A stretch of 64,000 bases of DNA from NCBI RefSeq assembly GCF_006861655.1, contig NZ_SESI01000001.1, forward strand, positions 260,328 through 324,327. The letters run 5' to 3'. Shown piece by piece: positions 1 to 64,000 of the stretch. Source of the stretch: Halonotius roseus (GTDB lineage Archaea > Halobacteriota > Halobacteria > Halobacteriales > Haloferacaceae). The notes under the pieces were generated by a model. That model did not search any database and was not told where the DNA came from. It worked only from the letters and a program-made list of their open reading frames with translations. Made by a program: the position numbers and the translations under genes. Position 1 is the first letter of the stretch, and each line of letters begins with the position of its first letter.

Positions 1-957
1 AACAATGCGATCATAGAGGCTCAACCCTTCATCGTCGTCGCCGCCGCGGAGATACGAGCGCGTTCGCTGGCTGATCATCTCAACAGAGAGTACCAACAAG
101 ACGATAAACAGGATCGTCGCCATCATATTCGTAAACTTGAACGTTTGCTGCTCGATCGACAGCGTGACGCCGAGACCACCAGCCCCGATGATGCCGAGCC
201 CCACCGCCGACCGGACGTTGTTTTCGAGGATAAACATCGACCACGCGATGAACGGCCGCACGATCTGAGTGATCATCCCGAAGGTGATCACCTGTGGTTT
301 GTCGGCGCCGGTGCTGCTGATCCCCTCGATGGGGCCGTCGTCGATCTCTTCAAGTTCATCGGTGAGGAGCCGTCCCAACTCGCCGATGGTGTCGGTGCCG
401 ATGGCCAGCGTCGCGGTCACCGGGGAAATACCGCCCAGCGGCACGTAGATCAGCGCCCAGACGAGCGACGGGATCGAGCGAATGATGCTCATAACCCCAC
501 GGAAGAGGAAGTTGATCGGGAACGGCGTGACACGCTCGTTGCCGAGAATCCCGAACAGCAGGGCCAGCGGCGCGCCCAAGATCGTCCCCGCAAGCGCGAT
601 CGCCAGCGTGATGCCGGCCTCCCCGACCAGTCCGGCTTCGACCCAAAACTGGTAGTATCGACCGACATCGACAGCAGGCAGAAAGCCGAAGTAGAGTTCG
701 GGCGGGAAATACTGTGTGAGCGCGTCGGTGAACTCCGGCCAGTACTGAATCCACTCTTCCCGCCAGAAGCCGACCATCACGAGCGAGCCAACCAACAAGA
801 TCCCGATGACGACGAGCAGGGCAAACTGCGAGAGCCGGCGCAGCAGCCGCGTGCGTTTGAGCGCGGTATGCCGCTGTCTGACAGCTGAGTCGGCGTCGTC
901 ACCGCGGATAACACCTTTGAGAAATCGCCCGACAACCGAATCGGAATCAGCACTCAT
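1..957 (-). CDS. phnE: Phosphonate-type ABC transporter permease PhnE (C-terminal end outside window)
   Basis: Membrane subunit of an ABC importer for phosphonate or a related phosphorus oxyanion. The frame runs from ATG at 957 down to base 1 with no stop, so the C-terminus lies beyond the window. About 319 residues are visible: an acidic cytoplasmic N-terminus, a first hydrophobic segment near residues 45-65, then several hydrophobic segments with the binding-protein-dependent permease core (an ISPVTATLAIGTDTIGEL-like EAA region). Its start overlaps the phnC stop by four bases (ATGA), so it is the distal gene of a D-C-E operon. The substrate, phosphonate versus phosphite or phosphate, cannot be read from the sequence. 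Confidence 0.9.
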   Translation of the reverse strand, partial: MSADSDSVVGRFLKGVIRGDDADSAVRQRHTALKRTRLLRRLSQFALLVVIGILLVGSLVMVGFWREEWIQYWPEFTDALTQYFPPELYFGFLPAVDVGRYYQFWVEAGLVGEAGITLAIALAGTILGAPLALLFGILGNERVTPFPINFLFRGVMSIIRSIPSLVWALIYVPLGGISPVTATLAIGTDTIGELGRLLTDELEEIDDGPIEGISSTGADKPQVITFGMITQIVRPFIAWSMFILENNVRSAVGLGIIGAGGLGVTLSIEQQTFKFTNMMATILFIVLLVLSVEMISQRTRSYLRGGDDDEGLSLYDRIV

Positions 958-1754
958 GGCTTGGCCCCGATGCCTGGCGTTTCCTCCGGAGCAGTGTCGA
1001 TCACCGCCTCCGGATCGGGTTCCTCGCGGAGCTCCTCGGTTTCAATGTGGCCGTAGATCTCTTCGAGAACATCGGTCGTCAGCTCCTCGCGGGAGCCGGT
1101 AAACACCACTCGCCCCTGCTTGAGGCCGATGAACTGCTCGCCGAACTCGCGGGCGATGTTGACCTGATGGAGGCTTGCAAGCGTCGTGAGATCTCGCGTC
1201 TTAGCCGTCTCGCGGAGGTACGCCATCACCGTCTCCGCACTCGATGGATCGAGGCTAGCTACCGGTTCGTCGGCGAGCAGGAGCTCGGGTTGCTGAACCA
1301 GCGCGCGAGCGATACCGACCCGCTGCTGTTGGCCACCGCTCATACTGCGTACCGTCTGGCCGGCCTCATCAAGCAGGCCGACCGTCTCCAGAGCCTCCAG
1401 TGCGAGTTCCTTCTCCTCAGCAGGCTGGCGGCTGAGCAGGCTCCGGAAAAACCCGGTTCTGTTGAGCGTCCCGGTGAGGGCGTTGCTGTAGGCACTCAGC
1501 TCCTCGACGAGGTTGTGCTGCTGAAACACCATCCCGACATCCGACCGCGAGTTGGTGATCTCCTCGTCGTCGATGTAGACACCCCCAGACGTTGGCTCGG
1601 TCAGCCCGTTGAGGATGCGCAACAGCGTCGATTTGCCGGCCCCGGATTCGCCGAGGACGACGGCGAAGGTTCCGTCCGGGATCTCGAAGGAGACCTCCGA
1701 GAGGGCTGTCGTCTCGCTGTATCGCTTCGTCAGGTTCTCGACACGGAGTACCAT
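954..1754 (-). CDS. phnC: Phosphonate-type ABC transporter ATP-binding protein PhnC
   Basis: ATPase that drives the PhnD/PhnE importer at the inner face of the membrane. 266 residues, with Walker A GESGAGKST at 35-43, Q-loop near 78, signature SGGQQQR at 139-145, Walker B LLLADEP at 158-164 and the switch His near 196. The last 35 residues are an acidic tail beyond the usual PhnC end. It starts 6 bases after phnD and overlaps phnE by 4, so the three are co-transcribed and probably translationally coupled. The family and role in uptake are well established; the ligand is inferred. Confidence 0.93.
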   Translation of the reverse strand: MVLRVENLTKRYSETTALSEVSFEIPDGTFAVVLGESGAGKSTLLRILNGLTEPTSGGVYIDDEEITNSRSDVGMVFQQHNLVEELSAYSNALTGTLNRTGFFRSLLSRQPAEEKELALEALETVGLLDEAGQTVRSMSGGQQQRVGIARALVQQPELLLADEPVASLDPSSAETVMAYLRETAKTRDLTTLASLHQVNIAREFGEQFIGLKQGRVVFTGSREELTTDVLEEIYGHIETEELREEPDPEAVIDTAPEETPGIGAKP

Positions 1755-1760
1755 CGGTCG

Positions 1761-2771
1761 TTAGAGCTGGCCCAGATCGACGTTGAGCGTGTCGATCACG
1801 TCGATAACCGGCTGATAGTCGTCGATGCTGGCCTCCGTTACCGCGGTCAGTGGATTCTCAACCTCGCCATCGGGCTCGCGGAGCGTGCCGTCATCGATAC
1901 CGACGATCGCATCTTCGATATCTGACCGCAGCGGATGCTCCCAGTTGCTGCGCGCGATGATCGGGGAGAAGGGCAGTGATGTTGATGCCTCGACCAGCTG
2001 CAGTTCGGGCGACTCCGTCCCAACCTCGTCGTCCCACCGTCCGGAACCCTCGCGGACGCGATCCGGCCACTGATCCTCCGGGATGTGGTTCAGCAGCACC
2101 GCGATATCGCAGCCACAGGCGACGACATCGTCCCGATTGATCAGCGTCTGCACGGCGTTTCGGTGGCTCCCCGTCCACTCGCCGTTGTAATCGACCGGAT
2201 CGCCGTACGGTGCCTCACCGGTGTCAAGCCCGGCTTGGTTCAGCATGTAGTTGGGGTACAGCGAGCCGCTGGTCGATGGTCGATCCGCAAACGCGATCGT
2301 TTTTCCCTCGATGTCGGCGGTCTCCTCGATGTCGGAATCGGGAAGCGTGGCAAGTGCCGAGAAATACACCGACGCGCCGCCTTCTTCGACGATGCCGACG
2401 ACATCGATCTGATCCGGATTCGCAAGCAGGACGATGTCGCTGCGGGTCATCTCAGCTTGGTTGTTGATCAGGGCTTGGCCGATAGCTGAGGTGTTGTCCG
2501 CAAAGTCAACGTTGAACGGCGCGTCGGGAACGGTTGAGCGAACATGTTCTCTGAACGGTTCCCACATCTCCTCGGTATCTCCCGGCGTTTCGCCCGGCGT
2601 CTCAAGAAAGCTCACCGGCTCGTAGTCGGCTCCCGACGACCCACCATCAGCACCGTCACCGGAACTCCCGTCGGAACTGCCACCGGAACTATCTGAGCTA
2701 CAGCCCGCGAGACCAGCTGTCAGTGCCACACCGGTACTCTGCAGCACGCGTCGACGTGTTTGATCTGCCAT
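1761..2771 (-). CDS. phnD: Phosphonate-type ABC transporter substrate-binding lipoprotein PhnD
   Basis: Extracellular ligand-binding lipoprotein of the importer. It has a twin-arginine signal (RRRVLQ) and lipobox LAGC at about residues 22-25, followed by a Ser/Gly/Asp linker typical of haloarchaeal lipoproteins. The mature part carries the PhnD-like features of binding-protein family 12 (residues around FADRPSTSGSLYP bind the phosphorus oxyanion in homologues). ATG at 2771 is preferred to the adjacent in-frame GTG at 2774. It is first in the phnD-phnC-phnE operon, with a TATA-like element upstream. Confidence 0.9.
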   Translation of the reverse strand: MADQTRRRVLQSTGVALTAGLAGCSSDSSGGSSDGSSGDGADGGSSGADYEPVSFLETPGETPGDTEEMWEPFREHVRSTVPDAPFNVDFADNTSAIGQALINNQAEMTRSDIVLLANPDQIDVVGIVEEGGASVYFSALATLPDSDIEETADIEGKTIAFADRPSTSGSLYPNYMLNQAGLDTGEAPYGDPVDYNGEWTGSHRNAVQTLINRDDVVACGCDIAVLLNHIPEDQWPDRVREGSGRWDDEVGTESPELQLVEASTSLPFSPIIARSNWEHPLRSDIEDAIVGIDDGTLREPDGEVENPLTAVTEASIDDYQPVIDVIDTLNVDLGQL

Positions 2772-2804
2772 CACCTCACTCTGAACGAAATATTTACTTA
2801 TTCA

Positions 2805-2814
2805 CTTATAATAT
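2805..2814 (-). promoter_or_regulatory. TATA-like element of the phnDCE operon
   Basis: On the minus strand this reads as an A/T-rich TATTATAAG box, 34-43 bases before the phnD ATG, in an AT-rich stretch that contrasts with the surrounding coding DNA. This spacing predicts a transcription start about 5-10 bases before the start codon. No clear Pho-type operator was recognised. Confidence 0.5.
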
Positions 2815-2962
2815 CCGTACGAAAAGATATGTGCAGATATTGGCGCATGATACACCACAATAGCAGTATATAGAGCCGTTACCGAAAGTGCTACTGGATG
2901 GCGAGTTCGGTGGTAGTTCCTCATACTCAGCCGTGCGTACAAGACTCGACAAACAGCGACTC

Positions 2963-3081
2963 ACTCGACACGCAACAGATAGCAAGCCCTACTCAACACG
3001 CAACAGATAGCAAGCCCTACTCAACACGCAACAGATAGCAAGCCCTACTCAACACGCAACAGACAGCACGCCTACTCAGCG
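2963..3081. repeat. 28-bp direct tandem repeat, about 4.3 copies, spanning a stop codon
   Basis: Unit ACTCAACACGCAACAGATAG followed by CAAGCCCT. Copies start at 2963, 2991, 3019 and 3047; the first has one substitution, the fourth has two changes and one deletion, and a partial fifth copy begins at 3074. The array runs into the stop codon (3072-3074) of the TRAM-domain gene. It is contiguous, with no spacers, so it is not CRISPR. The rest of the phnD-TRAM gap (about 2815-2962) shows nothing recognisable. Confidence 0.9.
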
Positions 3082-3509
3082 TGATCAAGCCGGTCGATCA
3101 CGGTGCCGAATGCGACGTTTGGTTGTACCGTCTCGATGCGGATCTCGACGGTTTCGCCCTCGTCAGTTTCGGGGACGATCACCACGTAGCCGCGTTCGAC
3201 ACGGGTAATCCCGTCGCCTTGGTCGCCGACATCCTCGATCTCAACGACGCGGGTTTCGCCCTCGCTGACCGGCGGCTCCGGCTGTGACGGCGTGGGATCA
3301 TCACGCTGGGGGGTCGCCTCGGAAGTCTCGGTTGGCGTGCGTGTGTCGGTCGTGCCGTCGGATTTCGCCAACACGGCAACGCGCAGGGTCTCTCCCGGGG
3401 TGATCGAACCCTGTTCGACCTCCGAAGCCGGCACACTGAAGCTGTAGCCCTCCTCGGTTTCGGTTAGTTCTGCGGTGTACAGACAGGCGAGTTGCTCGGG
3501 GATCTCCAT
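3072..3509 (-). CDS. TRAM-domain protein
   Basis: 145 residues. The N-terminal ~45 residues are a conserved haloarchaeal module (MEIPEQLACLYTAEL), then a Thr/Pro/Glu-rich linker, and then a C-terminal TRAM beta-barrel (about 85-145, with EDVGDQGDGITRVERGYVVIV). TRAM domains bind RNA, and stand-alone archaeal TRAM proteins are proposed RNA chaperones. A paralogue of the same architecture lies at 55961-56368. The 3' end is embedded in a 28-bp tandem repeat. The target RNA is unknown. Confidence 0.8.
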   Translation of the reverse strand: MEIPEQLACLYTAELTETEEGYSFSVPASEVEQGSITPGETLRVAVLAKSDGTTDTRTPTETSEATPQRDDPTPSQPEPPVSEGETRVVEIEDVGDQGDGITRVERGYVVIVPETDEGETVEIRIETVQPNVAFGTVIDRLDHAE

Positions 3510-3599
3510 TGAGTTGGTTCAAGAGGTTCGGCCAGTCTCTTGAACCTAACGACACCACCAGCGAGAGGGGCTGTTGCCGTACGGCAGGCCACACCGCCG

Positions 3600-4127
3600 T
3601 TAGGTGCTGTACTCCTCAACCAGATTGGTCAGTGGGGTTCGGAGCTGTCCGGTGCCATCAACGTCGCCCGTTTTGTAGATCCGATACTCCTCGTCGTGTT
3701 TGGTGACGGTGATCAGCTGTTCGCCCGGCTCGACGTTCCAGCCGGCCTCCTCAAGCCGTTCTTCGAGTGCCGTCAGATCGACCGTCTCCTCGGCGAGCAT
3801 GACCGCCGCCTGCTGGCCGGTCAGCGTCCGCAGTCTGGCCGCGGGGAAGGTGTAGAGCTTCACGTCGTGATCGGTCGCCCCATCGTAGAGCTCCGCGGGT
3901 GAGGCCTCCGTCCAGTCGGGCCACCGGCGGTTGAGTCCGGATTCGACGAACGCGACGGTGACCGCGGGGTCAGACGGATCATACTCCGGGTTGTCCGCGG
4001 CGACCGTTCGATCCGAGTCCGGATCCGAGACGGTGACTTCGCTGATCGGTTCCTCCTGATTGGAGACAACGACCGCGAGATCTGGATCGTCGTCGTCGGT
4101 GTCAACAACGTACTCGCCCGGTTCCAT
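3600..4127 (-). CDS. Conserved haloarchaeal protein of unknown function
   Basis: 175-residue acidic soluble protein, ATG at 4127. No signal peptide or membrane segment. The first part (MEPGEYVVDTDDDDPDLAVVV) is a short beta-rich region; the middle has WPDW and LYTFPAARL. The C-terminal ~45 residues (EPGEQLITVTKHDEEYRIYK) look like a compact beta domain. The composition and acidic character fit a native cytoplasmic haloarchaeal protein. I do not recognise a named family. It is flanked by short gaps of 90 bases (3510-3599) and 143 bases (4128-4270), in which I see no gene. Confidence 0.7.
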   Translation of the reverse strand: MEPGEYVVDTDDDDPDLAVVVSNQEEPISEVTVSDPDSDRTVAADNPEYDPSDPAVTVAFVESGLNRRWPDWTEASPAELYDGATDHDVKLYTFPAARLRTLTGQQAAVMLAEETVDLTALEERLEEAGWNVEPGEQLITVTKHDEEYRIYKTGDVDGTGQLRTPLTNLVEEYST

Positions 4128-4270
4128 ATCCTCTCGTTACCAGAGCCGGAATAAATACTTCCTGCATATGTGTCGACATCATAGATCCCTCGCCACGAAG
4201 CACTCGGTAGTGTGGCTGGATCGTCGTCAACAGACACAGCTGCAACAAAAGCCCCGCCGGCAGCGCGACG

Positions 4271-5086
4271 CTAGTACCGCGAGGGGAGGAACGCGAAGGC
4301 GATCAGAAGCATCGAGATGAAGCCCGCGGTAAACGTCACCCACCGCAGCCCGGTGACGCGCTGGGAGAACGCTTCCTGTTCGGCGACGGCCGCCGCGTAG
4401 GCCTCGTCGTCGCTCGTCAGCTCAAGTGTGTTCGATCCGATGAAGTAGGCGGTGTATGTGCTGTTGTCGGCGAGTGTGAGCGTACCGCCAGCCTCCAGCT
4501 GCTGGCTGTTGGACTCGTCGGTCGTCCACGAGAGGCCGACGCTCCCGTTTTCGATCGAGTCGATCGTCACCTGCTGGCCATCGTAGGGGATCGACTCCCC
4601 TTGGCTGAATGTGACGGTGGCGATCGACGGCTCGAAGTATTCCTCGGCCGGGACGCGCTCGTCGTCAACGAGCACGAACTCGCCGTCATCACCCGAGTAG
4701 GTCGTGTTGTCGGCGGCGGGATCGGATTCGAGGATCGCCGTTCGGTCGATGACTTCCTCGACGGTCACCGTCGAGGAGCTGGCACTGACAACCGTCCACT
4801 CCCGCTCATCGACAGTGACGGTGTCGCCCTCGGCCCACTCGTCGGTGTTTTCGACGCCGGTCACCGTCCACTCGACGGTGCCGGTGACGGTGCCGTCGTC
4901 ACCCTCCTCGATCGTCGCCGCGGTGTAGGTCTGTCCGCCAACGGTGAACTCCTCACCCGACGACAGCTGGAAATCCGGGTTGTCGACCGTTACTTGTGGT
5001 TGCTCGGCTGTTACCATCAGCGTGTACGACGCCACACCGATGAGCACGAATAACGCGACATAGACGGCCACAGCGCGTCGTTGCAT
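4271..5086 (-). CDS. Membrane-anchored protein with large extracytoplasmic beta-rich domain
   Basis: 271 residues with one hydrophobic segment at each end (about 7-25 and 245-266) and a Thr/Val/Glu/Asp-rich region between them, predicted to sit outside the cell. The middle contains repeated short beta-strand patterns ([17 protein letters not shown]-like). No Cys motif or catalytic signature is seen. Conserved hypothetical haloarchaeal membrane protein; function unknown. It diverges from rps6e across a 100-base gap. Confidence 0.7.
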
Positions 5087-5156
5087 ATTTCGGGCAACGT
5101 ACGTCCGGTGTATAACGATTACTAACCGCCGGTGGCCGGCGGCTGGTTTCGACGTG

Positions 5157-5164
5157 CTTTTTAT
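5157..5164 (+). promoter_or_regulatory. TATA box of rps6e
   Basis: CTTTTTAT centred about 26 bases before the ATG at 5187. This is the spacing of a leaderless haloarchaeal promoter and supports 5187 rather than the upstream in-frame ATG at 5154 as the start. Confidence 0.6.
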
Positions 5165-5186
5165 CGGCGACCGAACACAGGATGGT

Positions 5187-5792
5187 ATGGCAGAATTCCA
5201 AGTCGCCGTCGCTGACCCCCGCGACGGGCAGACGTATCAACACGAGGTCGACGGACAGGACGCCAACCGGTTCCTCGGCCGCGAGCTCGGCGAGGAGGTC
5301 GACGGCGGCGCGGTCGGCCTCGATTCGTACACCCTCGAACTCACCGGCGGCTCCGACGAGACGGGCCGACCGATGCGGGAGGATGTCCCGGGCGCACAGA
5401 TCCGCGAACGACTGCTTGAGGGCGGCGTCGGCTTCAACCCGAGCCGCAACGGCGAGCGCAAGCGGATCACCGTCCGCGGCCGCCAGATCTCCGAGGCAAC
5501 CGCTCAGGTCAACGCGACGATCGTCGACAGCGACGACAACGTCCGTGTCGCCCTCGGCCTTGAGGAGCCGGAGCCTGACGAGGATGAGGAAGCTGACGCC
5601 GATGAGGACGAAGCAGCTGACGCCGAAGATGCCGAGGACGAAGACGCCGATAGTGAGGACGCGGACGCCGAGGACGCTGAGGAAGCCGACGAGGAAAGCG
5701 AGGCCGACGCTGACGACGCTGATGCCGACGACGCCGAGGAAGCCGCTGACGACGAGGCGGCCGACAGCGACGACGAGAAAGAGGACGCCTAA
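5187..5792 (+). CDS. rps6e: 30S ribosomal protein S6e with long acidic tail
   Basis: Small-subunit ribosomal protein S6e. Residues 1-128 are the conserved core ([44 protein letters not shown]). Residues ~130-201 are a low-complexity Glu/Asp/Ala tail coded by imperfect GAC-GCC-GAG-GAC type DNA repeats. Archaeal S6e usually ends near the core, so the tail is an extension. An upstream in-frame ATG at 5154 would place the TATA box inside the gene and is rejected. Confidence 0.93.
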
Positions 5793-5800
5793 CCCTCTTG

Positions 5801-6241
5801 ATGTCGACGCGGCTTCCGAGCGACAGCGACGCGGTCGACTCCTACCGGGCGACGATCGTCCGCCGCGGCGGCAGCCGCACCCCCTGTCTTGAACTCCCGG
5901 CAGCCGTCGCCGAGGCGGTCGCTGTCGACGATCGAGTCACGATCGTTATCGACGGCACGGAATACTACGCGACCGTTGCTGGCGACGACAGCGGGCGACT
6001 GCTGTACGGTGCCTATGAGACCCGCAAACAGGCTCGCACAACCGGCGCGGGCACCAACCGACTCGGTAGGTGGCTCCGAGAACTCGACCGTGAGATCGGC
6101 GACAGCGTCATCTGTGATGTGATCGTCGACGGCGAGCGATACGGGCTGCGCGCGCCGGGGGACCGCGCCGTCTACACCGTCAAGCACGAACCACGAGACT
6201 CCTTGCAGTCGATCGCCGAATCGCTCGACGGCGACAGCTGA
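5801..6241 (+). CDS. Conserved haloarchaeal protein, unknown function
   Basis: 146 residues from ATG 5801, 8 bases after rps6e, so it may be co-transcribed with it. It is soluble and beta-rich (RATIVRRGGSRTPCLELPAAVAEA, then VTIVIDGTEYYATVA). The layout recalls a haloarchaeal domain of unknown function (DUF7112 is my recollection, not verified). No catalytic motif seen. Confidence 0.72.
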   Translation: MSTRLPSDSDAVDSYRATIVRRGGSRTPCLELPAAVAEAVAVDDRVTIVIDGTEYYATVAGDDSGRLLYGAYETRKQARTTGAGTNRLGRWLRELDREIGDSVICDVIVDGERYGLRAPGDRAVYTVKHEPRDSLQSIAESLDGDS

Positions 6242-6353
6242 GTCACGCGGCGACGATCGCTAATTCGATCGACGACGACAACCACTGAGCCACGGGGCTG
6301 TGGCGACCCGACCGAGTGGATATCCCTAAATGCGTGGCGTCACCACGGCGGGT

Positions 6354-6791
6354 ATGGACGATCTCACCGCGTTTCTCGCCGGCGACCGACTTGATGATGT
6401 GGCGATCTATGTCGCCGATTCCTTCTTCGATGGCGACCACCCGCTGTCAACCGCCGGCATCGACGTCGATGGTGGCGTCGTACTCGTCGTCCCCGGCGAG
6501 ACAGGCCGGGAGGCCTTCGCCGACAGCACCGGGCTCGATCCGATGGCGTTCGCTAAACAGGCGATGGATCGTACCGGCGAGATCGACGACCGCCTCGCCG
6601 GCGGGGCGTGTCCCGATGGGGAGGAAGCACCAGCTGACGACCACCACATCGAGTTCGTCTTCGCGTTCGCCGAGGCCGAAAACCAGGAGGTCGGCGGCCT
6701 CTACGCCGAGGGAGATGTGATCCACGCCTACGCCCACTGTGCCTGCGGTACCGATTTCAGCCAAAAGTGGCTGGTCGACTCCGACAACTAA
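6354..6791 (+). CDS. DUF5807-like haloarchaeal protein
   Basis: 145 residues from ATG 6354. A TATA-like GATATCCCTA at about 6319-6328 lies ~27 bases upstream, which favours this start over the in-frame ATG at 6330. The C-terminal block (EVGGLYAEGDVIHAYAHCAC then GTDFSQKW) with its CAC motif is strongly conserved in haloarchaeal proteins that I associate with DUF5807. Cytoplasmic; function unknown. Confidence 0.75.
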   Translation: MDDLTAFLAGDRLDDVAIYVADSFFDGDHPLSTAGIDVDGGVVLVVPGETGREAFADSTGLDPMAFAKQAMDRTGEIDDRLAGGACPDGEEAPADDHHIEFVFAFAEAENQEVGGLYAEGDVIHAYAHCACGTDFSQKWLVDSDN

Positions 6792-6861
6792 ACCGCCAAC
6801 AACCCTGACAGTTGAACCGCCAGCGACCCCGCGGGGAACACATCTTTTTGTCAGCGACCCA

Positions 6862-6877
6862 CATACGATATCGTATG
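6862..6877. promoter_or_regulatory. Perfect 16-bp palindrome over the trkA-like start codon
   Basis: CATACGATATCGTATG is identical to its reverse complement. Its last three bases are the ATG of the downstream TrkA-like gene (6875-6877). A TATA-like CATCTTTTTG lies just upstream. The position would let a dimeric regulator cover the transcription and translation start of a leaderless gene; the regulator is unknown. Confidence 0.55.
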
Positions 6878-7531
6878 CGAATCATTGTCGTTGGCTACGG
6901 CCGGGTCGGAGCCCGCACGGCCCGGGTGTTAGCCGAGGAAGGCTACGATGTCGTCGTTGTCGACAACGACCGCGAGAAGGTCGATCGCGCTCGCGAGACA
7001 GGACTGACCGTGGTTCACGGCGACGGGGCCGACGAGGCGGTGTTACAGGAGGCTGGCATCGCCGACGCCGACGCCATCGGCGGGATCACCGGCGACGTGG
7101 CGGTCAACCACAAGATCTGCCTGCTCGGCCAGGAGTACGGCTGTCGAACCGTCCTGCGGATCAGCGAGGATGTGAGCAGCGAGAAATACGAGGAGTACGC
7201 CGCGGCCGCCGACGATGTCATCTACCCCCAGCGGCTCGGCGCGGCCGGCGCGAAAACCGCGTTGCTCGGCGGCAGTCTCAACGCGATCGGCGATCTGACC
7301 GAAGCCCTCCAGCTGACGACGGTCACCGTCGACGACGACGCCCCGATCGTCGGCCAGCGGGTCTCGGAGATCGAGCTGCCGGAGACCGCACGGCTCTACG
7401 CCCACGGCCACAAACGCGATCCGATGACGATCCCGCTGCCGTCGACGACCATCGAGGCCGGCGACCGGCTGGCACTCGTCGTCGAGCGCGACGCCGTCGA
7501 CGAGGTTACCGCGATCCTCCTCGGCGAGTAA
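6875..7531 (+). CDS. TrkA-type K+ channel/transporter regulatory subunit
   Basis: 219 residues. The N-terminal Rossmann (RCK/KTN) domain has the dinucleotide fingerprint GYGRVGART at ~7-15 and an acidic VVDND at ~30. The C-terminal ~75 residues form a TrkA-C (RCK_C) ligand-binding domain. Such proteins sit under Trk/Ktr or channel pores in the cytoplasm and gate them in response to NAD(H) or nucleotides. No pore gene is adjacent. ATG 6875 starts directly at the Rossmann strand and follows a TATA box; an ORF extension to 6812 is unlikely. Confidence 0.88.
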   Translation: MRIIVVGYGRVGARTARVLAEEGYDVVVVDNDREKVDRARETGLTVVHGDGADEAVLQEAGIADADAIGGITGDVAVNHKICLLGQEYGCRTVLRISEDVSSEKYEEYAAAADDVIYPQRLGAAGAKTALLGGSLNAIGDLTEALQLTTVTVDDDAPIVGQRVSEIELPETARLYAHGHKRDPMTIPLPSTTIEAGDRLALVVERDAVDEVTAILLGE

Positions 7532-7573
7532 CCGACTGCGAACGCTCTTGTGGATCGCGCCGCAACGCCGGGT

Positions 7574-8182
7574 ATGAACTGGCCGGGGCTGTTCGATCGC
7601 GCGCCGACGGCCGATCGTGCGGCCATCGACACCGCGCTCTCCTCGCACCGGGATGATGGGGAGCCGACCGCAAAAGACGAGGCAACCGATTCGCCCACAC
7701 CGACCGAGCCACGCGAGCCACAGCCGACACGCGTCGTCGTCGACGCCGACGTGCTCGTGGCCGATCTGCTGGGCGACAGCGACGCCAGAACCGCCCTCGA
7801 CGTACTGTGGCAGCACTCCTGGACGACGCTTGTCGCCAGCGACGACCTGCTCGCCGACGCCGAAGCCGTCATCGAAGCGGTCGCCGACAGCGGGCTGGCG
7901 GCCGACTGGCGAGCCGCGATCGAGACCTGGCGCGAGCCGGTTGTCCACCCGCCGGGCGACCATCCCGCGCTCGCGTCGGCCTACCGCGGTGGCGCGATGC
8001 ATCTGCTGTCGTTCGACGAGACCCTCACCGACTCACAGGCCGGCGCGGCACTCAACCAACGGGTGTCGGTCAGCGTGCGCTCACCGGCGGCGTTCGCACA
8101 CCTGTTCGATCCAGAGAGTCTGTACGAAACTGTCGATAACGATCCCTACGGCGGCCCGGATCGGGAGCCTCGCGGCGGGTAG
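7574..8182 (+). CDS. PIN-like domain haloarchaeal protein
   Basis: 202 residues from ATG 7574. After a ~50-residue charged N-terminus comes RVVVDADVLVADLLGD, which resembles the first acidic strand of a PIN nuclease domain, with further acids (ASDDLLADAEAVIEAV) and a C-terminal LLSFDETL. Stand-alone chromosomal PIN-like proteins of this kind are conserved in haloarchaea; nuclease activity is not proven. No antitoxin gene is adjacent. It starts about 40 bases after the TrkA-like gene. Confidence 0.65.
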   Translation: MNWPGLFDRAPTADRAAIDTALSSHRDDGEPTAKDEATDSPTPTEPREPQPTRVVVDADVLVADLLGDSDARTALDVLWQHSWTTLVASDDLLADAEAVIEAVADSGLAADWRAAIETWREPVVHPPGDHPALASAYRGGAMHLLSFDETLTDSQAGAALNQRVSVSVRSPAAFAHLFDPESLYETVDNDPYGGPDREPRGG

Positions 8183-8273
8183 CTACCGATCGCTGTACCA
8201 CGCAGCTACCGATCGCTGGCTCACGCAGCTATTGGTCGCTGTACTACGTGGCTATCGATCGCTGTACCACGCG
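8182..8273. repeat. 23-bp tandem repeat x4, the last copy spanning the Ham1 stop codon
   Basis: Units GCTACCGATCGCTGTACCAC+GCA start at 8182, 8205, 8228 and 8251 with a few substitutions. The fourth unit is the 3' end of the Ham1/RdgB gene (stop 8252-8254 plus codons for Trp-Tyr-Ser-Asp-Arg), so the array looks like tandem duplication of the gene terminus into the intergenic space. Confidence 0.9.
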
Positions 8274-8818
8274 GCGAAGGATTCGAGCGCGCGCCCGCGG
8301 TGGGAAACCTCGTTTTTTTCCTCGGAGGAGAGTTCCGCGAACGTCGCGCCGTCGTGTTCGAAGATCGGATCGTAGCCGAAGCCACCCGAGCCCCGTGGCG
8401 CGACGATCTCACCGTCGACGACGCCGGTGAAACACCGAACCGGGAGGTCGCCGTCGTCGGCCGGATCGTCGACGGGCTCACCGTCGCAGTAGGCCAACAC
8501 ACAGCGGAACGCGGCACCCCGATCGGCCAGCGGCTCGGCCAGCTCCCAGACTCGGTCGACGCCGATCGTGTGTTCGACAAACGAGGAGTACGGCCCCGGA
8601 AAGCCGTCGAAGGCGTCGATGAAGAGCCCAGCGTCGTCGACGATGACCGGCTCGCCGACCTCGCGGTAGGCGTCGCGGGCACCCGCGGCCGCGATCGGCT
8701 CCAGCGTCGGGGCCTGGATCTCCGGGTAGTCGTAGTCGTAGTCGTCGATCGTCGCCTCGCCAAGGTAGCTTCGGGCCTCCCGGAGCTTGCCGGGGTTGGT
8801 CGTCACATACTGCAGCAT
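8252..8818 (-). CDS. rdgB: XTP/dITP pyrophosphatase (Ham1/RdgB family)
   Basis: Hydrolyses non-canonical purine NTPs (ITP, XTP, dITP) to NMP plus PPi, cleaning the nucleotide pool. 188 residues, the normal family length. Motifs: TTNPGK at 6-11 (the family S/T-x-N-x-x-K), VDDAGLFI at ~59-66, GFPGPYSSFV, FGYDPIF near 147-153 and the C-terminal SHRGRAL. The 3' end is duplicated downstream as a 23-bp tandem array. In haloarchaea it often lies near kae1-bud32, as here. Confidence 0.93.
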   Translation of the reverse strand: MLQYVTTNPGKLREARSYLGEATIDDYDYDYPEIQAPTLEPIAAAGARDAYREVGEPVIVDDAGLFIDAFDGFPGPYSSFVEHTIGVDRVWELAEPLADRGAAFRCVLAYCDGEPVDDPADDGDLPVRCFTGVVDGEIVAPRGSGGFGYDPIFEHDGATFAELSSEEKNEVSHRGRALESFAAWYSDR

Positions 8819-8860
8819 AGCTGGTGGTTCGTCGCGGCGCGAAAAGAGGCGTCGATCCGA

Positions 8861-9154
8861 TTAGTCCTCGACGATGACCTCGACCGGCTCGTCGTCACCG
8901 TCGTCGTCGATATCGATATCCTCGCTGTCGTCGCTGCCGCCGCTACGCTCCTGGTAGAGCAGCGCGCCGGCGACGCCAAGGGCGACCCACGACCGCCAGC
9001 TGGCGAGGTTCAGCGTGTAACCGATACCAAAGGGTTTCTCGACGAGCATCCCCTCGTCGGATTGCCAGTGGGACGACAGCAGCCGGCCGATGGAGGGGCG
9101 TTCGAAGTTATACGGGATGCCAAACAGCGTTCCAGACTCTGATTTCTTTCCCAT
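8861..9154 (-). CDS. DUF5808-like small membrane-associated protein
   Basis: 97 residues from ATG 9154; an in-frame start at 9175 is possible but less likely. The conserved core GTLFGIPYNFERPS, LVEKPFGIGYTLNLASW resembles DUF5808. It is followed by one hydrophobic segment (WVALGVAGALLYQ) and a very acidic C-terminal tail. Probably a small membrane-anchored protein; role unknown. Confidence 0.7.
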   Translation of the reverse strand: MGKKSESGTLFGIPYNFERPSIGRLLSSHWQSDEGMLVEKPFGIGYTLNLASWRSWVALGVAGALLYQERSGGSDDSEDIDIDDDGDDEPVEVIVED

Positions 9155-9240
9155 GCCCTTGGATAGTCGCCTCACCGTAATGAAAATTCGCCTTTATCGG
9201 CTGACAGATCGACAACTCACGGCGATCCGCGGCGACCGAT

Positions 9241-11016
9241 CTACTGGTAGCGACCGCGATCAGCGACCGTTACCAGCCGGTCGACGACCGCGGGGTCGCC
9301 GGCCGCGGTGTAGCCGTCGATGACGGCTTCGAGCAGCGAGTCAGGGTCGTCGGCGGTCGCGGCGATGCTCTGCCGGAGGACGTGGAGATCCATCGCGTGA
9401 TCCTCGATGTGGCCCGTATGAAAACCGAGGCCAAAATCGATCAGCCAGACCCGGTCGCCGACACGGATGTTCCGGGTCGTTGGATCCCCGTGGACGAGCC
9501 CCGCGTCGTGGATCGCCGCGAGATGCCGACCGGCTGTCGCCACCGCCTCCGTGGTCAGCCGTTCGGCGAGGTCGGCGTCGCCGACATGCTGGAGGTGGAT
9601 CGTTGCGCGCTCGCGGTCGACATCCCAGACAAGGGGTGTCGGGACGCCGGCGGCGCGGGCCTCGGCGGTCAGCCGCGCCTCGGCGGCCGTCCGCTCGCGG
9701 GTTAGCGTCGCGTCGAGATCGGGGTGGCGGTAGGACTTCGAGAGCCGGTGTTTGCGAACGCTTCGGCCGGGGAGATCGAACGCGGCGTCGGCCGGCCCAA
9801 CGGGGTCGACGATGGCTTCCGCGCCGCGCTGACGCGATGGCGATGCGGCCGCGCTCTCAACGCCGTGACCGCGGGCAACCGACGCTTCGTTCTCGCGCCA
9901 CGCGACAGCGACCTCATCGGGTCGAAAGTTCGGATCGACCTGTGAGTTCTCGATGGCGAGCGTCTGGCCGGCGGCGAACTGTTTGGCCCCCAACACGGCG
10001 ATCATCCCGGCATTATCACGAAGAAACCGATTGTCGGGCGCGTAGAACGTCGCGCCGCGTTCCTCGCACATGGTCTCCAGCATCGATTGCAGGCGGGCGT
10101 TTTGGCCGACCCCACCGCCGAGGACGAGTTCGTCGGTACCTGTCAGCGACAGCGCGCGCTCGGCGACCTCGGTCAGCATCCCGAAGATGTGTTCTTGCAG
10201 CGAAAAGCAGATATCCTCGATCGCCTCACCTTCGTCGGCGGCGTCTTTCGCCGCGCTCATGATGCCCGAAAACGAGAAATCCATCCCTTTGACGACGTAC
10301 GGGAGGTCGATTAGCTCACCGTCTTTTGCGGCTTCCTCGACTTTCGGGCCGCCGGGATGGCTCCAGCCGATATGGCGGGTAAACTTATCGAGGGCGTTGC
10401 CGACGCCGGTATCCATCGTCTCGCCCAGAATCCGGTAGCGGCCGTTATGATACCCCAGCAGGTGGGCGTTCGCGCCGGAGGCGTTCAGACAGACCGGCGA
10501 ATCAAAGTCCGACTCATGGCGGCCGATTTCGAGATGGGCGACCATGTGGTTGACGCCGACTAACGGCACGTCGAGTGCTTGGGCGGCCGCCCGCGCCGCG
10601 GTGCCGACTGTCCGCAGACACGGGCCGAGACCCGGCCCCTGAGAGAAGGCGACACAGTCGATGTCGTAACGGTTTGCGCTTTCAGCGTCGCTGTCGGTGC
10701 TGTCGGCAGCGTCGCTGTCGGTGCTGTCGGCAGCGTCGCTGTCGGTGCTGTCGGCAGCGTCGCTGTCGGTGCTGTCGGCAGCGTCGCTGTCGGTGCTGTC
10801 GGCAGCGTCGCTATCGGTTGTCTCAGCGGCGTGGGCGAGCACGCGGTCGATAACCGCCGGGATCGCCTCGCCCATGTGCTCGGCGGCCTCACGCGGGTGA
10901 ATGCCGCCGCTCTCCGGTTGGTAGGGATCCGACTCGATGAAAACCGACTCGTCGGATTCGTCGTAAACGGCCGCGCTGGCGGCCCATGCGGTGCCCTCAA
11001 TGCCGAGCACGCGCAT
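9241..11016 (-). CDS. kae1-bud32: Fused Kae1-Bud32: tRNA threonylcarbamoyltransferase and kinase/ATPase
   Basis: Bifunctional KEOPS core that makes t6A37 on ANN-decoding tRNAs. Residues 1-~370 are Kae1: GIEGTA, HPREAAEH, metal ligands NHMVAH (H157, H161) and the glycine-rich VLGGGVGQNAR. Residues ~385-591 are Bud32, a small kinase with VHGDPTTRN and LIDFGLGF. 591 residues. Between the first Kae1 strands and DIDCVAFSQGPG lies a hydrophilic insert of repeated DSDAADST octapeptides (~68-111) coded by a perfect 24-bp DNA repeat. It starts 6 bases after rps24e. Confidence 0.95.
   Translation of the reverse strand: MRVLGIEGTAWAASAAVYDESDESVFIESDPYQPESGGIHPREAAEHMGEAIPAVIDRVLAHAAETTDSDAADSTDSDAADSTDSDAADSTDSDAADSTDSDAADSTDSDAESANRYDIDCVAFSQGPGLGPCLRTVGTAARAAAQALDVPLVGVNHMVAHLEIGRHESDFDSPVCLNASGANAHLLGYHNGRYRILGETMDTGVGNALDKFTRHIGWSHPGGPKVEEAAKDGELIDLPYVVKGMDFSFSGIMSAAKDAADEGEAIEDICFSLQEHIFGMLTEVAERALSLTGTDELVLGGGVGQNARLQSMLETMCEERGATFYAPDNRFLRDNAGMIAVLGAKQFAAGQTLAIENSQVDPNFRPDEVAVAWRENEASVARGHGVESAAASPSRQRGAEAIVDPVGPADAAFDLPGRSVRKHRLSKSYRHPDLDATLTRERTAAEARLTAEARAAGVPTPLVWDVDRERATIHLQHVGDADLAERLTTEAVATAGRHLAAIHDAGLVHGDPTTRNIRVGDRVWLIDFGLGFHTGHIEDHAMDLHVLRQSIAATADDPDSLLEAVIDGYTAAGDPAVVDRLVTVADRGRYQ
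10685..10804. repeat. 24-bp in-frame minisatellite x5 inside kae1-bud32
   Basis: Five perfect copies of a 24-bp unit (GCGTCGCTGTCGGTGCTGTC+GGCA) start at 10685, 10709, 10733, 10757 and 10781; a degenerate sixth follows. The period is a multiple of 3, so the frame is kept and the octapeptide DSDAADST is repeated. Perfect identity implies recent expansion or ongoing copy-number change. Confidence 0.95.
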
Positions 11017-11022
11017 GTCGCC

Positions 11023-11334
11023 TTAGGCTTCCTCGGCGTCGGGGGCGTCGGCGTCCTCGGCGATCTTGTTGCGTTCGAGCATGTGTTCCTGTTCGACCTC
11101 GGCGGCGTGCTCCGGGCTCTCGTAGACCTTCGCGTAGCCGACCGTTTTCCGCATCCCGAAGGTGGTATCGAGCTCGTGGACGACGACTTCCTCGGCGTCC
11201 TTGTCGAGTTTGGCGGCGAGACTGTCACGAACCGAGAGCCGCGAGGGCGTGGCCTCGTCGTGAACGGTTTCAAATCGGATATCCGTGCGGTGCAGCATGG
11301 GGTTGTCCTCCTCGGAGACGATAGTGACGTCCAT
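11023..11334 (-). CDS. rps24e: 30S ribosomal protein S24e
   Basis: 103 residues from ATG 11334 (MDVTIVSEEDNPMLHRTDI), the conserved S24e start. Family landmarks are PSRLSVRDSLAAKL and FGMRKTVGYAKVYES. It ends in an acidic tail. Only 6 bases separate it from kae1-bud32, so the two form an operon. In many archaea the tiny zinc-ribbon protein S27ae lies between them; there is no room for it here. The longer ORF to 11463 has no support. Confidence 0.95.
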   Translation of the reverse strand: MDVTIVSEEDNPMLHRTDIRFETVHDEATPSRLSVRDSLAAKLDKDAEEVVVHELDTTFGMRKTVGYAKVYESPEHAAEVEQEHMLERNKIAEDADAPDAEEA

Positions 11335-11414
11335 GGTTAGTTGCCTGTACTCCACCCGAAAGCTGTAAAAGGATTTCGAAGGGGGCTCTCCCCACGTCAC
11401 CGCGGCGGCCGAGA

Positions 11415-12161
11415 TTACTGCTGGGTCGCAGCCGTCCGCTGATCGTTCCAGTCGAGTACCCACTCAAACAGCACCAGCCCGGTGACGGTCATCACCCCGG
11501 CCGAGAGGAAAAACAGGATCTCCTCGATCGGCAGGCCGAACGGCGCGATCCCGGTCGTATACTCCTCGGAAAGCACCCACAGCCCACGACCGATCGCCCA
11601 GCGATCGATAACCCAGAGATAGACGGTCGGCACGAGCGAGGCCTCGATCCACGCCCGCGGCTGCCGGACGAGATAGCCGCCGCCGACAGCCCACTGCAGG
11701 GCGACAACCGGGCCGACCCACGCGAGCAGCCCGCCGAGATAGAGCCAGGATGGCCGCTGGAAAACCATCCAGAGCCCGCCGACGAAGAGGGCCACGCCGA
11801 CGACGACGCCGGCGATCCGCGGGCGGCGATCGAAATCCCCCGGCTCGTAGCTTGGGTCAAAGCCCCGCCAGTAGAGATAAAACCCGACTGTCAGCGTCTG
11901 GACGGCGAAAAACAGGTACTCGCCAGCGGGAATCGACAGCAGGCGTGCAGTGACGACGCCCTCGCCGTACGCCCAAGCTCCACGCTGGATCATATACGAG
12001 CCCCACGGCGTCGTGTATGCGTAGGCGATCGCAACGAGGATCGCCAACCCGGCCGCGCCGCGTCGCCGCCGCCGCGGCTCGTAGTCCGGCACGAGCAGCC
12101 ACAACAGCAACAGCGGCGGCAGCGTCAACACGAGATGAAAGCCGAGATAGGTCGACACCAT
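11415..12161 (-). CDS. crtY: Lycopene cyclase domain protein (CrtY/CarR type)
   Basis: 248 residues with about seven hydrophobic helices; fused two-half (CrtYc/CrtYd-like) lycopene cyclase fold. In archaea such enzymes make beta-carotene, the precursor of retinal for rhodopsins. Motifs: TTPWGSYMI at 50-58, IPAGEYLFF at 77-85 and the second-half GLPIEEILFF near 210. The first two differ from the usual PWDNY and P-x-E-E-Y-x-F-F forms, so this could be a divergent paralogue with another carotenoid-related role. No other crt gene is in the window. Confidence 0.75.
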   Translation of the reverse strand: MVSTYLGFHLVLTLPPLLLLWLLVPDYEPRRRRRGAAGLAILVAIAYAYTTPWGSYMIQRGAWAYGEGVVTARLLSIPAGEYLFFAVQTLTVGFYLYWRGFDPSYEPGDFDRRPRIAGVVVGVALFVGGLWMVFQRPSWLYLGGLLAWVGPVVALQWAVGGGYLVRQPRAWIEASLVPTVYLWVIDRWAIGRGLWVLSEEYTTGIAPFGLPIEEILFFLSAGVMTVTGLVLFEWVLDWNDQRTAATQQ

Positions 12162-12242
12162 TCGAGTACCCTACGGACGGCGACGGCAACAACGTTGCGC
12201 CCGCAGGCATCGACAGCAACGAATAACGCGTCACTCGCCCGC

Positions 12243-12276
12243 ACCGTCAGCGTGTCTTCACCGTCAGCGTGTCTTC
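12243..12276. repeat. 17-bp perfect tandem duplication
   Basis: ACCGTCAGCGTGTCTTC occurs twice back to back (12243-12259 and 12260-12276) in the 160-base gap between the Usp stop and the crtY start. No other feature is evident in that gap. Confidence 0.85.
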
Positions 12277-12321
12277 ACTGCCGCCAGATTGGGCTGGGAT
12301 CAGCCGCCGAACCCAGTCACC

Positions 12322-12741
12322 TCACTGATTTGTTACGCCGTCGGCGGTGACGGTGATCACCGTACAGTCAAGTTCGCCCTTGAGAAAATCGCCGATATCG
12401 GGATCGGCACGCAGCTTCCGGAGCATACGTTGCCACCGGCCGGCCTGTCGGGAGCCGATCACCACGAGGTCGGCATTCTCGCCGACGATCTCTTCGAGGA
12501 TCGTCTCTTCGAGCAAAAAGCCGCGCCGGACGACATACCGCGCGTTGTCGAGCTCGCCGAACTCGGCCTCGACCGCCCGCTTGAGGTCGGTTCGGGTGAC
12601 GTTGTTGCTGTTCTGATAGAGATCGACGTGGAGGATCGACAGCTCGGCGTCGCGGTCGTCGCTGATCGTGATCGCCTCCCGCAGCGTGGCGGCGGAGTGT
12701 TCACTGAGCGGATACCGAACCGGGACGACGACCAGCGTCAT
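12322..12741 (-). CDS. Universal stress protein (UspA) family protein
   Basis: 139 residues, single Usp alpha/beta domain. The first strand is MTLVVVPVRYPLSEHS, then LSILHVDLYQ, and the C-terminal nucleotide-loop region is DLVVIGSRQAGRWQRMLRKL, a variant of the ATP-binding G-2x-G-9x-G-S/T motif. The final strand CTVITV is canonical. Cytoplasmic. Ligand and stress signal are unknown. Confidence 0.82.
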   Translation of the reverse strand: MTLVVVPVRYPLSEHSAATLREAITISDDRDAELSILHVDLYQNSNNVTRTDLKRAVEAEFGELDNARYVVRRGFLLEETILEEIVGENADLVVIGSRQAGRWQRMLRKLRADPDIGDFLKGELDCTVITVTADGVTNQ

Positions 12742-12819
12742 TGGGTGTTCTCACCGCCGGGCGAAAAAGAACATATCGCTCCGGTGTGTCGAACCGCGTC
12801 GACAGTTTCGGCCACGGCG

Positions 12820-13167
12820 TCAGATCGGGGCGGTGCCCGGCTCGGGATGGACGACCTGAAACTCGCCGTCGCCCTCGATCCCGATGATCGCCCAATCGTA
12901 GGGTGGCTTTGCCGACTGAAGATACGACTGTAGCTCCTCAGTACAGTCCATCCAGGTGACGAAACACCGGAGTCGCGGGCCGCCGGCGTCGCCGTAGTCG
13001 ACGATCTCGTCGGGGGCCTTGGCGTCGTCGGCACACAACGGTGTTACCTGGACGCGCCGCCATTTGCGCTCGGCGACGAACTCGCTGCCGCGCTCCTCGA
13101 TCGCGTAGCCGAGCCGTTTGAACACGTCTCGGGCCTCCTCAGCCGGTGGTATGGTAACAGTGGCCAT
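12820..13167 (-). CDS. Conserved haloarchaeal protein of unknown function
   Basis: 115 residues, ATG 13167. It starts MATVTIPPAEEARDVFKRLG and continues with FVAERKWRRVQVTPL, LRCFVTWMDCTEEL and PYDWAIIGIEGDGEFQVVHP. The mix of one helix and several strands suggests a small alpha/beta domain. It resembles a haloarchaeal DUF (DUF7116 is my recollection). No motif reveals a function. Confidence 0.72.
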   Translation of the reverse strand: MATVTIPPAEEARDVFKRLGYAIEERGSEFVAERKWRRVQVTPLCADDAKAPDEIVDYGDAGGPRLRCFVTWMDCTEELQSYLQSAKPPYDWAIIGIEGDGEFQVVHPEPGTAPI

Positions 13168-13249
13168 CCACGTTCAGATTGTACGTAGTCCATGATAAAG
13201 CTTCCCACAGTTCTATGCTGGCGATACAGATGCGTACTCGCTTAGTGGC

Positions 13250-13495
13250 TCACTCGTGGGCAGCGTCCCACTCGTCGGGTTTGCGGATGTTCGAACAGCT
13301 GTTGCAGACCAGCCGGCCCATCGTATCCATCGCGTTGTCGAAGCCGCCGCAGGCGTTACAGTAGTAGCCCCAACGCTTCTCGCCGTCGGCGTCACAGTAC
13401 ACCGGATGAAAGAGATCGACCGAGCCGCGTTCCGACGCCTCCCGGTCGATGTAGACGGTGTCGCCGTCGGCTGTCGTCGCTTGCTCTCGGTGCAT
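13250..13495 (-). CDS. DUF5816-like zinc-finger protein
   Basis: 81 residues from ATG 13495; an in-frame GTG lies at 13510. The second half has a two-pair Cys cluster, YYCNACGG and LVCNSCSN, consistent with one zinc site. The N-terminal part has VYIDREASERGSVDLFHPVYC. Conserved across haloarchaea (I associate it with DUF5816). Possibly nucleic-acid or protein binding, by analogy with zinc ribbons. Confidence 0.72.
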   Translation of the reverse strand: MHREQATTADGDTVYIDREASERGSVDLFHPVYCDADGEKRWGYYCNACGGFDNAMDTMGRLVCNSCSNIRKPDEWDAAHE

Positions 13496-13522
13496 ACCCA
13501 CCCTCAGCACGCCGATGGTTTA

Positions 13523-13597
13523 GGCGTGTGGCTCGACAGCGGCGTCGTAGGCATGTGGCTCGACTGCGGCGTGGCGTGTGGCTCGACGGCGACATCG
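13523..13597. repeat. Imperfect 23-27-bp tandem repeat x3
   Basis: GGCGTGTGGCTCGACAGCGG-type units begin at 13523, 13550 and 13573, each carrying GTGGCTCGAC followed by a variable GCGGCGTC-like end. The array lies between the divergent DUF5816-like gene and the RHH gene, so it may influence their promoters. Confidence 0.75.
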
Positions 13598-13647
13598 TCA
13601 TGGTGCCGACAGGAGGACTTATTCGGCTTGCTGGTCGAACGACGGGT

Positions 13648-13857
13648 ATGGCTGAGTACACCACAGTGTCGATCCCAAAAGAGCTCGGTAACCGTGTTGA
13701 AGAGACGATCGAAGGGACAAGCTTCACCTCGACGAGCGATCTCGTTCGATTCCTGCTGCGGAGTATCGTCATCCAACAGGAACCTGACGGCACAGTAACG
13801 GAGGAAGACTTTGCCGAGGTCACCGATCAGCTTCGGGATCTCGGCTACCTGGAGTAG
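13648..13857 (+). CDS. Ribbon-helix-helix (CopG-like) DNA-binding protein
   Basis: 69 residues from ATG 13648. MAEYTTVSIPKELGNRVEE forms the N-terminal beta-strand and first helix of an RHH fold; TSTSDLVRFLLRSIV is the second helix. A short acidic C-terminus follows. RHH dimers bind operator DNA. No toxin gene follows, so it is probably a free-standing regulator. An AT-rich CTTATTCGG about 30 bases upstream could be its TATA box. Confidence 0.78.
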   Translation: MAEYTTVSIPKELGNRVEETIEGTSFTSTSDLVRFLLRSIVIQQEPDGTVTEEDFAEVTDQLRDLGYLE

Positions 13858-13882
13858 CGACGATCGTCGCTGCGCGGGGGAG

Positions 13883-14311
13883 CTACTCGATCGTCTCGAC
13901 CGGCGGCTCGGCATCGAGGCCGACCAGCTCGACCCCTCGGCCGTGGCGGTCGAAAGCGCGGATCTCATCGGCCGCCCACGGCGGTACCGCCACGAGCACC
14001 GCGCCGGCCAGGTCATCCTCCTTTGTCACCGCCAGCGGGCCGGTCGGATGGGAGACAAATCTGGCCTGCGCGCCGCCAGAGGGCGTCCCGAGATCCACCC
14101 CAAAGACCGAACTCACCGCACCGCCGGCGTCGGGGAGGTAGAAGTGTGTCAGCACCGATGTCGCCGGGTCGATGTCGGCGAGGCGGTCGTCGCTGCCGGT
14201 CAACTCACCCGCGGGCGTCGCCGCCAGCGGGACGTTGGCCCGTTGTGGCTCGCGGTCGGTGGCAAACTCGATGAGCACATCGAGCAGTCCGGCGGTCGCA
14301 TAGAGTACCAC
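13883..14311 (-). CDS. Conserved haloarchaeal protein, unknown function
   Basis: 142 residues, ATG 14311, beta-rich, no membrane segment. Landmarks are ATAGLLDVLIEFATDRE, TSVLTHFYLPDAGGAVSSVF and AVLVAVPPWAADEIRAFDRHG. The stop of the next gene upstream (14315) lies 3 bases before this start, so the two are one operon. No known motif recognised. Confidence 0.7.
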   Translation of the reverse strand: MVLYATAGLLDVLIEFATDREPQRANVPLAATPAGELTGSDDRLADIDPATSVLTHFYLPDAGGAVSSVFGVDLGTPSGGAQARFVSHPTGPLAVTKEDDLAGAVLVAVPPWAADEIRAFDRHGRGVELVGLDAEPPVETIE

Positions 14312-14314
14312 GAG

Positions 14315-15022
14315 TTACCCGGTGAGAAACCCTTTCAGCGTCTTTGCGTACAATGAGGGCGTGTTCGACCGCGACGACGTGAGCGCGCGCTCAAGTGCGG
14401 CCGCGGCGTCCTCGTGAATCCCCGCCCCATGGCCGACAAGGATTCGCTCGGGTCGGCCCTGCGATCGGAGTTCGGTTGGAGGTGTCAGCCGGAGCATCGG
14501 GTGGACACCGAGTCGCTCCTCGCCGGCGAGGAAGTACGATGCTGTCCCGACAGACTCAGGCACGACCATCGTCCCAGTGTCGGGATTGTAGAGGCCGACC
14601 TCCTGCCACGGCGGCAGCGACGAATCCCGGATCACGAACGACTCGAATCCGGAGTCGCCGAGCTCGCCCGCAAACCGGCTCACCGGGGCGTCGATCTCGT
14701 CGGCAACGCCGGACATCCATGTTGGCACGAAGACAGCAGCGTCGTGGCGGGTGGCGATCGCCGCCGCATCGCGCTTGTGGCGATCCAGACAGACGGCGAC
14801 GCCGGCGACCTCGCTCGGTTCGTCGTGCTCGTCGCCGAGTTCCGCGATGAGGTCGTCGACGCCGTCGGCGTCAACGGGATCGATGATCCAGATCCCGTCC
14901 GGTGTTGCGAGGGCGTGACTCGCCCGTTGCATCGTCTCGTCGGGATAGGCCAGCCAGCCGACGCCGCCATCGAAGCGATCGATCACCTGCAGGTCGGCCG
15001 AGCCGGCTCCTTTCATCGGCAT
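14315..15022 (-). CDS. Metallo-beta-lactamase-fold-like conserved protein
   Basis: 235 residues. The layout (HALATPDGIWIIDPVDADGVDDLI, then VCLDRHKRDAAAIATRHDA, later GERLGVHPMLRLTPP and ILVGHGAGI) follows the strand order of MBL-fold hydrolases, but the metal-binding HxHxDH is replaced by LDRHKRDA with only a partial set of His/Asp. It may be an inactive or altered member. ATG 15022, with a second Met two codons later. Upstream member of a two-gene operon with 13883-14311. Confidence 0.65.
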   Translation of the reverse strand: MPMKGAGSADLQVIDRFDGGVGWLAYPDETMQRASHALATPDGIWIIDPVDADGVDDLIAELGDEHDEPSEVAGVAVCLDRHKRDAAAIATRHDAAVFVPTWMSGVADEIDAPVSRFAGELGDSGFESFVIRDSSLPPWQEVGLYNPDTGTMVVPESVGTASYFLAGEERLGVHPMLRLTPPTELRSQGRPERILVGHGAGIHEDAAAALERALTSSRSNTPSLYAKTLKGFLTG

Positions 15023-15084
15023 ACCTGTTGTTGGATGTGTGGCGACATAAACACAAGCACGTCAGCGAGATAGTGTTCAGATGA

Positions 15085-15423
15085 GCAGTCGTTGAGCGTA
15101 ACAGGTGTAGAAAGCCCTCAACGCTCTCGACCGCCGAAAGACTCGCTACGCTCGTCTTTCGAGGTTCTGCTCGCTTCGCTCGCAGAACTCCCGGGCCTCG
15201 CTGCGCGCTTCGTTCGCTTCGCTCACTGCAGTGCTTGCGTCGGCCGGGTTCGTCGAGAGCGTTTCGCCCTTCCAGTCCACCAGGAAGTCGGCTGGTCGGT
15301 CAGCCGACCCGCCTGATTGATTATTCTCATTTGAACACCGCCTCAGCGGCACATGTCGACCCCAACTCGTGCCAACAACAGCAATCACGGGCGGTCGCTG
15401 CGATCGAAAGCCGCATCGTCGTC
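15085..15423. other. Non-coding stretch with short hairpins, possible mobile-element relic
   Basis: About 340 bases between divergent genes with no convincing ORF on either strand. It contains several short inverted repeats built on GCTCGCTTCGCTCGC-like sequence, for example GTTCTGC and GCAGAAC as arms around 15170-15195. Such CGCTTCGCTCG hairpin strings often occur at degraded insertion-sequence ends in haloarchaea, but no transposase fragment was identified. Confidence 0.35.
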
Positions 15424-15708
15424 TCAGAGTCGATCGGTGTTGATCGCGGTTTCCGGCGGCGTAATGATCAGAAACTCCCGGAAATGCATGAGTTCGCCGC
15501 CCATATCCTTGATCTCGCGGGCGAAGCCGGCGGCCAACTCGTTGAGATCGCCCTCCACCGAGAGCACGAGCACATTCCCCTGCGTGATCGACTGTACCCA
15601 TTCGGCGTCCTCGGTCTCACCGTTGAGCACGCCCAACACCACCTCGTCGCTCGGCATATCATCGAGTTGTGCCTCCGCCTCCCGGAGGTCGAGATCGAAA
15701 TCCGCCAT
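15424..15708 (-). CDS. DUF5779-like protein
   Basis: 94 residues. Sequence begins MADFDLDLREAEAQLDD and has VVLGVLNG, GNVLVLSVEGDLNELAAGFA and LMHFREFLIITPP. It resembles DUF5779, a haloarchaeal family of unknown function. Small soluble alpha/beta protein. ATG 15708 is the only plausible start. Confidence 0.75.
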   Translation of the reverse strand: MADFDLDLREAEAQLDDMPSDEVVLGVLNGETEDAEWVQSITQGNVLVLSVEGDLNELAAGFAREIKDMGGELMHFREFLIITPPETAINTDRL

Positions 15709-15943
15709 ACCCCTCCGTTAGCCGGTGGCAGTAAAAGCGTTCGGGGGAGGTCGGCGACGCGGCCACCCCGGCGGCTTCAGCCGCCAAACGATCGCCGGAA
15801 CGACAGCGTTTTTCGCTATCCAGCACCGACAGACGGCTAATGGGAGCCTCCACCCTTCGTCACCGCCGCGAACCGCCGGCCAAGCGTCACCCGCCGGAGC
15901 CGACAGCACGCCCGCCGACAGCCGTCTGTCATGGGTGGCGGTG

Positions 15944-16834
15944 ATGGCCGAGCCGACAAACGAGCGGGCCGATCGACAGCCGGTCGGATCGGTGACCGAC
16001 GATGGACGGATCGTGACCAGCGATGCCGGCGATCGATCCGGGGATATCGGATGGCGGCTGCTGGGAAAGCTGTGGGCGATCGTTCTCGTGGCCGGGCTTG
16101 GGTTTGGGGCGATCCTGCTGCCGGCCGTGTTGGTGCTCCCACTCCTTGCGGCGACGCTCGTGTTCCCGATCGAGCAACCGCTATCGCCGCTGGCGGAGCT
16201 GACGATCAACTTCGTGTTCGGGCAGATTCTGGCGATGGGCGGGATCACCGCCGCCTATCTGTGGGCGACCGGCAAGGATATCTCCTTTGTCCGGATTCGC
16301 AAGCCGACACTGTTTCACCTGCTGGTGATCGCTGTCGCGCCGTTTGCCGTCCTGTTTGCGATCGGCACCGTCAATCTCATCTCGTTTGCCCTCGGCGTTC
16401 AGGCCGCCTCACACAGCCTGCTGAACTTCGAGGGGATCGAGCCAACCTTCTATCTGCTGTTGATCCCGTTTATGATCCTTGTTGTCGGGCCGTTTGAGGA
16501 ACTGCTCTACCGAGGGGTGATCCAAACACGGCTGACAAACTCCTTTAGTCGTCCAGCGGCGATCGTGCTGGCGAGTTTCATTTTCGTGCCGATCCACCTG
16601 ACGGCATACAGCTCGGCTGGGGCGACCCCGGTGCAGGTACTGGCGGCCTTCGCGGCGTTGTTCGCCGGCTCGGTCATCTACGGGACGCTCTATGAGTTGA
16701 CGGAGAATCTGACCGTCGTCGCGCTCGCCCACGGGCTCACGAACTCGGTTCAGCTTGGGTTCATCTACCTCATCTCGACCAGCGAGGAACTCCAAGAGCT
16801 GGCAAACCAGGCGACGGTGCTCGTCGGTCTCTGA
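15944..16834 (+). CDS. CPBP family intramembrane metalloprotease (CAAX-like)
   Basis: 296 residues from ATG 15944, with a polar ~40-residue N-terminus followed by about seven hydrophobic helices. CPBP motifs are present: EELLYRG (the E-E-x-x-x-R motif) near 184, FIFVPIHL with its His, and ALAHGLTNS. Members of this family cleave prenylated proteins or process peptides in the membrane. The long in-frame extension to 15725 has no start signal and is rejected. Substrate unknown. Confidence 0.88.
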   Translation: MAEPTNERADRQPVGSVTDDGRIVTSDAGDRSGDIGWRLLGKLWAIVLVAGLGFGAILLPAVLVLPLLAATLVFPIEQPLSPLAELTINFVFGQILAMGGITAAYLWATGKDISFVRIRKPTLFHLLVIAVAPFAVLFAIGTVNLISFALGVQAASHSLLNFEGIEPTFYLLLIPFMILVVGPFEELLYRGVIQTRLTNSFSRPAAIVLASFIFVPIHLTAYSSAGATPVQVLAAFAALFAGSVIYGTLYELTENLTVVALAHGLTNSVQLGFIYLISTSEELQELANQATVLVGL

Positions 16835-16912
16835 TCGCGGTCGACGCTCATCGTCTCGGTTCGGCGGGCCAACCATCCGGGGTATTTTATCGACAGATCC
16901 CCACGATCCGGT

Positions 16913-17548
16913 GTGGATGCCCACCAGCCCCAGTTAGAGAACCCCTTCGGCATGGACGAGCAGTGCACCAACTGTCCGGGGCTCTGCGAGGAACGCACCA
17001 ACGTTGTCCACGGCTACGGCGATGTCGGCGGCGAGTTCATTTTCATCGCCGAACGCCCGAGCGAGGGAGCCGACACGGCGGGAATCCCTTTCACCGGCGA
17101 CGAGGCCGGTCGCCGCCTCCAGTGGATCCTCGGCGAGCTCGGCTTCGTCCGCTCGGAGCCAGACGCCGCCAAACCGGACATGCAGAACGCTTTCTGTACC
17201 TATTTGACGCGCTGTCGACACCCAGACCGCAAGCCAAGCAAAAACGAGATCGACACCTGCGAGCCGTATCTCAACGCCGAGATCCGGATGATGAATCCCC
17301 AGATCATCGTCCCGATCGGCCAGCGGGTGATCGAATCGCTGGCGATGGAGTACACGACCCAGTCGCCGGACAGCTTCGATATCGACGAGGTACACGCGAC
17401 GACGGTTCGCGGCCGTGGGTTCGAACTCGTCCCGATGCTCGAACTCGATCGGCAGTCCGATGCCGACAGCGAGGCCTTCATCGAGCATATGACCGAGAAC
17501 GTGTTTTCGCGGGATTATCGCCAGACAAAGGGTCGACAGAGTCGCTGA
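16913..17548 (+). CDS. Uracil-DNA glycosylase superfamily protein (family 4-like, Fe-S)
   Basis: 211 residues from a GTG start; MDAHQPQLENPFGMD is the typical haloarchaeal N-terminus. C17, C20 and C24, with C94/C101/C115-region cysteines (AFCTYLTRCRHPDRKPS, IDTCEPYL), fit the 4Fe-4S cluster of family 4/5 UDGs. The glycosylase motifs are GEFIFIAERPSEGAD and IIVPIGQRVIESL, variants of GEAPG and HPS. It would remove uracil from DNA in base excision repair. ERPSEGAD departs from the usual catalytic GEAPG, so activity should be treated as inferred. Confidence 0.82.
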   Translation: MDAHQPQLENPFGMDEQCTNCPGLCEERTNVVHGYGDVGGEFIFIAERPSEGADTAGIPFTGDEAGRRLQWILGELGFVRSEPDAAKPDMQNAFCTYLTRCRHPDRKPSKNEIDTCEPYLNAEIRMMNPQIIVPIGQRVIESLAMEYTTQSPDSFDIDEVHATTVRGRGFELVPMLELDRQSDADSEAFIEHMTENVFSRDYRQTKGRQSR

Positions 17549-17624
17549 TAACGCTCGCCGATGGGGATCCTCCCGTCCAACTGGGATCACCGTGTTCAAG
17601 ACGCCGCCGCCCCGAGCCGTCGGT

Positions 17625-18383
17625 ATGACCGTAATCGCCGTGATGGCGTTGCCGCCGCGTGAGGGTCTTGTGTTGCCGACGCTCGCAGAAACGAGCCCGC
17701 TGTCGAGTGCGGCGGCCGCCGAGCTGTATGCGGCCTCGCTTGCCGATACGATCCGCGCCATCGACCGCTCGGGCGCGGAGCCGTTGATCAACTATCCGGA
17801 ATCCGATCAGCTGCCGGACGCCCACCAAACCGACACCGAGCCGGTCGCCGAGCTCCGCGCGGTCGTTGCCGACGCGCTTGAGGACTCCGCTGACGTACGA
17901 TTCGAACCCCAGGTCGGCTCGACGTTTTCGGCGCGAGCGGGCAACACCGTCACGCATCTCCTCCGTGAGGAAGACGCAGCATCGGTGGCCGTCATCCGGG
18001 GGACGGCACCGCTGTTGTCGCGGACGATGATCGACGAGGCGGCGATGAAGCTCCGCACCAACGATGTGGTTCTCGGCCCGACGACCGAGGGGCGGGTCTA
18101 CTACGCCGGCTTTACCGAGCCGATCGACTTCGCCGAGGTCTTCGAGGGGGTCGAACTCCAACGCCTCGCCGACCGGGCGGCCGATGCCGATCTGTCGACC
18201 GCGTTTCTCCGCTCCTCGCCGGTCATCGAAACCGGCGCGGATCTCCGCACGCTGCTCCCGGAGCTGCGCGCCCGGATCGCCGCCGAACGGATCGTCCCCG
18301 AGCGAACCGCGGCGTTCGTCCACGACCACGGGCTCGCTGTCGTCGACACCGATGACGGGCTCGAACTCGTCGCCGATCACTGA
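17625..18383 (+). CDS. DUF2064-like (nucleotidyl/glycosyltransferase-fold) protein
   Basis: 252 residues from ATG 17625. MTVIAVMALPPREGLVLPTL starts a Rossmann-like GT-A fold; VAVIRGTAPLLSRTMIDEAAMKL and NDVVLGPTTEGRVYYAGFTEP match the layout of DUF2064/TIGR04282 proteins (D-L-P in relatives is RGTAP here). Function unknown; family members are annotated as putative glycosyltransferases. The start at 17592 would add 11 poorly supported residues. Confidence 0.7.
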   Translation: MTVIAVMALPPREGLVLPTLAETSPLSSAAAAELYAASLADTIRAIDRSGAEPLINYPESDQLPDAHQTDTEPVAELRAVVADALEDSADVRFEPQVGSTFSARAGNTVTHLLREEDAASVAVIRGTAPLLSRTMIDEAAMKLRTNDVVLGPTTEGRVYYAGFTEPIDFAEVFEGVELQRLADRAADADLSTAFLRSSPVIETGADLRTLLPELRARIAAERIVPERTAAFVHDHGLAVVDTDDGLELVADH

Positions 18384-18407
18384 TCGCGGGTCGGTCGGAA
18401 GCAAGGA

Positions 18408-18665
18408 TTAGCGATGCTTGTCGATCCATTCGCAGAACGACACAAAATCCTGCGCGCCAGCGTCGTCGGCGATATCATGGAGTGTCCCGATGCTGATCGA
18501 ATCGTGGGCAGGGACAGTCACAACACGGGTCTCTGCCGCTTCGTGGCTGTCTGGTGGCTCCCACCGCAGAATCAGGTGATCACCATTCGTACGGACGTGC
18601 CGAAAGCTACCGACGTTGACCAGCACCTTGTACACATCCTTACCCGAAAAATCCCGCGTCACCAT
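18408..18665 (-). CDS. hicA: HicA family toxin (mRNA interferase)
   Basis: 85-residue HicA-like double-stranded-RNA-binding fold: VTRDFSGKDVYKVLVNVGSF, then RTNGDHLILRW with the family His (D-H in place of G-S-H), VTVPAHDSISIGTLHDIADDAG and a C-terminal FVSFCEWIDKH. HicA toxins cleave mRNA and are neutralised by HicB. It lies 2 bases after the hicB-like gene, so toxin is last in the operon, the reverse of the common hicAB order. Confidence 0.85.
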   Translation of the reverse strand: MVTRDFSGKDVYKVLVNVGSFRHVRTNGDHLILRWEPPDSHEAAETRVVTVPAHDSISIGTLHDIADDAGAQDFVSFCEWIDKHR

Positions 18666-18667
18666 CG

Positions 18668-19348
18668 CTACTGCAGGACATCGGGGAGGTCATCGTCTTG
18701 TGAGCGAGCGACTTCGGGGTCGACACCGAGATCGCGGATTTCCTCGTCGGTTGGCGGCTCCCCGCCATCATCCTCCACCGCCGCAACGACGGCATCGAGA
18801 TTGTCGAGTGCATCTGATCGGGTTTCGCCTTGTGCTGTCACCTCGACACTGAGGTCACGAGCCGTCCACTGTCCATCCGGATTTTTTATTAGACGAACTT
18901 CTTCCGTGGACAGATCTGCATCATCGAGATTGACTGAGAACGACTCTGTTAACAAGTCAGAACTAAGTCCAACAGCGGAACCCTCCTTCAAATCTTGATT
19001 AGTGATTTCTCCACAGATTACTTTCTCTATTTTATCTAATCTTTCTTCTATAGAACCAAGCTTCTCTTGGATTTTATTTGGAAAATTCCAATTTCTTTCT
19101 CCTTGATCGTTCGATAATTCTGGTTGTTGAATTCCGCTAGCGGTAATCATACTGCCTTGGTCGATATCTACAACCAAGCGGCGGCCAGCTTCCTTATCAA
19201 TAAGCTCCGATACACTGGCTTCTGCCATTACTGTCTCGTCATCATTAGACAGCTTCACCCACTCCATATCAGTTAAATTGCTAATTTTATTTTGAGAACT
19301 CTCTGGAGGTTGGAAAACATCGTCAACTTTCAATTGCTTATTTTTCAT
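18668..19348 (-). CDS. hicB: HicB-like antitoxin fused to an unknown N-terminal domain
   Basis: 226 residues. Residues ~149-226 are HicB-like: VRLIKNPDGQWTARDLSVEV, QGETRSDALDNLDAVVAAVE, and an acidic tail with RDLGVDPE that is typical of haloarchaeal HicB. Residues 1-148 are not HicB: a Gln/Asn/Ser-rich region, an alpha/beta stretch, and a coiled-coil-like helix at ~90-112. DNA for the HicB part is GC-rich; DNA for the N-terminal part is strikingly AT-rich, changing at about 18890. This suggests a recombination fusion. It starts 3 bases after the 248-residue gene. Confidence 0.72.
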   Translation of the reverse strand: MKNKQLKVDDVFQPPESSQNKISNLTDMEWVKLSNDDETVMAEASVSELIDKEAGRRLVVDIDQGSMITASGIQQPELSNDQGERNWNFPNKIQEKLGSIEERLDKIEKVICGEITNQDLKEGSAVGLSSDLLTESFSVNLDDADLSTEEVRLIKNPDGQWTARDLSVEVTAQGETRSDALDNLDAVVAAVEDDGGEPPTDEEIRDLGVDPEVARSQDDDLPDVLQ

Positions 19349-19351
19349 GAT

Positions 19352-20098
19352 TTATTCCTCGTTGATGCTTTGTTCTAATCTGTCGTATATTTCTTCTTCA
19401 CTCAATTCAGCTATCTCTTCTTTTGACAGATCCGTATTAGACAGTAAAGCTTCTATTAGTAAATCGCTTCGCTTGTTCTCTGAATGGTGATAATCTACCA
19501 CCTCTTCAAAAGAATCTTCTAAGCGCTCAATTTCTTCATCTGTAAGCGCGTTGTACCCTGATGCATCTTTTAATTGTTCCAGAAGGTGCTCAACTAATCC
19601 TACCAGACCAGTTGAAGTCGATACAAAAGTGAATTTGTCTTCAAGAGTTTTTACATTATGTCTGAAGTTAATAGACTCTAATTCTGAATCTGTGATTTCT
19701 ATGCTAGTATTGATATCTGTCCACCCCTCAGAGCCAACATATTCTTTTGTGCGACTCTGTTGTATTTCAGCCTCAAATTTTATATTGCATTTTTTTAACC
19801 ACTGATTCAAATCATCATTTATTGTTTTAGGAATATCGTAATGATGGTAGTAGCTAATAGAATGAAGAATTGCACTTGAAACTGTGTTTGCCGATTCATA
19901 TGATTCCGAATCTTCGATTAGTACTCTAGACAGAGCAGCTCGGAGCGTGTCAGCACTGGCAATCTCATCAACTCGGTGTAGATTTTCTTCCAGAGCAATG
20001 TATAGTAAATCTGTATTTTCTAAAATAATGCTCTGATGATCCGCGACAGCCTCAAATGGAGTATCATACTCCGAGACAATTTCCTCATCAAAACTCAT
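19352..20098 (-). CDS. Unknown AT-rich alpha-helical protein, first gene of HicA/HicB-like operon
   Basis: 248 residues, ATG 20098, predicted almost fully helical, acidic, no membrane segment and no recognised domain. Segments: SADTLRAALSRVLIED, ILHSISYYHHYDIPKTINDD, GLVGLVEHLLEQLKDAS and a C-terminal LSKEEIAELSEEEIYDRL helix pair. The DNA is far more AT-rich than the genome around it, pointing to recent transfer. Only 3 bases before the HicB-like gene, so it is co-transcribed; TATTAAC at about 20128 could be the promoter core. Confidence 0.7.
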   Translation of the reverse strand: MSFDEEIVSEYDTPFEAVADHQSIILENTDLLYIALEENLHRVDEIASADTLRAALSRVLIEDSESYESANTVSSAILHSISYYHHYDIPKTINDDLNQWLKKCNIKFEAEIQQSRTKEYVGSEGWTDINTSIEITDSELESINFRHNVKTLEDKFTFVSTSTGLVGLVEHLLEQLKDASGYNALTDEEIERLEDSFEEVVDYHHSENKRSDLLIEALLSNTDLSKEEIAELSEEEIYDRLEQSINEE

Positions 20099-20157
20099 CG
20101 TAGATGAATATTTGATTCGGTATGGTTAATATCCTTTTCGCCCCCTACTAGAACTAT

Positions 20158-20832
20158 TCAAGCCACAGCCTCATCGACCGGCTCAACACGGATCGAGCGC
20201 GCAACAGATTCGGGCAGACTCTGTTCGTCGCCGTCGGGGGTGACAACAGTCACCATCCCAAACGGCGCGATATCGACGAGTTCGAGCTCGGTTCCGGGGG
20301 TGATGCCGGCGTTTTCGAGATAGGTGAGCTCGTCCTCGTCGCGGTCGCTAACGCGGCTTACGACGACGTGGTCACCGGGCTCGAACTCGGTGAGGCGGTC
20401 GGTGTCGTCACCCTCGATCGGGTCGAGATCGACGCCCGGGATCGGGTCGCCGTGGGGATCGACCGAGGGGTTATCGAGGGCCTCGGCGACGCGGCGTTCG
20501 AACTCCTCAGAGATGTGGTGTTCTAAGGCGTCGGCCTCCTCGTGTACCTCGTGCCAGTCGTAGTCGAGATGTTCGGTCAGATAGGTCTCAAGCAGGCGGT
20601 GATGGCGGATAACTTCGAGGGCAACCGTCTCGCCTTCCTCGGTTAGCTCGACGCCTTTGTACTTCTCGTGGTCGATAAGGTCGTGATCGGCCAGCGAACT
20701 CACCATGCTGGTGACCGTCGGCGGCGTCTTCTCAAGATACTCCGCGATCGCCGAGGTCGACACCGGCGGGCCACGCTCGGTCTGAAGGACGTAGATCGCC
20801 TTCAGGTAATCCTCCATGGTGTCGCTGAACAT
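20158..20832 (-). CDS. DtxR/MntR-family metal-dependent transcriptional regulator
   Basis: 224 residues. N-terminal winged HTH (MEDYLKAIYVLQ, STSAIAEYLEKTPPTVTSMV), then the dimerisation and metal-binding region (HHRLLETYLTEHLDYDWHEVH, EADALEHHIS) with the expected His, Glu and Asp ligands. It ends with an SH3-like FeoA domain (~140-215). In haloarchaea such proteins (SirR, TroR, Idr) control Fe/Mn genes. The sequence does not say which metal is sensed. A DtxR-like half-site lies upstream of the ZIP gene at 62.06 kb. Confidence 0.9.
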   Translation of the reverse strand: MFSDTMEDYLKAIYVLQTERGPPVSTSAIAEYLEKTPPTVTSMVSSLADHDLIDHEKYKGVELTEEGETVALEVIRHHRLLETYLTEHLDYDWHEVHEEADALEHHISEEFERRVAEALDNPSVDPHGDPIPGVDLDPIEGDDTDRLTEFEPGDHVVVSRVSDRDEDELTYLENAGITPGTELELVDIAPFGMVTVVTPDGDEQSLPESVARSIRVEPVDEAVA

Positions 20833-20854
20833 ACAGGGTCTAGCGGTGTCGGCG

Positions 20855-20921
20855 GCAAATAGCTACCGGGGCGTGCTGTCGCTCCGGCAGCAAATAGCTA
20901 CCAGGGCGTGCCGTCGCTCCG
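20855..20921. repeat. 32-bp imperfect tandem repeat x2 next to a stop codon
   Basis: Copies at 20855-20886 and 20890-20921 (GCAAATAGCTACC[A/G]GGGCGTG...GTCGCTCCG) with a 35-base period. A partial third copy appears to run into the stop codon of the threonine-synthase-like gene at 20926. It fills the short gap between that stop and the DtxR gene start. Confidence 0.8.
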
Positions 20922-20925
20922 GTGA

Positions 20926-22152
20926 CTACCCACCGGGGCCCATCAGATGGCTCCGAAGGATGTCCGGCGTCTTGGTACCGGATTCGGTGTTGAGCAACAC
21001 CACGGTCTCGTCGCCACCGAAGCCGGTCTCTTCGGCGTACCGCCACGCGCCCGCGGGGGCCGCGCCGCCGGCCGCCCCCATCTCGATGACCTCGTTGCTG
21101 GCGACGGCAACGGCCGATTCGAGGATCTCGTCGTCGTCGACGGTGACAGCCGTCCCATCGAGTCGCTCGACGGCGGCGACAGCCTGCGGGCCGCCGGCGG
21201 GATCGGGAACCTCCAACTCGCCGACGATCGTATCCGGCACGGCCCACGGCTCAGGGTCGCTCGCGCCGCTCTCGACGGCGGTGGCGATCGGCGCACAGCC
21301 GGTCGGCTGGACGGCGACGAGCATCGGCGTCTCGTCAGCAACACCGAGTTCGACCAGCTCCTCGAAGCCGGCGGCAACACCGACGACCAGCTCGCCGGTA
21401 CTTGTCGGGACGAAGACGACATCCGGAACACCTCCGAGATCCGCATACAGCTCGAAGGCCAGCGTCTTCGCGCCCTCCTGGCGGTATGGCGTGGTGAACT
21501 CCTGGAGTGAGTAGTAGTCGCCGGCCAACTGCTCATCGACGGCGGCCGCGGCATCCGCGTACCGCCCGCCGACGACCTGCATCTCCCCGCCGTGGACGTT
21601 GATCATCGCCTTGTTCGAAAACGCCGACCGCGAGGGGACGAAGGCGTACGATCGGAGGCCAAGCCGTCCGAGATACGCCGCCGCCGACTGCCCGCTGTTG
21701 CCGGTCGTCGCCAGCGCGACCGGTTCGACAGCCTCGGGGTCGTCCCGCGCCGCGATCGCGGTCGCGGCCACGCTCATCCCGCGGTCGTAGACTGTCCCCG
21801 TCGGGTTCCGGCTCTCGTCCTTGATGAACACACCCTCGACGCCGAGTTCGTCGGCCAGTCGATCGGCGGCGACGAGTGGTGTATCGCCCTCGCCGGCGGT
21901 GACAGCGTCGTCAGCGTCGAAGGGCAACAGCGCGTCGTACCGCCACTGGCCTGGCGGGTGCTCCGTCTCGGATACCCCATCGCTGTCGTCGGCCGTGGAT
22001 TCGCCAACGAACCCGGCGGCGTCGATCGCGCTGTAGTCGTAGGCGACAGTACAGGCAGCACCACAGTCCGGACAGCCCTGATCGGCAGCAAGCGGGTGGG
22101 ATGTCTCACACGCCGGACACCGCAACCCCTGAACAGCCCCCGTTGGTTCCAT
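20926..22152 (-). CDS. Threonine-synthase-like PLP-fold protein lacking the PLP lysine
   Basis: 408 residues from ATG 22152. An N-terminal zinc ribbon (CPAC, CPDC at ~12-35) precedes a fold-type II PLP domain with SFEVDR-like start, KDESRNPTG, TTGNSGQSAAAY and the C-terminal VVLLNTESGTKTPD. The canonical S-x-K-x-R PLP lysine motif reads TVYDRG here: Tyr stands where Lys should form the Schiff base. The aminotransferase-free lyase chemistry should therefore fail, although the PLP phosphate and substrate loops remain. It could be a regulator, a ligand-binding paralogue, or use another lysine. Confidence 0.8.
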   Translation of the reverse strand: MEPTGAVQGLRCPACETSHPLAADQGCPDCGAACTVAYDYSAIDAAGFVGESTADDSDGVSETEHPPGQWRYDALLPFDADDAVTAGEGDTPLVAADRLADELGVEGVFIKDESRNPTGTVYDRGMSVAATAIAARDDPEAVEPVALATTGNSGQSAAAYLGRLGLRSYAFVPSRSAFSNKAMINVHGGEMQVVGGRYADAAAAVDEQLAGDYYSLQEFTTPYRQEGAKTLAFELYADLGGVPDVVFVPTSTGELVVGVAAGFEELVELGVADETPMLVAVQPTGCAPIATAVESGASDPEPWAVPDTIVGELEVPDPAGGPQAVAAVERLDGTAVTVDDDEILESAVAVASNEVIEMGAAGGAAPAGAWRYAEETGFGGDETVVLLNTESGTKTPDILRSHLMGPGG

Positions 22153-22297
22153 ACCCGGCGTTGGCGACCGACGCCCTAAGCCCTTCCCGTCGCCATCGCG
22201 GAGCCGGAGTCCGGAGTCGTCACCGAGAGGGTGCTCAGGATCGCTGTGTGGCACCTAATAGCAAGCTATTATGTGGTCGGCAGTATATCACAGATCG

Positions 22298-23290
22298 ATG
22301 GCTCCCCGCCTCACCCGACGACACGCGCTTGCTGGTGGGACAACCGCCCTCCTTGGCGGGACAGCCGGCTGTCTTCGCGGCGAGCCACCCGAGGGGACGG
22401 TCGACTACGCCGCGCTCGATCAGATCGAGTGGGAGACCGCGCCGCCGCTCAAGGAGACCACGGCGGGCACCCCGAAACCGGTGTTTCGGGAGTATATCGC
22501 CGACGAGGATCCGAATACAGTGCTGATCTTATTTCACAATGCCACCCTCGATAGCCGGATGCTCCGGCCGCTGGCGTCTGCGATCGCCGACACCGGGGTC
22601 GCCCACGTCATCACGCCCGACATCCGTGGCCACGGCCCCGAGCCGATCCGCCGCGGGGATACCGACTACGTCGGCCAGCTCATCGATGACCTCCAAGCGA
22701 TCGTTAGCACCGCAAACGGCCTGCAGCGACCCGAACCGCTCGATGAGTTTGGAACGGTCATCATCGGCGGCCACGGAGCCGGCGGCGGATTTGCGACCCG
22801 GATCGGTGCTGATCCGCTGGGTGACAGCCTCGCCGACGCGTATTTGCTGTTGGCCCCACATCTCGGGCGGCTGCTCACCCCGACGACCCAACGCGCCTTT
22901 GGCGGCTGGCAGGAGTTCAACGCCCAGTCGATGCTGTTGGCCGGGACGCTCAACGGGCTCGGGATCGGGGTGTACAACGACACCGAGGTGCTCCGGTATG
23001 AGATGCCCGAGTCGGCCCGCTACGGCGGGGAAACGCTGTCGTATACGTTCCGGCTTGCGACCGAGTTGGTGCCCGACGAGCATACCGCGATCACCGAGCT
23101 CGGTCAGCCGACGCTGACGCTTGTTGGCAACGACGACGAGGCGGTGGAGCCGGCGGCCTACGAATCGCTGCTTGCCGACACCGAGGGCCACGAGCTGTCG
23201 CTGCTCGATGGCGTCTCCCATCTCGAACTGATGGCTCACCCCCAAACCCTTGAGCAGACGGTCGCGTGGATCGACTCCCTCGGGGGGTAG
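22298..23290 (+). CDS. Tat-exported alpha/beta-hydrolase-fold lipoprotein with altered nucleophile elbow
   Basis: 330 residues from ATG 22298. Tat motif (TRRHALAG) and lipobox GTAGC indicate a lipoprotein outside the cell. The mature part has the fold landmarks VLILFHNATLDSRM (oxyanion region), DIRGHGPEP, and a C-terminal VSHLELMAHP with the His. The nucleophile elbow reads GGHGAGG, with Gly where G-x-S-x-G needs Ser. Acid residue (GNDDEAV) and His are kept. Likely a non-hydrolytic binder, or an enzyme with another mechanism. Confidence 0.75.
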   Translation: MAPRLTRRHALAGGTTALLGGTAGCLRGEPPEGTVDYAALDQIEWETAPPLKETTAGTPKPVFREYIADEDPNTVLILFHNATLDSRMLRPLASAIADTGVAHVITPDIRGHGPEPIRRGDTDYVGQLIDDLQAIVSTANGLQRPEPLDEFGTVIIGGHGAGGGFATRIGADPLGDSLADAYLLLAPHLGRLLTPTTQRAFGGWQEFNAQSMLLAGTLNGLGIGVYNDTEVLRYEMPESARYGGETLSYTFRLATELVPDEHTAITELGQPTLTLVGNDDEAVEPAAYESLLADTEGHELSLLDGVSHLELMAHPQTLEQTVAWIDSLGG

Positions 23291-23325
23291 GATGCTTCTT
23301 TGTACCCCCCGCCACAAGGGATAGT

Positions 23326-24597
23326 ATGAGCCGTTCTGTTGTCGTTATCGGCGGCGGACTCGCCGGGTTGGTCGCCGCCCGGCATCTGGCTGACGGCGGC
23401 GCGGATGTCACGCTATATGATGCCAACGAGACCGTTGGCGGCCGGGTCACCACTCAGACCGAGGGCGGCTACACGCTGGATCGCGGCTTTCAGGTGCTGT
23501 TTACCGCCTACCCGGCCGTCCAACGAGAACTTGATCTCGCGGGCCTCGACCTCCGGCGGTTTTCGCCGGGCGCAACGATCGCCCGCCCCGGCAGCCGATC
23601 GGTGTTGGCCGATCCGCTGGGTGATCCGGGTGCCGCCCTCGCCAGCCTCCGCACCGATGAGGTCACCACAACCGACAAGCTGCGGACGCTCGCGCTCCGA
23701 CAGGATCTCGGGACACGATCCTACGACGAGCTCCTCCGGCGACCCGACACGTCGATCCGCGAGTGGCTCACCGAGTGGGGTTTTTCGGAGCAGTACATCA
23801 ACAACTTCATCGCGCCGTTTTACGGCGGAATCACCCTAGATCGGTCGCTGTCGACCTCGAAGCGCGTCTTCGAGTACACGTTCAAGGCCCTCAGCGACGG
23901 CGACAGCGCGGTGCCGGCCGACGGGATGGGCGCAATCGCCCGACAGCTCGCCGCTGCCGCGGCCGACGCCGGGGCGACGATCCAGACCGACGAGGCGGTC
24001 ACGGAACTCAAACAAAAACGCCGCCACGCGGTCGTCGTCACCGACAGCGATCGCCGCGCGGTCGACGCTGTCGTCGTTGCCACCGGGGCGCGACCAGCCG
24101 CCAGACTCACCGGCTGTGACTCGATCCCGACCGAGGGGGTCGGCTGTGTCACCCAACACTATCGGCTGCCCGACGCCGACGCTCTCGACACCGGCAAGCG
24201 ACTACTGTTGAACGCCGGCGACAGCGCGCCGAATACGGTCGTTCCGATGTCGACGGTGGCCCCCGAGTACGCCCCCGACGATGCGGTGTTACTGAACGCG
24301 ACGTTCCTCGGCGACGACGCCCTCGAAACCGACAGCAAGCAGTTGGCTGCCAAGACCCGCGAGACGCTCTCGGCGTGGTATCCCGAGCGGAGCTTCGAGG
24401 GGCTCGAACCCCTGCGAACCGACCGGATCCCGTTTGCGCAGTTCGCCCAACCACCCGGCGTTCACGAGTCGCTGCCGGACGTTCGGGATGGCGGGCGACG
24501 CACCTATCTGGCCGGGGAGTACACCGAGTGGTCGTCGATTCAGGGCGCGATGGAAAGTGGCCGGAAAGCCGCCCGCGCGGTGTTAGAAGATCAGTGA
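23326..24597 (+). CDS. FAD-dependent oxidoreductase (amine oxidase / phytoene desaturase-like)
   Basis: 423 residues from ATG 23326. N-terminal dinucleotide-binding fold GGGLAGLVAARHL at ~9-21 and the adjacent VGGRV motif. The middle has GFSEQYINNFIAPFYGGI, and the C-terminus LAGEYTEWSSIQGAMESGRKAA forms the second FAD contact. This resembles haloarchaeal NAD(P)/FAD-dependent oxidoreductases of the amine oxidase superfamily. No carotenoid genes are adjacent, so the substrate is open. Starts 35 bases after the hydrolase-like gene and may be co-transcribed. Confidence 0.85.
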   Translation: MSRSVVVIGGGLAGLVAARHLADGGADVTLYDANETVGGRVTTQTEGGYTLDRGFQVLFTAYPAVQRELDLAGLDLRRFSPGATIARPGSRSVLADPLGDPGAALASLRTDEVTTTDKLRTLALRQDLGTRSYDELLRRPDTSIREWLTEWGFSEQYINNFIAPFYGGITLDRSLSTSKRVFEYTFKALSDGDSAVPADGMGAIARQLAAAAADAGATIQTDEAVTELKQKRRHAVVVTDSDRRAVDAVVVATGARPAARLTGCDSIPTEGVGCVTQHYRLPDADALDTGKRLLLNAGDSAPNTVVPMSTVAPEYAPDDAVLLNATFLGDDALETDSKQLAAKTRETLSAWYPERSFEGLEPLRTDRIPFAQFAQPPGVHESLPDVRDGGRRTYLAGEYTEWSSIQGAMESGRKAARAVLEDQ

Positions 24598-24609
24598 GCA
24601 ACCAAATTG

Positions 24610-25323
24610 CTACAGCATCGACCGCAGCTGCTGGAGCGGCGGAAACCACAGCGCGTCGTCGCGGTCGTCGTCCCAGACCACCGGCTGCAACGAGCCCAGC
24701 GTCGACACCAGCGGCGAAGGCAGATCGCCGGCCCGCCGGTCGGTGATATCGACGCCGCCGGCCAGGGTCGTAAACGCCGGGAGCACAAGTAGATCACCGC
24801 CGCGGTAGGCGTCGTCGCCAAACAGATAACAGGGCCGTTTCACCCCCTCGATCGTGATCGCCGGATGGGCGTGGCCGATCACGTAGCGATGGCCGCGTTG
24901 CTCTGGCGGCGCGTGACCGTGGCAAACAACCGTGCCATCGTCGAGTGTGACCGTGTCGGCGACCGATCCCGGCCAGCAATCGGCCAGCCGGCTGTCGTGG
25001 TTGCCGGCGACAGCGAGGGCTTCGGTGTCGGCGTCAACGCAGTCCGCCCACAGCCCCTCGATCGCGTCGACAGCGACCGCCGGCAGCCGATCAAAGCTAT
25101 GGAGCAGATCGCCCGCGAAAACGATCGTCGCCGGCGCGAAGCGATCCAGCAGCGCACGGACGCGTTGGCGGATCGACGCGGCGGCATCGATCGGGGCCTC
25201 GACACGGGAGGCGTCGGCACGACCGAAATGGAGGTCGGCCACCACCACCGCGTCGGGGTCGGCGAGATACACCGCCCGGTCGGCGAACGTCAGAGGATCG
25301 GCGGCTGGCGGGCGGACGGCCAT
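24610..25323 (-). CDS. Metallophosphoesterase (Calcineurin-like)
   Basis: 237 residues. Two-metal phosphoesterase motifs: DLHFG, GDLLHSF, GNHDSRL, and C-terminal VIGHAHP. It belongs to the small archaeal/bacterial group typified by YfcE- or PdeM-like proteins, often near an Lhr-type helicase (absent here). Substrate unknown; phosphodiester or phosphomonoester hydrolysis is inferred. Convergent with the FAD oxidoreductase (12-base gap). Confidence 0.85.
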   Translation of the reverse strand: MAVRPPAADPLTFADRAVYLADPDAVVVADLHFGRADASRVEAPIDAAASIRQRVRALLDRFAPATIVFAGDLLHSFDRLPAVAVDAIEGLWADCVDADTEALAVAGNHDSRLADCWPGSVADTVTLDDGTVVCHGHAPPEQRGHRYVIGHAHPAITIEGVKRPCYLFGDDAYRGGDLLVLPAFTTLAGGVDITDRRAGDLPSPLVSTLGSLQPVVWDDDRDDALWFPPLQQLRSML

Positions 25324-25406
25324 ACCGACAGATCGACGTCGACCGACAAAACCCTCCGGTCGGCGATCCCGGCGGGCTTTTCACTGTGCCGCCAAAATCA
25401 TCTGTC

Positions 25407-26186
25407 ATGAGCGATGCCCTCGCCGATAAGCGAACGGCCACCCGGCTTCGGGTGCTGGTGGAGATCGCCGAACGCCAGCCGGCGGTGAGCCAAGGCGAGA
25501 TCGCCGACTCCGTCGGTGTCACCAGCCAGGCCGTCTCCGAGTATATCCGCGAACTTGTCGACGACGGGCTTGTCCGCAAGGAGGGCCGCTCCCGGTATGC
25601 GGTCACCAAGGAGGGTGTCGACTGGCTGTTTCAGGAGGCCAGAGGGCTCCAGCGGTTCGCCGACCACGTCACCAACGACGTGTTGGGGAGCGTCCAGGAG
25701 GATACCGCCATCGCCACCGAGGCGATCGCAGCCGGCCAGCAGGTCACCCTCTCGCTGGAGGATGGACTACTGCATGCGACACCCGGCGACGAGGGGCCGG
25801 CGACCGGCGTGGCGACGACCGACGCCGATGCCGACACCGACGTGAGTATCACCTCCTTTGAGGGGATCATCGAGATGACGACCGGGACGGTCACCGTCGC
25901 ACAGGTGCCGCCGGCCCGCGACGGCGGCAGCCGCGAGGCCGATATCGACGCCCTGGCCGATCACTGCGAGACCGCCGATCAGTGTCTGGCAGCCGATGTC
26001 GAGGGCGTCGTTTCCCTCCGCGAGGCGGGCTATGAGCCGGCGGTGACGGTCGCTGCCGGCGAGGTCGCCGCCGCCGCGGCCGCCGTTGGGATGGTCGTCG
26101 TCGTCGTCGCCTCAACCGATACGGTTGGCCGGGTGACCGACGCGCTCCGCGATGGCGATACCGACTACGACGTGACAACGCTGTAA
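25407..26186 (+). CDS. Winged-HTH transcriptional regulator with C-terminal sensory domain
   Basis: 259 residues from ATG 25407. Residues ~10-75 form a MarR/Rrf2-like wHTH (AVSQGEIADSVGVTSQAVSEY, DGLVRKEGRSRYAVTKEG). The remaining ~180 residues contain a beta region and a helix-glycine region (VAAAAAAVGMVVVVVASTDTVGRV) that could bind a small molecule. Conserved in haloarchaea. Divergent from the phosphoesterase; target genes unknown. Confidence 0.75.
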   Translation: MSDALADKRTATRLRVLVEIAERQPAVSQGEIADSVGVTSQAVSEYIRELVDDGLVRKEGRSRYAVTKEGVDWLFQEARGLQRFADHVTNDVLGSVQEDTAIATEAIAAGQQVTLSLEDGLLHATPGDEGPATGVATTDADADTDVSITSFEGIIEMTTGTVTVAQVPPARDGGSREADIDALADHCETADQCLAADVEGVVSLREAGYEPAVTVAAGEVAAAAAAVGMVVVVVASTDTVGRVTDALRDGDTDYDVTTL

Positions 26187-26209
26187 GCGCGACAGCCAAC
26201 CCGCGGTCG

Positions 26210-26824
26210 TTACGCCGTGCCCTCGGCGTGGTCTTTCGCGGTCGCGTAGGCTTCCTGGAGCTGTTTGAACTCCTCGCTGCTGCCGCCGCGGTCGGGGTGT
26301 GTCTCCTTGGCCCGCGAGCGGTAGGCATCCCGAACCTCGGTCGCGGTGGCATCAGGAGAGATCCCAAGCTGCTCGTAGGCGCGCTGAACCGGATCGCTGC
26401 TGGTCGGTGGCGTGTATACGTCATCCGGGATCTCGAAGGGGAGTCGCCGGGCGAGGTTGGCCGCGGGCATCTCGGCCTCACAGAGGATCACGTGCGTCGG
26501 CGACTCCTCAAGCCCAAAGAAGACGCGTGGCTCGAAGGTGAGCCCGACATCCCGCTCTGTGAGATAAAAATCAAGCCTGTGGCCGGCGCGCTCGTGTGAT
26601 TCGAGGAAGGGTTCACCGATCGCCGTCAGATACTCCCGGTACTCCGCACGCCGTCGATCCATCCCGGTGGTGCGGCGTGCCCGCTCGCGGTGGCCGTGAT
26701 CCGTCGCGGGAAACAGTCGATCGCCGAGATAGAAGATGGCTGCGACCAGTAGTGAGGCGGCCAGCCCGAGGAGCAGCCCGAAGACGACCCACGCCGGCAG
26801 CGTGGCCTGCAGCACAGAGAGCAC
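26210..26824 (-). CDS. Membrane-anchored J-domain protein
   Basis: 204 residues. One N-terminal transmembrane helix (~10-32, AWVVFGLLLGLAASLLVAAIF), a cytoplasmic linker, and a C-terminal J domain (~143-200) with YEQLGISPDATATEVRDAYR and the catalytic HPD motif. J domains stimulate DnaK-type Hsp70 ATPase, so this could recruit Hsp70 to the membrane. Common in haloarchaea as a stand-alone chromosomal gene. Confidence 0.85.
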   Translation of the reverse strand: MLSVLQATLPAWVVFGLLLGLAASLLVAAIFYLGDRLFPATDHGHRERARRTTGMDRRRAEYREYLTAIGEPFLESHERAGHRLDFYLTERDVGLTFEPRVFFGLEESPTHVILCEAEMPAANLARRLPFEIPDDVYTPPTSSDPVQRAYEQLGISPDATATEVRDAYRSRAKETHPDRGGSSEEFKQLQEAYATAKDHAEGTA

Positions 26825-26871
26825 AGCTACTGTTTGCGCTCGATGCCAAAGAACGTCTCGGCCGCCGTCAC

Positions 26872-27129
26872 TCAGATAACGCCTTCCTGTTTGAGTCCGG
26901 CGATCGCGTCATCGACAAGCGATTCAACGTCCTCGTAGGGGAACTCCTGATGGCCGCTGAGCTCCGAGGCGAGCTCCATCGCGGTGAGGGTTCGATCGCC
27001 CGCGGTAAACGTTGTTCCTGGCCCGTTTGGGAGCGCGGGCACCAGATCCATCTGGCCGGTGATCGGGTAGTCGGCCCCGGCGAAGGCTTCGGTGAACTGC
27101 TCGCGGAGTTCGGATTCAACGGATGACAT
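26872..27129 (-). CDS. MTH865-family protein
   Basis: 85 residues from ATG 27129. MSSVESELREQFTEAFAG, ADYPITGQMDLVPALPNGPG and LTAMELASELSGHQEFPY match the MTH865 family, a small all-helical archaeal fold of unknown function. The longer frame to 27210 lacks support. Confidence 0.78.
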   Translation of the reverse strand: MSSVESELREQFTEAFAGADYPITGQMDLVPALPNGPGTTFTAGDRTLTAMELASELSGHQEFPYEDVESLVDDAIAGLKQEGVI

Positions 27130-27235
27130 GGGCGAATGTGTCGGCATCGGCAGTAAAAGCGTTCCGGAACGGGAGACGAGGATCGCTCGGAAGCGAACCA
27201 ACATATTCACTACAGCCGATCACGAACACGGAGAT

Positions 27236-27871
27236 ATGAGCGACAACGACGCGGTCTCACGGCGGGGGCTGCTCCGGACGGCGGCCGGCGGCGTCGCCGC
27301 GGCGGGGGCCGCAACCGCAACGGCAGGTACCGCGGCTGGGCAGTCAGAGATGGCCGATTTCGGGAGCCACCTCCAGGGCGTCGACGGCGGCACCGAAGAT
27401 CTTCGCGGAAACGAGGAGGTCACTGTCCAGGTCGGTGCCAGCGGCAACGGCGGCAACCTCGCGTTCAGCCCGGCGGGGATCTGGGTCGATCCCGGCACAA
27501 CCGTCATCTGGGAGTGGACCGGCGACGGCGGCGGCCACAACGTCGAAACCGTCGACGGGCCAGCCAGTCTCGGCAGCGAGACATCCGAAGAAGCCGGCTT
27601 CACCTACGAGTTCGAGTTCACCGAGGAACACGCCGGCATCACGAACTACCGGTGTAGCCCCCACGAATCGCTGGGGATGCTTGGGGCGGTCGCCGTCGGC
27701 GGCGACGTGCCAACCGTCGAGACCGGCGGCGGTGGCGGCGGTGGCGGCGCGCCACAGATCCCGGATTCGGCCAAAACACTCGGGCTGGCGACGTTCGTGG
27801 CGATGGTTTCGACGCTATCGTTTGCGTTCTTCTTCCTGAAATACGGCGGCGACTACGAGGACGCGGACTGA
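27236..27871 (+). CDS. Halocyanin-like blue copper protein
   Basis: 211 residues from ATG 27236. Tat signal (SRRGLLRTAAGG) and a cupredoxin domain with type-1 Cu ligands: His in GGHNV, then Cys, His and Met in YRCSPHESLGM. Residues ~170-180 are a Gly run, and a C-terminal transmembrane helix (~187-205) anchors it to the outer face. Likely an electron carrier in the respiratory chain. No oxidase subunit is adjacent. Confidence 0.9.
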   Translation: MSDNDAVSRRGLLRTAAGGVAAAGAATATAGTAAGQSEMADFGSHLQGVDGGTEDLRGNEEVTVQVGASGNGGNLAFSPAGIWVDPGTTVIWEWTGDGGGHNVETVDGPASLGSETSEEAGFTYEFEFTEEHAGITNYRCSPHESLGMLGAVAVGGDVPTVETGGGGGGGGAPQIPDSAKTLGLATFVAMVSTLSFAFFFLKYGGDYEDAD

Positions 27872-27880
27872 TCGGAACGG

Positions 27881-29833
27881 CTAACCAGTGAGCGATACCC
27901 TATTTTCAACAGCGTAGGAGGTTCGATTGAAAGCTGTGAGTTGTGTCTCAGAGAACACCACGACCTGATCATTATACAGCCGTGTCCGTTTAGCTGACTG
28001 ACCAGCAGGAACAATTTCTTCTTGGGTCAGTGTTCTCTCACCGTAATTGAGAATGTACATACTGTCTCCGGCGGGAATGTAGGCGTTCTGGTGAACTGCG
28101 TCGTTCATGAAGGCATGATGAGAGTCTGAGACGGCAGTGGAATACGTATTCGCTAACACCAGAGAGTCAGCTACCTGCGGTGTCGATGCATCCTGAACGT
28201 CAAACAGCACCACCTTCCCGTTACCATCCTGACTCTCACCAACACCCAGCAGCTGATCGTCCCCGATCGGATGGAGATATTCCGAAAAGCCGGGGAGTCT
28301 CAGCGTGCCGACCTCTTCAGGCGTGTTCGAGTCGCTCAGATCGATTACGTGCAGCGGATCGACTTGGCGGTAGGTAATTACATAACCTCGATCGTCGATG
28401 AACCGAACCGCGTAGACGCGCTGGCCGTCCGCCATTCCCTGCACTGACCCTTGGATCTCTAACTCATCGTTGAGCACATAGAGATCGTTTTCGGACTGTT
28501 CACGATCAGTTTCCATCACTGTCGTCGCAAGCCGCAATTCACCGTCGGTTTCATCAAACGAAAATTGATTCAACGGCACTCCTGGCACTGAACCCATTGC
28601 AGACTGCGATAACTCGCCGTCGCTGGTAGATATCTTCACGATCTGTGATCGGAAGAGATCTCGTTTGTTCGCGGCAAGATACGAGTCAACATCCGCTGAA
28701 ATATTCTGCTGGGCTTTCTGGGGGTTCTCCACCCGATCGATGATATTCTCAAACTCAACACGCTTGGCTTGGGGAGACAAATCATATTCTGAGAGCTGCT
28801 CCAGTTCGGCTGCAGTAGCCGAGTCAGACGCAAACTCATCACTGTCAAGCACTACACTGATAACGTCATCAATATCGAACGAGGAGGTTTCATACGAGAC
28901 GTACAGCGATTCAGCAGACATATAGACGGCTGTTTGTGCGTCTGAGCCGAGGAACGTCAGTTCGTCTTCTACAGTCCCATCGGTCAAATCAACAGCAAAG
29001 GCCGTGTATACTGTCTCGCTATTTGTTGACTCAGATATCGATGGGCGATAAATATCGGTACACTCGACGGCATCGCGTGTCTCAATGGGTTGGACTGGGC
29101 ACCTGGCTGTTCGTTCGCGTACGACAAAATATGCGATATCGCCTATTCGACGAGTGGTCACAACCGAGGTAGATTCATTCAGCGGAAGTTCCCACAACTG
29201 CGTGTTCTCGTTGTCAGTAGTGTCGTATCCCGTCACAAGACTTTCATTGTAGACAACCAGTCGGGTGTCAGTTCGCAGTAGTTGCCCTGTTCGGCTCTCT
29301 GTGTTGGTAACGTTCAGCTGGCCCCTGTTCGGATTTTGGATGGTGTGGAGACCGCCAGCAATTGATTTCCACTCACGTGATGTGGCATTAGGATTTTCTC
29401 TGAGTTGGGGCTCTATTCGAATAGAGGTCGGTGCTTGACTGTAGTAGGTGTATTCGTCAGTCACCTTCACGAGATCAGGTTCACCAACACCTGATTCTTG
29501 GATATTGGTTTGCCGTGTTTCAAACGCAGTTCCTGTACGGCTCCCTCCAGTCGTATCCTGAGCAGGTTGTTGTGCTCCACCTGTTGCGTCAGCAAGTGCC
29601 GCATCTGAGGTAACACTGATGCTGGGTGTGCTGCTGAATCCGGTTGGGAGTCCACGCCTCGAATCAGCCCGAGCCAGGTAGGTCTCAAAGCCGTCCTTCG
29701 AATCGAAGGTCTCGAACTCACCGGTAAATTCGGATGTGGTCTGTGCCTCACTACTTCCGTCGAGGACGACTGGTACTGAGAATCCAATACCAACAATGAC
29801 TAGCGCAATCAGCATCCCTGTCTTTGTTTTCAT
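27881..29833 (-). CDS. Secreted beta-propeller domain protein
   Basis: 650 residues from ATG 29833 (MKTKTGMLIALVIVGIGFSV), a signal anchor. The rest is extracytoplasmic, Asp/Glu/Thr-rich, with repeated strand units such as VHAFMNDAVHQNAYIPAGDS and VTYRQVDPLHVIDLSDSNTP that match the archaeal/bacterial beta-propeller family (Pfam Beta_propel). Function unknown, perhaps adhesion or protein binding at the envelope. Codon use is more AT-rich than its neighbours. Starts further upstream (to 30121) run through a possible relic and are rejected. Confidence 0.82.
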   Translation of the reverse strand: MKTKTGMLIALVIVGIGFSVPVVLDGSSEAQTTSEFTGEFETFDSKDGFETYLARADSRRGLPTGFSSTPSISVTSDAALADATGGAQQPAQDTTGGSRTGTAFETRQTNIQESGVGEPDLVKVTDEYTYYSQAPTSIRIEPQLRENPNATSREWKSIAGGLHTIQNPNRGQLNVTNTESRTGQLLRTDTRLVVYNESLVTGYDTTDNENTQLWELPLNESTSVVTTRRIGDIAYFVVRERTARCPVQPIETRDAVECTDIYRPSISESTNSETVYTAFAVDLTDGTVEDELTFLGSDAQTAVYMSAESLYVSYETSSFDIDDVISVVLDSDEFASDSATAAELEQLSEYDLSPQAKRVEFENIIDRVENPQKAQQNISADVDSYLAANKRDLFRSQIVKISTSDGELSQSAMGSVPGVPLNQFSFDETDGELRLATTVMETDREQSENDLYVLNDELEIQGSVQGMADGQRVYAVRFIDDRGYVITYRQVDPLHVIDLSDSNTPEEVGTLRLPGFSEYLHPIGDDQLLGVGESQDGNGKVVLFDVQDASTPQVADSLVLANTYSTAVSDSHHAFMNDAVHQNAYIPAGDSMYILNYGERTLTQEEIVPAGQSAKRTRLYNDQVVVFSETQLTAFNRTSYAVENRVSLTG

Positions 29834-29874
29834 ATAACAGGTCATATAGCACACCAATATATCATTTTTGTTGG

Positions 29875-30060
29875 ATGAGCTGACTCGGCGGCGAGTGGTT
29901 CGAGAAACGAAGTCTCTCGTCATCATGGAAATCGGAGATTTTTGCACGGCTCGAGGCGTTCGCGTGAACTCCCATTCTCTGCCTACAAGACGGCAGGAGG
30001 GTTGTACTCCCCGCCCACGTTCAACGTCCGATAATTCAACCGCACGTCTACAACTCCTTG
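29875..30060. other. GC-rich intergenic relic with stem-loop, possible transposon 3' end
   Basis: The gap between the beta-propeller protein and the GT4 gene carries an open, non-conserved reading frame on the minus strand and a small stem-loop (TGCC/GGCA arms around 29980-29997). The composition differs from the AT-rich gene beside it. It recalls 3' ends of IS200/IS605-type TnpB elements in haloarchaea, but I could not match a transposase domain. Weak call. Confidence 0.25.
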
Positions 30061-30084
30061 AGGCCGGAGACTCCCATTGCAACC

Positions 30085-30126
30085 GCTGAATCAAAACAGC
30101 TGAATCAGAATAGTGAATCAAAACAG
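30085..30126. repeat. 14-bp tandem repeat x3 over a stop codon
   Basis: GCTGAATCAAAACA (30085-30098), GCTGAATCAGAATA (30099-30112) and GTGAATCAAAACAG (30113-30126). The last unit contains the stop codon of the GT4 gene (30118-30120) and codons for its last residues. Confidence 0.85.
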
Positions 30127-31191
30127 CCCGTAGTTGTCGATCGCCTGTCGGTAACAGGTGAGATACCGATCGAGGATTTTGCTGTCGTCGTAGCGTTCGT
30201 ACGCCGGATCGATCGTTCGGTGCTCAAGCGAGCCGGCGGCGACGATCTCGTCGGCAAACTCCTGGGGTGTTGAGACGAGTTCACCGCGGGTGTCGGGAAG
30301 CCGTGATTTCTGTTCGATCAGCTCGTGGGCCGCTGAATCGGTCTGATACTCCGCGATACCGACACAGCCACAGGCCAACCCCCACAGCAGGTTCGTCGCA
30401 AACGGCTCCCGCTCGGCGGTTTGGGCGAAGACGTGGGCCCCCTTCAGCACCGCAACCCGCTGTTCGTCGTCCAGCTCGCCGAGAAACGAGACCCGATCGC
30501 GGATGCGGAGATCGCGGGCCGTCCGCTCGATATCCGCCGCCGCGGCCCCGTTGCCGATGATCGCCGCCGACCACTCCCGATCGCGGAGCTCGGCCAACGC
30601 GAGCAAAAACGTCTCGACGTTGGCATGCTCATCGAGATGGCGGCTGTAGACCAGATCGAACTCCGTGTTGACCGGCGCGGATTCGATCAGCGAGAAATCA
30701 ATCCCCTCCGGGATGACGCTGATCGACGCCTCCGAGCCACCGTACTCCCGAACGACCGTTTCGACGGTTTGGGAGGGGGCGACGATCCGATCGGCGTTGC
30801 TGGCGACGCGCCGGCAGTCGCCCGCAGCGTCGTCGTCGCCGACAGCCCACCAGTCGACGACCATCGGAATCCGCAGCATCCGACAGACCGGGTTGGCTGC
30901 GCGGGCGTGTCGAGCCGGCGTGTTCGGGATGTGGACGACATCCGGGTCAGCCCGCCGCAGTGCCAGGGGGAGTTTGGCGATAAAGTGGTTGGGTGAGCAC
31001 TCGCCGTCGACAGCGCGGTAGGTGATCCCCTCGTGTTCGAAGGTCGGGTGGTCGCCGTCCCACCAGCGGCTACAGAGCACCACGACCGCATGTTCCGTTT
31101 GGTTGAGCAGGCGAATCAGCCGAGTTCGCCGCCGGATCGCCGGGGTGTCGCGGGTGTGGTGGGTGTGCATCGAGACGAACGCGACACGCAT
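30118..31191 (-). CDS. Glycosyltransferase family 4-like protein
   Basis: 357 residues from ATG 31191 (MRVAFVSMHTHHTRDTPAI), a GT-B fold. The C-terminal half has SVIPEGIDFSLIES, the acceptor/donor region EREPFATNLLWGLACGC with a variant of the E-x7-E motif. It transfers a sugar from a nucleotide sugar in S-layer or envelope glycan synthesis; the specific sugar is unknown. The in-frame extension to 31290 has no support. No other glycan genes adjoin. Confidence 0.82.
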   Translation of the reverse strand: MRVAFVSMHTHHTRDTPAIRRRTRLIRLLNQTEHAVVVLCSRWWDGDHPTFEHEGITYRAVDGECSPNHFIAKLPLALRRADPDVVHIPNTPARHARAANPVCRMLRIPMVVDWWAVGDDDAAGDCRRVASNADRIVAPSQTVETVVREYGGSEASISVIPEGIDFSLIESAPVNTEFDLVYSRHLDEHANVETFLLALAELRDREWSAAIIGNGAAAADIERTARDLRIRDRVSFLGELDDEQRVAVLKGAHVFAQTAEREPFATNLLWGLACGCVGIAEYQTDSAAHELIEQKSRLPDTRGELVSTPQEFADEIVAAGSLEHRTIDPAYERYDDSKILDRYLTCYRQAIDNYGLF

Positions 31192-31259
31192 ACAGAGTGG
31201 GTGGCAACGCCCGGATAAAAAGCCACGCGAAACGCGCCGCGCTTCAGGTGTGTCGCTGG

Positions 31260-31592
31260 TCAGGACAGATACGTCCGAACGGTCTCGCAAACAGTCGCAG
31301 ACAGGTCATCGGTTACCATCCCGATCCCCTGGTCGATATCGGCGTGTTTCAGTGTGGTGACGAACCACGGCGACACGTAACTCGGCTCCGGAAGCCCGCC
31401 GACCACCCACCCCGTCTCGGACAGTTCGATCGCGTCCGGACGTTGTGTTGTCGTCACACCAGCCACAAGGTACTCCTCGCCATGAAACGGATGGCCGTCG
31501 TCGCTGAGGACGAACCACGGTCTGGCTGTTGTTTTGAACAGCCCATCGTGCCAGATCACATGGCCGCGCTCGAAGGCCGGCTCATCAGCCAT
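31260..31592 (-). CDS. MazF/PemK-like toxin
   Basis: 110 residues from ATG 31592. RGHVIWHDGLFKTTARPWFV, LVAGVTTTQRPDAIELSE and DIDQGIGMVTDDL follow the SH3-like PemK/MazF fold, an RNA endoribonuclease in known members. The start overlaps the end of the HTH gene by 8 bases, the usual antitoxin-first arrangement. Cleavage specificity is unknown. The longer frame to 31997 runs antisense through the HTH gene and is rejected. Confidence 0.72.
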   Translation of the reverse strand: MADEPAFERGHVIWHDGLFKTTARPWFVLSDDGHPFHGEEYLVAGVTTTQRPDAIELSETGWVVGGLPEPSYVSPWFVTTLKHADIDQGIGMVTDDLSATVCETVRTYLS

Positions 31593-31977
31593 CGTCAACC
31601 GCCCCTGTTTCGTCCTCGGTGTCGATCGTTCGGGGGTCGACAGCGGTCGCCTCCCAGTCGCCGAAGTCGTCGTCGCCGAACCGATCGTCGGCCGCGAGAA
31701 GACCGTGGCGCGCCGCACCGTAGCTGGCAAGGCGGTCGTCGTCACCGAGGGCCCAGTAGGGTTCCTTGTGGCGGACGAGCCCCCGGTCGTGGAGTCGACT
31801 GAGCGTCGTGCCGACGCTTCCGCGCGGGATCTCGGTTGCTTCGCTGAGTTCCTTCGGTGTGAACCCCTGCTCGGGGTGGGCAGCGAGGAAGGTGAGAAGC
31901 GTGTGGGCGTTCGAGCCCTCTGTGAGTTGGAGGGTGTGTTTGTCGTCGGGATCGTACGATCGGAAATCGATCGGCAT
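31585..31977 (-). CDS. Winged-HTH antitoxin partner of the MazF-like toxin
   Basis: 130 residues. TLLTFLAAHPEQGFTPKELSEATEIPRGSVG, with TLSRLHDRGLVRHKEPYW, is a MarR/wHTH DNA-binding domain. The acidic C-terminal ~40 residues (DDRFGDDDFGDWEATAVD) could wrap the toxin. In haloarchaea HTH-MazF pairs are annotated as type II TA. An upstream direct repeat could be its operator. Confidence 0.72.
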   Translation of the reverse strand: MPIDFRSYDPDDKHTLQLTEGSNAHTLLTFLAAHPEQGFTPKELSEATEIPRGSVGTTLSRLHDRGLVRHKEPYWALGDDDRLASYGAARHGLLAADDRFGDDDFGDWEATAVDPRTIDTEDETGAVDDG

Positions 31978-31987
31978 ACAACACTGT

Positions 31988-32004
31988 TTGTAATCAATTG
32001 TAAT
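31988..32004. promoter_or_regulatory. Direct-repeat operator candidate for the HTH/MazF pair
   Basis: TTGTAAT occurs at 31988-31994 and 31998-32004, exactly one helical turn apart, 11-27 bases before the HTH start codon at 31977. It is AT-rich, unlike its surroundings. Likely site for antitoxin autorepression; inferred. Confidence 0.45.
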
Positions 32005-32117
32005 AGCTATTCTCCCGGTCGACCGGCCGTTGGCTGCCCGGTGACAACGACAGGATCAGTCAGCTAGAAAGGCCTCCAATTCTGAGAGAAGTAGTTCACC
32101 GGGCCGACGACAGTCGC

Positions 32118-32348
32118 TTAGTGCGGCCGGTTAGTCGTCGACACCGGGTGCATATCCGGCCCCGAGGTTCGACGGAGGCCGACGATCAGCGAGAGCGTCA
32201 TCACAACTAACAGCGTCGCCAGCGCAAGCGCGAACGTCGTCACGCCGAGGCTGACGAGGGCGGCGACGCCAGCCAGCTCACCGCCGATCGCGGTGAGGAG
32301 GGCTGCGACAGCGAGTCCGAGGAGTCGATCTTCCAGTTTCGTGGTCAT
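32118..32348 (-). CDS. Small two-helix membrane protein
   Basis: 76 residues from ATG 32348 with two hydrophobic segments (~10-32 and ~35-55; LGVTTFALALATLLVVMTLSL) and polar ends. No signature; conserved-type haloarchaeal small membrane protein. Confidence 0.6.
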   Translation of the reverse strand: MTTKLEDRLLGLAVAALLTAIGGELAGVAALVSLGVTTFALALATLLVVMTLSLIVGLRRTSGPDMHPVSTTNRPH

Positions 32349-32468
32349 ACCTCCCCTTGGGGCTGGAGCGTGATAAGCCGCGCCCGACACCTGCGGTCGT
32401 GTCTCACACCCGCATGGCTGGTGGAATCAAACCGGCCTCAGCTGCTCGTCGATCACGTCAAGAGCGAC

Positions 32469-32861
32469 CTAGTCTTGTAGGTTCGTCACATCGATCTTCG
32501 ATTCGAGTACGTCAGTTTGAAAATCCGAATCAGCGACGACGAGCTGATCACCGGTCGAACGCGCTGTGGCAGCGATGATGCAGTCACGGGCTGCCATTCG
32601 CGTCCCGTCAGCCAGCAGTTCGTCCTGCAGTCGAGCCGCGTCGACCGCGAGGTCGTCGGTGAACTCGATCGCCCGAACACCATCGAACCGCTGGCGTTCG
32701 GCAACGATGTCCGTCGATCCGCTGCCAAGGACGCCGTCAAGCACCTCGTACGCACAGATCGAAGAGGTGAGCAGTTGGTCGTCCTGCGATCGAATGAACG
32801 CGACCGTTTCATCAACGCCTTCGAGCAGGTCGATGATGACCGACGAATCGAGAAACGTCAT
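32469..32861 (-). CDS. vapC: VapC-family PIN-domain toxin
   Basis: 130 residues from ATG 32861. PIN motifs: MTFLDSSVIIDLLEG (first Asp), TSSICAYEVLDGVL (Glu), RMAARDCIIAATA (Asp) and VVADSDFQ (fourth acid). VapC toxins are Mg-dependent RNases cutting tRNA or rRNA. Its ATG overlaps the vapB stop by 4 bases, as in typical vapBC operons. Confidence 0.9.
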   Translation of the reverse strand: MTFLDSSVIIDLLEGVDETVAFIRSQDDQLLTSSICAYEVLDGVLGSGSTDIVAERQRFDGVRAIEFTDDLAVDAARLQDELLADGTRMAARDCIIAATARSTGDQLVVADSDFQTDVLESKIDVTNLQD

Positions 32862-33055
32862 CGGTCGAAGCTCTCCCGAGAACGATCGATCGCCTCGCGG
32901 GCACGCTCGGCCGTCTCCGAGTCCCAAGCCCCGATATCGATCGGCTGTTCATCGGTCACCAACCGATCCAACAGCTCGTCGAAACTCTCGCTGTCGCGTT
33001 TGAGGCGGTCGAGTTTTTCCTTGGTTCGCTCGGAAACACGGATGGATGTGCTCAT
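32858..33055 (-). CDS. vapB: VapB-type antitoxin
   Basis: 65 residues from ATG 33055. STSIRVSERTKEKLDRLKRD forms the DNA-binding N-terminus (AbrB/RHH-like) and the C-terminal acid/Arg-rich helix wraps VapC. The start codon touches a perfect inverted repeat at 33056-33076, so the operon is almost surely autoregulated. Confidence 0.88.
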   Translation of the reverse strand: MSTSIRVSERTKEKLDRLKRDSESFDELLDRLVTDEQPIDIGAWDSETAERAREAIDRSRESFDR

Positions 33056-33076
33056 ATGTATGCATTGTGCATACAT
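33056..33076. promoter_or_regulatory. VapB operator: perfect 9-3-9 inverted repeat
   Basis: ATGTATGCA-TTG-TGCATACAT, arms exactly complementary, immediately upstream of the vapB ATG on the minus strand. Its place at the expected transcription start fits binding by the VapBC complex to shut off its own promoter. Confidence 0.75.
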
Positions 33077-33158
33077 CGTCTAAGTAGTTTCGCTGACAAC
33101 AGGCGATGTGAGACTGCTGGCCGGTAGAATCAAACCGCTCTCGCCCCAATCGCCGGCC

Positions 33159-33575
33159 ATGAGCGCGGACTCGACACAGCGGGCGATCCGGTGTCTGATC
33201 GCCAAGGTCGGCCTCGACGGCCACGACCGCGGCGCGCAGGTCATCGCCCGGGCGTTCCGGGATGCGGGCTTCGAGGTGGTGTACTCCGGGCTCCACCGCG
33301 CGCCTGAGGAGATCGTCCAAGCGGCCGTCCAGGAGGACGTGGACGTGCTTGGCATCTCGATCCTCTCGGGAGCCCACAACACGCTGGTGCCGAAGATCAT
33401 CGACGGGCTGGAGTCGTATGGCGCGCTGGAGGACACGCTGATCCTCGTCGGCGGGATCATCCCCGAGGAAGACAAATCGGCGCTCAAGGAGCTCGGTGTC
33501 GCCGAGATCTTCGGCCCCGGCACACCGATGGAGGAGACCGTCGAATTCGTCCGCAACAACGCCGGAACGGAGTGA
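33159..33575 (+). CDS. Methylmalonyl-CoA mutase B12-binding (alpha C-terminal) subunit
   Basis: 138 residues from ATG 33159. Cobalamin-binding domain with AKVGLDGHDRGAQVIARAF (the D-x-H-x-x-G motif), GISILSGAHNTLVP and LVGGIIPEEDK. Together with a separate catalytic subunit it isomerises (R)-methylmalonyl-CoA to succinyl-CoA. Split mutases are common in haloarchaea; the partner lies elsewhere. meaB follows at once. Confidence 0.92.
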   Translation: MSADSTQRAIRCLIAKVGLDGHDRGAQVIARAFRDAGFEVVYSGLHRAPEEIVQAAVQEDVDVLGISILSGAHNTLVPKIIDGLESYGALEDTLILVGGIIPEEDKSALKELGVAEIFGPGTPMEETVEFVRNNAGTE

Positions 33576-33577
33576 CA

Positions 33578-34816
33578 ATGGACGAGGATAGCGACAACCG
33601 CGACGATCCCACAGCCGCACTCTCCGAGGAGCTGCTGGCAGATCTCCCGGACGACCCACGCGAGGGGCTGTCTGCGGCGAATACGGCGTTGCTGGACGAC
33701 CTCCTTGCTGGCGATCAGCGCGCCCTTGCACGCGTGCTCACGACGATCGAAAACCGGGGTGAGGGAGCCCGCGATCTGCTGGCCGCGCTCCACCGCCACG
33801 CCGACACCACGCCGGTGGTTGGGATCACGGGCAGCCCCGGGGCGGGCAAATCCACGCTCGTCGACAAGCTCACCGACTACTATCGGGAGCGCGGCGAGAC
33901 GGTCGGCGTGTTGGCGGTCGATCCCGCCTCGCCGTACACCGGCGGCTCGGTGTTGGGCGACCGGATCCGAATGGGGTCGACCGCCGGCGACGAGGGCGTC
34001 TTCGTCCGATCGATGAGCGCGCGCGGCCGCCTCGGCGGGCTCTCGATGGCGACAACCGACGCCGTCACCGCCTACGAGGCCTTCGGGATGGATCGGATCA
34101 TCATCGAAACTGTCGGCGCGGGCCAAAACGAGGTCGACATCGTCGAAACCGCCGACACCGTCGCCGTCGTCGTCCAGCCGGGATCGGGTGACGATATCCA
34201 GCTGCTGAAAGCCGGCATCCTAGAGATCGGTGACATCTTCGTTGTCAACAAAGCCGACATGAATGAGGCCGCCCAGACCGTCGCCGATCTGGAGGCGATG
34301 GTACACGGCGCGAAACCGACAGGTGGGGTCGCCGGCCACCACAGCACGGATGTCGGTGCTGGTGGCGATGAAAGCGGTGAGCGCGACGCTGCCGGTGATG
34401 CCGGGGACAACGACACCGACGACGAGGAGGACGAGACAGCTGCGTGGACGCCGCCGGTGATCGAGACGATCGCCACGACCGGCGAGGGGATCGATTCGTT
34501 TGCCGACGCCGCCGCCGACCATACAGCCCATCTTGCGGCGGCCGACGCCACCGGCCGTCGTCGCCAGCGAGCGGCGGCAACGATCCAGCGACTCCTCCGC
34601 AGCGATCTCGGTGCGATCAGCGACCGACTCCTGAGGGCCAACGGTGGGCTGGATGCGATCGCCACAGCCGTTGCCGAGCGCGACGCTGATCCATACACGG
34701 TCGTCGACCGGCTTGTTGGGCCGATTGAGGCGGCCGTCTCATCCACAGGGGTCGACAGCGACGCCACAGACCGCGCCGAACGATCAGCTGTCGACGACAC
34801 AGACGAGACGATCTGA
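33578..34816 (+). CDS. meaB: Methylmalonyl-CoA mutase-associated GTPase MeaB
   Basis: 412 residues from ATG 33578; the frame opens at a GTG that overlaps the mutase stop. G-protein chaperone that protects or reloads B12 in the mutase. Walker A GSPGAGKST at ~85-92, VDPASPYTGG and RMGSTAGDEGVFVRSMSARG switch regions, and NKAD specificity motif. An acidic insert (~252-290) interrupts the usual fold after VHGAKPTGG, and the protein is longer than bacterial MeaB (~330). Operon with the B12-binding subunit. Confidence 0.92.
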   Translation: MDEDSDNRDDPTAALSEELLADLPDDPREGLSAANTALLDDLLAGDQRALARVLTTIENRGEGARDLLAALHRHADTTPVVGITGSPGAGKSTLVDKLTDYYRERGETVGVLAVDPASPYTGGSVLGDRIRMGSTAGDEGVFVRSMSARGRLGGLSMATTDAVTAYEAFGMDRIIIETVGAGQNEVDIVETADTVAVVVQPGSGDDIQLLKAGILEIGDIFVVNKADMNEAAQTVADLEAMVHGAKPTGGVAGHHSTDVGAGGDESGERDAAGDAGDNDTDDEEDETAAWTPPVIETIATTGEGIDSFADAAADHTAHLAAADATGRRRQRAAATIQRLLRSDLGAISDRLLRANGGLDAIATAVAERDADPYTVVDRLVGPIEAAVSSTGVDSDATDRAERSAVDDTDETI

Positions 34817-34866
34817 GAGCCCACACACCGCTGTTACTTGGATGAGTGGGTGCGATCGTATGTCGC

Positions 34867-35685
34867 TCACTGCTGGAGGAACAGCGATCCATCAACCTCA
34901 AGCTGCATATCGAACACCGGATCGAGGACGTTCATACTGGAGGCCATCCGCTCGCGGTTGACAAAGAAATGCGAGAGCGCGGTCACATCCTCCAGGCGAC
35001 CGGTCAACAGGTGCAGAAACTTGAAGATGCGCTGGAGTTTCGCCTTTTGGATCAGCTCGGTCAGGATATCGAACTCGAAGGCGATCTTCCGGCCGGGCTG
35101 CTGTTGTTCCTCAAGCACCCGCGAGATGGTCTCGGTCAGGCTTCCTAACCCCATCTGTTTGTCGAGGTGAACGATCTCGACGGGGATATCCATCAGCTCG
35201 ACGCCGCTGAGCCCCGCAAGCGGATCGTCTTTCGTCGTCAGAAGAACCGTCCACTCGGGCCACTCGCTGAGCTTCGACCGCAGCAGATCGATGCGGCTCG
35301 CCGGGTTCGTGGTGACGATGACGACAACGTCACCCGGGGAGAGAAAATGGACTCTGGCGTTGTCGGCACCGACTGACTCGACGGGCGACAACACCGCGAT
35401 CGATCCCGTCCCGTTGATGTCGTCGGCGACGTGGACACCCGACTCCAACAACGGTTTTTTGTGCGAAAACAGATGCTTTTTGAACGTCTCTAAGGCGACG
35501 TGTTCGTCGTGGGCGGAGTTGCGCCGATCGCAGTAGGGACACGACCAGCCGACCATCACCCCCTCCTGGGTGAGCCGGCTCTTGTTTTGTTTGGCGATGT
35601 AGGTTTTCACGCGCTCGACGGTCTCGTCGCGGTTGGCCGACCAAACCGTGAAATCCCCGCTCCGCGCCCGCCATCGGTACACCAT
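34867..35685 (-). CDS. Haloarchaeal RecA-like/HTR-like protein with C2H2 zinc finger
   Basis: 272 residues. A C2H2-like zinc site (C49-x2-C52 with H71 and H75, in SCPYCDRRNSAHDEHVALETFKKHLFSH-like spacing) is followed by a beta/alpha region resembling inactive KaiC/RecA domains (FLSPGDVVVIVTTNPASRIDLL, then a C-terminal region ending in SLFLQQ). No Walker A seen. Haloarchaea carry many such proteins, often called HTR-like; role unknown, perhaps signal transduction. Confidence 0.65.
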   Translation of the reverse strand: MVYRWRARSGDFTVWSANRDETVERVKTYIAKQNKSRLTQEGVMVGWSCPYCDRRNSAHDEHVALETFKKHLFSHKKPLLESGVHVADDINGTGSIAVLSPVESVGADNARVHFLSPGDVVVIVTTNPASRIDLLRSKLSEWPEWTVLLTTKDDPLAGLSGVELMDIPVEIVHLDKQMGLGSLTETISRVLEEQQQPGRKIAFEFDILTELIQKAKLQRIFKFLHLLTGRLEDVTALSHFFVNRERMASSMNVLDPVFDMQLEVDGSLFLQQ

Positions 35686-35795
35686 CGACTACCTCATCGG
35701 AGTCGGGTAGTGTACTTAAAACTCACCATGAGCGTGATATACAACCTCTCAGCACCTGAACAAGCAACGGTCGATACCCACACCCAATCAGGCGG

Positions 35796-36590
35796 TTATG
35801 CTTCGACCGTGAGTCCGGCCGCGCTCAGCGCGTCCTCGGCGTCATGGTCGTCGTGGACGACCGCCGACACGGCCCGGGTGATCGCCTCGGGGCTGTCGTG
35901 TTGAAAGATCGACCGGCCCATCGAGACGCCCGCCGCGCCGGCATCCATCGCGCCGCGTACCATCTCGACGGTTTCGGCGTCGGTTCCCTTCGAGCCGCCG
36001 GCGATGACGATCGGCAGGCTCGTCGACTCACAAACGTGTTCGAAGCTGTCTGCATCGCCGCTGTAGCCGGTTTTGACGACATCCGCGCCGAGTTCCTCGG
36101 CGAGGCGGACGGCGTGGCCGAGGGCCTCGGGTTCGTCGCCCTGGATGCCGGGGCCGCGGGCGTAGGCCATCGCCAACACCGGGATCCCGAACCGCTGGGC
36201 CTCGCCGGTCAGTTGGGCGAGGTCTTCGATCTGTTCGGGCTCGTAGTTCGAGCCGACATTGATATGGAAGGAGACGGCGTCAGCACCGGCGCGGATCGCC
36301 TCCTCGACGGTGCAGGTGAGGCGTTTGTCGTTTTCGTCCGGGCCGATCGTCGTCGAGCCGTTGACATGGACGATGTAACCACTGCCGTTGGTGTTGCCGT
36401 GGACGCGGTCGGCGACGCCCTTCTGGGTGAGGACGGCGTCGGCACCGCCGCTGGTGACGCCATCGACGGTCGACTCCAGATCCTTGAGACCGGTGACCGC
36501 GCCCATTGTGATCCCGTGATCCATCGGGACGATCAGATACCGGCCCCCGGTGGAGATACGATCGAGCCGCGCGCTGATTCCTGCGGACAT
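35796..36590 (-). CDS. 2-Amino-3,7-dideoxy-D-threo-hept-6-ulosonate synthase (ADTH synthase)
   Basis: 264 residues. Class I aldolase fold with MDHG (D24), MAYARG (Y143) and the Schiff-base lysine VVKTGYSG (K173), matching Asp, Tyr and Lys of the Methanocaldococcus enzyme. It makes the first intermediate of the archaeal shikimate branch from L-aspartate semialdehyde and a sugar phosphate. It sits just downstream of trpA-trpB-trpC on the same strand, which supports an aromatic amino acid role over a simple FBP aldolase. Confidence 0.88.
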   Translation of the reverse strand: MSAGISARLDRISTGGRYLIVPMDHGITMGAVTGLKDLESTVDGVTSGGADAVLTQKGVADRVHGNTNGSGYIVHVNGSTTIGPDENDKRLTCTVEEAIRAGADAVSFHINVGSNYEPEQIEDLAQLTGEAQRFGIPVLAMAYARGPGIQGDEPEALGHAVRLAEELGADVVKTGYSGDADSFEHVCESTSLPIVIAGGSKGTDAETVEMVRGAMDAGAAGVSMGRSIFQHDSPEAITRAVSAVVHDDHDAEDALSAAGLTVEA

Positions 36591-36644
36591 AGCTGTTGTG
36601 TGAACCTCTGTCAGTAGGAGGGTATGTAGCTTGCGACTCCGCGG

Positions 36645-37583
36645 CTACCCGTCGTCGGTCGTCGGTTCGGTTCGCCCGCGGCTCGCACCATCGGCCAACT
36701 CCCGAGCTTTCGCTTCGAGCTTGTCGGCCGTTGCCGCGGTCGACCACTCGTTGTCGACGCCGTCGGCGACGATATCGACGAGGGCGGAGCCGACAATGAT
36801 CCCATCGGCCCCGCTGGCGACGATGCGTTCAGCTTGCTCGCCGCTGGAGATGCCGAAGCCGACGGCTTTCGGCACGTCCCACTCGCTGAGTCGCTGGAGG
36901 CTGCGGTCGGTCTGATCCGACACGTCGCTTTTCGCGCCGGTCGTCCCGAGGCGGGCCTGAACGTAGACGTACCCTGAGACGCGTTCCATCATCGACTCCA
37001 AGCGGTCGCCCTCGGTCGTTGGCGCGACGATGAAGACCAGATCGAGGCCATACTCATCGCAGGCTGCCCGCAACGGGTCGGCCTCCTCGGCTGGGAGGTC
37101 GGGAACGACGAGGCCCGCAATGCCGGCCGCAGCCGCGCGGGCGACGAACTGTTCAGGGCCGCTGCTCGCGGCCGCGCCGCTCGCTTCCGAGGCGCGTCGC
37201 GTCTCGCCGTCGCTATCTGGGGGACTGTACTGGTAGATGAGATTGTAGTAGGTCATACAGACCAGCGGTACGTCGACCGCGAGATCCTCGACAAACTCGA
37301 AGAACAGTTCGGGCGTCATGCCACCTTCCAGCGCGCGAACGATCGCGCCCTGGATCGTCGGCCCCTCGGCGATCGGCTCGGAGAACGGCAGGCCGAGTTC
37401 GATCACGTCCGCGCCGCCGCGGGCGAGGGCTTCGACGTACTCCTTCGAGGCCTCGTAGCTCGGATCGCCGACCGCGAGATACGGGATGAACGCGGGGCCG
37501 TCGTCGAAGGCTGCGGCGATTGCGCTGTTTGCGGCCGCGCCGTCGCTGCGGCGGGTCTCGGCTGCCTGCCCACTGTCGGCCAT
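36645..37583 (-). CDS. trpA: Tryptophan synthase alpha subunit
   Basis: 312 residues. Cleaves indole-3-glycerol phosphate to indole and G3[21 protein letters not shown] contains the catalytic Glu (E of VIELG), but the canonical second acid (Asp60 of Salmonella, A-D-G-P) is Glu here. A ~25-residue insert ([17 protein letters not shown]-like) near 125-150 is absent from bacterial TrpA. Start codon abuts the trpB stop (TGAATG). Confidence 0.93.
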
Positions 37584-38861
37584 TCAGATCCCCTCCGAGA
37601 ACATCGACATATCCGGGGCGTTTGGGATATCGCGGGCCTCGGTCTCCTCGATAGCCGCCTGGAGATCCTTGTCGCCGCGGCCGGAGACGTTGACGACGAC
37701 GGTGCCGGAGAGTTCGTCGGCGTAATCTTCGAGATAGCCGAAGGCATGCGCCGTTTCGAGGGCTGGAATAATCCCCTCGGTGTTCGACAGCCGGTGGAAG
37801 CCTTCGAGGGCTGCATCGTCGTCGACGGCGACCGGTGTGACGCGATCCTCGTCGACGAGGTGGGCGAGTTCGGGGCCAACACCCGCATAATCGAGCCCCG
37901 AGGAGATGGAGTGTGATTCCATGATCTGGCCGAAGCTATCCTGCAAAAGCTTCGTGCGCGCGCCGTGGAGAACGCCCTCGTCGCCGGTCGACAGCGACGC
38001 GGAATTAGGTGCGACACCTGCTTCCTCGTCGACAGCCAGCGATGAGCCGCCGGCCTCGACAGCGACGAGATCCACGTCCTCGTCGTCGACGAAGTGGGCG
38101 AACGCCCCCATCGTGTTCGAGCCGCCGCCCGCGCAGGCGACAACGGAATCCGGGAGGCCGCCGGTCTGCTCGCGGGTCTGTGCTCGCATCTCCTCGGAGA
38201 TCACCGCATGGAAATCACGCACCATCACCGGGAACGGGTGGGGGCCGACGACGCTGCCGATGACGTAGTGGGTCGTCTCGACGCTGGCGGCCCAATCGCG
38301 CATCGTCTCCGAGATGGCTTCCTTCAGCGTGCCGCGGCCCGCAGTGACCGGCTTCACGTCCGAGCCGTTGAGCTTCATCCGGAAGACGTTGGGTCGCTGG
38401 CGGTTGATGTCGCGTTCACCCATGTAGATCGTACAGGGCATATCGAGATGCGCGGCCGCCATCGCCGTCGCCGTCCCGTGTTGGCCCGCGCCGGTTTCGG
38501 CGATGATCCGGTCTTTGCCCATGTACTTGGCGAGGAGCACTTGGCCAAGCGCGTTGTTCAGCTTATGCGCGCCGCCGTGGAGCAGATCCTCGCGTTTGAG
38601 ATAGACCTCGCAGTCGTATCGCTCCGAGAGCCGATCGGCGCGCTGCAGCGGCGTCGGTCGGCCGCCGAAATCCGCCAGCCGCTGGCGGAACTCGTCCATG
38701 AAGCCATCCTCGTTGTTGACGACGTATCGCTCGTAGGCGTCGGTCAGCTCCTGGATCGCCGGCATCAGTGCCTCAGGAACGTACTGGCCGCCGTAGTCGC
38801 CGAACTTCCCGTTGTTCGTTGTGGTGCTCGTCTCGTCGTCTGTCGCGTGCTCCGTGCTCAT
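37584..38861 (-). CDS. trpB: Tryptophan synthase beta subunit
   Basis: 425 residues. PLP enzyme that joins indole and L-serine. Lys of [12 protein letters not shown] binds [15 protein letters not shown] and [14 protein letters not shown] are the cofactor phosphate loops. TrpB1 type, with a ~20-residue acidic N-terminus. It lies between trpC and trpA; stop and start adjoin. Confidence 0.95.
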
Positions 38862-38913
38862 TGTGTGTTCCTCTCGTGTGGCATGGTCATGTAACCCTCG
38901 TTTGTCAGCTCCA

Positions 38914-39675
38914 TTATTCGGCCCCGGTCAGCCGCTCGGTGTTTGTCTGTGGGTCGCCGTCCATGATCGCCGAGCCGATCAGCAGGCCGTCCGCACCGGC
39001 CTCCCGCATCCGGCGCACGTCATCGACCGTCGCAACGCCGCTTTCGGCGATCAACGTCACGTCGTCGGGGGCGTCCGGAGCCAGTTGTTCAAACGTCGCC
39101 AGATCGACGTCCAGCTTGGCGAGATCGCGGTTGTTGACGCCGATCACCTCGGCACCGGCGTCGATCGCAGCGTCGAGTTCATCTTTCGTGTGTACCTCGA
39201 CGAGCACCTGAAAGCCGCGGTCGCGGGCGGCCGCAAGCATCGGTTCGAGGTCGTCGCCGAGGAATCGGGCGATCAGCAAGATCACGTCGCTGTCGGCGGT
39301 GTCGAGTTGGGCCTCACGCAGAATGAAATCTTTGCGCAACACCGGCACGTCGACCGCCTCGCGGACGCGCCGAAGATTCTCGATCGAGCCGCCGAAATGT
39401 TCCGGTTCGGTCAGTACCGACAGCGCGGCCGCGCCGCCGTCAACCATCGCTTTCGCCGCGGCAACCGGGTCGGCGTCGTGTTCGCCGTCGGTCGTCGGAC
39501 TCGTCGGTTTTACCTCCGCGATCACCGGGACGCGCCCGTCGCGTTCGGCCGCGGTAAACGCCGCCGACAACGACCGCGGCGTCACCGACAGCCGCTCGTC
39601 GCCGCCCGGGCGGTCGGCCGCCGCATCGAGGATCGACTGCACTTCCGGGGCCACCTCCCTTGTTGGTTCGTTCAT
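38914..39675 (-). CDS. trpC: Indole-3-glycerol-phosphate synthase
   Basis: 253 residues. TIM-barrel enzyme converting CdRP to indole-3-glycerol phosphate. Motifs: EVKPTSPT (catalytic Lys), VLRKDFIL (second Lys), [19 protein letters not shown]-equivalent GVNNRDLA and ESGV. First gene of trpC-trpB-trpA(-ADTH synthase). Upstream TGTACA boxes suggest tryptophan-responsive control. Confidence 0.95.
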
Positions 39676-39678
39676 CTA

Positions 39679-39704
39679 TGTACATCGATGTACGTATCTG
39701 TACA
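39679..39704. promoter_or_regulatory. Three TRP-box-like hexamers in the trpC promoter
   Basis: TGTACA at 39679-39684, TGTACG at 39689-39694 and TGTACA at 39699-39704, spaced exactly 10 bases apart; the first two form the 14-bp palindrome GTACATCGATGTAC. They lie 4-29 bases before the trpC ATG and overlap the likely TATA region (CTTATG). TrpY of Methanothermobacter binds TGTACA TRP boxes, so a TrpY-like repressor is a reasonable inference; no such gene is in the window. Confidence 0.6.
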
Positions 39705-39761
39705 TAAGGCTTGCGTCGTGAGCCGGAACTGTTGAGAGGCGGCAGCGACTGACTCCGGGTA

Positions 39762-40211
39762 ATGACGCCCGGAATCTACGCCCGCCGGTTCGACGAGCTC
39801 GGTACCGTCATCCAGCTTGGGATCGCCAGCGGCCAGGTGATCGATGTCTCGTTCCCTGATGCGGTTCCTGCCGACGCCGCAACCGAGCATGAGGTGTTCA
39901 CGCTGATCGACGACTACCTCGACGGCGATCGCCTCGCGCTCACCGAGGTGGAGATCGCACTCACCGTGCCGACCGACCACCGCCAGGTACTGTCGGCCCT
40001 GCAAAACGTCTCGGCCGGCAACACGGTGACCATCTCGCGGCTGGCCCGCCTGGCCGGGATGGACGAGGACAGCGAGGAGGATCAGGCGACTGTTCGGGAC
40101 GCACTGCGAGCAAATCCGATGCCACTGTTGATCCCGGATCACCGCGTTCGTGACGCACAGGGAGCGACACCGCCCGATGTTGCTGCGACGCTCCGAGATC
40201 TTGAGGAATAA
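39762..40211 (+). CDS. MGMT-like protein with Asp in place of the alkyl-acceptor Cys
   Basis: 149 residues. The C-terminal ~75 residues match the DNA-binding domain of O6-alkylguanine alkyltransferases (VLSALQNVSAGNTVTISRLARLAG, DALRANPMPLLIPDHRVRDAQG). The acceptor motif P-C-H-R-V is P-D-H-R-V here, so alkyl transfer by Cys is impossible. It resembles alkyltransferase-like proteins (usually Trp or Ala), which bind lesions and recruit excision repair. Divergent from trpC; the TRP boxes lie in the shared upstream region. Confidence 0.75.
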   Translation: MTPGIYARRFDELGTVIQLGIASGQVIDVSFPDAVPADAATEHEVFTLIDDYLDGDRLALTEVEIALTVPTDHRQVLSALQNVSAGNTVTISRLARLAGMDEDSEEDQATVRDALRANPMPLLIPDHRVRDAQGATPPDVAATLRDLEE

Positions 40212-40306
40212 TGACACCTAGGCCAGCGACACGGGGACAATTCGACGATGGCCCTCACCAGCTATGGTGAATCGCCAGACGTAGCTTGATTTCACGGGTT
40301 CAGTGA

Positions 40307-40549
40307 CTACTTGATATTGTGAACGACACACATCAGGACGAGTTCACGGAATTCACTGTACAAAGTTCGCGAACGCACGGTATCGCCGAGCGTGCGCCTG
40401 ATCGTCGAAAAACCGGTTTTACACATCGCTCGTTGATGGTATCGGGGCACATCGATCCGCGCCTTATGAGCGTAGTCGATAGGCCGAAACTCACGATATT
40501 TGATCAGCGGTCTCACGTCCTCTTCGCGGAGTTTGTTGGGTAAGTGCAC
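40307..40549 (-). pseudogene. IS5-like transposase C-terminal fragment
   Basis: About 80 residues of a DDE transposase C-terminus (NKLREEDVRPLIKYREF, RYHQRAMCKTGFSTIRRTLGD, ELVLMCVVHNIK) that resembles haloarchaeal ISH elements. No N-terminal part exists upstream on this strand: the frame is truncated at about 40549, beside the HEAT/HNH gene. Flanking sequence to ~40220 may be the old IS end. A relic. Confidence 0.7.
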
Positions 40550-40671
40550 ATAGCCGTAATCTTATTACTAGAGATCATATGCCTACCCAAAATTTTTTAT
40601 TAAAATGTGCTATTAGCTGATTTATTAGCAAATCAGAAAACCTTCGAACGAAAGTCGAGGATGTACAGAGA

Positions 40672-41736
40672 ATGGTCGAAGAAGACTCATCTGTAGGGTT
40701 GCAATATCTGGATGAATTGGATTCATGGATTCTTGACGAGGATGATCATGTGAGATACACCGCCTTAGATATCTGTATCAAACTATCTGGAGACCACCCA
40801 CTTCAGATACAAAATCTGCTTTCTGTCATTATTTCACGATTAGATGACGTCGATTTGCGTGTCCGTGGAGCAGCCCTGACAGCGACGTACAACCTGGCTG
40901 TATGGTATCCACACCAGCTGGGGAGTACAACAGAGTTGCTCTATAAAATCAGCACTGATGGTGAAGTTGAAAAAGAGCAAGCAGTGGCGGTAGGTATCAT
41001 CTCACGGATCGCTCTCTTACGTCCTGATTTAGTTACACCCAGAGTGAAGATCCAACAATGTCTTGATCAGTTCACCAGCAGGGATAATGCGGAAAGTCTG
41101 TTGGATGATTGTGCGATTGATATTGAAACTGTAGAAGCGGCGATCAAAGTATTAGATGGTGGAGATATGGCAAGCAGACCACTTGAGTCGGATTTAGCGC
41201 CCACCCCGCGCAAAACGGGATTAAGCAAACCTGCGATGGTTGGATTTACGTGGTTTTGGCGAGTGATCCTGTTTCTTTCCATTGGAATCATATTTTGGGT
41301 GAATCTCTTCCGTTGGGCCTGGAAATATGACCATCTGACCCCGGAAGGCAGGATCGCGGTGATGATGGAGGAAATATCGAAAGTAAAGTTTTTCAAAAAT
41401 ACGAAGCAGCGAACACTCTACCTTCGATCATCGATGTGGCCTACAGCTGTTCAGGTGCTCCGATTCCTTCCCGGTCGAACACCCACATCAGAGAGTTTCT
41501 CACAGGAAACACGGCCCTTACCCGACGATTGGGGACGAAGAGCCAGTATAGTGCGCGAGCGGGATGGCTACCGGTGCCGCAACTGTGGAGTTGGGGGTGG
41601 ACCAAACGGGGATGCCGAACTCCACGTCGATCATGCAAAGCCACGCAGTGTTGGTGGGCATGATCAGGGCCTGAACCTGCGCACACTGTGCCGTAGCTGC
41701 CATGAGGCCAGACATGCACGGGTGTTCGCACAATGA
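40672..41736 (+). CDS. HEAT-repeat, transmembrane, HNH endonuclease protein
   Basis: 354 residues. Residues ~1-165 are helical HEAT-like repeats (RYTALDICIKLSG, RVRGAALTATYNLAVWYP, AVAVGIISRIALLRP). Residues ~192-215 are a transmembrane helix. Residues ~290-354 are an HNH nuclease: C302-x2-C305, VDH at 319-321, C340-x2-C343 and H344/H348 around the motif. The combination (sensor scaffold, membrane anchor, DNase) suggests a membrane-bound nuclease effector. AT-rich DNA with a TTTTTTATTAAAAT stretch upstream. The stop overlaps the ATG of the J-domain gene. Confidence 0.78.
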   Translation: MVEEDSSVGLQYLDELDSWILDEDDHVRYTALDICIKLSGDHPLQIQNLLSVIISRLDDVDLRVRGAALTATYNLAVWYPHQLGSTTELLYKISTDGEVEKEQAVAVGIISRIALLRPDLVTPRVKIQQCLDQFTSRDNAESLLDDCAIDIETVEAAIKVLDGGDMASRPLESDLAPTPRKTGLSKPAMVGFTWFWRVILFLSIGIIFWVNLFRWAWKYDHLTPEGRIAVMMEEISKVKFFKNTKQRTLYLRSSMWPTAVQVLRFLPGRTPTSESFSQETRPLPDDWGRRASIVRERDGYRCRNCGVGGGPNGDAELHVDHAKPRSVGGHDQGLNLRTLCRSCHEARHARVFAQ

Positions 41737-42365
41737 GTACGTACTATGATATTTTGGAAGTATCTGAGGATGCTTCTCAAAAAGAAATAAAAAAAGCATA
41801 CCGTGAAAAAGTAAAAGAGACACACCCAGATCAGTCCGATCATCCCAATGCGGCGCAGTTGTTCATGCAGGTACAGGAAGCAAACGACATTCTCAGTGAT
41901 CCCCAGAAACGGGAAAAATATGATAATGGCACCTTAGGTGGGAGATCCCACGATACTGGAACACAGCACACCCAGAGTACTCAGACACGTCAAACTCAGT
42001 CTACTGCTGAGGCTGACCGTGATGATGTTGGGTGGCGTAGTTTTACCCGAGGATCTGACCCAGCGGAACAGATCTGGGATCAAGAGGTAAATACCGGTGA
42101 GAAACCCCCTACTCCAGATTCTATATCACAGTCATGGCTGAAATCAAAAGCAGCCCACATTGGGATGGCGACCACCGGTGGGGCTATCGGATACTTGTTT
42201 GCGGATAACTTCATCAGTGCAGTGTTCTCGATAACAACTGACCCCTGGGGAACAATGAATATGGGGTGGGTCGGATTTGTCGTATTGATTCTAGCGTTGG
42301 TAATTTCCATTGGAATCTTCGAGGTTATCGTAGGCACTCACCGTCGTATCTACAAACTCAGTTGA
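41733..42365 (+). CDS. J-domain protein with two transmembrane helices
   Basis: 210 residues. N-terminal J domain (~4-65, HPD at 31-33; YYDILEVSEDASQKEIKKAY), a Gln/Thr-rich linker (~70-100), then two hydrophobic helices (~143-165, ~178-200). It starts within the stop of the HEAT-HNH gene (ATGA overlap), so the two are coupled. It likely recruits an Hsp70 to a membrane complex; a link with phage response is inference only. Confidence 0.78.
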   Translation: MSTYYDILEVSEDASQKEIKKAYREKVKETHPDQSDHPNAAQLFMQVQEANDILSDPQKREKYDNGTLGGRSHDTGTQHTQSTQTRQTQSTAEADRDDVGWRSFTRGSDPAEQIWDQEVNTGEKPPTPDSISQSWLKSKAAHIGMATTGGAIGYLFADNFISAVFSITTDPWGTMNMGWVGFVVLILALVISIGIFEVIVGTHRRIYKLS

Positions 42366-42625
42366 TTACCGGACGGATCTTCGGGAACCTTCGTGATGGA
42401 AGTTTCAAGACTAAAATCTGCCTTTCAGGGAGGAGAGAACGTCAATAAAATCAAACGTTTGATTCTCTCATGTTACCTGTGTGGTTCGATACGGTTGGTA
42501 CTAGGACTATAACAAAGAGCCGTTCCGGTGGAACTTGTATTCTGGTTGATTAGTGTGATTTCAATGTGTGTCGTCGCTTGGCTTTGAAACTCGGTATCTC
42601 ATCGTAAATACGATATCGACTGTAC

Positions 42626-43018
42626 GGCACTATCTAGTTGAGTACCTCCTCAGCAGGTGTTTGTCCATCGAGGGCTTGATTGGGTCGCTGTCGATTGTAA
42701 TGGTATTTGAACCGGTTCAGCCAGCGGCCACCGTCGGCGGGTCTGATTGTGTTTCGGCGAGATCATGCGTCCAGTTCCACACAGCTCCACGGGAGCGATC
42801 GATCCTGAGTACATCCAAGACAGCGACGATCTCCCGAAGAGACAATCCCATCGAGTGAAATCGCACCCCGAACACCCGCACGGGTGTCGGGGTACGCTCA
42901 TTCTCCCAAACCTCTTGCTCTGCTAAGTCTATCGTCTCCCTGAGCAGGTCTGCGAGTATCATGATCGCCAGCCACTGTGGACTGCTCGTTGCTCAGATTC
43001 ACTGAACTAGACAGTGCC
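42626..43018 (-). mobile_element. Internally deleted IS6-like element (MITE-like)
   Basis: Imperfect 17-bp terminal inverted repeats: GGCACTATCTAGTTGAG (42626-42642) and the complement of CTGAACTAGACAGTGCC (43002-43018), matching at 15 of 17. Inside, on the minus strand, is the first ~80 residues of an IS6-type transposase (MILADLLRETIDLAEQEVWE, SLREIVAVLDVLRIDRSRGA), fused to its last ~30 (RFKYHYNRQRPNQALDGQTP). The middle, with the DDE catalytic residues, is missing. Right border of the HEAT/HNH-J island; 42366-42625 holds nothing recognisable. Confidence 0.8.
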
Positions 43019-43044
43019 CCAGATTAGGAAACACCTTCCACAAT

Positions 43045-43380
43045 CTACTCGTCAACGTAGCTCAGCAGCCGGATCGCGCCGAACACGAAGAGGGCTGCCC
43101 CCAGCGGCCCATCAAACTCGAAAAGGTTCGGCACGTCGAAGCCGACGAGAACACTGCCCAGCACCATCGCCGAGACCGGGATCGCCGTCCGGGGTTCGAC
43201 CGGCTCGATCCGTTGGAGCGCGAACCACACGAAGGCGACGGTTCCGCCGACCAACGAGAGGATCGACAGGAGGTGGCCCTCGGCGTCGCCGACGATGACA
43301 AACAGACTCCCAAAGGCGATGGCGACGGTCGCAGCCACCAACGGAAGATCATCGGGCTCAATGTCGATCTCGACGTCCAT
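43045..43380 (-). CDS. Small three-to-four-helix membrane protein
   Basis: 111 residues. Hydrophobic segments at ~13-30, ~38-55, ~65-83 and ~90-105 (LPLVAATVAIAFGSLFVIVG, AALFVFGAIRLLSYV). Conserved haloarchaeal small membrane protein of unknown role; GC-rich, native composition, so outside the island. Confidence 0.65.
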   Translation of the reverse strand: MDVEIDIEPDDLPLVAATVAIAFGSLFVIVGDAEGHLLSILSLVGGTVAFVWFALQRIEPVEPRTAIPVSAMVLGSVLVGFDVPNLFEFDGPLGAALFVFGAIRLLSYVDE

Positions 43381-43431
43381 ACACGAGCCTCGAAAAACAG
43401 CGTCTTGAAACCCCCGTTCCCGGCAGTTCTC

Positions 43432-45735
43432 TTACTGTGGGCTGGGGCTGGATGGGCCGGCGACGCTGCCGTCCTGCAGCGCGGAGCCGGTGATGTTTTT
43501 CAGCCGGGCGACAAGCGAGTCGGTCTCGGCTTCGCCTTCCAGGGCGACATCGAGCACTTCGCTGATGTGGCTGACAGGAATGATCTCGACCATATCCTTG
43601 TACTCGTCTTCGATCATCACATCCTGTTCGTTGGCCTTCGGGATGATGACGCGCTTGCAGCCGGCCTTGGCGGCGGCCTCGATCTTGTGGGTCACCCCAC
43701 CGACCGGGAGCACGTCGCCGCGAACCGACAGCGAGCCGGTCATCGCCAGATCCTGGCTGACGCCGACGCCTTCGAGCGCGGAGATGACCGCGGTGGCAAC
43801 CGTGATCGACGCGCTGTCGCCGTCGACACCCTGCTGGCCGGTCTGGACAAACTGGATGTGGATATCCTTCTCGGCGATGTTCTCGTCGGAGAACTTTTTG
43901 ATAATTGCCGAGACATTTTGCACCGACTCCTCAGCCATCTCCTGAAGCTGGCCGGTGGCGATCACCTGACCGCCGCTTTGGGTTGGCGTAATCTCAGCCA
44001 TCACAGGCAGCATGATCCCGGAGTCCTCACCCATCACCGCAAGGCCGTTGACGCGGCCGACCTCGTAGCCATCGGAGACCTGCAGCTCGTAGTCCTTCCG
44101 TTTCTCGATGAACTCATCGGCGAGCTGCTGTTCGATCGACCGGGAGCGTTCCTTGGCTTGCAGGACGTGATCGCGGGTCGTGTACTCGGCGTCCTCGGCG
44201 CGGGCGATATCGCCGGCGACGCGGACAAGCCCGCCGAGATCCCGGAAGTGCAGCGTAAGCTGGCCCTTCCGGCCGGCGCGTCGTCGTGCCTCAAGGACGA
44301 CCTCCTCGATCGCCTCGGCGTCAAACGGCGGCAACCGACCGTCGTTGGCGACCTCCTGAGCCACGAATCGAACGTACTTCTGGCGCATCTCCAGGGTGTC
44401 GTCGATGGTGTCGTCCATGTAAACCTCGTAGCCGTATCCCTTGATCCGGGAACGGAGCGCGGGGTGCATGTTCTCCATGGCGTCGAGGTTGCCGGCGGCG
44501 ATCATGATGAAGTCCGTCGGCACCGGCTCGGTTTGCACCATCGCCCCCGAGGAGCGTTCGCTCTGGCCGGTGATCGAGAACTCACCCTCCTGGATCGCGG
44601 TCATCAGCTTCTGCTGGGAGCGAACGTCGAGGGTGTTGATCTCGTCGACGAACAGCACGCCCTTGTTGGCTTTGTGGATCGCCCCGGCCTCAACGCGGTC
44701 GTGGCTGGGCGTCTCCATCCCACCGGACTGGAAGGGGTCGTGGCGCACGTCACCGAGCAACGCGCCGGCGTGGGCACCGGTGGCGTCCTTGAACGGCGCG
44801 CTCGTGGTGTCGGCGTTGTTGACCAGCAGGTTCGGGATCATCGCATCGCCGCCACGCGACGCGTAGCGGAAGGCGAGATAGACGATCCCAGCCGCCAAGA
44901 TCCCAAGCAGGATCTGGCCGGCGATGATGAGGGCGTACCCCAACACGACGGCGATGATGATCCACATCAGGAAGGTGCGCATCTGATCGCGCTTGCGGGC
45001 CTCCTCCTTGTGGGCGTCGACGATCTGTTCACCCTTGCCGGCCGGCACCGTCCGCACCTTCGGCTTGTTGCCGTCGTCGGGGTTGTGGTAGATCAGCACA
45101 TCTTGGAGCTCCTCTTTGGGGAGGAGCTCGGTCATCGCCTTCGCCAGCATCGATTTGCCAGTCCCTGGCGAGCCGATCATCATAACGTGTCGCCGCTGGC
45201 GGGCGGCCTTGATGATCACATCGCGGGCGTGTTCCTGGCCGATGACCTGATCGACGAGCCGGTCGGGGATCTCCACGTCCTCGGTGCTGTCGATCAACAA
45301 CCCACCAAGCAGGTCGTCCTCGTCGGGGTCGTCAGCGACGGGCGCGCTGACCTCCACCTCGCTGCCGAGCTCCTCGATCGTCCCGGCTGTCCCCTCGGTG
45401 TCGCTCGGCTCGTTGCCACGGGTGCGATCGTGGTCGGGGTTTGAATCGAAGGCGTCCTCGTCGGCGATCGTCGACTCGTCGTGGCTCGGCCCCGTTGGCG
45501 GCCACATCTCGTCGTCCGGCTCGTCGCCGGCAGCCGGCTGATCGCCGTGCTCGTCGTGTGGTTGGTCGCCGGCCACATCCTCCGGCTCGCCGGCCGTCTC
45601 GTCGCTGTGAGACGCCTCCTCGTCGGCGTCCGGCTGGCCGTTTTCGGCGACCTCCTCGGAGTGCCCGGGCTCCGAGGCCGTCTCCTCGGCCTCCGTATCG
45701 GGAGGCCCGTCGTCTGTGTCCGTGTGGTTGCTCAT
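43432..45735 (-). CDS. lonB: Archaeal ATP-dependent protease LonB
   Basis: 767 residues. Membrane-bound AAA+ Lon protease. Walker A GSPGTGKS at 188-195; two transmembrane helices in ~254-290 (MWIIIAVVLGYALIIAGQIL); Lon catalytic dyad Ser641 (GDSAS) and Lys684 (THKIEA). Residues 1-~145 form an acidic low-complexity extension not found in most LonB. It degrades misfolded and regulatory proteins, including phytoene synthase in haloarchaea. Probably essential. Confidence 0.95.
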   Translation of the reverse strand: MSNHTDTDDGPPDTEAEETASEPGHSEEVAENGQPDADEEASHSDETAGEPEDVAGDQPHDEHGDQPAAGDEPDDEMWPPTGPSHDESTIADEDAFDSNPDHDRTRGNEPSDTEGTAGTIEELGSEVEVSAPVADDPDEDDLLGGLLIDSTEDVEIPDRLVDQVIGQEHARDVIIKAARQRRHVMMIGSPGTGKSMLAKAMTELLPKEELQDVLIYHNPDDGNKPKVRTVPAGKGEQIVDAHKEEARKRDQMRTFLMWIIIAVVLGYALIIAGQILLGILAAGIVYLAFRYASRGGDAMIPNLLVNNADTTSAPFKDATGAHAGALLGDVRHDPFQSGGMETPSHDRVEAGAIHKANKGVLFVDEINTLDVRSQQKLMTAIQEGEFSITGQSERSSGAMVQTEPVPTDFIMIAAGNLDAMENMHPALRSRIKGYGYEVYMDDTIDDTLEMRQKYVRFVAQEVANDGRLPPFDAEAIEEVVLEARRRAGRKGQLTLHFRDLGGLVRVAGDIARAEDAEYTTRDHVLQAKERSRSIEQQLADEFIEKRKDYELQVSDGYEVGRVNGLAVMGEDSGIMLPVMAEITPTQSGGQVIATGQLQEMAEESVQNVSAIIKKFSDENIAEKDIHIQFVQTGQQGVDGDSASITVATAVISALEGVGVSQDLAMTGSLSVRGDVLPVGGVTHKIEAAAKAGCKRVIIPKANEQDVMIEDEYKDMVEIIPVSHISEVLDVALEGEAETDSLVARLKNITGSALQDGSVAGPSSPSPQ

Positions 45736-45872
45736 AGAACGGGTTCGCTACGAAGAGGAACGGCGCGCCGACTGATATACTTTCTCCCCTTGTGAAAAGT
45801 CGCCAATATCGCTAATTTCGGCGGTAGCGGTGCTGTATCGATTATCCTCGGTCGCGCCGTTGACTCGCCGTA

Positions 45873-45880
45873 CTTATAAA
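45873..45880 (+). promoter_or_regulatory. TATA box of nadM
   Basis: CTTATAAA centred 26 bases before ATG 45903, the spacing of a leaderless promoter. Confidence 0.65.
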
Positions 45881-45902
45881 GGGCGATCCGGTAACGTTCG
45901 GT

Positions 45903-46427
45903 ATGCGGGGATTCTATATCGGCCGGTTCCAGCCCTACCACGAGGGCCACCACCACATGGTCGAGGAGATCGCCGAACAGGTCGACGAACTGGTGTTGGG
46001 CATCGGCTCGGCCGGCGACTCCCACACCCCACGCAACCCGTTTACCGCCGGCGAGCGCGTGATGATGGTCACCAAATCCGTCGCCGAGTTTGATCTGCCG
46101 ACCTACGTCGTCCCCATCGAGGATCTCGACCGCAACTCGGTGTGGGTCAGCCACGTCCAGAGCATGTCGCCGGCCTTCGATGTCGCCTTCTCGAACAACC
46201 CGCTGGTGATCCGGCTCTTCGAGGAAGCCGGCGTCGAGGTGCGACAGTCACCGATGTTCCGCCGAGAGATCCTAGAGGGGTCGGAGCTCCGAGAGCGCAT
46301 GGCCGACGGCGAGGAGTGGGGGTCGTTGGTGCCCGATCCGGCGGCAGCCGTCATCGAGGAGTGCAACGGCGTCGACCGCATCCAACAGGTCAGCGACAGC
46401 GACGGCGCGGACACCGCCAACAGCTGA
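45903..46427 (+). CDS. nadM: Nicotinamide-nucleotide adenylyltransferase
   Basis: 174 residues. Converts NMN and ATP to NAD+ and PPi. N-terminal GRFQPYHEGHHHMVEE carries the nucleotidyltransferase (T/H)-x-G-H motif, and SNNPLVIRLFEEAG with the C-terminal GSELRERMADGEEW match archaeal NadM. The start follows a clean TATA box. SAM-hydroxide gene follows 5 bases later. Confidence 0.95.
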   Translation: MRGFYIGRFQPYHEGHHHMVEEIAEQVDELVLGIGSAGDSHTPRNPFTAGERVMMVTKSVAEFDLPTYVVPIEDLDRNSVWVSHVQSMSPAFDVAFSNNPLVIRLFEEAGVEVRQSPMFRREILEGSELRERMADGEEWGSLVPDPAAAVIEECNGVDRIQQVSDSDGADTANS

Positions 46428-46432
46428 CGACC

Positions 46433-47227
46433 ATGCTCACGCTTGCCTCTGATTTTGGCAGCCCCTACCCGGCGGCGATGAAAGGCGTCATTCTGTCTCG
46501 CACGGATGCCCAACTGATCGATATCGCTCACGACCTGCCGCGCCAGGATCCCCGCGCGGCGGCCTTCTGGCTCCGGGAGACGATCCCGTGGTTTCCGCCG
46601 GCCGTCCATCTCGCGGTTGTCGACCCCGGCGTCGGCACCGATCGCCGGGCGATCGCCGTCCGCGTCGGCGACCACGCGATCGTCGCCCCCGACAACGGGC
46701 TGGCGCGGCCGGTCGTGCGACGACTCTGTGCAGAACACACCGACGCGCCGATAGTTGCTGCCTTCGAGATCACCATCGACGACCCGGCGTCGACGACATT
46801 CCACGGACGGGATGTCTTCGCGCCCGCGGCCGCCGAGATTCATGCCGCCGGCGTCAACGACATGGCCGAGATCGATCTCCTCAGCCGGATCGATCTCGGT
46901 TCCTGTGTCGACATCGCGTTTCCAACCCCGGCTGTCGACGACGGAGTGATCCACGGCGAGGTGCTCGTCGTCGACGACTTCGGCAACGTTATCACGAACA
47001 TCCCGGGCGAGGAACTCGACGGCGTCGAAACCGCAATCGTCAACGACGCAAGCGTGCCGGTCGTCGAGACGTTCGCCGGCGTCGATCGCGGTGAGCGGCT
47101 GCTCACCGTCGGGAGTCACGGCTACGTCGAATGCGACGTAAATCAGGGGCGCGGCGACGAGGCGTTTGGGCTCGCTGTCGGTGATTCTGTTCGGCTCTCG
47201 CTGTCGTCGACTCCTGAGAGCTTCTAA
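46433..47227 (+). CDS. SAM hydroxide adenosyltransferase (DUF62 family)
   Basis: 264 residues from ATG 46433. MLTLASDFGSPYPAAMKGVI is the family start; VVDPGVGTDRRAIAV and GRDVFAPAAA follow. These trimeric enzymes hydrolyse S-adenosylmethionine to adenosine and methionine. The physiological role, possibly SAM control, is unclear. It forms an operon with nadM, and the stop overlaps that of the convergent histidine kinase. Longer frames through nadM are false. Confidence 0.9.
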   Translation: MLTLASDFGSPYPAAMKGVILSRTDAQLIDIAHDLPRQDPRAAAFWLRETIPWFPPAVHLAVVDPGVGTDRRAIAVRVGDHAIVAPDNGLARPVVRRLCAEHTDAPIVAAFEITIDDPASTTFHGRDVFAPAAAEIHAAGVNDMAEIDLLSRIDLGSCVDIAFPTPAVDDGVIHGEVLVVDDFGNVITNIPGEELDGVETAIVNDASVPVVETFAGVDRGERLLTVGSHGYVECDVNQGRGDEAFGLAVGDSVRLSLSSTPESF

Positions 47228-49404
47228 GCGTCCATCGGCACCCGCGGCAGCGTCAACACCATCCGGGTTCCAGTCTCGGATCCGTCGATCCGTACCTCAC
47301 CGCCGAGCAGCGAGACCGTCCAGTGGACGAGCCACAGCCCAAGGCCGCTGCCGTGTTGGAGCTTGGTTTCCTCGCCGTGTTCGATCGCCTCCCACTCGTG
47401 TTCCGGGATCCCGAGGCCGTTGTCGGTGACGGTGATCTCGACCCACTCCTCGCTGTGGCCGTTGCCGGCCGGCGCGGCCGTGATCGTAAACGTCGGTTCA
47501 GCGGTGTCGTTGTAGCCGAGCGTCGTCGTCAACAGCTCTTTGAGCGCGATCCGGAGGCGACTGTCGGCCCGCACCGCCAGCGGCTGGTCGAGCGTCGTTG
47601 TGATTGTCGCCTCGGGATGGGCTTCCTCGAACTCCGCGGTCACCGCCGCAAGGAGATCAGCAACCGGATACCGGGCGTCGGCCGGCGGCTCCTGTTCGAA
47701 CAGCGAGCGCACCGTTGCGGCCTTCTCGCTCAGCGCGGCCAGCTCCGTCGCCCGCTGTTCGATCGCCTCAACGAACCACAACACCTCCTCGTCGTCGAGC
47801 TGCTCGCCCAGCAGCGTCGCGTTCCCCTCGATGACATTGATCCCGTTGCGGAGGTTGTGCCGGAGGATGCGGTTGAGCACCGACAGCTGTTCTTCCCGGA
47901 GTTGGCGCTCGGTTACATCGGCCTCGATAGCGACAAAGTGGGTGATATCGCCGACGCTGTTTTCGATCGGTGAGATCTCCTGTTCGACGTGGTAGAGCTC
48001 ACCGGATTTGCGTTGGTTGACCAGCTCCGCTTCCCACGTTTCGCCGGCAAGGATCGTCTCCCAGAGCTCCTCGTAGAACGCCTCCGGCTGTCGCCCGGAG
48101 GCCAGGATATTGGGGTTTTCTTCGAGAACCGCCTCGCGGCTGTAGCCCGTCTGTCGTTCGAAGGCGGGGTTAACGTATTTGATCTCGCCCGCCCGGTCGG
48201 TGATCACGACCGCGTTGCCGACGTTTTCGACAGCGCGACGGAACAGCTGGAGATCCTGTTCGCGCTCCTTGCGCTCGGTCACATCCTCCTGGAAGCCGAT
48301 GAAGTTGACAACCGCGCCGTCGTCGTCGCGGACGGGCGCGATCGTCACCCGGTTCCAAAACGCCGTTCCGTCCTTCCGGTAGTTCCGCAGCTCGACGCTG
48401 ACGGGCTCCTCGTTGTCGATCGCTTCCCGCATCGCAGCGACCGGCTCCTCACGGGTGCCCGGGCCTTGGAGATACCGACAGTTCCGACCGGTGGCCTCGG
48501 ATTTGGGGTAGCCGGTGAGTTCCGTATAGCCGTCGTTGACATACACCATCGGGTTGTCCGGCTGGCTCGGATCGCTGATCGTAATGCCGATCGGCGCGCC
48601 ATCGATCGCCTGTGTTTTGAGCTCTAGCTCCTCCCGGTAGGCTTTCCGCTCGGTGATATCCCGGATCGACAGCAGGATCGATGTGTCGGTGCTCGTCTCG
48701 AAGGTCGTCGCCGAGATCTCGATCGCCCGCTGCTCGCCGGCTTTCGTTTCGCAGGTGAGCTCGTCCGTCCAGGCGTTGCCAGCCGCGATGAGATCCTCGA
48801 AAAACGCCGCAAGCTCGTCGGGCTGGTCGGGCGCAAACAGTTCGGCTGGCTCCGTTTCGAGGATCGTCGCCCGTGAGTAGCCAAGCAGGTCGCTGGCGGC
48901 GGGGTTGCAGGCGGTGATGAGCAGCGACTCCGCATCAAGAACGAAGGTCGCGTCGTTGGTCGCCTCAAAGAGCCGCTCGAACCGGGTCTGGATGTCGGCG
49001 TACCGCTGGGCGAGCTCGGCGGACTGCCGCCGCCGAACCAGCAGATTCTCCAGCCGCCGGTATAGCGTCGCCCGATCGATCGGGGCGGTGACAACCTCAT
49101 CGATCAGCGAGAGGTCGTCATCGGTGTCGACACCCAACTGTGGGGGTGTCTCAGCGGGCCGGTCGCGCCGAAGCAACAACACCGGCTGAAACGTTGGATC
49201 GAGTTCGGCCTTCCGTCGTTCGATCGCCTCGCGGTAGGCCGGAAAGCTGCGGTCATCGATGAGATAGCAGTCGACGGCCTGCAGTTCGTCGGCGACGATG
49301 ACCTCGTACCGGTCGCTGAGCATCGCCCGGATCGCCTCGCGGTCGGCCTCGTTGGTGACGATGAGTTGGAGCCGATCGACCGTGTCGGAGGGACTGTCGA
49401 CCAT
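47224..49404 (-). CDS. PAS-domain sensor histidine kinase
   Basis: 726 residues from ATG 49404. An N-terminal receiver-like region (LQLIVTNEADREAIRAML) lacks clear phosphoacceptor context. Then three PAS/PAC blocks (for example NRVTIAPVRDDDGAVVNFIG), an H-box of the haloarchaeal type (RILRHNLRNGINVIEG) and an HATPase with DNGLGIPEHEW and GSGLGLWLVHW. Soluble; light, redox or oxygen sensing is inferred from PAS. The kinase starts 7 bases after the KaiC-like gene, so both share an operon. Confidence 0.88.
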   Translation of the reverse strand: MVDSPSDTVDRLQLIVTNEADREAIRAMLSDRYEVIVADELQAVDCYLIDDRSFPAYREAIERRKAELDPTFQPVLLLRRDRPAETPPQLGVDTDDDLSLIDEVVTAPIDRATLYRRLENLLVRRRQSAELAQRYADIQTRFERLFEATNDATFVLDAESLLITACNPAASDLLGYSRATILETEPAELFAPDQPDELAAFFEDLIAAGNAWTDELTCETKAGEQRAIEISATTFETSTDTSILLSIRDITERKAYREELELKTQAIDGAPIGITISDPSQPDNPMVYVNDGYTELTGYPKSEATGRNCRYLQGPGTREEPVAAMREAIDNEEPVSVELRNYRKDGTAFWNRVTIAPVRDDDGAVVNFIGFQEDVTERKEREQDLQLFRRAVENVGNAVVITDRAGEIKYVNPAFERQTGYSREAVLEENPNILASGRQPEAFYEELWETILAGETWEAELVNQRKSGELYHVEQEISPIENSVGDITHFVAIEADVTERQLREEQLSVLNRILRHNLRNGINVIEGNATLLGEQLDDEEVLWFVEAIEQRATELAALSEKAATVRSLFEQEPPADARYPVADLLAAVTAEFEEAHPEATITTTLDQPLAVRADSRLRIALKELLTTTLGYNDTAEPTFTITAAPAGNGHSEEWVEITVTDNGLGIPEHEWEAIEHGEETKLQHGSGLGLWLVHWTVSLLGGEVRIDGSETGTRMVLTLPRVPMDA

Positions 49405-49411
49405 CGCGGTG

Positions 49412-50896
49412 TCACTCCGCTCGGTGGCCGGTGCCCTGCATGATCCCGTGGACGTTCTGGAAGGGGCCTTTGACCTGAAGGCCCTCGTCGCTGACGATCG
49501 CAAACCGATGGAACCGGCTGTCGAAATCGCCCAGCCGTTTTTTCAGCACGCCGATCGCCCGCTGAAGCTCGCCGTCGACCTCGACGTATGAGAGAAAGAT
49601 GATGTTGTCGGCGATGTAGCTGGTGTTCGTGCTTGTCGCCTCCGGAAAGCCGGTCAGTGCGTTTGATTCGTCGGTGATGATCGTCGCCACATTGCGGTTT
49701 TTCAGCAGCCGAGTGAGCCCGTGGAGCCGGCGGACAAGTCGCTGGTCGTCGCCCTGCAAGGAGAGCTTGTAGCCTGCAAGCCCGTCGATGAAGACGGCGG
49801 CCGGATCGTGGGTTTCGACCTCATTGACGACGTATTGGCCGAACTCCTCGGCCGACCGCACCAGCGGCTCGATCTCGGTGAGTTTGAGCTGTCCCGTCTC
49901 CCGGAGCTCCGAGACCGGGATCCCGAGGTTCTCACACCGGTAGGTGAACTGATCGATCGACTCCTCGAAAAGATAGCCGAGAGCTGTCCCACCGTCGGCG
50001 GCGATCCCCGAAAGGATCTGCGCGCCGGTCGTCGATTTGCCGATCCCCGTTGGCCCGGCGATAAACGACACCGAGCCGCGTTCGATCCCGCCGCCCAACA
50101 GCGTGTCCAACGCTTCGTGGCCGGTCGTGAGCAACGCCGGATCGAAGGTTCGGTCGTCGTGTTCGGGGATGATCTGTGGGTAGATCTCGATGCCGTTGTC
50201 GCGGATCTCAAGGCCGTGAGTGCCGTCGACCTGTCCCAGCCCGCGGTGTTTCGGGACGGCGATGCGGCGTTCGCTCTCGTCCAGAGAGAGGTTGACAACG
50301 CCGTCGCTGAGCGATTCGAAATCGTCGTAGCTGCTGCCGTGTGGCACCCCGCGGCTGACTGTCCGCGTGGTGACGGTCGTCACCCGCCGATCCCGGAGAA
50401 ACCGGATCAGCGACTGGAGGCGTTTGCGGTACTGGTACTCGTCGCGTTCGACGTACTGTAGCTGGGTGATCGGATCGATCAACAACCGGTCGGGATCGAC
50501 CGAGTCGATGACCTCCTTGATATCCTTCGTGAACCGTTCGGATTCGACCTCGGCGGTCTCGACGAGATCATAGGAGATATCCTCGGCGAAAAAGTCGGTG
50601 CCGGGGCCGATATCGAGAAACTCGGCGTCGCTGATGTCGATCGATAGCTGGGCGGCGTTGAGCGCGATGTCGGCCTCCGACTCCTCGCCGTGGATGTAGA
50701 CAACTGTCTCACCGTTTTCGATACCGGCTTCGAGAAAGTGCTGGCCGAGCAGCGATTTCCCGGTTCCAGAAACGCCTTGGACGAGATAGGTTCGGCCCCG
50801 GATGTAGCCGCCGTGGAGAAGCTCGTCGAGCTCGGCGATCCCGGTGTTGATCGGCTCGATCTCGTAGTCGGTGGCGGAAGATTCGTCCTCTGTCAT
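49412..50896 (-). CDS. KaiC-like dual-ATPase signal protein
   Basis: 494 residues from ATG 50896. Two RecA/KaiC domains: Walker A GVSGTGKS near 39-46 and GPTGIGKST near 272-280. The C-terminal EEFGQYVVNEVETH and TTIITDESNALTGFPE correspond to Walker B/LOOP regions. Archaeal KaiC-like proteins act as ATP-dependent switches in signalling rather than circadian clocks. Paired with the PAS kinase, it may relay the kinase signal. An N-terminal extension to 51064 is not supported. Confidence 0.87.
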   Translation of the reverse strand: MTEDESSATDYEIEPINTGIAELDELLHGGYIRGRTYLVQGVSGTGKSLLGQHFLEAGIENGETVVYIHGEESEADIALNAAQLSIDISDAEFLDIGPGTDFFAEDISYDLVETAEVESERFTKDIKEVIDSVDPDRLLIDPITQLQYVERDEYQYRKRLQSLIRFLRDRRVTTVTTRTVSRGVPHGSSYDDFESLSDGVVNLSLDESERRIAVPKHRGLGQVDGTHGLEIRDNGIEIYPQIIPEHDDRTFDPALLTTGHEALDTLLGGGIERGSVSFIAGPTGIGKSTTGAQILSGIAADGGTALGYLFEESIDQFTYRCENLGIPVSELRETGQLKLTEIEPLVRSAEEFGQYVVNEVETHDPAAVFIDGLAGYKLSLQGDDQRLVRRLHGLTRLLKNRNVATIITDESNALTGFPEATSTNTSYIADNIIFLSYVEVDGELQRAIGVLKKRLGDFDSRFHRFAIVSDEGLQVKGPFQNVHGIMQGTGHRAE

Positions 50897-51033
50897 TGTC
50901 TGATAAGCTGTGGTTTGATGCTCGCACGTGGGCCAATCAAACCGAACCGCGTATGCCAAACAAAGGCCAGCGTGTTCACTTAAACGTGTGCAAGCGAAAA
51001 AACACAGAATCAGGGGAACCGCTGTCAGGCCGA

Positions 51034-51100
51034 CAGCGAGCGGCGAACGCTGGGAGATAGCCACCGAGCGGCGATCGTGGTGAGCAGCCAGCGAGCGGCG
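51034..51100. repeat. Imperfect 27-28-bp tandem repeat ending at the thermosome stop
   Basis: The core CA[G/C]CGAGCGGCG occurs at 51034-51045, 51062-51073 and 51089-51100, with variable 15-16-base linkers; the third copy abuts the stop codon at 51101. The rest of the gap to the KaiC start has nothing recognised. Confidence 0.75.
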
Positions 51101-52666
51101 TTAGTTGTCGGAGCTGATCACGTCGTCGATGCGGAGGATCATCGTCGCGGCCTCGGTCGCCGAGTCGACAGCCTCGTGTTTGACAGCGGCGGGGTCGAGG
51201 ATGTCCTCCTCGACCGGGTCGCCAACTTTGCCGGAGCGGCCGGTCGAAACAAGGCCGGCTCGGCCTTGGGCGTCGTGGCGGGCGCGGAGATCGACCAGCG
51301 CGTCGATCGGATCCATCCCGGTGTTTTCGGCGAGCGTGCGCGGCAGTTCGTCGACAGCGGTGGCAAAGGCCTCGATGGCGAGCTGTTTGCGGCCTTCGAC
51401 GCTGGCGGCGTGACCCCGAACATAGTCGGCGATCGCGATCTCAGCTGCACCTGCACCGCCGACGACGCCGCCGGCATCGAGGGCGGCGATCACGACATCA
51501 AGAGCGTCGTTGAGCGCGCGTTCGAGCTCGTCGACAACGTGGTCGGTGCTGCCGCGGACGAAGAGGCTGACGTGGGCGGCGTCGGCACCCTCGACGAACG
51601 TGAACTTGTCCTCGCCGTAGGTCTCGATGCTCAGCGACGCGGTGGTGCCGAGATCGGACGCTTCGATATCCTCCAGCGTGCCGAGCTGGCGGGCACCGGT
51701 TGCCGCCGCGATGGCGTCGGCATCCGAGGAGCCGATATCCTCGAAGGCGACGATCCCCTCGGTTGCGAGGCGGCTGGCGACGCGGTCGTCGATGTCGCCG
51801 GTGACAAACAGGAGCTCGATGCCGGCGTCGGCGATCGCATCGGCGTACCCTTCCAGCTCCTCTTCCTCGGCCGCGATAGCCTCGTTGAGCTGATCGACAT
51901 CGGTGATGTTGTACTCGGCGTCAGCCTCGCCGGTGTCGAACTCCAGATCCGTATCGAGGATCGCCGTCGTCGCATCCGACAGCTGGCTCGGAGCTGTGTC
52001 GTCGAGCGGTGTTTCGTCGATGACGACACCCTCGATCAGTTCGGTCGCGCTCGTCGACGCGCCCGGATGGGTGTGGATGTGGATATCCTCGCGGTCGACA
52101 CCGGCGTCGGTGGCGACCTGCTGTACCGCGCTGACGACCGGTTCGGCCAGGGCCTCGACGGTCACGTCGCCGGTGCCCTTGCCGGTCATACTGGAGCGGG
52201 CGACCGCTTCCAGCGTGTCGTCGTTGAGATCGACATCGAGCGTCTGGTCGTCGATCGCCTCGTGGGCGAGTTCGGCGGCCTCGTGGTAGCCCTCGACGAT
52301 GACGGTGGGGTGAAGATCGGAGTCGAGCAGTTCCTCGGCCTCGGCGAGCAGTTCGCCCGCGAGCACGGCCGCGGTCGTCGTCCCGTCGCCGACCTCAATT
52401 TCTTGCGTTTCGGCGACCTCGACGAGCATCTGGGCGGCGGGGTGCTCGATATCCATCGTGTTGAGGATGGTCGCCCCGTCGTTGGTGATCGTCACATCGC
52501 CCGAGGAGCCGACGAGCATCTTGTCCATCCCTTTCGGGCCAAGCGTCGTCCGCACCGAGTTGGCGACGGCCTTGCCGGCCCGGATGTTGGAATCCTGGGC
52601 GTCCTCGCCCTGCGTTCGTTCGTTGTCCTCCGAGAGAATTACCATCGGTTGCTGTCGTTGTGCCAT
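51101..52666 (-). CDS. thsA: Thermosome subunit (group II chaperonin)
   Basis: 521 residues from ATG 52666 ([19 protein letters not shown]). ATP-dependent folding chamber. Hallmarks: [43 protein letters not shown] and GGGAAE-equivalent [17 protein letters not shown]-terminus is acidic and lacks the Gly-Gly-Met tail of other thermosome subunits. Essential family in haloarchaea; heat- and salt-responsive. Which of the several paralogues (thsA/B/C) it is cannot be settled, so the symbol is nominal. Confidence 0.93.
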
Positions 52667-52701
52667 GAAGAATCGCCTCATCCGATGATGGTTTGCAGTT
52701 C

Positions 52702-52709
52702 TATATAAA
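52702..52709 (-). promoter_or_regulatory. TATA box of the thermosome gene
   Basis: On the minus strand TTTATATA lies ~36-43 bases before the ATG at 52666, giving a leader of about 10-15 bases. It is one of the strongest TATA elements in the window. Confidence 0.7.
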
Positions 52710-52777
52710 TCCATCGACCTTCGACAACACAAATCGCCAGCAAGCGTCGTGTGACCTCCTCACACACCGACAGATAT

Positions 52778-52819
52778 TGTGGCATATCAGGCGGAGATTG
52801 TGATATGCCAAGCGGAGAT
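52778..52819. repeat. 21-bp tandem repeat containing a 9-bp inverted repeat
   Basis: Copies at 52778-52798 and 52799-52819 share GCGGAGAT ends. GGCATATCA (52781-52789) and TGATATGCC (52801-52809) are perfect inverted arms with an 11-base spacer. Located between the divergent thermosome and amidohydrolase genes, ~110 bases before each start; could be an operator or a terminator-like hairpin. Confidence 0.6.
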
Positions 52820-52925
52820 TGTGACACAAAATACCATGATTTTGCGGCGATCAGGCCACCATACCGGTCGGCTACGCCACAAACTGTCTGCAACAATTAT
52901 GTGGGCCGCCGGTAAGGCTCAGACA

Positions 52926-53756
52926 ATGCTTGAGTTGGAACACGGGTTTCGCGTGGTCGACATCCACGGGCATCTCGACCACGACGAGGTGGCAGTCTCC
53001 ACCCACGGGCGCAACGTGGGCCCCGACCGACTCGAACGGGAGTGCCACCAGGCCGGCGTCGTCCGGACGGCCGTCTCGCCGACCCAGCGGCCGCGCGACA
53101 TCGGCTATGTCCGGGCGAACAACGCCGTGGCGCGGCTCAGCGTCGACCGCCCGTTTCTCGCCTTCGCGCGGCTCAACGGCCCGCTTGCGGCCGCCGAAAG
53201 CCCGATCTCGACGTTCCGCAACATCTACGCGCCACGGGAGACCCACCACACCCGCCCGGGCGATATCGAGCAGTACGCCTACGACGACCGATTCCATGGC
53301 TTCGTGCTCGATCCGATCCACGACGGCCTGCCGAAGGAGCCGGTGCGCGAGGAGCTTGCCGCTGTCGACCTCCCGGTGATCGTCTACTGCCGAGAAGGAT
53401 TCCCACCGTCAGCGGCCGCCGACACGCTTCTCACCGACGGCTATCCCGTCGTCCTCGCGGGCTTCGGCGGCTACCCGATGGCCGAATCACGGATGGAGAC
53501 CGCCCTCGCACTGCTCGATGAGTACGACCACCTCTATCTCGACACCTGTGCGGTACGCTCCCGGGAGCTGCTGGAACGCGGCCTGCAAGAGCATCCCGAC
53601 CGGATCATCTTCGGCAGCGGCACACCGGAGATCCACCCGAACGTCGCCGTCATGGAGATCCTGACGCTGGATCTCCCGGAGGATGCGATGCGACGCGTTT
53701 TCAACCGGAATCCAAGCCGGCTCGTCCCCGGCTTTGCTGCCGGAGCCGACAGCTGA
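52926..53756 (+). CDS. Amidohydrolase-superfamily protein (TatD/ACMSD-like)
   Basis: 276 residues from ATG 52926. Metal-binding VVDIHGHLDHDE, LDPIHDGL and VIVYCREGFPP, and the final RVFNRNPSRLV, fit a TIM-barrel amidohydrolase of the Amidohydro_2 type. The substrate is unknown; the second His of the HxH metal motif is present. It starts ~45 bases after a small AT-rich patch. Upstream extensions are not supported. Confidence 0.8.
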   Translation: MLELEHGFRVVDIHGHLDHDEVAVSTHGRNVGPDRLERECHQAGVVRTAVSPTQRPRDIGYVRANNAVARLSVDRPFLAFARLNGPLAAAESPISTFRNIYAPRETHHTRPGDIEQYAYDDRFHGFVLDPIHDGLPKEPVREELAAVDLPVIVYCREGFPPSAAADTLLTDGYPVVLAGFGGYPMAESRMETALALLDEYDHLYLDTCAVRSRELLERGLQEHPDRIIFGSGTPEIHPNVAVMEILTLDLPEDAMRRVFNRNPSRLVPGFAAGADS

Positions 53757-53779
53757 CCACCGATCGATCGCCGGTCGAG

Positions 53780-54697
53780 CTATCGATCGGGATCGGTGCC
53801 CAGCTCGTATTTCGTCACCGCCCGATCGGCCCGTTTCGAGAGACCGTGTGGGTTGCGCGCGTCGCTTCGATCGCGGGCCCGCGCCACGAGGCCATCGGAG
53901 CCGCCGGTAGCGATCCCGGTGAGGACGCGGCGGCCGGTGCCGAACCACGTCGTCGGCTCGGCATCGCCGCGAACCACGTCGCGGGCGGCGGTGATCGCGT
54001 CGCTCGCGGCGTGTGACAGCGTCCGGCGGGCAACCGTCGGGCGAAGCCCGTAGTTTTTCACCAGCCGGTAGGCCAACGCCCGATACGTCCACCCCCAATC
54101 GCGGTCGGCGCGCCCGCCGTCGGCTTCAAGCTCCCGGCGGACGCTCATCTCGGGTCGCCACGCCACGGCGCGGTCGTTGGCGGCCAGCCGATGGGCCACA
54201 TCCCACGCGCCACCGGTTTCGAGATATTCGTCGAAGCCGTCGATATCGTCCAACACCTGCCGCTGAAAGGCCACGTTGTGGCCGGCGATCGCGGTGACCG
54301 CCCGCCCGGAGATCGTCACCTGCTCGGTCGATTCGGTCGCCACACCGCCCCGAAGCGTTCGGTGGGTTGGGCCGGTGACGACCGGGGCCTCGGTCAGCCC
54401 GTCGACGACCGCGGTCAGCCAGTCGGATTCAACCCGGAGGTCGTCGCCGAGGAAGGCGATCACATCGCCGCTGGCGGCGTCGATGCCGGCGTTACGGGCG
54501 ACGGTGACTGTCCGGGAGGCGACCTCGATGAGCACGTCCACGTCGTCGCGGTCGGTGACCATCCCGGTTGTGCCGTCTGCCGAGGGGCCGTTGACGACGA
54601 TGAGCTCCGCGTCGGGGGCCTGTTCGGCGACGGCATCGAGACAGCCCCGCAGCTGGTCGCGTCCGTTGAGCGTCGGGACGACGACCGAGAGATCCAT
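53780..54697 (-). CDS. Family 2 glycosyltransferase
   Basis: 305 residues. GT-A fold: VVVPTLNGRDQLRGCL, VNGPSADGT, then the FLGDDLRV region in place of the classical D-x-D, and GAWDVAHRLAAND. C-terminal ~90 residues are Arg/Ala-rich. Probably an S-layer or lipid glycan enzyme. Preceded by a palindrome near its TATA box. Acceptor and sugar unknown. Confidence 0.84.
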   Translation of the reverse strand: MDLSVVVPTLNGRDQLRGCLDAVAEQAPDAELIVVNGPSADGTTGMVTDRDDVDVLIEVASRTVTVARNAGIDAASGDVIAFLGDDLRVESDWLTAVVDGLTEAPVVTGPTHRTLRGGVATESTEQVTISGRAVTAIAGHNVAFQRQVLDDIDGFDEYLETGGAWDVAHRLAANDRAVAWRPEMSVRRELEADGGRADRDWGWTYRALAYRLVKNYGLRPTVARRTLSHAASDAITAARDVVRGDAEPTTWFGTGRRVLTGIATGGSDGLVARARDRSDARNPHGLSKRADRAVTKYELGTDPDR

Positions 54698-54699
54698 AT

Positions 54700-54716
54700 C
54701 CGGTGTACTACACCGG
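54700..54716. promoter_or_regulatory. Palindromic operator candidate at the GT2 promoter
   Basis: CCGGTGTA-C-TACACCGG, perfect 8-base arms with one-base spacer, between the TATA element (TATATAAA at 54721-54728) and the GT2 ATG at 54697. At the predicted transcription start, it could let a regulator block initiation. The HTH gene upstream (54770-55042) is a candidate regulator, on position only. Confidence 0.55.
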
Positions 54717-54769
54717 CTGCTATATAAAAGAGGTGATCAGCCGGACGGAGGAGGTGTGGTAGCTCGCGG

Positions 54770-55042
54770 CTATGTATTGCGGTAGTACACCTGTTTCCGG
54801 GCGTCCTTGAAGCTGTATCGGGACCCGATCAGCTCGGATTCCTCCAGCCGGTTGAGCGCGTATCGCACCGTTCGATCCGGGAGCAACGACTCCTCGGCGA
54901 GCTCGCCCTGCGACAGCGGCTCCTCGCCTTCAAGCACCTTGGCGATGAGCTTCGCGCTCGGCGGCAGCTCCCGGAGCCGCTCGCGGAACTCGGATTCTGA
55001 GAGTCGAACTGGATCGTTGGCCTCAACCGGACTAGTGCTCAT
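54770..55042 (-). CDS. Winged-HTH transcriptional regulator (ArsR/MarR-like)
   Basis: 90 residues from ATG 55042. PSAKLIAKVLEGEEPLSQGELAEESLLPDRTVRYALNRLEESEL shape is a complete wHTH; the C-terminus ends in KQVYYRNT. A TATA-like TATATATT at ~55096-55104 is ~54 bases upstream, so the start at 55084 would precede the transcript. Haloarchaeal regulator of unknown targets. Confidence 0.78.
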   Translation of the reverse strand: MSTSPVEANDPVRLSESEFRERLRELPPSAKLIAKVLEGEEPLSQGELAEESLLPDRTVRYALNRLEESELIGSRYSFKDARKQVYYRNT

Positions 55043-55237
55043 ACCTCTGTGGCCGCCGGGGGCGATGGTAAAGGTTGGCTTCATATGTCGTCGGTTAATA
55101 TATATTGTATAAGGTCACGAACGTGGGATTCCGGCCGGCTGTGGGTGAGCGCACAATCGACGGAGGGCGTGCCGCGATCACGTCGGTGGGGCATATCCAG
55201 TACGGTTTTATCCCTCGGGTGAGCAGTTGTCGTCAGC

Positions 55238-55939
55238 GTGAAAGGCACCGAGTGGTATCAGGCCGACGAGATCGCCGAGGCCTACGACGACAAGCGATTT
55301 TCGGCTGGCGGGCAGTTCATCGATCGCCGCGAGAAAACGGCCGTTCGCAACGCCCTCGGGCCGGTCGCCGACAAGGAGATCTTGGAGGTCGCCTGCGGCA
55401 CCGGCCGGTTTACGGTCATGATGGCACAGCTGGGAGCCGATATCGTCGGCCTCGACGTGTCGGATGCGATGTTGGCACAAGGCCGCGACAAGGCACAGGC
55501 GGTCGGCGTCGACGACACCGTGGAGTTCATCCGTGGCGACGCGGCACGGCTGCCGTTTCCTGACGACCATTTCGATGCCGTCTTCGCCATGCGATTTTTC
55601 CATCTCGCCGACCGGCCGGTGACGTTCCTCCGGGAGCTTACCCGCGTGTCGGCGGGGCCGGTGCTGTTCGATACGTTCAATCTCGAAAGCAGCCGCGTGC
55701 TGTACAACTGGCTGTTACCGATGGGGTCGCGGCTCTACTCCCGGCAGGGCGTCGAGAGCCTGCTGGCCGACGCCGGGGTCGAACTCATCGACGCCCAGCA
55801 CGATTTCGTCCTCCCGTATGGATTCTACCGAAGTCTGCCGACGCGGATCGCCCGTCCGTTCCGCAAGCTCGATCGGGCGATCGGCTCGACGGCTGTCGGC
55901 GACCGTGTGGCGTCGGTCTCCTACTGGGTTGTCGAGTAA
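55238..55939 (+). CDS. Class I SAM-dependent methyltransferase
   Basis: 233 residues with a GTG start; TATA-like GTTTTATCC lies ~28 bases upstream. Rossmann MTase: ILEVACGTGRFTVMMAQLG (motif I), VGLDVSDAML and RGDAARLPFPDDHFDAVFAMR. Resembles the UbiE/small-molecule methyltransferase family. Substrate unknown. Confidence 0.85.
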   Translation: MKGTEWYQADEIAEAYDDKRFSAGGQFIDRREKTAVRNALGPVADKEILEVACGTGRFTVMMAQLGADIVGLDVSDAMLAQGRDKAQAVGVDDTVEFIRGDAARLPFPDDHFDAVFAMRFFHLADRPVTFLRELTRVSAGPVLFDTFNLESSRVLYNWLLPMGSRLYSRQGVESLLADAGVELIDAQHDFVLPYGFYRSLPTRIARPFRKLDRAIGSTAVGDRVASVSYWVVE

Positions 55940-55960
55940 CACCGATCAGCCGGCGCGTCG

Positions 55961-56368
55961 CTAGAAGTCTTCTTCGATGATCTCGCCGACCGCAAAGTTG
56001 GATTTGACCTCCGAGACCTCGATCTTGACGCGCTCGCCGATCTCGCCGCCAGGAACGATGATCACGTAGCCGCGCTCGACGCGGGCGATCCCGTCGCCCT
56101 GCTTGCCGATATCCTCGATCTCGACGTACCGGAGCTCGCCGGGTTCGACCGGCGGCTGGGGTTCGTCGCTGTCGCCGTCGGCCGTCGAGGAGTCCTCGAT
56201 CGTCGTCGACGCCGCGGCGGTGTCATCGATCAACGCCACCCGGTAGGTCTCGCCGACCGTGATCTCGCCGGTGTCGACCTCGCGTTTCGGCACCTCGATA
56301 GTATACCCATCCTCGGATTCGGTCACAGACGCGCTGAACAGACAGAGGAGTTGCTCTGAGATTTCCAT
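55961..56368 (-). CDS. TRAM-domain protein, paralogue of 3072-3509
   Basis: 135 residues. Same architecture: N-terminal module (MEISEQLLCLFSASVTE), a linker, and a C-terminal TRAM (EDIGKQGDGIARVERGYVIIV). About half of the N-terminal residues match the first copy. RNA-binding role inferred from TRAM. Convergent with the methyltransferase. Confidence 0.8.
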   Translation of the reverse strand: MEISEQLLCLFSASVTESEDGYTIEVPKREVDTGEITVGETYRVALIDDTAAASTTIEDSSTADGDSDEPQPPVEPGELRYVEIEDIGKQGDGIARVERGYVIIVPGGEIGERVKIEVSEVKSNFAVGEIIEEDF

Positions 56369-56556
56369 AGATGTCCTCGGTAACGCGTCGTCGACCGATC
56401 ATAATAGAAGTACCGCCACGGCAGCCCGGCCTGATACAGGCGGGCGGCGTGCCGATCAGGCGGTGTGCCGGTCAGGCGATACGATCAGTTCGCGGCGATG
56501 CCATGCTGTCGGTCGCGTGACCGACGTGGATGGGACGACTGAGGGAAGTGCGGCGA

Positions 56557-57453
56557 TCAGTCGTCGGCAGGAGCAGCCTCGATGTCGCGGGTGTTGACAT
56601 CGATCTCGCCGGTGAGCTCCGTGTAGGGGTACGGCATGCCGATCCCTTCGGCGTCGAAGCGGCGTTTGACGTTTTCGATCCACTGGTTTTTGACGCCACC
56701 AGCACCCGTTTCCGAGGGGTTGATCCAGAGCCGACCGTTCAGGACGACCGCGGAGTCAGCAAGGCCCGTGACCGGTGCCGCGGGAGCCGGATCCGCAAGG
56801 ACACCCTCGATCTTGCTGGCCTCATCGATGATGATCTCGCGGGCGTCTTTCATGCTCGCGTCGTACTCGATGCCGAAATCGAAGGTGAGCCGTCGGGTGT
56901 CGTTGGCGACGGGGTTCATCACGACCGCGCTGGCGAGATCGCCGTTTGGCACGGTGATCTGCTCGTTGTTGAACGTGTCAAGTTTCGAGACGCGGAGGTT
57001 GATCTCGCGGACGATGCCGTTGTTGCCGTCCCACTCGATGTAGTCGCCGACGGTGAACGGTTTGTCCTTGAGGATGAAGATGCCCGCGACAAAGTTCTCG
57101 ATGATGTCGCCCGCGGCGAAGGCGACGCCCAAGGCGAGCGCGCCGGCAATCGTCGCAAACGCCGAGAGGATCGCCGGGAAGCCAGAGACCGTTGCGGCGA
57201 TAGCGACCGCGCCAAGCACGGCGATGACAGCCGCGATACTGGAGCCAAGGCTGACGACCGCCGAGGAGAACTGGCGAGCGTTGAGCCCGCGTTTGACTGC
57301 CCGGACGAGCACCGATTTCCCGATCTTATACAGCAACAGGAACGTCACGAGGAACGTGACGACAGTGATCGCAAAGTCAACGACGACGTTTCCGTACTGT
57401 GCGAGGAAGCCATCCACGCTGGTCGGCACCTGTAACAATAGTGATGATGTCAC
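56557..57453 (-). CDS. MscS-family mechanosensitive channel
   Basis: 298 residues from GTG 57453 (VTSSLLLQVPTSVDG). Two transmembrane helices, then the pore-lining third helix region with Gly/Ala zipper (GALALGVAFAAGDIIENFVAG) and the cytoplasmic beta domain (GNNGIVREINLRV, PNGDLASAVVMN). It opens under hypo-osmotic shock to release solutes. The much longer frame to 58356 runs antisense through the ADH gene and is rejected. Confidence 0.9.
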   Translation of the reverse strand: MTSSLLLQVPTSVDGFLAQYGNVVVDFAITVVTFLVTFLLLYKIGKSVLVRAVKRGLNARQFSSAVVSLGSSIAAVIAVLGAVAIAATVSGFPAILSAFATIAGALALGVAFAAGDIIENFVAGIFILKDKPFTVGDYIEWDGNNGIVREINLRVSKLDTFNNEQITVPNGDLASAVVMNPVANDTRRLTFDFGIEYDASMKDAREIIIDEASKIEGVLADPAPAAPVTGLADSAVVLNGRLWINPSETGAGGVKNQWIENVKRRFDAEGIGMPYPYTELTGEIDVNTRDIEAAPADD

Positions 57454-57546
57454 AACTGTACCACTGTTTGTGGGGTCATAAAAATGGCTATCAGCCCTCC
57501 TCAAAGCGAGAGATGGGTTTTTGTCCGGTGAGGCCCCCGCTTTGGT

Positions 57547-58584
57547 ATGCGCGCAGCGACCTACCACGGCCCCGGCGACATCCGCGTCGAATCCGTTTCT
57601 GAACCCGAACTCGACGGCGACCGCGGCGCGATCGTTCGCGTCACCCACACCGCGATCTGTGGCTCGGATCTCTGGTTTTACCGCGGCGAAACCGACCGCG
57701 ACGTGCCCTCCCGGGTCGGCCACGAACCGATGGGCGTCGTCGAAGAAGTCGGAGATAGCGTTGTCTCCGTCGAACCCGGCGACCGCGTGCTCGCGCCGTT
57801 TTTCATCAGCTGTGGCCGCTGTGAGTTCTGCCGGAAGGGCCTCCACACGTCGTGTGTCAACCAAGCCAGCTGGAGCGGCGACAACGGCGGCGCGCAGGGC
57901 GAGTACGTCCGCTGTCCCGAAGCCGACGGCACGCTCGTCCGCGTTCCCGACCGCCACGCCGACGACGAGGACACCCTGCGCTCGCTGCTCCCGCTGACCG
58001 ATGTGATGGGAACCGGCCACCACGCCGCCGTCAGCGCGGGCGTCGACGCCGGATCGACCTGTGCAGTCATCGGCGATGGCGCGGTCGGCCTCTGTGGCGT
58101 GCTGGCGGCCCAGCGACTCGGTGCCGAGCGGATCATCGCTATGGGCCACCATGATGATCGGCTCGAAATCGCCGAGGAGTTCGGTGCGACCGACCTCGTG
58201 AGCGAGCGCGGCGACGAGGCCATCGAACGCGTCCAGGAACTCACGAACGGGGGCGTCAACCACGTGCTGGAATGCGTCGGTGCGACCTCCTCGATGGAGA
58301 CCGCCATCGGCGTCGCCCGCCCCGGCGGCACCGTCGGCTACGTCGGCGTGCCGCACGGCCTCGGCGACGGCCTCGATCTGTCACCGTTCTTCCGGGCGAA
58401 CGTCACCCTCAACGGCGGCGTCGCACCGGTTCGCGCCTACGCCGAGGAGTTGATGGCCGACGTGTTGCAGGGAACGCTCGATCCGTCGCCGATCTTCACC
58501 AAAGAAGTCGATCTCGACGGCGTGCCCGAGGGCTACGAAGCGATGGACAACCGCAAAGCCGTGAAGGTGCTCGTCAAACCCTGA
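57547..58584 (+). CDS. Zinc-dependent alcohol dehydrogenase (MDR family)
   Basis: 345 residues. Catalytic Zn: Cys38 (AICGSDLW), His-Glu (GHEP) and a distal Glu/Cys; structural Zn site CGRCEFCRKGLHTSC near 95-109. NAD(P) binding AVIGDGAVGLCGVLAAQRLG near 175-194. Oxidises alcohols or sugar alcohols; substrate unknown. Confidence 0.9.
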   Translation: MRAATYHGPGDIRVESVSEPELDGDRGAIVRVTHTAICGSDLWFYRGETDRDVPSRVGHEPMGVVEEVGDSVVSVEPGDRVLAPFFISCGRCEFCRKGLHTSCVNQASWSGDNGGAQGEYVRCPEADGTLVRVPDRHADDEDTLRSLLPLTDVMGTGHHAAVSAGVDAGSTCAVIGDGAVGLCGVLAAQRLGAERIIAMGHHDDRLEIAEEFGATDLVSERGDEAIERVQELTNGGVNHVLECVGATSSMETAIGVARPGGTVGYVGVPHGLGDGLDLSPFFRANVTLNGGVAPVRAYAEELMADVLQGTLDPSPIFTKEVDLDGVPEGYEAMDNRKAVKVLVKP

Positions 58585-58668
58585 GCCGACCGCGTCGACG
58601 ACGTTTCTAAGTAGGCGCAGTCGAACCCGAACCGAAACACCGAGGATGCGGGTCGCCGAGTGGACGAT

Positions 58669-59130
58669 ATGCGCGTTAGCGTCATCGGCGGCAGCAGCGT
58701 CGACAGCGCGACCGACGGGGTCGCCGAGGAACTGGGCGAACGACTCGCCGACCACGGCCACGCGGTCGTCTGTGGCGGCCTCGGCGGCGTCATGGAAGCT
58801 GTCTGCCGCGGAGCCAGCGAGGCTGGCGGCCACACTATCGGCATCCTGCCGGGCGGCGACCCGGACGGGGCCAACGCCTACGTCGACACCGCGATTGCGA
58901 CCGATCTCAACCACGCCCGGAACCCGATTGTCGTCATGAACGGCGACGCCGTCATCGCCGTCGACGGCGGGCCGGGAACGCTCTCGGAACTCGGTCACGC
59001 CCGCGCGCTCGACAAGCCGGTCGCCGGCCTCGACACCCACCGCGTCGACAGCGTGGACGGGATCGAACACGTCGCAACACCCGCGGCGGCCGTCGACTAC
59101 GTGGAAGCGGCCGTCTCGAACGTCGAGTAA
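58669..59130 (+). CDS. LOG/TIGR00725-like Rossmann-fold protein
   Basis: 153 residues from ATG 58669 (an in-frame GTG lies at 58660). MRVSVIGGSSVDSATDG, GGLGGVMEAVCRGASEAGG and GILPGGDP, plus AVDGGPGTLSELGHA, match the LOG/lysine-decarboxylase-like family (nucleotide 5'-phosphoribohydrolases in plants/bacteria). Active motif P-G-G-x-G-T-x-x-E is present as DGGPGTLSE. Role here unknown. Confidence 0.8.
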   Translation: MRVSVIGGSSVDSATDGVAEELGERLADHGHAVVCGGLGGVMEAVCRGASEAGGHTIGILPGGDPDGANAYVDTAIATDLNHARNPIVVMNGDAVIAVDGGPGTLSELGHARALDKPVAGLDTHRVDSVDGIEHVATPAAAVDYVEAAVSNVE

Positions 59131-59185
59131 GTCGCCGGCTCGCAGCCGGCGCGATGTTTTTGCTCGTGGTGACCGTCAGGCGTGT

Positions 59186-59884
59186 ATGGACGTACCACTC
59201 TACGATTCGCTGGACGGACAGGTCGCGCTGGTCACCGGCGCGACCCGCGGGATCGGCAAACGCATCGCCGACGGGCTCGTCGACCATGGCGCGACGGTGT
59301 ACGCCGGCGCGCGAGACACCGACGACATCACCAACGACGACCGGGAAGCAGTCGAACTCGACGTGACAGTCGACGCCGAGCGTGTCGCCGCCATCGACCG
59401 CATCAGCGACGAGGCCGGCCACCTGGATATCCTCGTCAACAACGCCGGGGTCATGGACAGCCGCGAGTCGCTGGCCGAGATGAGCGAGGCGACCATCGAG
59501 CAGACGCTTTCGACGAATCTCCATGGCCCGATCCACCTCACGAAACACGCCCTCGATCTGCTGTTGCCACAGCCCGGCCCCCGCGTCGTCAACGTCTCCT
59601 CGGGGTTGGGCGCGATCACCGAACCGCAGTCCGGCGGGATGCCGGCCTACCGGATCTCGAAAACCGGGCTCAACGGGCTGACCCGGTATCTCGACGGTGA
59701 GTACGGGAACAAGGGGTTGCTCGCCAACTCGGTCTGTCCGGGCTACGTCCAGACCGACATGACCGACGGCAGCGCGCCACGAACACCCGAGAAGGGCGCG
59801 GAGACGCCGATCTGGCTCGCGCGGTTCAAACCCGACGCCCCGAGCGGGGAGTTTTGGCGGGATCGATCGCCGAAGGACTGGTGA
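59186..59884 (+). CDS. Short-chain dehydrogenase/reductase
   Basis: 232 residues. Cofactor motif TGATRGIGKR near 16-25, NNAGVMDS near 89, catalytic Ser in VSSGLGAI and YRISKTG (Tyr-x3-Lys). Oxidises or reduces carbonyl substrates; substrate unknown. About 237 bases downstream to 60121 hold no gene, apart from short imperfect GCGGGGTCGGCAC-like repeats at 59905-59950. Confidence 0.86.
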   Translation: MDVPLYDSLDGQVALVTGATRGIGKRIADGLVDHGATVYAGARDTDDITNDDREAVELDVTVDAERVAAIDRISDEAGHLDILVNNAGVMDSRESLAEMSEATIEQTLSTNLHGPIHLTKHALDLLLPQPGPRVVNVSSGLGAITEPQSGGMPAYRISKTGLNGLTRYLDGEYGNKGLLANSVCPGYVQTDMTDGSAPRTPEKGAETPIWLARFKPDAPSGEFWRDRSPKDW

Positions 59885-60121
59885 GCGGGCGAGCAGGCAG
59901 TGCCTGCCGACGGTCGGCACACTTTGGCGGGGTCAGCACGCTTCAGCGAGGTCGGTAGGGTGCGTGAGACTAAGGGTATAGGGTGCCTACTTACCGTATG
60001 AATCGACCCCACCACACGGTTCGACAGCGCAGGTTGGTGGGCAGAACGCGGGCTGGGGGGTTCCAGAGCCGTGGTGGGGCGGGAGCGTAAGATGTCCAGA
60101 GATCACAGACACGGCAGGGAT

Positions 60122-60922
60122 ATGCATCTCACCCGACGGGCAGCCCTCGGGCTGATCGCCGGCGGTGTCCTGCTGGGCGTGGGCACCTCGGGAGCTTTCG
60201 ATCAGGTCGAGACCAGGCGCCCTTTCGGGATCGCCGTCGACAACACGACCGCCCTGGTCGGGATCGTCGACCGCGGCCCGGTGAAAAAGAACGCCCGCGA
60301 GCCGATGGTGACGATCACGAACAACACCGCCGAGACGGCGACCTACACCATCACGCTCGATAGCTGTGGTGACGGGACGCTCTACGGCCCGAACGGCACC
60401 TCCGGCTGTACGGTCGTGTTCACCCTCGCGGCCGGCAACAGCGGGACGGTCGATCTGAGTGCCACGAACACGGGGACGCTCGGCTACAGCATCGGGGTGG
60501 CAAGCACCGCCGTTGCCATCGACACAACCGGGAGCGTGACGGCCGAAGCCGGCAACGTCGCCGGCGCGATCCGGATCCAAAAGCCCGTTCGAGATCAGGA
60601 GTTCACCGCGGCTCCACCCCAGGGCAATCAGGGGAACGTCTTCGAGATCAAAAGCGTCGATATCCGCGACGACGACGGCGACGATGATCTCGTGGAGGTC
60701 GCCTACGAGGTGCGGGAAGGTGGCTCGGGCGGGACGATCGTCGGCCAAAAAACGGTCAGCTTCGCCGCAACCAACCGCTACAATCCGAACGGCAACCCGG
60801 CGGAGACGATCGATCCCAACTCGGGGTACACGATCCAAAGCGGGGTGTTGTACACCCTCACCGTCACCGGCACTGACGCCGACGGCAACACCGAAACCTC
60901 GACGATCGAAGATACGGCCTAA
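60122..60922 (+). CDS. Tat-exported extracellular protein (DUF1102-like)
   Basis: 266 residues from ATG 60122; another ATG lies at 60092. Tat motif (LTRRAALGLIAGG), then FDQVETRRPFGIAVDNTTALVGI, a block seen in haloarchaeal DUF1102-type secreted proteins. The rest is beta-rich with N-glycosylation-like sequons (NNTA). Probably a surface or adhesion protein; function unknown. Confidence 0.72.
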   Translation: MHLTRRAALGLIAGGVLLGVGTSGAFDQVETRRPFGIAVDNTTALVGIVDRGPVKKNAREPMVTITNNTAETATYTITLDSCGDGTLYGPNGTSGCTVVFTLAAGNSGTVDLSATNTGTLGYSIGVASTAVAIDTTGSVTAEAGNVAGAIRIQKPVRDQEFTAAPPQGNQGNVFEIKSVDIRDDDGDDDLVEVAYEVREGGSGGTIVGQKTVSFAATNRYNPNGNPAETIDPNSGYTIQSGVLYTLTVTGTDADGNTETSTIEDTA

Positions 60923-60943
60923 TCGGCGGGCGTCATCAACCGC

Positions 60944-61033
60944 TCACAGCGGGATTTCGAGGGCCATGCCGATCAGCAGAAACAGCAGGATGAGCCCCAC
61001 AATCGCCAAGCCGATCTTTTGGAACGTGTTCAT
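60944..61033 (-). CDS. 29-residue single-helix membrane microprotein
   Basis: ATG 61033 to TGA at 60944-60946: MNTFQKIGLAIVGLILLFLL then IGMALEIPL. One hydrophobic helix with positive start, typical of small membrane proteins. It fills most of the gap between the secreted protein and the ZIP gene, on the ZIP strand. Too short for homology by eye, so coding status rests on the clean helix and codon bias. Confidence 0.5.
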   Translation of the reverse strand: MNTFQKIGLAIVGLILLFLLIGMALEIPL

Positions 61034-61120
61034 CGATATCGACTTATCGGCAACAGGGATCAAAACAGTTGTGCGAACCAGACGAGGGTCGGGGAGGCCG
61101 ACAGCGGCAGCGATCGGCGG

Positions 61121-61996
61121 TTAGACGTACAACAACGGGAGCATCAACAACACGCCGGCAGCGATCCCGGTCGCCAACTCGCCGTAGCCGCGACGGGGGA
61201 GGTCGACGCCGGTGGCCACCGCCTCCGGGATGAACTCCGTGAGCACGAGATAGATCATCGCGCCGGCAGCAAAGCCAAAGCCAAAGGGTAGGAACGATTC
61301 GGCCCAGGTGACGAACGCGAAGGCGATGACCGCGCCGATCGGCTGGGGCAGACTCGAAAAGACGGCCGCGCCGACCATCCGCCACTTTGAGAGGCCCATC
61401 GCCCGCATTGGGATGGCGATGGCGGTGCCCTCGGGGATGTTGTGGATCGAGATGGCGATCGTCATGAAGACGGCCAGCAGTGGCACAGAAACCCCGAGCA
61501 CGCCGACCCCACCCTCTAAGCCGAGTTCCGCAAAGGAGACGCCGACAGCGACACCCTCCGGAAAGCTGTGGACGGTCAGAATCCCGAGAATCAACACGAG
61601 TTTCTTGAGGTCGCCCTCGGCGACGGCTTCGACATCGATCGGGTGATCGTGGCTGTGGGTCGCAGCCTCGTGGGCCTGTCCGTGGTCGTGGCCATCGTCG
61701 CCACCAACATCGGTCGCATCAAGCACGCGGTCGGCGACCTCGACGAGAACGACCCCCGCGAGCAAGCCGCCGATCATGAGCGTCGGCACCCCCGCGCCAG
61801 CGTAGGCCAACCCCTCGTTGACCAGACCGAACAGTGATGCGGCGACCATGATCCCCGAGGCGATCCCCCACAGCGCGACGTTCCAGCGGTCGCTGAACTC
61901 CTCGATGAAGAAAAACGGGATCGCCCCAAGCCCGGTCGCCAACGCCGTCAACAGCCCGGCGACGAAGACGAGCGCTAGATCGGCCAAGAAGCTCAT
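61121..61996 (-). CDS. ZIP-family metal ion transporter
   Basis: 291 residues, about eight hydrophobic helices; His/Asp-rich loop at ~98-122 with HDHGQAHE and THSHDH segments, and helix IV/V motifs HSFPEGVAVGVS and HNIPEGTAIAIP with the metal-site His and Glu pairs. Imports Zn, Fe or Mn. A DtxR-like half-site lies ~60 bases upstream. Confidence 0.9.
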   Translation of the reverse strand: MSFLADLALVFVAGLLTALATGLGAIPFFFIEEFSDRWNVALWGIASGIMVAASLFGLVNEGLAYAGAGVPTLMIGGLLAGVVLVEVADRVLDATDVGGDDGHDHGQAHEAATHSHDHPIDVEAVAEGDLKKLVLILGILTVHSFPEGVAVGVSFAELGLEGGVGVLGVSVPLLAVFMTIAISIHNIPEGTAIAIPMRAMGLSKWRMVGAAVFSSLPQPIGAVIAFAFVTWAESFLPFGFGFAAGAMIYLVLTEFIPEAVATGVDLPRRGYGELATGIAAGVLLMLPLLYV

Positions 61997-62054
61997 ACCT
62001 CAGTGTTCACAGCGGATCGTAAAGAACGTTTGTGAGTTAGAAATAAAATTTTGT

Positions 62055-62063
62055 CTAACCTAA
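62055..62063. promoter_or_regulatory. DtxR-type half-site upstream of the ZIP transporter
   Basis: CTAACCTAA matches exactly one half of the DtxR consensus TTAGGTTAGSCTAACCTAA. The other half is degenerate, and a second GTTAGAA lies at 62034-62040. It sits ~60 bases before the ZIP ATG, on the promoter side. Metal regulation is inferred. Confidence 0.4.
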
Positions 62064-62135
62064 AACAGCTCCCGCTGATTGGTCGCCTTCTGCGGAGCCG
62101 GTGTCGTTTTGCCCGAGACGCCCGATACGACTGGT

Positions 62136-63296
62136 ATGGATCGACGCAGCTATCTGTCGGCCGTTGGCGCGGTCGGTGCCGGCACGGTTGGCGGCTGTCT
62201 CGGCGGGTCAGCGGGTGGATCAAGTCGCTCGGATCTCGCCGTCGAAACGGTTGTCGACGGGCTCACCCATCCGTGGGGGCTGGCGGTCGGTGGCCCCGAC
62301 GACGCGCTGTTGGTCACCGAGCGCGATCCGGGTCGCCTCCAACGGGTCGATCCCGACGCCGGCACAGCAACCGAGATCACCGGCGTCCCCGCGGTTGACG
62401 CCGGCGGACAGGGCGGCCTCCTCGATGTGGCGTGGGGGCCCGACGACACGTGGGTCTATCTCACCTACGCGATCGACGCCGGAGGCAACACAACGACGAC
62501 CCGGCTCGGCCGCGGACGACTCGCCGCCGGAGGCGATCGACTGACCGACTTCGAGACGCTGTACACCGCCGAACCGGCGGTCGATTCCTCGGGGCACTAC
62601 GGCTCCCGCGTCGCCTTTGGGGCCGACGACTATCTCTACATGACTGTTGGCGATCGCCAGTTCAAGAACTTCGGCCCCAACCATGTCGCCCAGGATCGGA
62701 GCAATGATCTCGGAACGACGCTCCGCCTGCGACCGGATGGCTCGATCTCCGACGACAACCCCTTCGTCGGCGACGCCGATGCGCGGGACGCGATCTACAG
62801 CTACGGCCACCGGAACGCACAGGGCCTCGACGTACATCCCGAGACGGGCGCGATCTGGGAAAGCGAGTTCGGCGAGTCCGACGGCGACGAGATCAACATT
62901 ATCGAGCGCGGCGGCAACTACGGCTGGCCGGTCGCCGACGAGGGCTGTACCTACGGCACCGGCCAGCCGATCGGCGTTGGCCACGACGACCGCGAGGACG
63001 TGATCGCGCCGGTCTTCGGCTGGCCCTGCGGCGAGAACGGCCCCGCGCCAAGCGGGATGGCATTCTACGACGGCGATGCGATCCCGGAGTGGCAGGGCGA
63101 CCTCTTCGTCGGCGGTTTGGTCACCCAGCGCGTCGTTCATCTGGTGGTCGATGGCGACGACGTACGCGAGGAAGAACCGTTGTTGGCCGACCGCGGTTCG
63201 CGGATTCGGGACGTGGTCGTCGGCCCCGACGGCGCGTTATACGTCGCTGTCGATGCCGGCGACGCGCCGATCCTCCGGCTGTTGCCGGCGGAGTAA
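62136..63296 (+). CDS. PQQ-dependent sugar dehydrogenase-like lipoprotein
   Basis: 386 residues from ATG 62136. Tat motif (MDRRSYLSAVGAV) and lipobox VGGC, so outside the cell. Six-bladed propeller with Gly/Asp-rich GGQGGLLDVAWGPDD, YSYGHRNAQGLDVHPETG and GDEINIIERGGNYGWP, typical of soluble glucose/sorbosone dehydrogenases. It may oxidise sugars with PQQ, though haloarchaea often lack PQQ synthesis; cofactor unproven. Confidence 0.87.
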   Translation: MDRRSYLSAVGAVGAGTVGGCLGGSAGGSSRSDLAVETVVDGLTHPWGLAVGGPDDALLVTERDPGRLQRVDPDAGTATEITGVPAVDAGGQGGLLDVAWGPDDTWVYLTYAIDAGGNTTTTRLGRGRLAAGGDRLTDFETLYTAEPAVDSSGHYGSRVAFGADDYLYMTVGDRQFKNFGPNHVAQDRSNDLGTTLRLRPDGSISDDNPFVGDADARDAIYSYGHRNAQGLDVHPETGAIWESEFGESDGDEINIIERGGNYGWPVADEGCTYGTGQPIGVGHDDREDVIAPVFGWPCGENGPAPSGMAFYDGDAIPEWQGDLFVGGLVTQRVVHLVVDGDDVREEEPLLADRGSRIRDVVVGPDGALYVAVDAGDAPILRLLPAE

Positions 63297-63302
63297 TCCC
63301 GA

Positions 63303-64000
63303 TCACAGCGATCGCCGCGAGCCGGAGATAACGCCTAACACACCGATCACCACACCGACCGCGATCGATGGGAGTCCGGCCTCCGGCGGCAGCCAGCCGG
63401 CGAGCCAGAGCAGTCCGGCGGTGATGCTGATCACCACACCACCCAACGCCGGCGTGACGCGCATGGCGACACTACCGAGGACGACCACCAAGAGAATGGA
63501 CAGGATCGCCCGGACGACCGCCTCCCGTTGTTGTTGGCGTGCTGGGTTGCGGATCGTCTGCTGGCCGCTGATCGTCGCGTCGTTCGTTGTCGTCGCCTCG
63601 TAGTCGGCGTTCCAGTTTGCGTCCGTGTTCTCCTCGGGCACCGGCACGTCGGCGGTTACATTTTGATCGTAGCTGTCGTCAAGGAGTAGATTCGAGGCGT
63701 TGCCCGCCTCGCTGATCGACAGGTCAGCGGATCGCACGTTCGAGAGGTTGACCGCAAGCCTGTCGCCGTCCTCGTGGCTCCGATAAGCCGTCGAGATGTT
63801 GAGCCCATCGATGGATTCGGTGGTGTTGTACCGGATATCCTCGATCGGCACCGCGGTCGGCTCGCTCGTCCGGGGGGTGAGGCTGCTGACGTACGTTTGG
63901 CCGACGGTCGGATCGACAATGATGACGCGATATCGTTGGTTGCGCTGGAGTGCGGTCTGGAAGCCGTCGTCGCCGAGGCGGTCGCCGGCAACGGTTCGGT
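63303..64000 (-). CDS. Membrane protein of unknown function, 5' end outside window
   Basis: The minus frame is open from 64000 to TGA at 63303-63305; the true start lies beyond the window. At least 231 residues are visible. The N-terminal part is extracytoplasmic, Asp/Asn-rich; the last ~75 residues have two or three transmembrane helices (AILSILLVVVLGSVAM, GVVISITAGLLWLAG, IAVGVVIGVLGVISG) and a short SRRSL tail. Haloarchaeal conserved hypothetical type. Confidence 0.6.
   Translation of the reverse strand, partial: RTVAGDRLGDDGFQTALQRNQRYRVIIVDPTVGQTYVSSLTPRTSEPTAVPIEDIRYNTTESIDGLNISTAYRSHEDGDRLAVNLSNVRSADLSISEAGNASNLLLDDSYDQNVTADVPVPEENTDANWNADYEATTTNDATISGQQTIRNPARQQQREAVVRAILSILLVVVLGSVAMRVTPALGGVVISITAGLLWLAGWLPPEAGLPSIAVGVVIGVLGVISGSRRSL

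Follow-up and report, generated by a model that had tools for sequence, protein, structure and literature searches.

An AT-rich module fused in frame to a resident-type hicBA toxin–antitoxin pair in the haloarchaeon Halonotius roseus

The operon described here is a real fusion, in which an AT-rich module was joined to a hicBA toxin–antitoxin pair of the type resident in the genus. The operon was located in the window, which is the whole stretch of 64,000 nucleotides that was analysed (G000:C1:260328-324327) in a genome of 2.56 Mb on four contigs (labelled G000). Three open ORFs were arranged on the minus strand from 20098 down to 18408 in the order A protein, chimera and HicA, and the intergenic gap between the chimera and HicA was 2 bp. 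A first-pass annotation had described a HicB-like region fused in frame to ~148 AT-rich residues, a 248-residue protein 3 bases upstream and HicA as the last gene. This description was borne out by DUF7387 at the C-terminus of the chimera with residues 1-148 unmatched, by a measured gap of 3 bp between the A protein and the chimera, and by the Pfam HicA_toxin domain in 18408-18665. Sequence comparison shows that the operon is a fusion, that its hicBA is of resident type by origin, that A belongs to a family and that the partners of A vary and include those of a second A–antitoxin–toxin operon. The features are as follows.

18384-20157, strand not applicable: inserted segment, whole, on an inversion breakpoint (inverted region ~60 kb)
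17592-18383, plus strand: left flank gene
18408-18665, minus strand: HicA toxin, intact, 85 aa, PF07927, G-D-H segment present
18668-19348, minus strand: chimera (N-part + HicB), ORF of 226 aa
18668-18903, minus strand: HicB antitoxin domain of the chimera (DUF7387, PF24113), in-frame fusion
18872-18903, strand not applicable: fusion junction zone, GC step and start of hicB homology
18904-19348, minus strand: foreign, AT-rich N-part of the chimera, ~148 aa, no family match
19352-20098, minus strand: A protein, ORF of 248 aa, GC 0.37, no significant family match
20158-20832, minus strand: DtxR, right flank gene

The DUF7387 match covered chimera residues 147-225 with an E value of 1.6e-20 (73.7 bits against a Pfam cut-off of 27.9) and spanned profile positions 10-85 of 85. 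The HicB core was whole, and the normal start of ~14 residues was missing. No match to chimera residues 1-149 was obtained in Pfam, NCBIfam or PADLOC, and the chimera matched just a HicB-domain family in PHROGs. The downstream toxin was recognised as HicA_toxin (E value 4.1e-8, 33.7 bits, curated cut-off 27). DUF7387 is the ordinary short HicB of haloarchaea. It was found above the curated cut-off in 290 of the 392 genomes of the order, and hicA stood next to the DUF7387 gene in nearly all of 34 loci inspected, four of which were further DUF7387–HicA pairs of the same genome as the window. The chimera was the exception within this family, with homology that started at residue ~150. The first-pass annotation had named a uniform long-HicB family of even composition as the case that would speak against a fusion; the window gene did not behave in this way, and such a family was rejected because the normal form is short, both in the sister species G295 and in the DUF7387 survey. 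A PDB search with the HicB profile returned nothing convincing. Elsewhere in the genome, a further hicBA pair directly adjoined a VapBC-like pair (G000:C4:221000-226000, 2029-3456).

The base composition within the chimera gene was evaluated along its length. The best GC change point was 18881, within about 10 bp of the sharp change near 18890 that had first been reported, and the GC content was 0.62 below this point and 0.39 above it. The likelihood gain for the step was 16.1, versus at most 9.4 in 300 shuffles, and the N-part had a GC content of 0.29-0.51 in 15-codon blocks. The homology to normal hicB extended slightly past the change point, to 18901-18903, and an exact 20-nt match to G295 hicB, GGACAGTGGACGGCTCGTGA, started at 18871. 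Repeats at the junction were just short, chance-like pairs. No in-frame ATG or GTG codon of the chimera was present between residue 67 and the HicB core, where the only in-frame starts were TTG (120, 132) or CTG. Moreover, the region upstream of hicB in G295 had no counterpart at the window locus. The loss of this upstream region and the choice of start codons suggest that the expression of HicA now probably depends on the transcription of the module. AT-richer stretches were also seen at other positions of the window. At 40672-42365 (GC ~0.50), two overlapping genes were present, of which the first product was helical-repeat-like and HNH-like at its C-terminal end and the second was DnaJ-domain-like and had a membrane segment, and at 27881-30121 (GC ~0.51), a long ORF resembled a secreted beta-propeller protein.

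The history of hicBA was explored in the sister species. In G295, a 91-aa HicB and an 85-aa HicA formed a stand-alone pair between FAH and hisC, which had 80% DNA identity to window 18408-18901, and the identity stopped at 18901. This short stand-alone pair indicates that hicB once existed without the N-part. The differences from G295 in the HicB core and HicA were chiefly silent, and the dN/dS values were 0.07 for the HicB core and 0.10 for HicA, with 0.07 for DtxR for scale; the low values of HicB and HicA mostly reflect the time before the fusion. The gap between FAH and hisC contained a hicB remnant interrupted by a stop in G168, a hicA remnant and a VapBC-like pair in G293, and nothing in the genome of the window, where about 50 bp separated both ORFs. 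The loci in the relatives are given below.

G293:C60 1398-2288: FAH–hisC locus
G168:C5 2690-3100: FAH–hisC locus
G295:C21 1837-2372: FAH–hisC locus

The states of this gap in G295, G168, G293 and G000 all differed, which marks it as a site of toxin–antitoxin turnover in the genus. The intact pair in G295, the remnants in G168 and G293 and the mainly silent differences indicate that hicBA is of a type long resident in the genus and that it lies in a new place in the genome of the window. The first alternative of the first-pass annotation, in which hicB was captured by a foreign module of two proteins, has good support from the short stand-alone pair of the sister species, and also from the occurrence of A with a variable second gene as a free-standing AT-rich module elsewhere in haloarchaea.

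The genes on both sides of the segment were not adjacent in the sister species, and the synteny with relatives stopped at 20158 on the right and at about 18390 on the left. DtxR was conserved in all relatives, with a transporter and/or a G1P dehydrogenase (G1PDH) downstream in the same genus, and a Zn-ribbon gene came next to the left flank gene in G168 and G293. In the genome of the window, the transporter/G1PDH and the Zn-ribbon gene were near neighbours at G000:C1:213-218k; the G1PDH and the left flank gene were flipped, and the orientation of the Zn-ribbon gene and DtxR was unchanged. The new neighbours and the flipped orientations indicate an inversion of ~60 kb, with the AT-rich module and hicBA at one end of it. 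A RelE-like toxin gene was observed near the other end (G000:C1:210000-220000, 7216-7545).

The A protein belongs to a rare haloarchaeal family that is new here and is represented in none of Pfam, NCBIfam, PADLOC and PHROGs. No significant match was obtained in these four collections, all Pfam matches were sub-threshold, and no defence family of PADLOC was matched. No description of the A family or of DUF7387 was found in a literature search that most subscription papers fell outside. The protein had helical ends around a core of the form G-x-x-x-W-x-x-x-x-T ... H, in which G122, W126, T131 and H147 were invariant in the family. A single-protein query of 293 genomes gave one distant match, and profiles built stepwise led to ten loci in a profile search confined to the order. 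In leave-one-out HMM searches, the A protein of the window scored 45.1 bits (E value 4.4e-13), and the best of 999 shuffles reached 10.7 bits; the E values of the other nine members were 3e-27 to 5e-61, with shuffles at 14 bits or less (999 each). The family was present in 7 of 392 genomes in a search of the order, in 5 of 171 in a search of the taxonomic family of the window and in 3 of 146 in a search of another family. All genes of the A-family operons were AT-rich (0.37-0.49) in richer flanks, except the HicA of the window. Some loci were close to integrase, ParA-like or transposase-like genes, which fits mobile surroundings, and are listed below.

L075 9161-10213: A-family locus with mobile-type neighbours
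L118 5895-6698: A-family locus with mobile-type neighbours
L119 3538-4272: A-family locus with mobile-type neighbours

No relative of the A protein was found in plasmids and viral contigs, no relative of the chimera in phages, and no relative of hicB or hicA in viral contigs; an origin of the module from a phage or plasmid was thus left as unproven. A pattern search of genome contigs with the A protein returned the G508 record alone. A weak profile match (E value 0.002) linked the C-terminal region of the A family to the chlamydial CT584 structures in the PDB. Structure models of the A protein and the chimera were of low confidence (pLDDT 40) and were unused for fold searches.

A was always the first gene of its operon, and the partner was directly behind it, usually overlapping. 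Three kinds of partner were distinguished. In G204, G305 and G368, a protein of 330-368 aa was followed by a small third protein. These partners had conserved RRGxxxQDLAAA, DFAF and FExK motifs and a conserved D...ExK, together with weak matches to PF14130 (E value 0.006) and to HamA over the N-terminus (3e-6 to 2e-4), and they may be read as PD-(D/E)xK (Cap4-like) nucleases. In G088, G451, G494 and G373, the partner began with a low-complexity stretch, was helical or coiled-coil in the middle and had two TM helices, and a second two-TM gene was present in three of these loci. The A locus of G312 ended at the contig end. The third kind was observed in G508, where the partner, 137 aa long, had a charged N-part and a core resembling HicB, and a VapC toxin came after it (PIN, Pfam E value 1.8e-11; VapC, 4.6e-14). 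The genes of this operon overlapped by 1 bp, and all were AT-rich with an even composition. The likeness of the G508 antitoxin to HicB was weak (Pfam E value 0.016; hhalign probability 36%), and, used as a query, it retrieved DUF7387-type HicBs from four genomes (E values 6e-5 to 9e-4). On this evidence, G508 appears to hold an independent operon of A, an N-extended HicB-like antitoxin and VapC.

The window shared the features of these modules. The core motif of A was present, the next gene was AT-rich and on the same strand at a gap of 3 bp, and an antitoxin (the HicB domain) had a downstream toxin (HicA), as in G508. The linkage of A, antitoxin and toxin was therefore seen at two loci, the window and G508, with different toxins and with an antitoxin in G508 that was only weakly HicB-like; no second genome with A and HicA was found among the A-family loci. 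The alternative proposal of the first-pass annotation, a three-component toxin–antitoxin with an added sensor, gained a genomic parallel in this way, and such a reading of the window is plausible, with one independent parallel. The N-part of the chimera had a low-complexity start and a short predicted helix at residues 91-111, taken from a low-confidence model only, and no TM segment (highest 19-residue hydropathy 0.64). The N-parts of the partners across the A loci had no provable similarity to each other. The N-part resembles the leading portion of a partner protein, and the HicB domain is in the position that the effector takes in other partners. The best reading is that the A module is mobile and that the C-terminal half of the partner is an exchangeable effector.

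The operon was compared with known systems. HicA occurs in 14 genomic contexts listed by Gerdes (PMC10865869). The window resembled class 2 hicBA, in which HicB is small and without a DNA-binding domain (PMC10865869), in the hicB–hicA order with the HicB core directly upstream of hicA, in the tight linkage, in the HicA toxin domain, and in an intact HicB core and HicA that were alignable throughout. However, the HicB of the window had a 148-aa foreign N-part, no start of its own and the A gene upstream, and the 226 aa of the chimera exceeded the 60-90 aa of class 2 HicB. In the logic proposed below, the operon would be similar to CapRel-type and toxin–antitoxin–chaperone systems, in which a sensing part is linked to an antitoxin and a translation-blocking toxin is freed; CapRel shows that such a coupling of antitoxin and sensor is possible (PMC9712102). 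In contrast, the putative sensor and the antitoxin of the window would be two proteins joined via the N-part, and no chaperone or capsid-sensing domain was found in the window operon. The nuclease partners of A in relatives were similar to Cap4 (CBASS) and Hachiman HamA in their weak matches and D...ExK, but these matches were below the curated cut-offs, occurred only in the partners of relatives and not in the window, and no cyclic-nucleotide synthase, SAVED domain or HamB helicase was found beside them.

We tentatively favour, at a probability just short of even, the explanation that an AT-rich module of A and its partner was joined in frame to resident-type hicBA, and that A is a sensor or adaptor with swappable effectors that gates HicA. 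The main rival is a passive genomic scar, in which a membrane-type A module that had lost its TM end was joined to hicBA by chance during the rearrangement; the chimera would then be an ordinary HicB antitoxin with a passenger N-terminus, and A would have no partner to act on. The position of the segment on the inversion breakpoint, the occurrence of the fusion in one genome only, the decay or loss of hicBA at its old locus in the genus and the layout of the N-part (low-complexity start, helix, no TM), which resembles a shortened membrane-type partner, are consistent with a scar. It is nevertheless a doubtful explanation, if a serious one, because no stop interrupts the ~400 codons of the A protein and the N-part, the join is in frame exactly where the HicB core starts, and an independent A–antitoxin–toxin operon exists in G508.

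A toxin swap would be a variant of how the favoured arrangement arose rather than a different outcome. The AT-rich donor would have had a HicB-like antitoxin and a toxin of its own, and homologous recombination within hicB would have replaced its 3' part and toxin by the resident hicBA. A donor type is exemplified by G508, and the composition shifts within the stretch homologous to HicB, about 20 bp into the homology and beside the 20-nt identity; the first HicB codons of the chimera (about 152-159) are also AT-shifted. However, the hicB remnant of G168 shares part of these AT codons (AAAAATCCGGA), so the shift may be native and was not taken to prove that the donor hicB was AT-rich, and no AT-rich A and HicB donor with HicA was found, which leaves the swap unlikely. 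Far less probable is that the chimera is one of the known long HicB types, class 7 or class 8, and that the gene upstream is unrelated and adjacent by coincidence. The C-terminal HicB fold without a recognised DNA-binding domain is shared with these classes, and the 226 aa of the chimera fall within the class 7 range of 216-233 aa, but the HicB of class 7 contains two DUF1902 domains (PMC10865869). The N-part is AT-rich and unique and has no DUF1902 or tRNA-synthetase-like domain, DUF7387 alone was found at the C-terminus of the chimera in Pfam, A and a partner were seen together at ten loci, and the gene of the sister species is short.

For the favoured explanation, we infer the binding of A to its partner, the sensing, the release of HicA and the antiviral role. 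By analogy with its other arrangements, the A protein would be a constant sensor or adaptor that binds to the partner at the N-part, and HicA would be kept inactive by the HicB domain of the chimera in the resting state. The A protein would detect a trigger, most likely virus infection, and would then alter or sequester the chimera or expose it to degradation. The freed HicA would cleave mRNA and growth would stop, as in abortive infection. HicA toxins have been argued to act in anti-phage defence in many contexts (PMC10865869). In a broader form, which is possible although the balance leans somewhat against it, A would represent an undescribed modular immune system of haloarchaea with a constant sensor or adaptor that is linked via the partner's N-part to interchangeable killers, namely a PD-(D/E)xK nuclease, a two-TM membrane protein, VapC and HicA, and the window would show a natural effector swap by in-frame capture of a resident hicBA. 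The parts of the fusion are separable by composition and a short form exists in the sister species, so that, on this reading, the way in which a sensor gains control of a toxin becomes testable. If this explanation is true, the same socket would accept toxin–antitoxin pairs as well as nucleases and membrane effectors, and toxin–antitoxin systems would be tied directly to modular immune systems in archaea.
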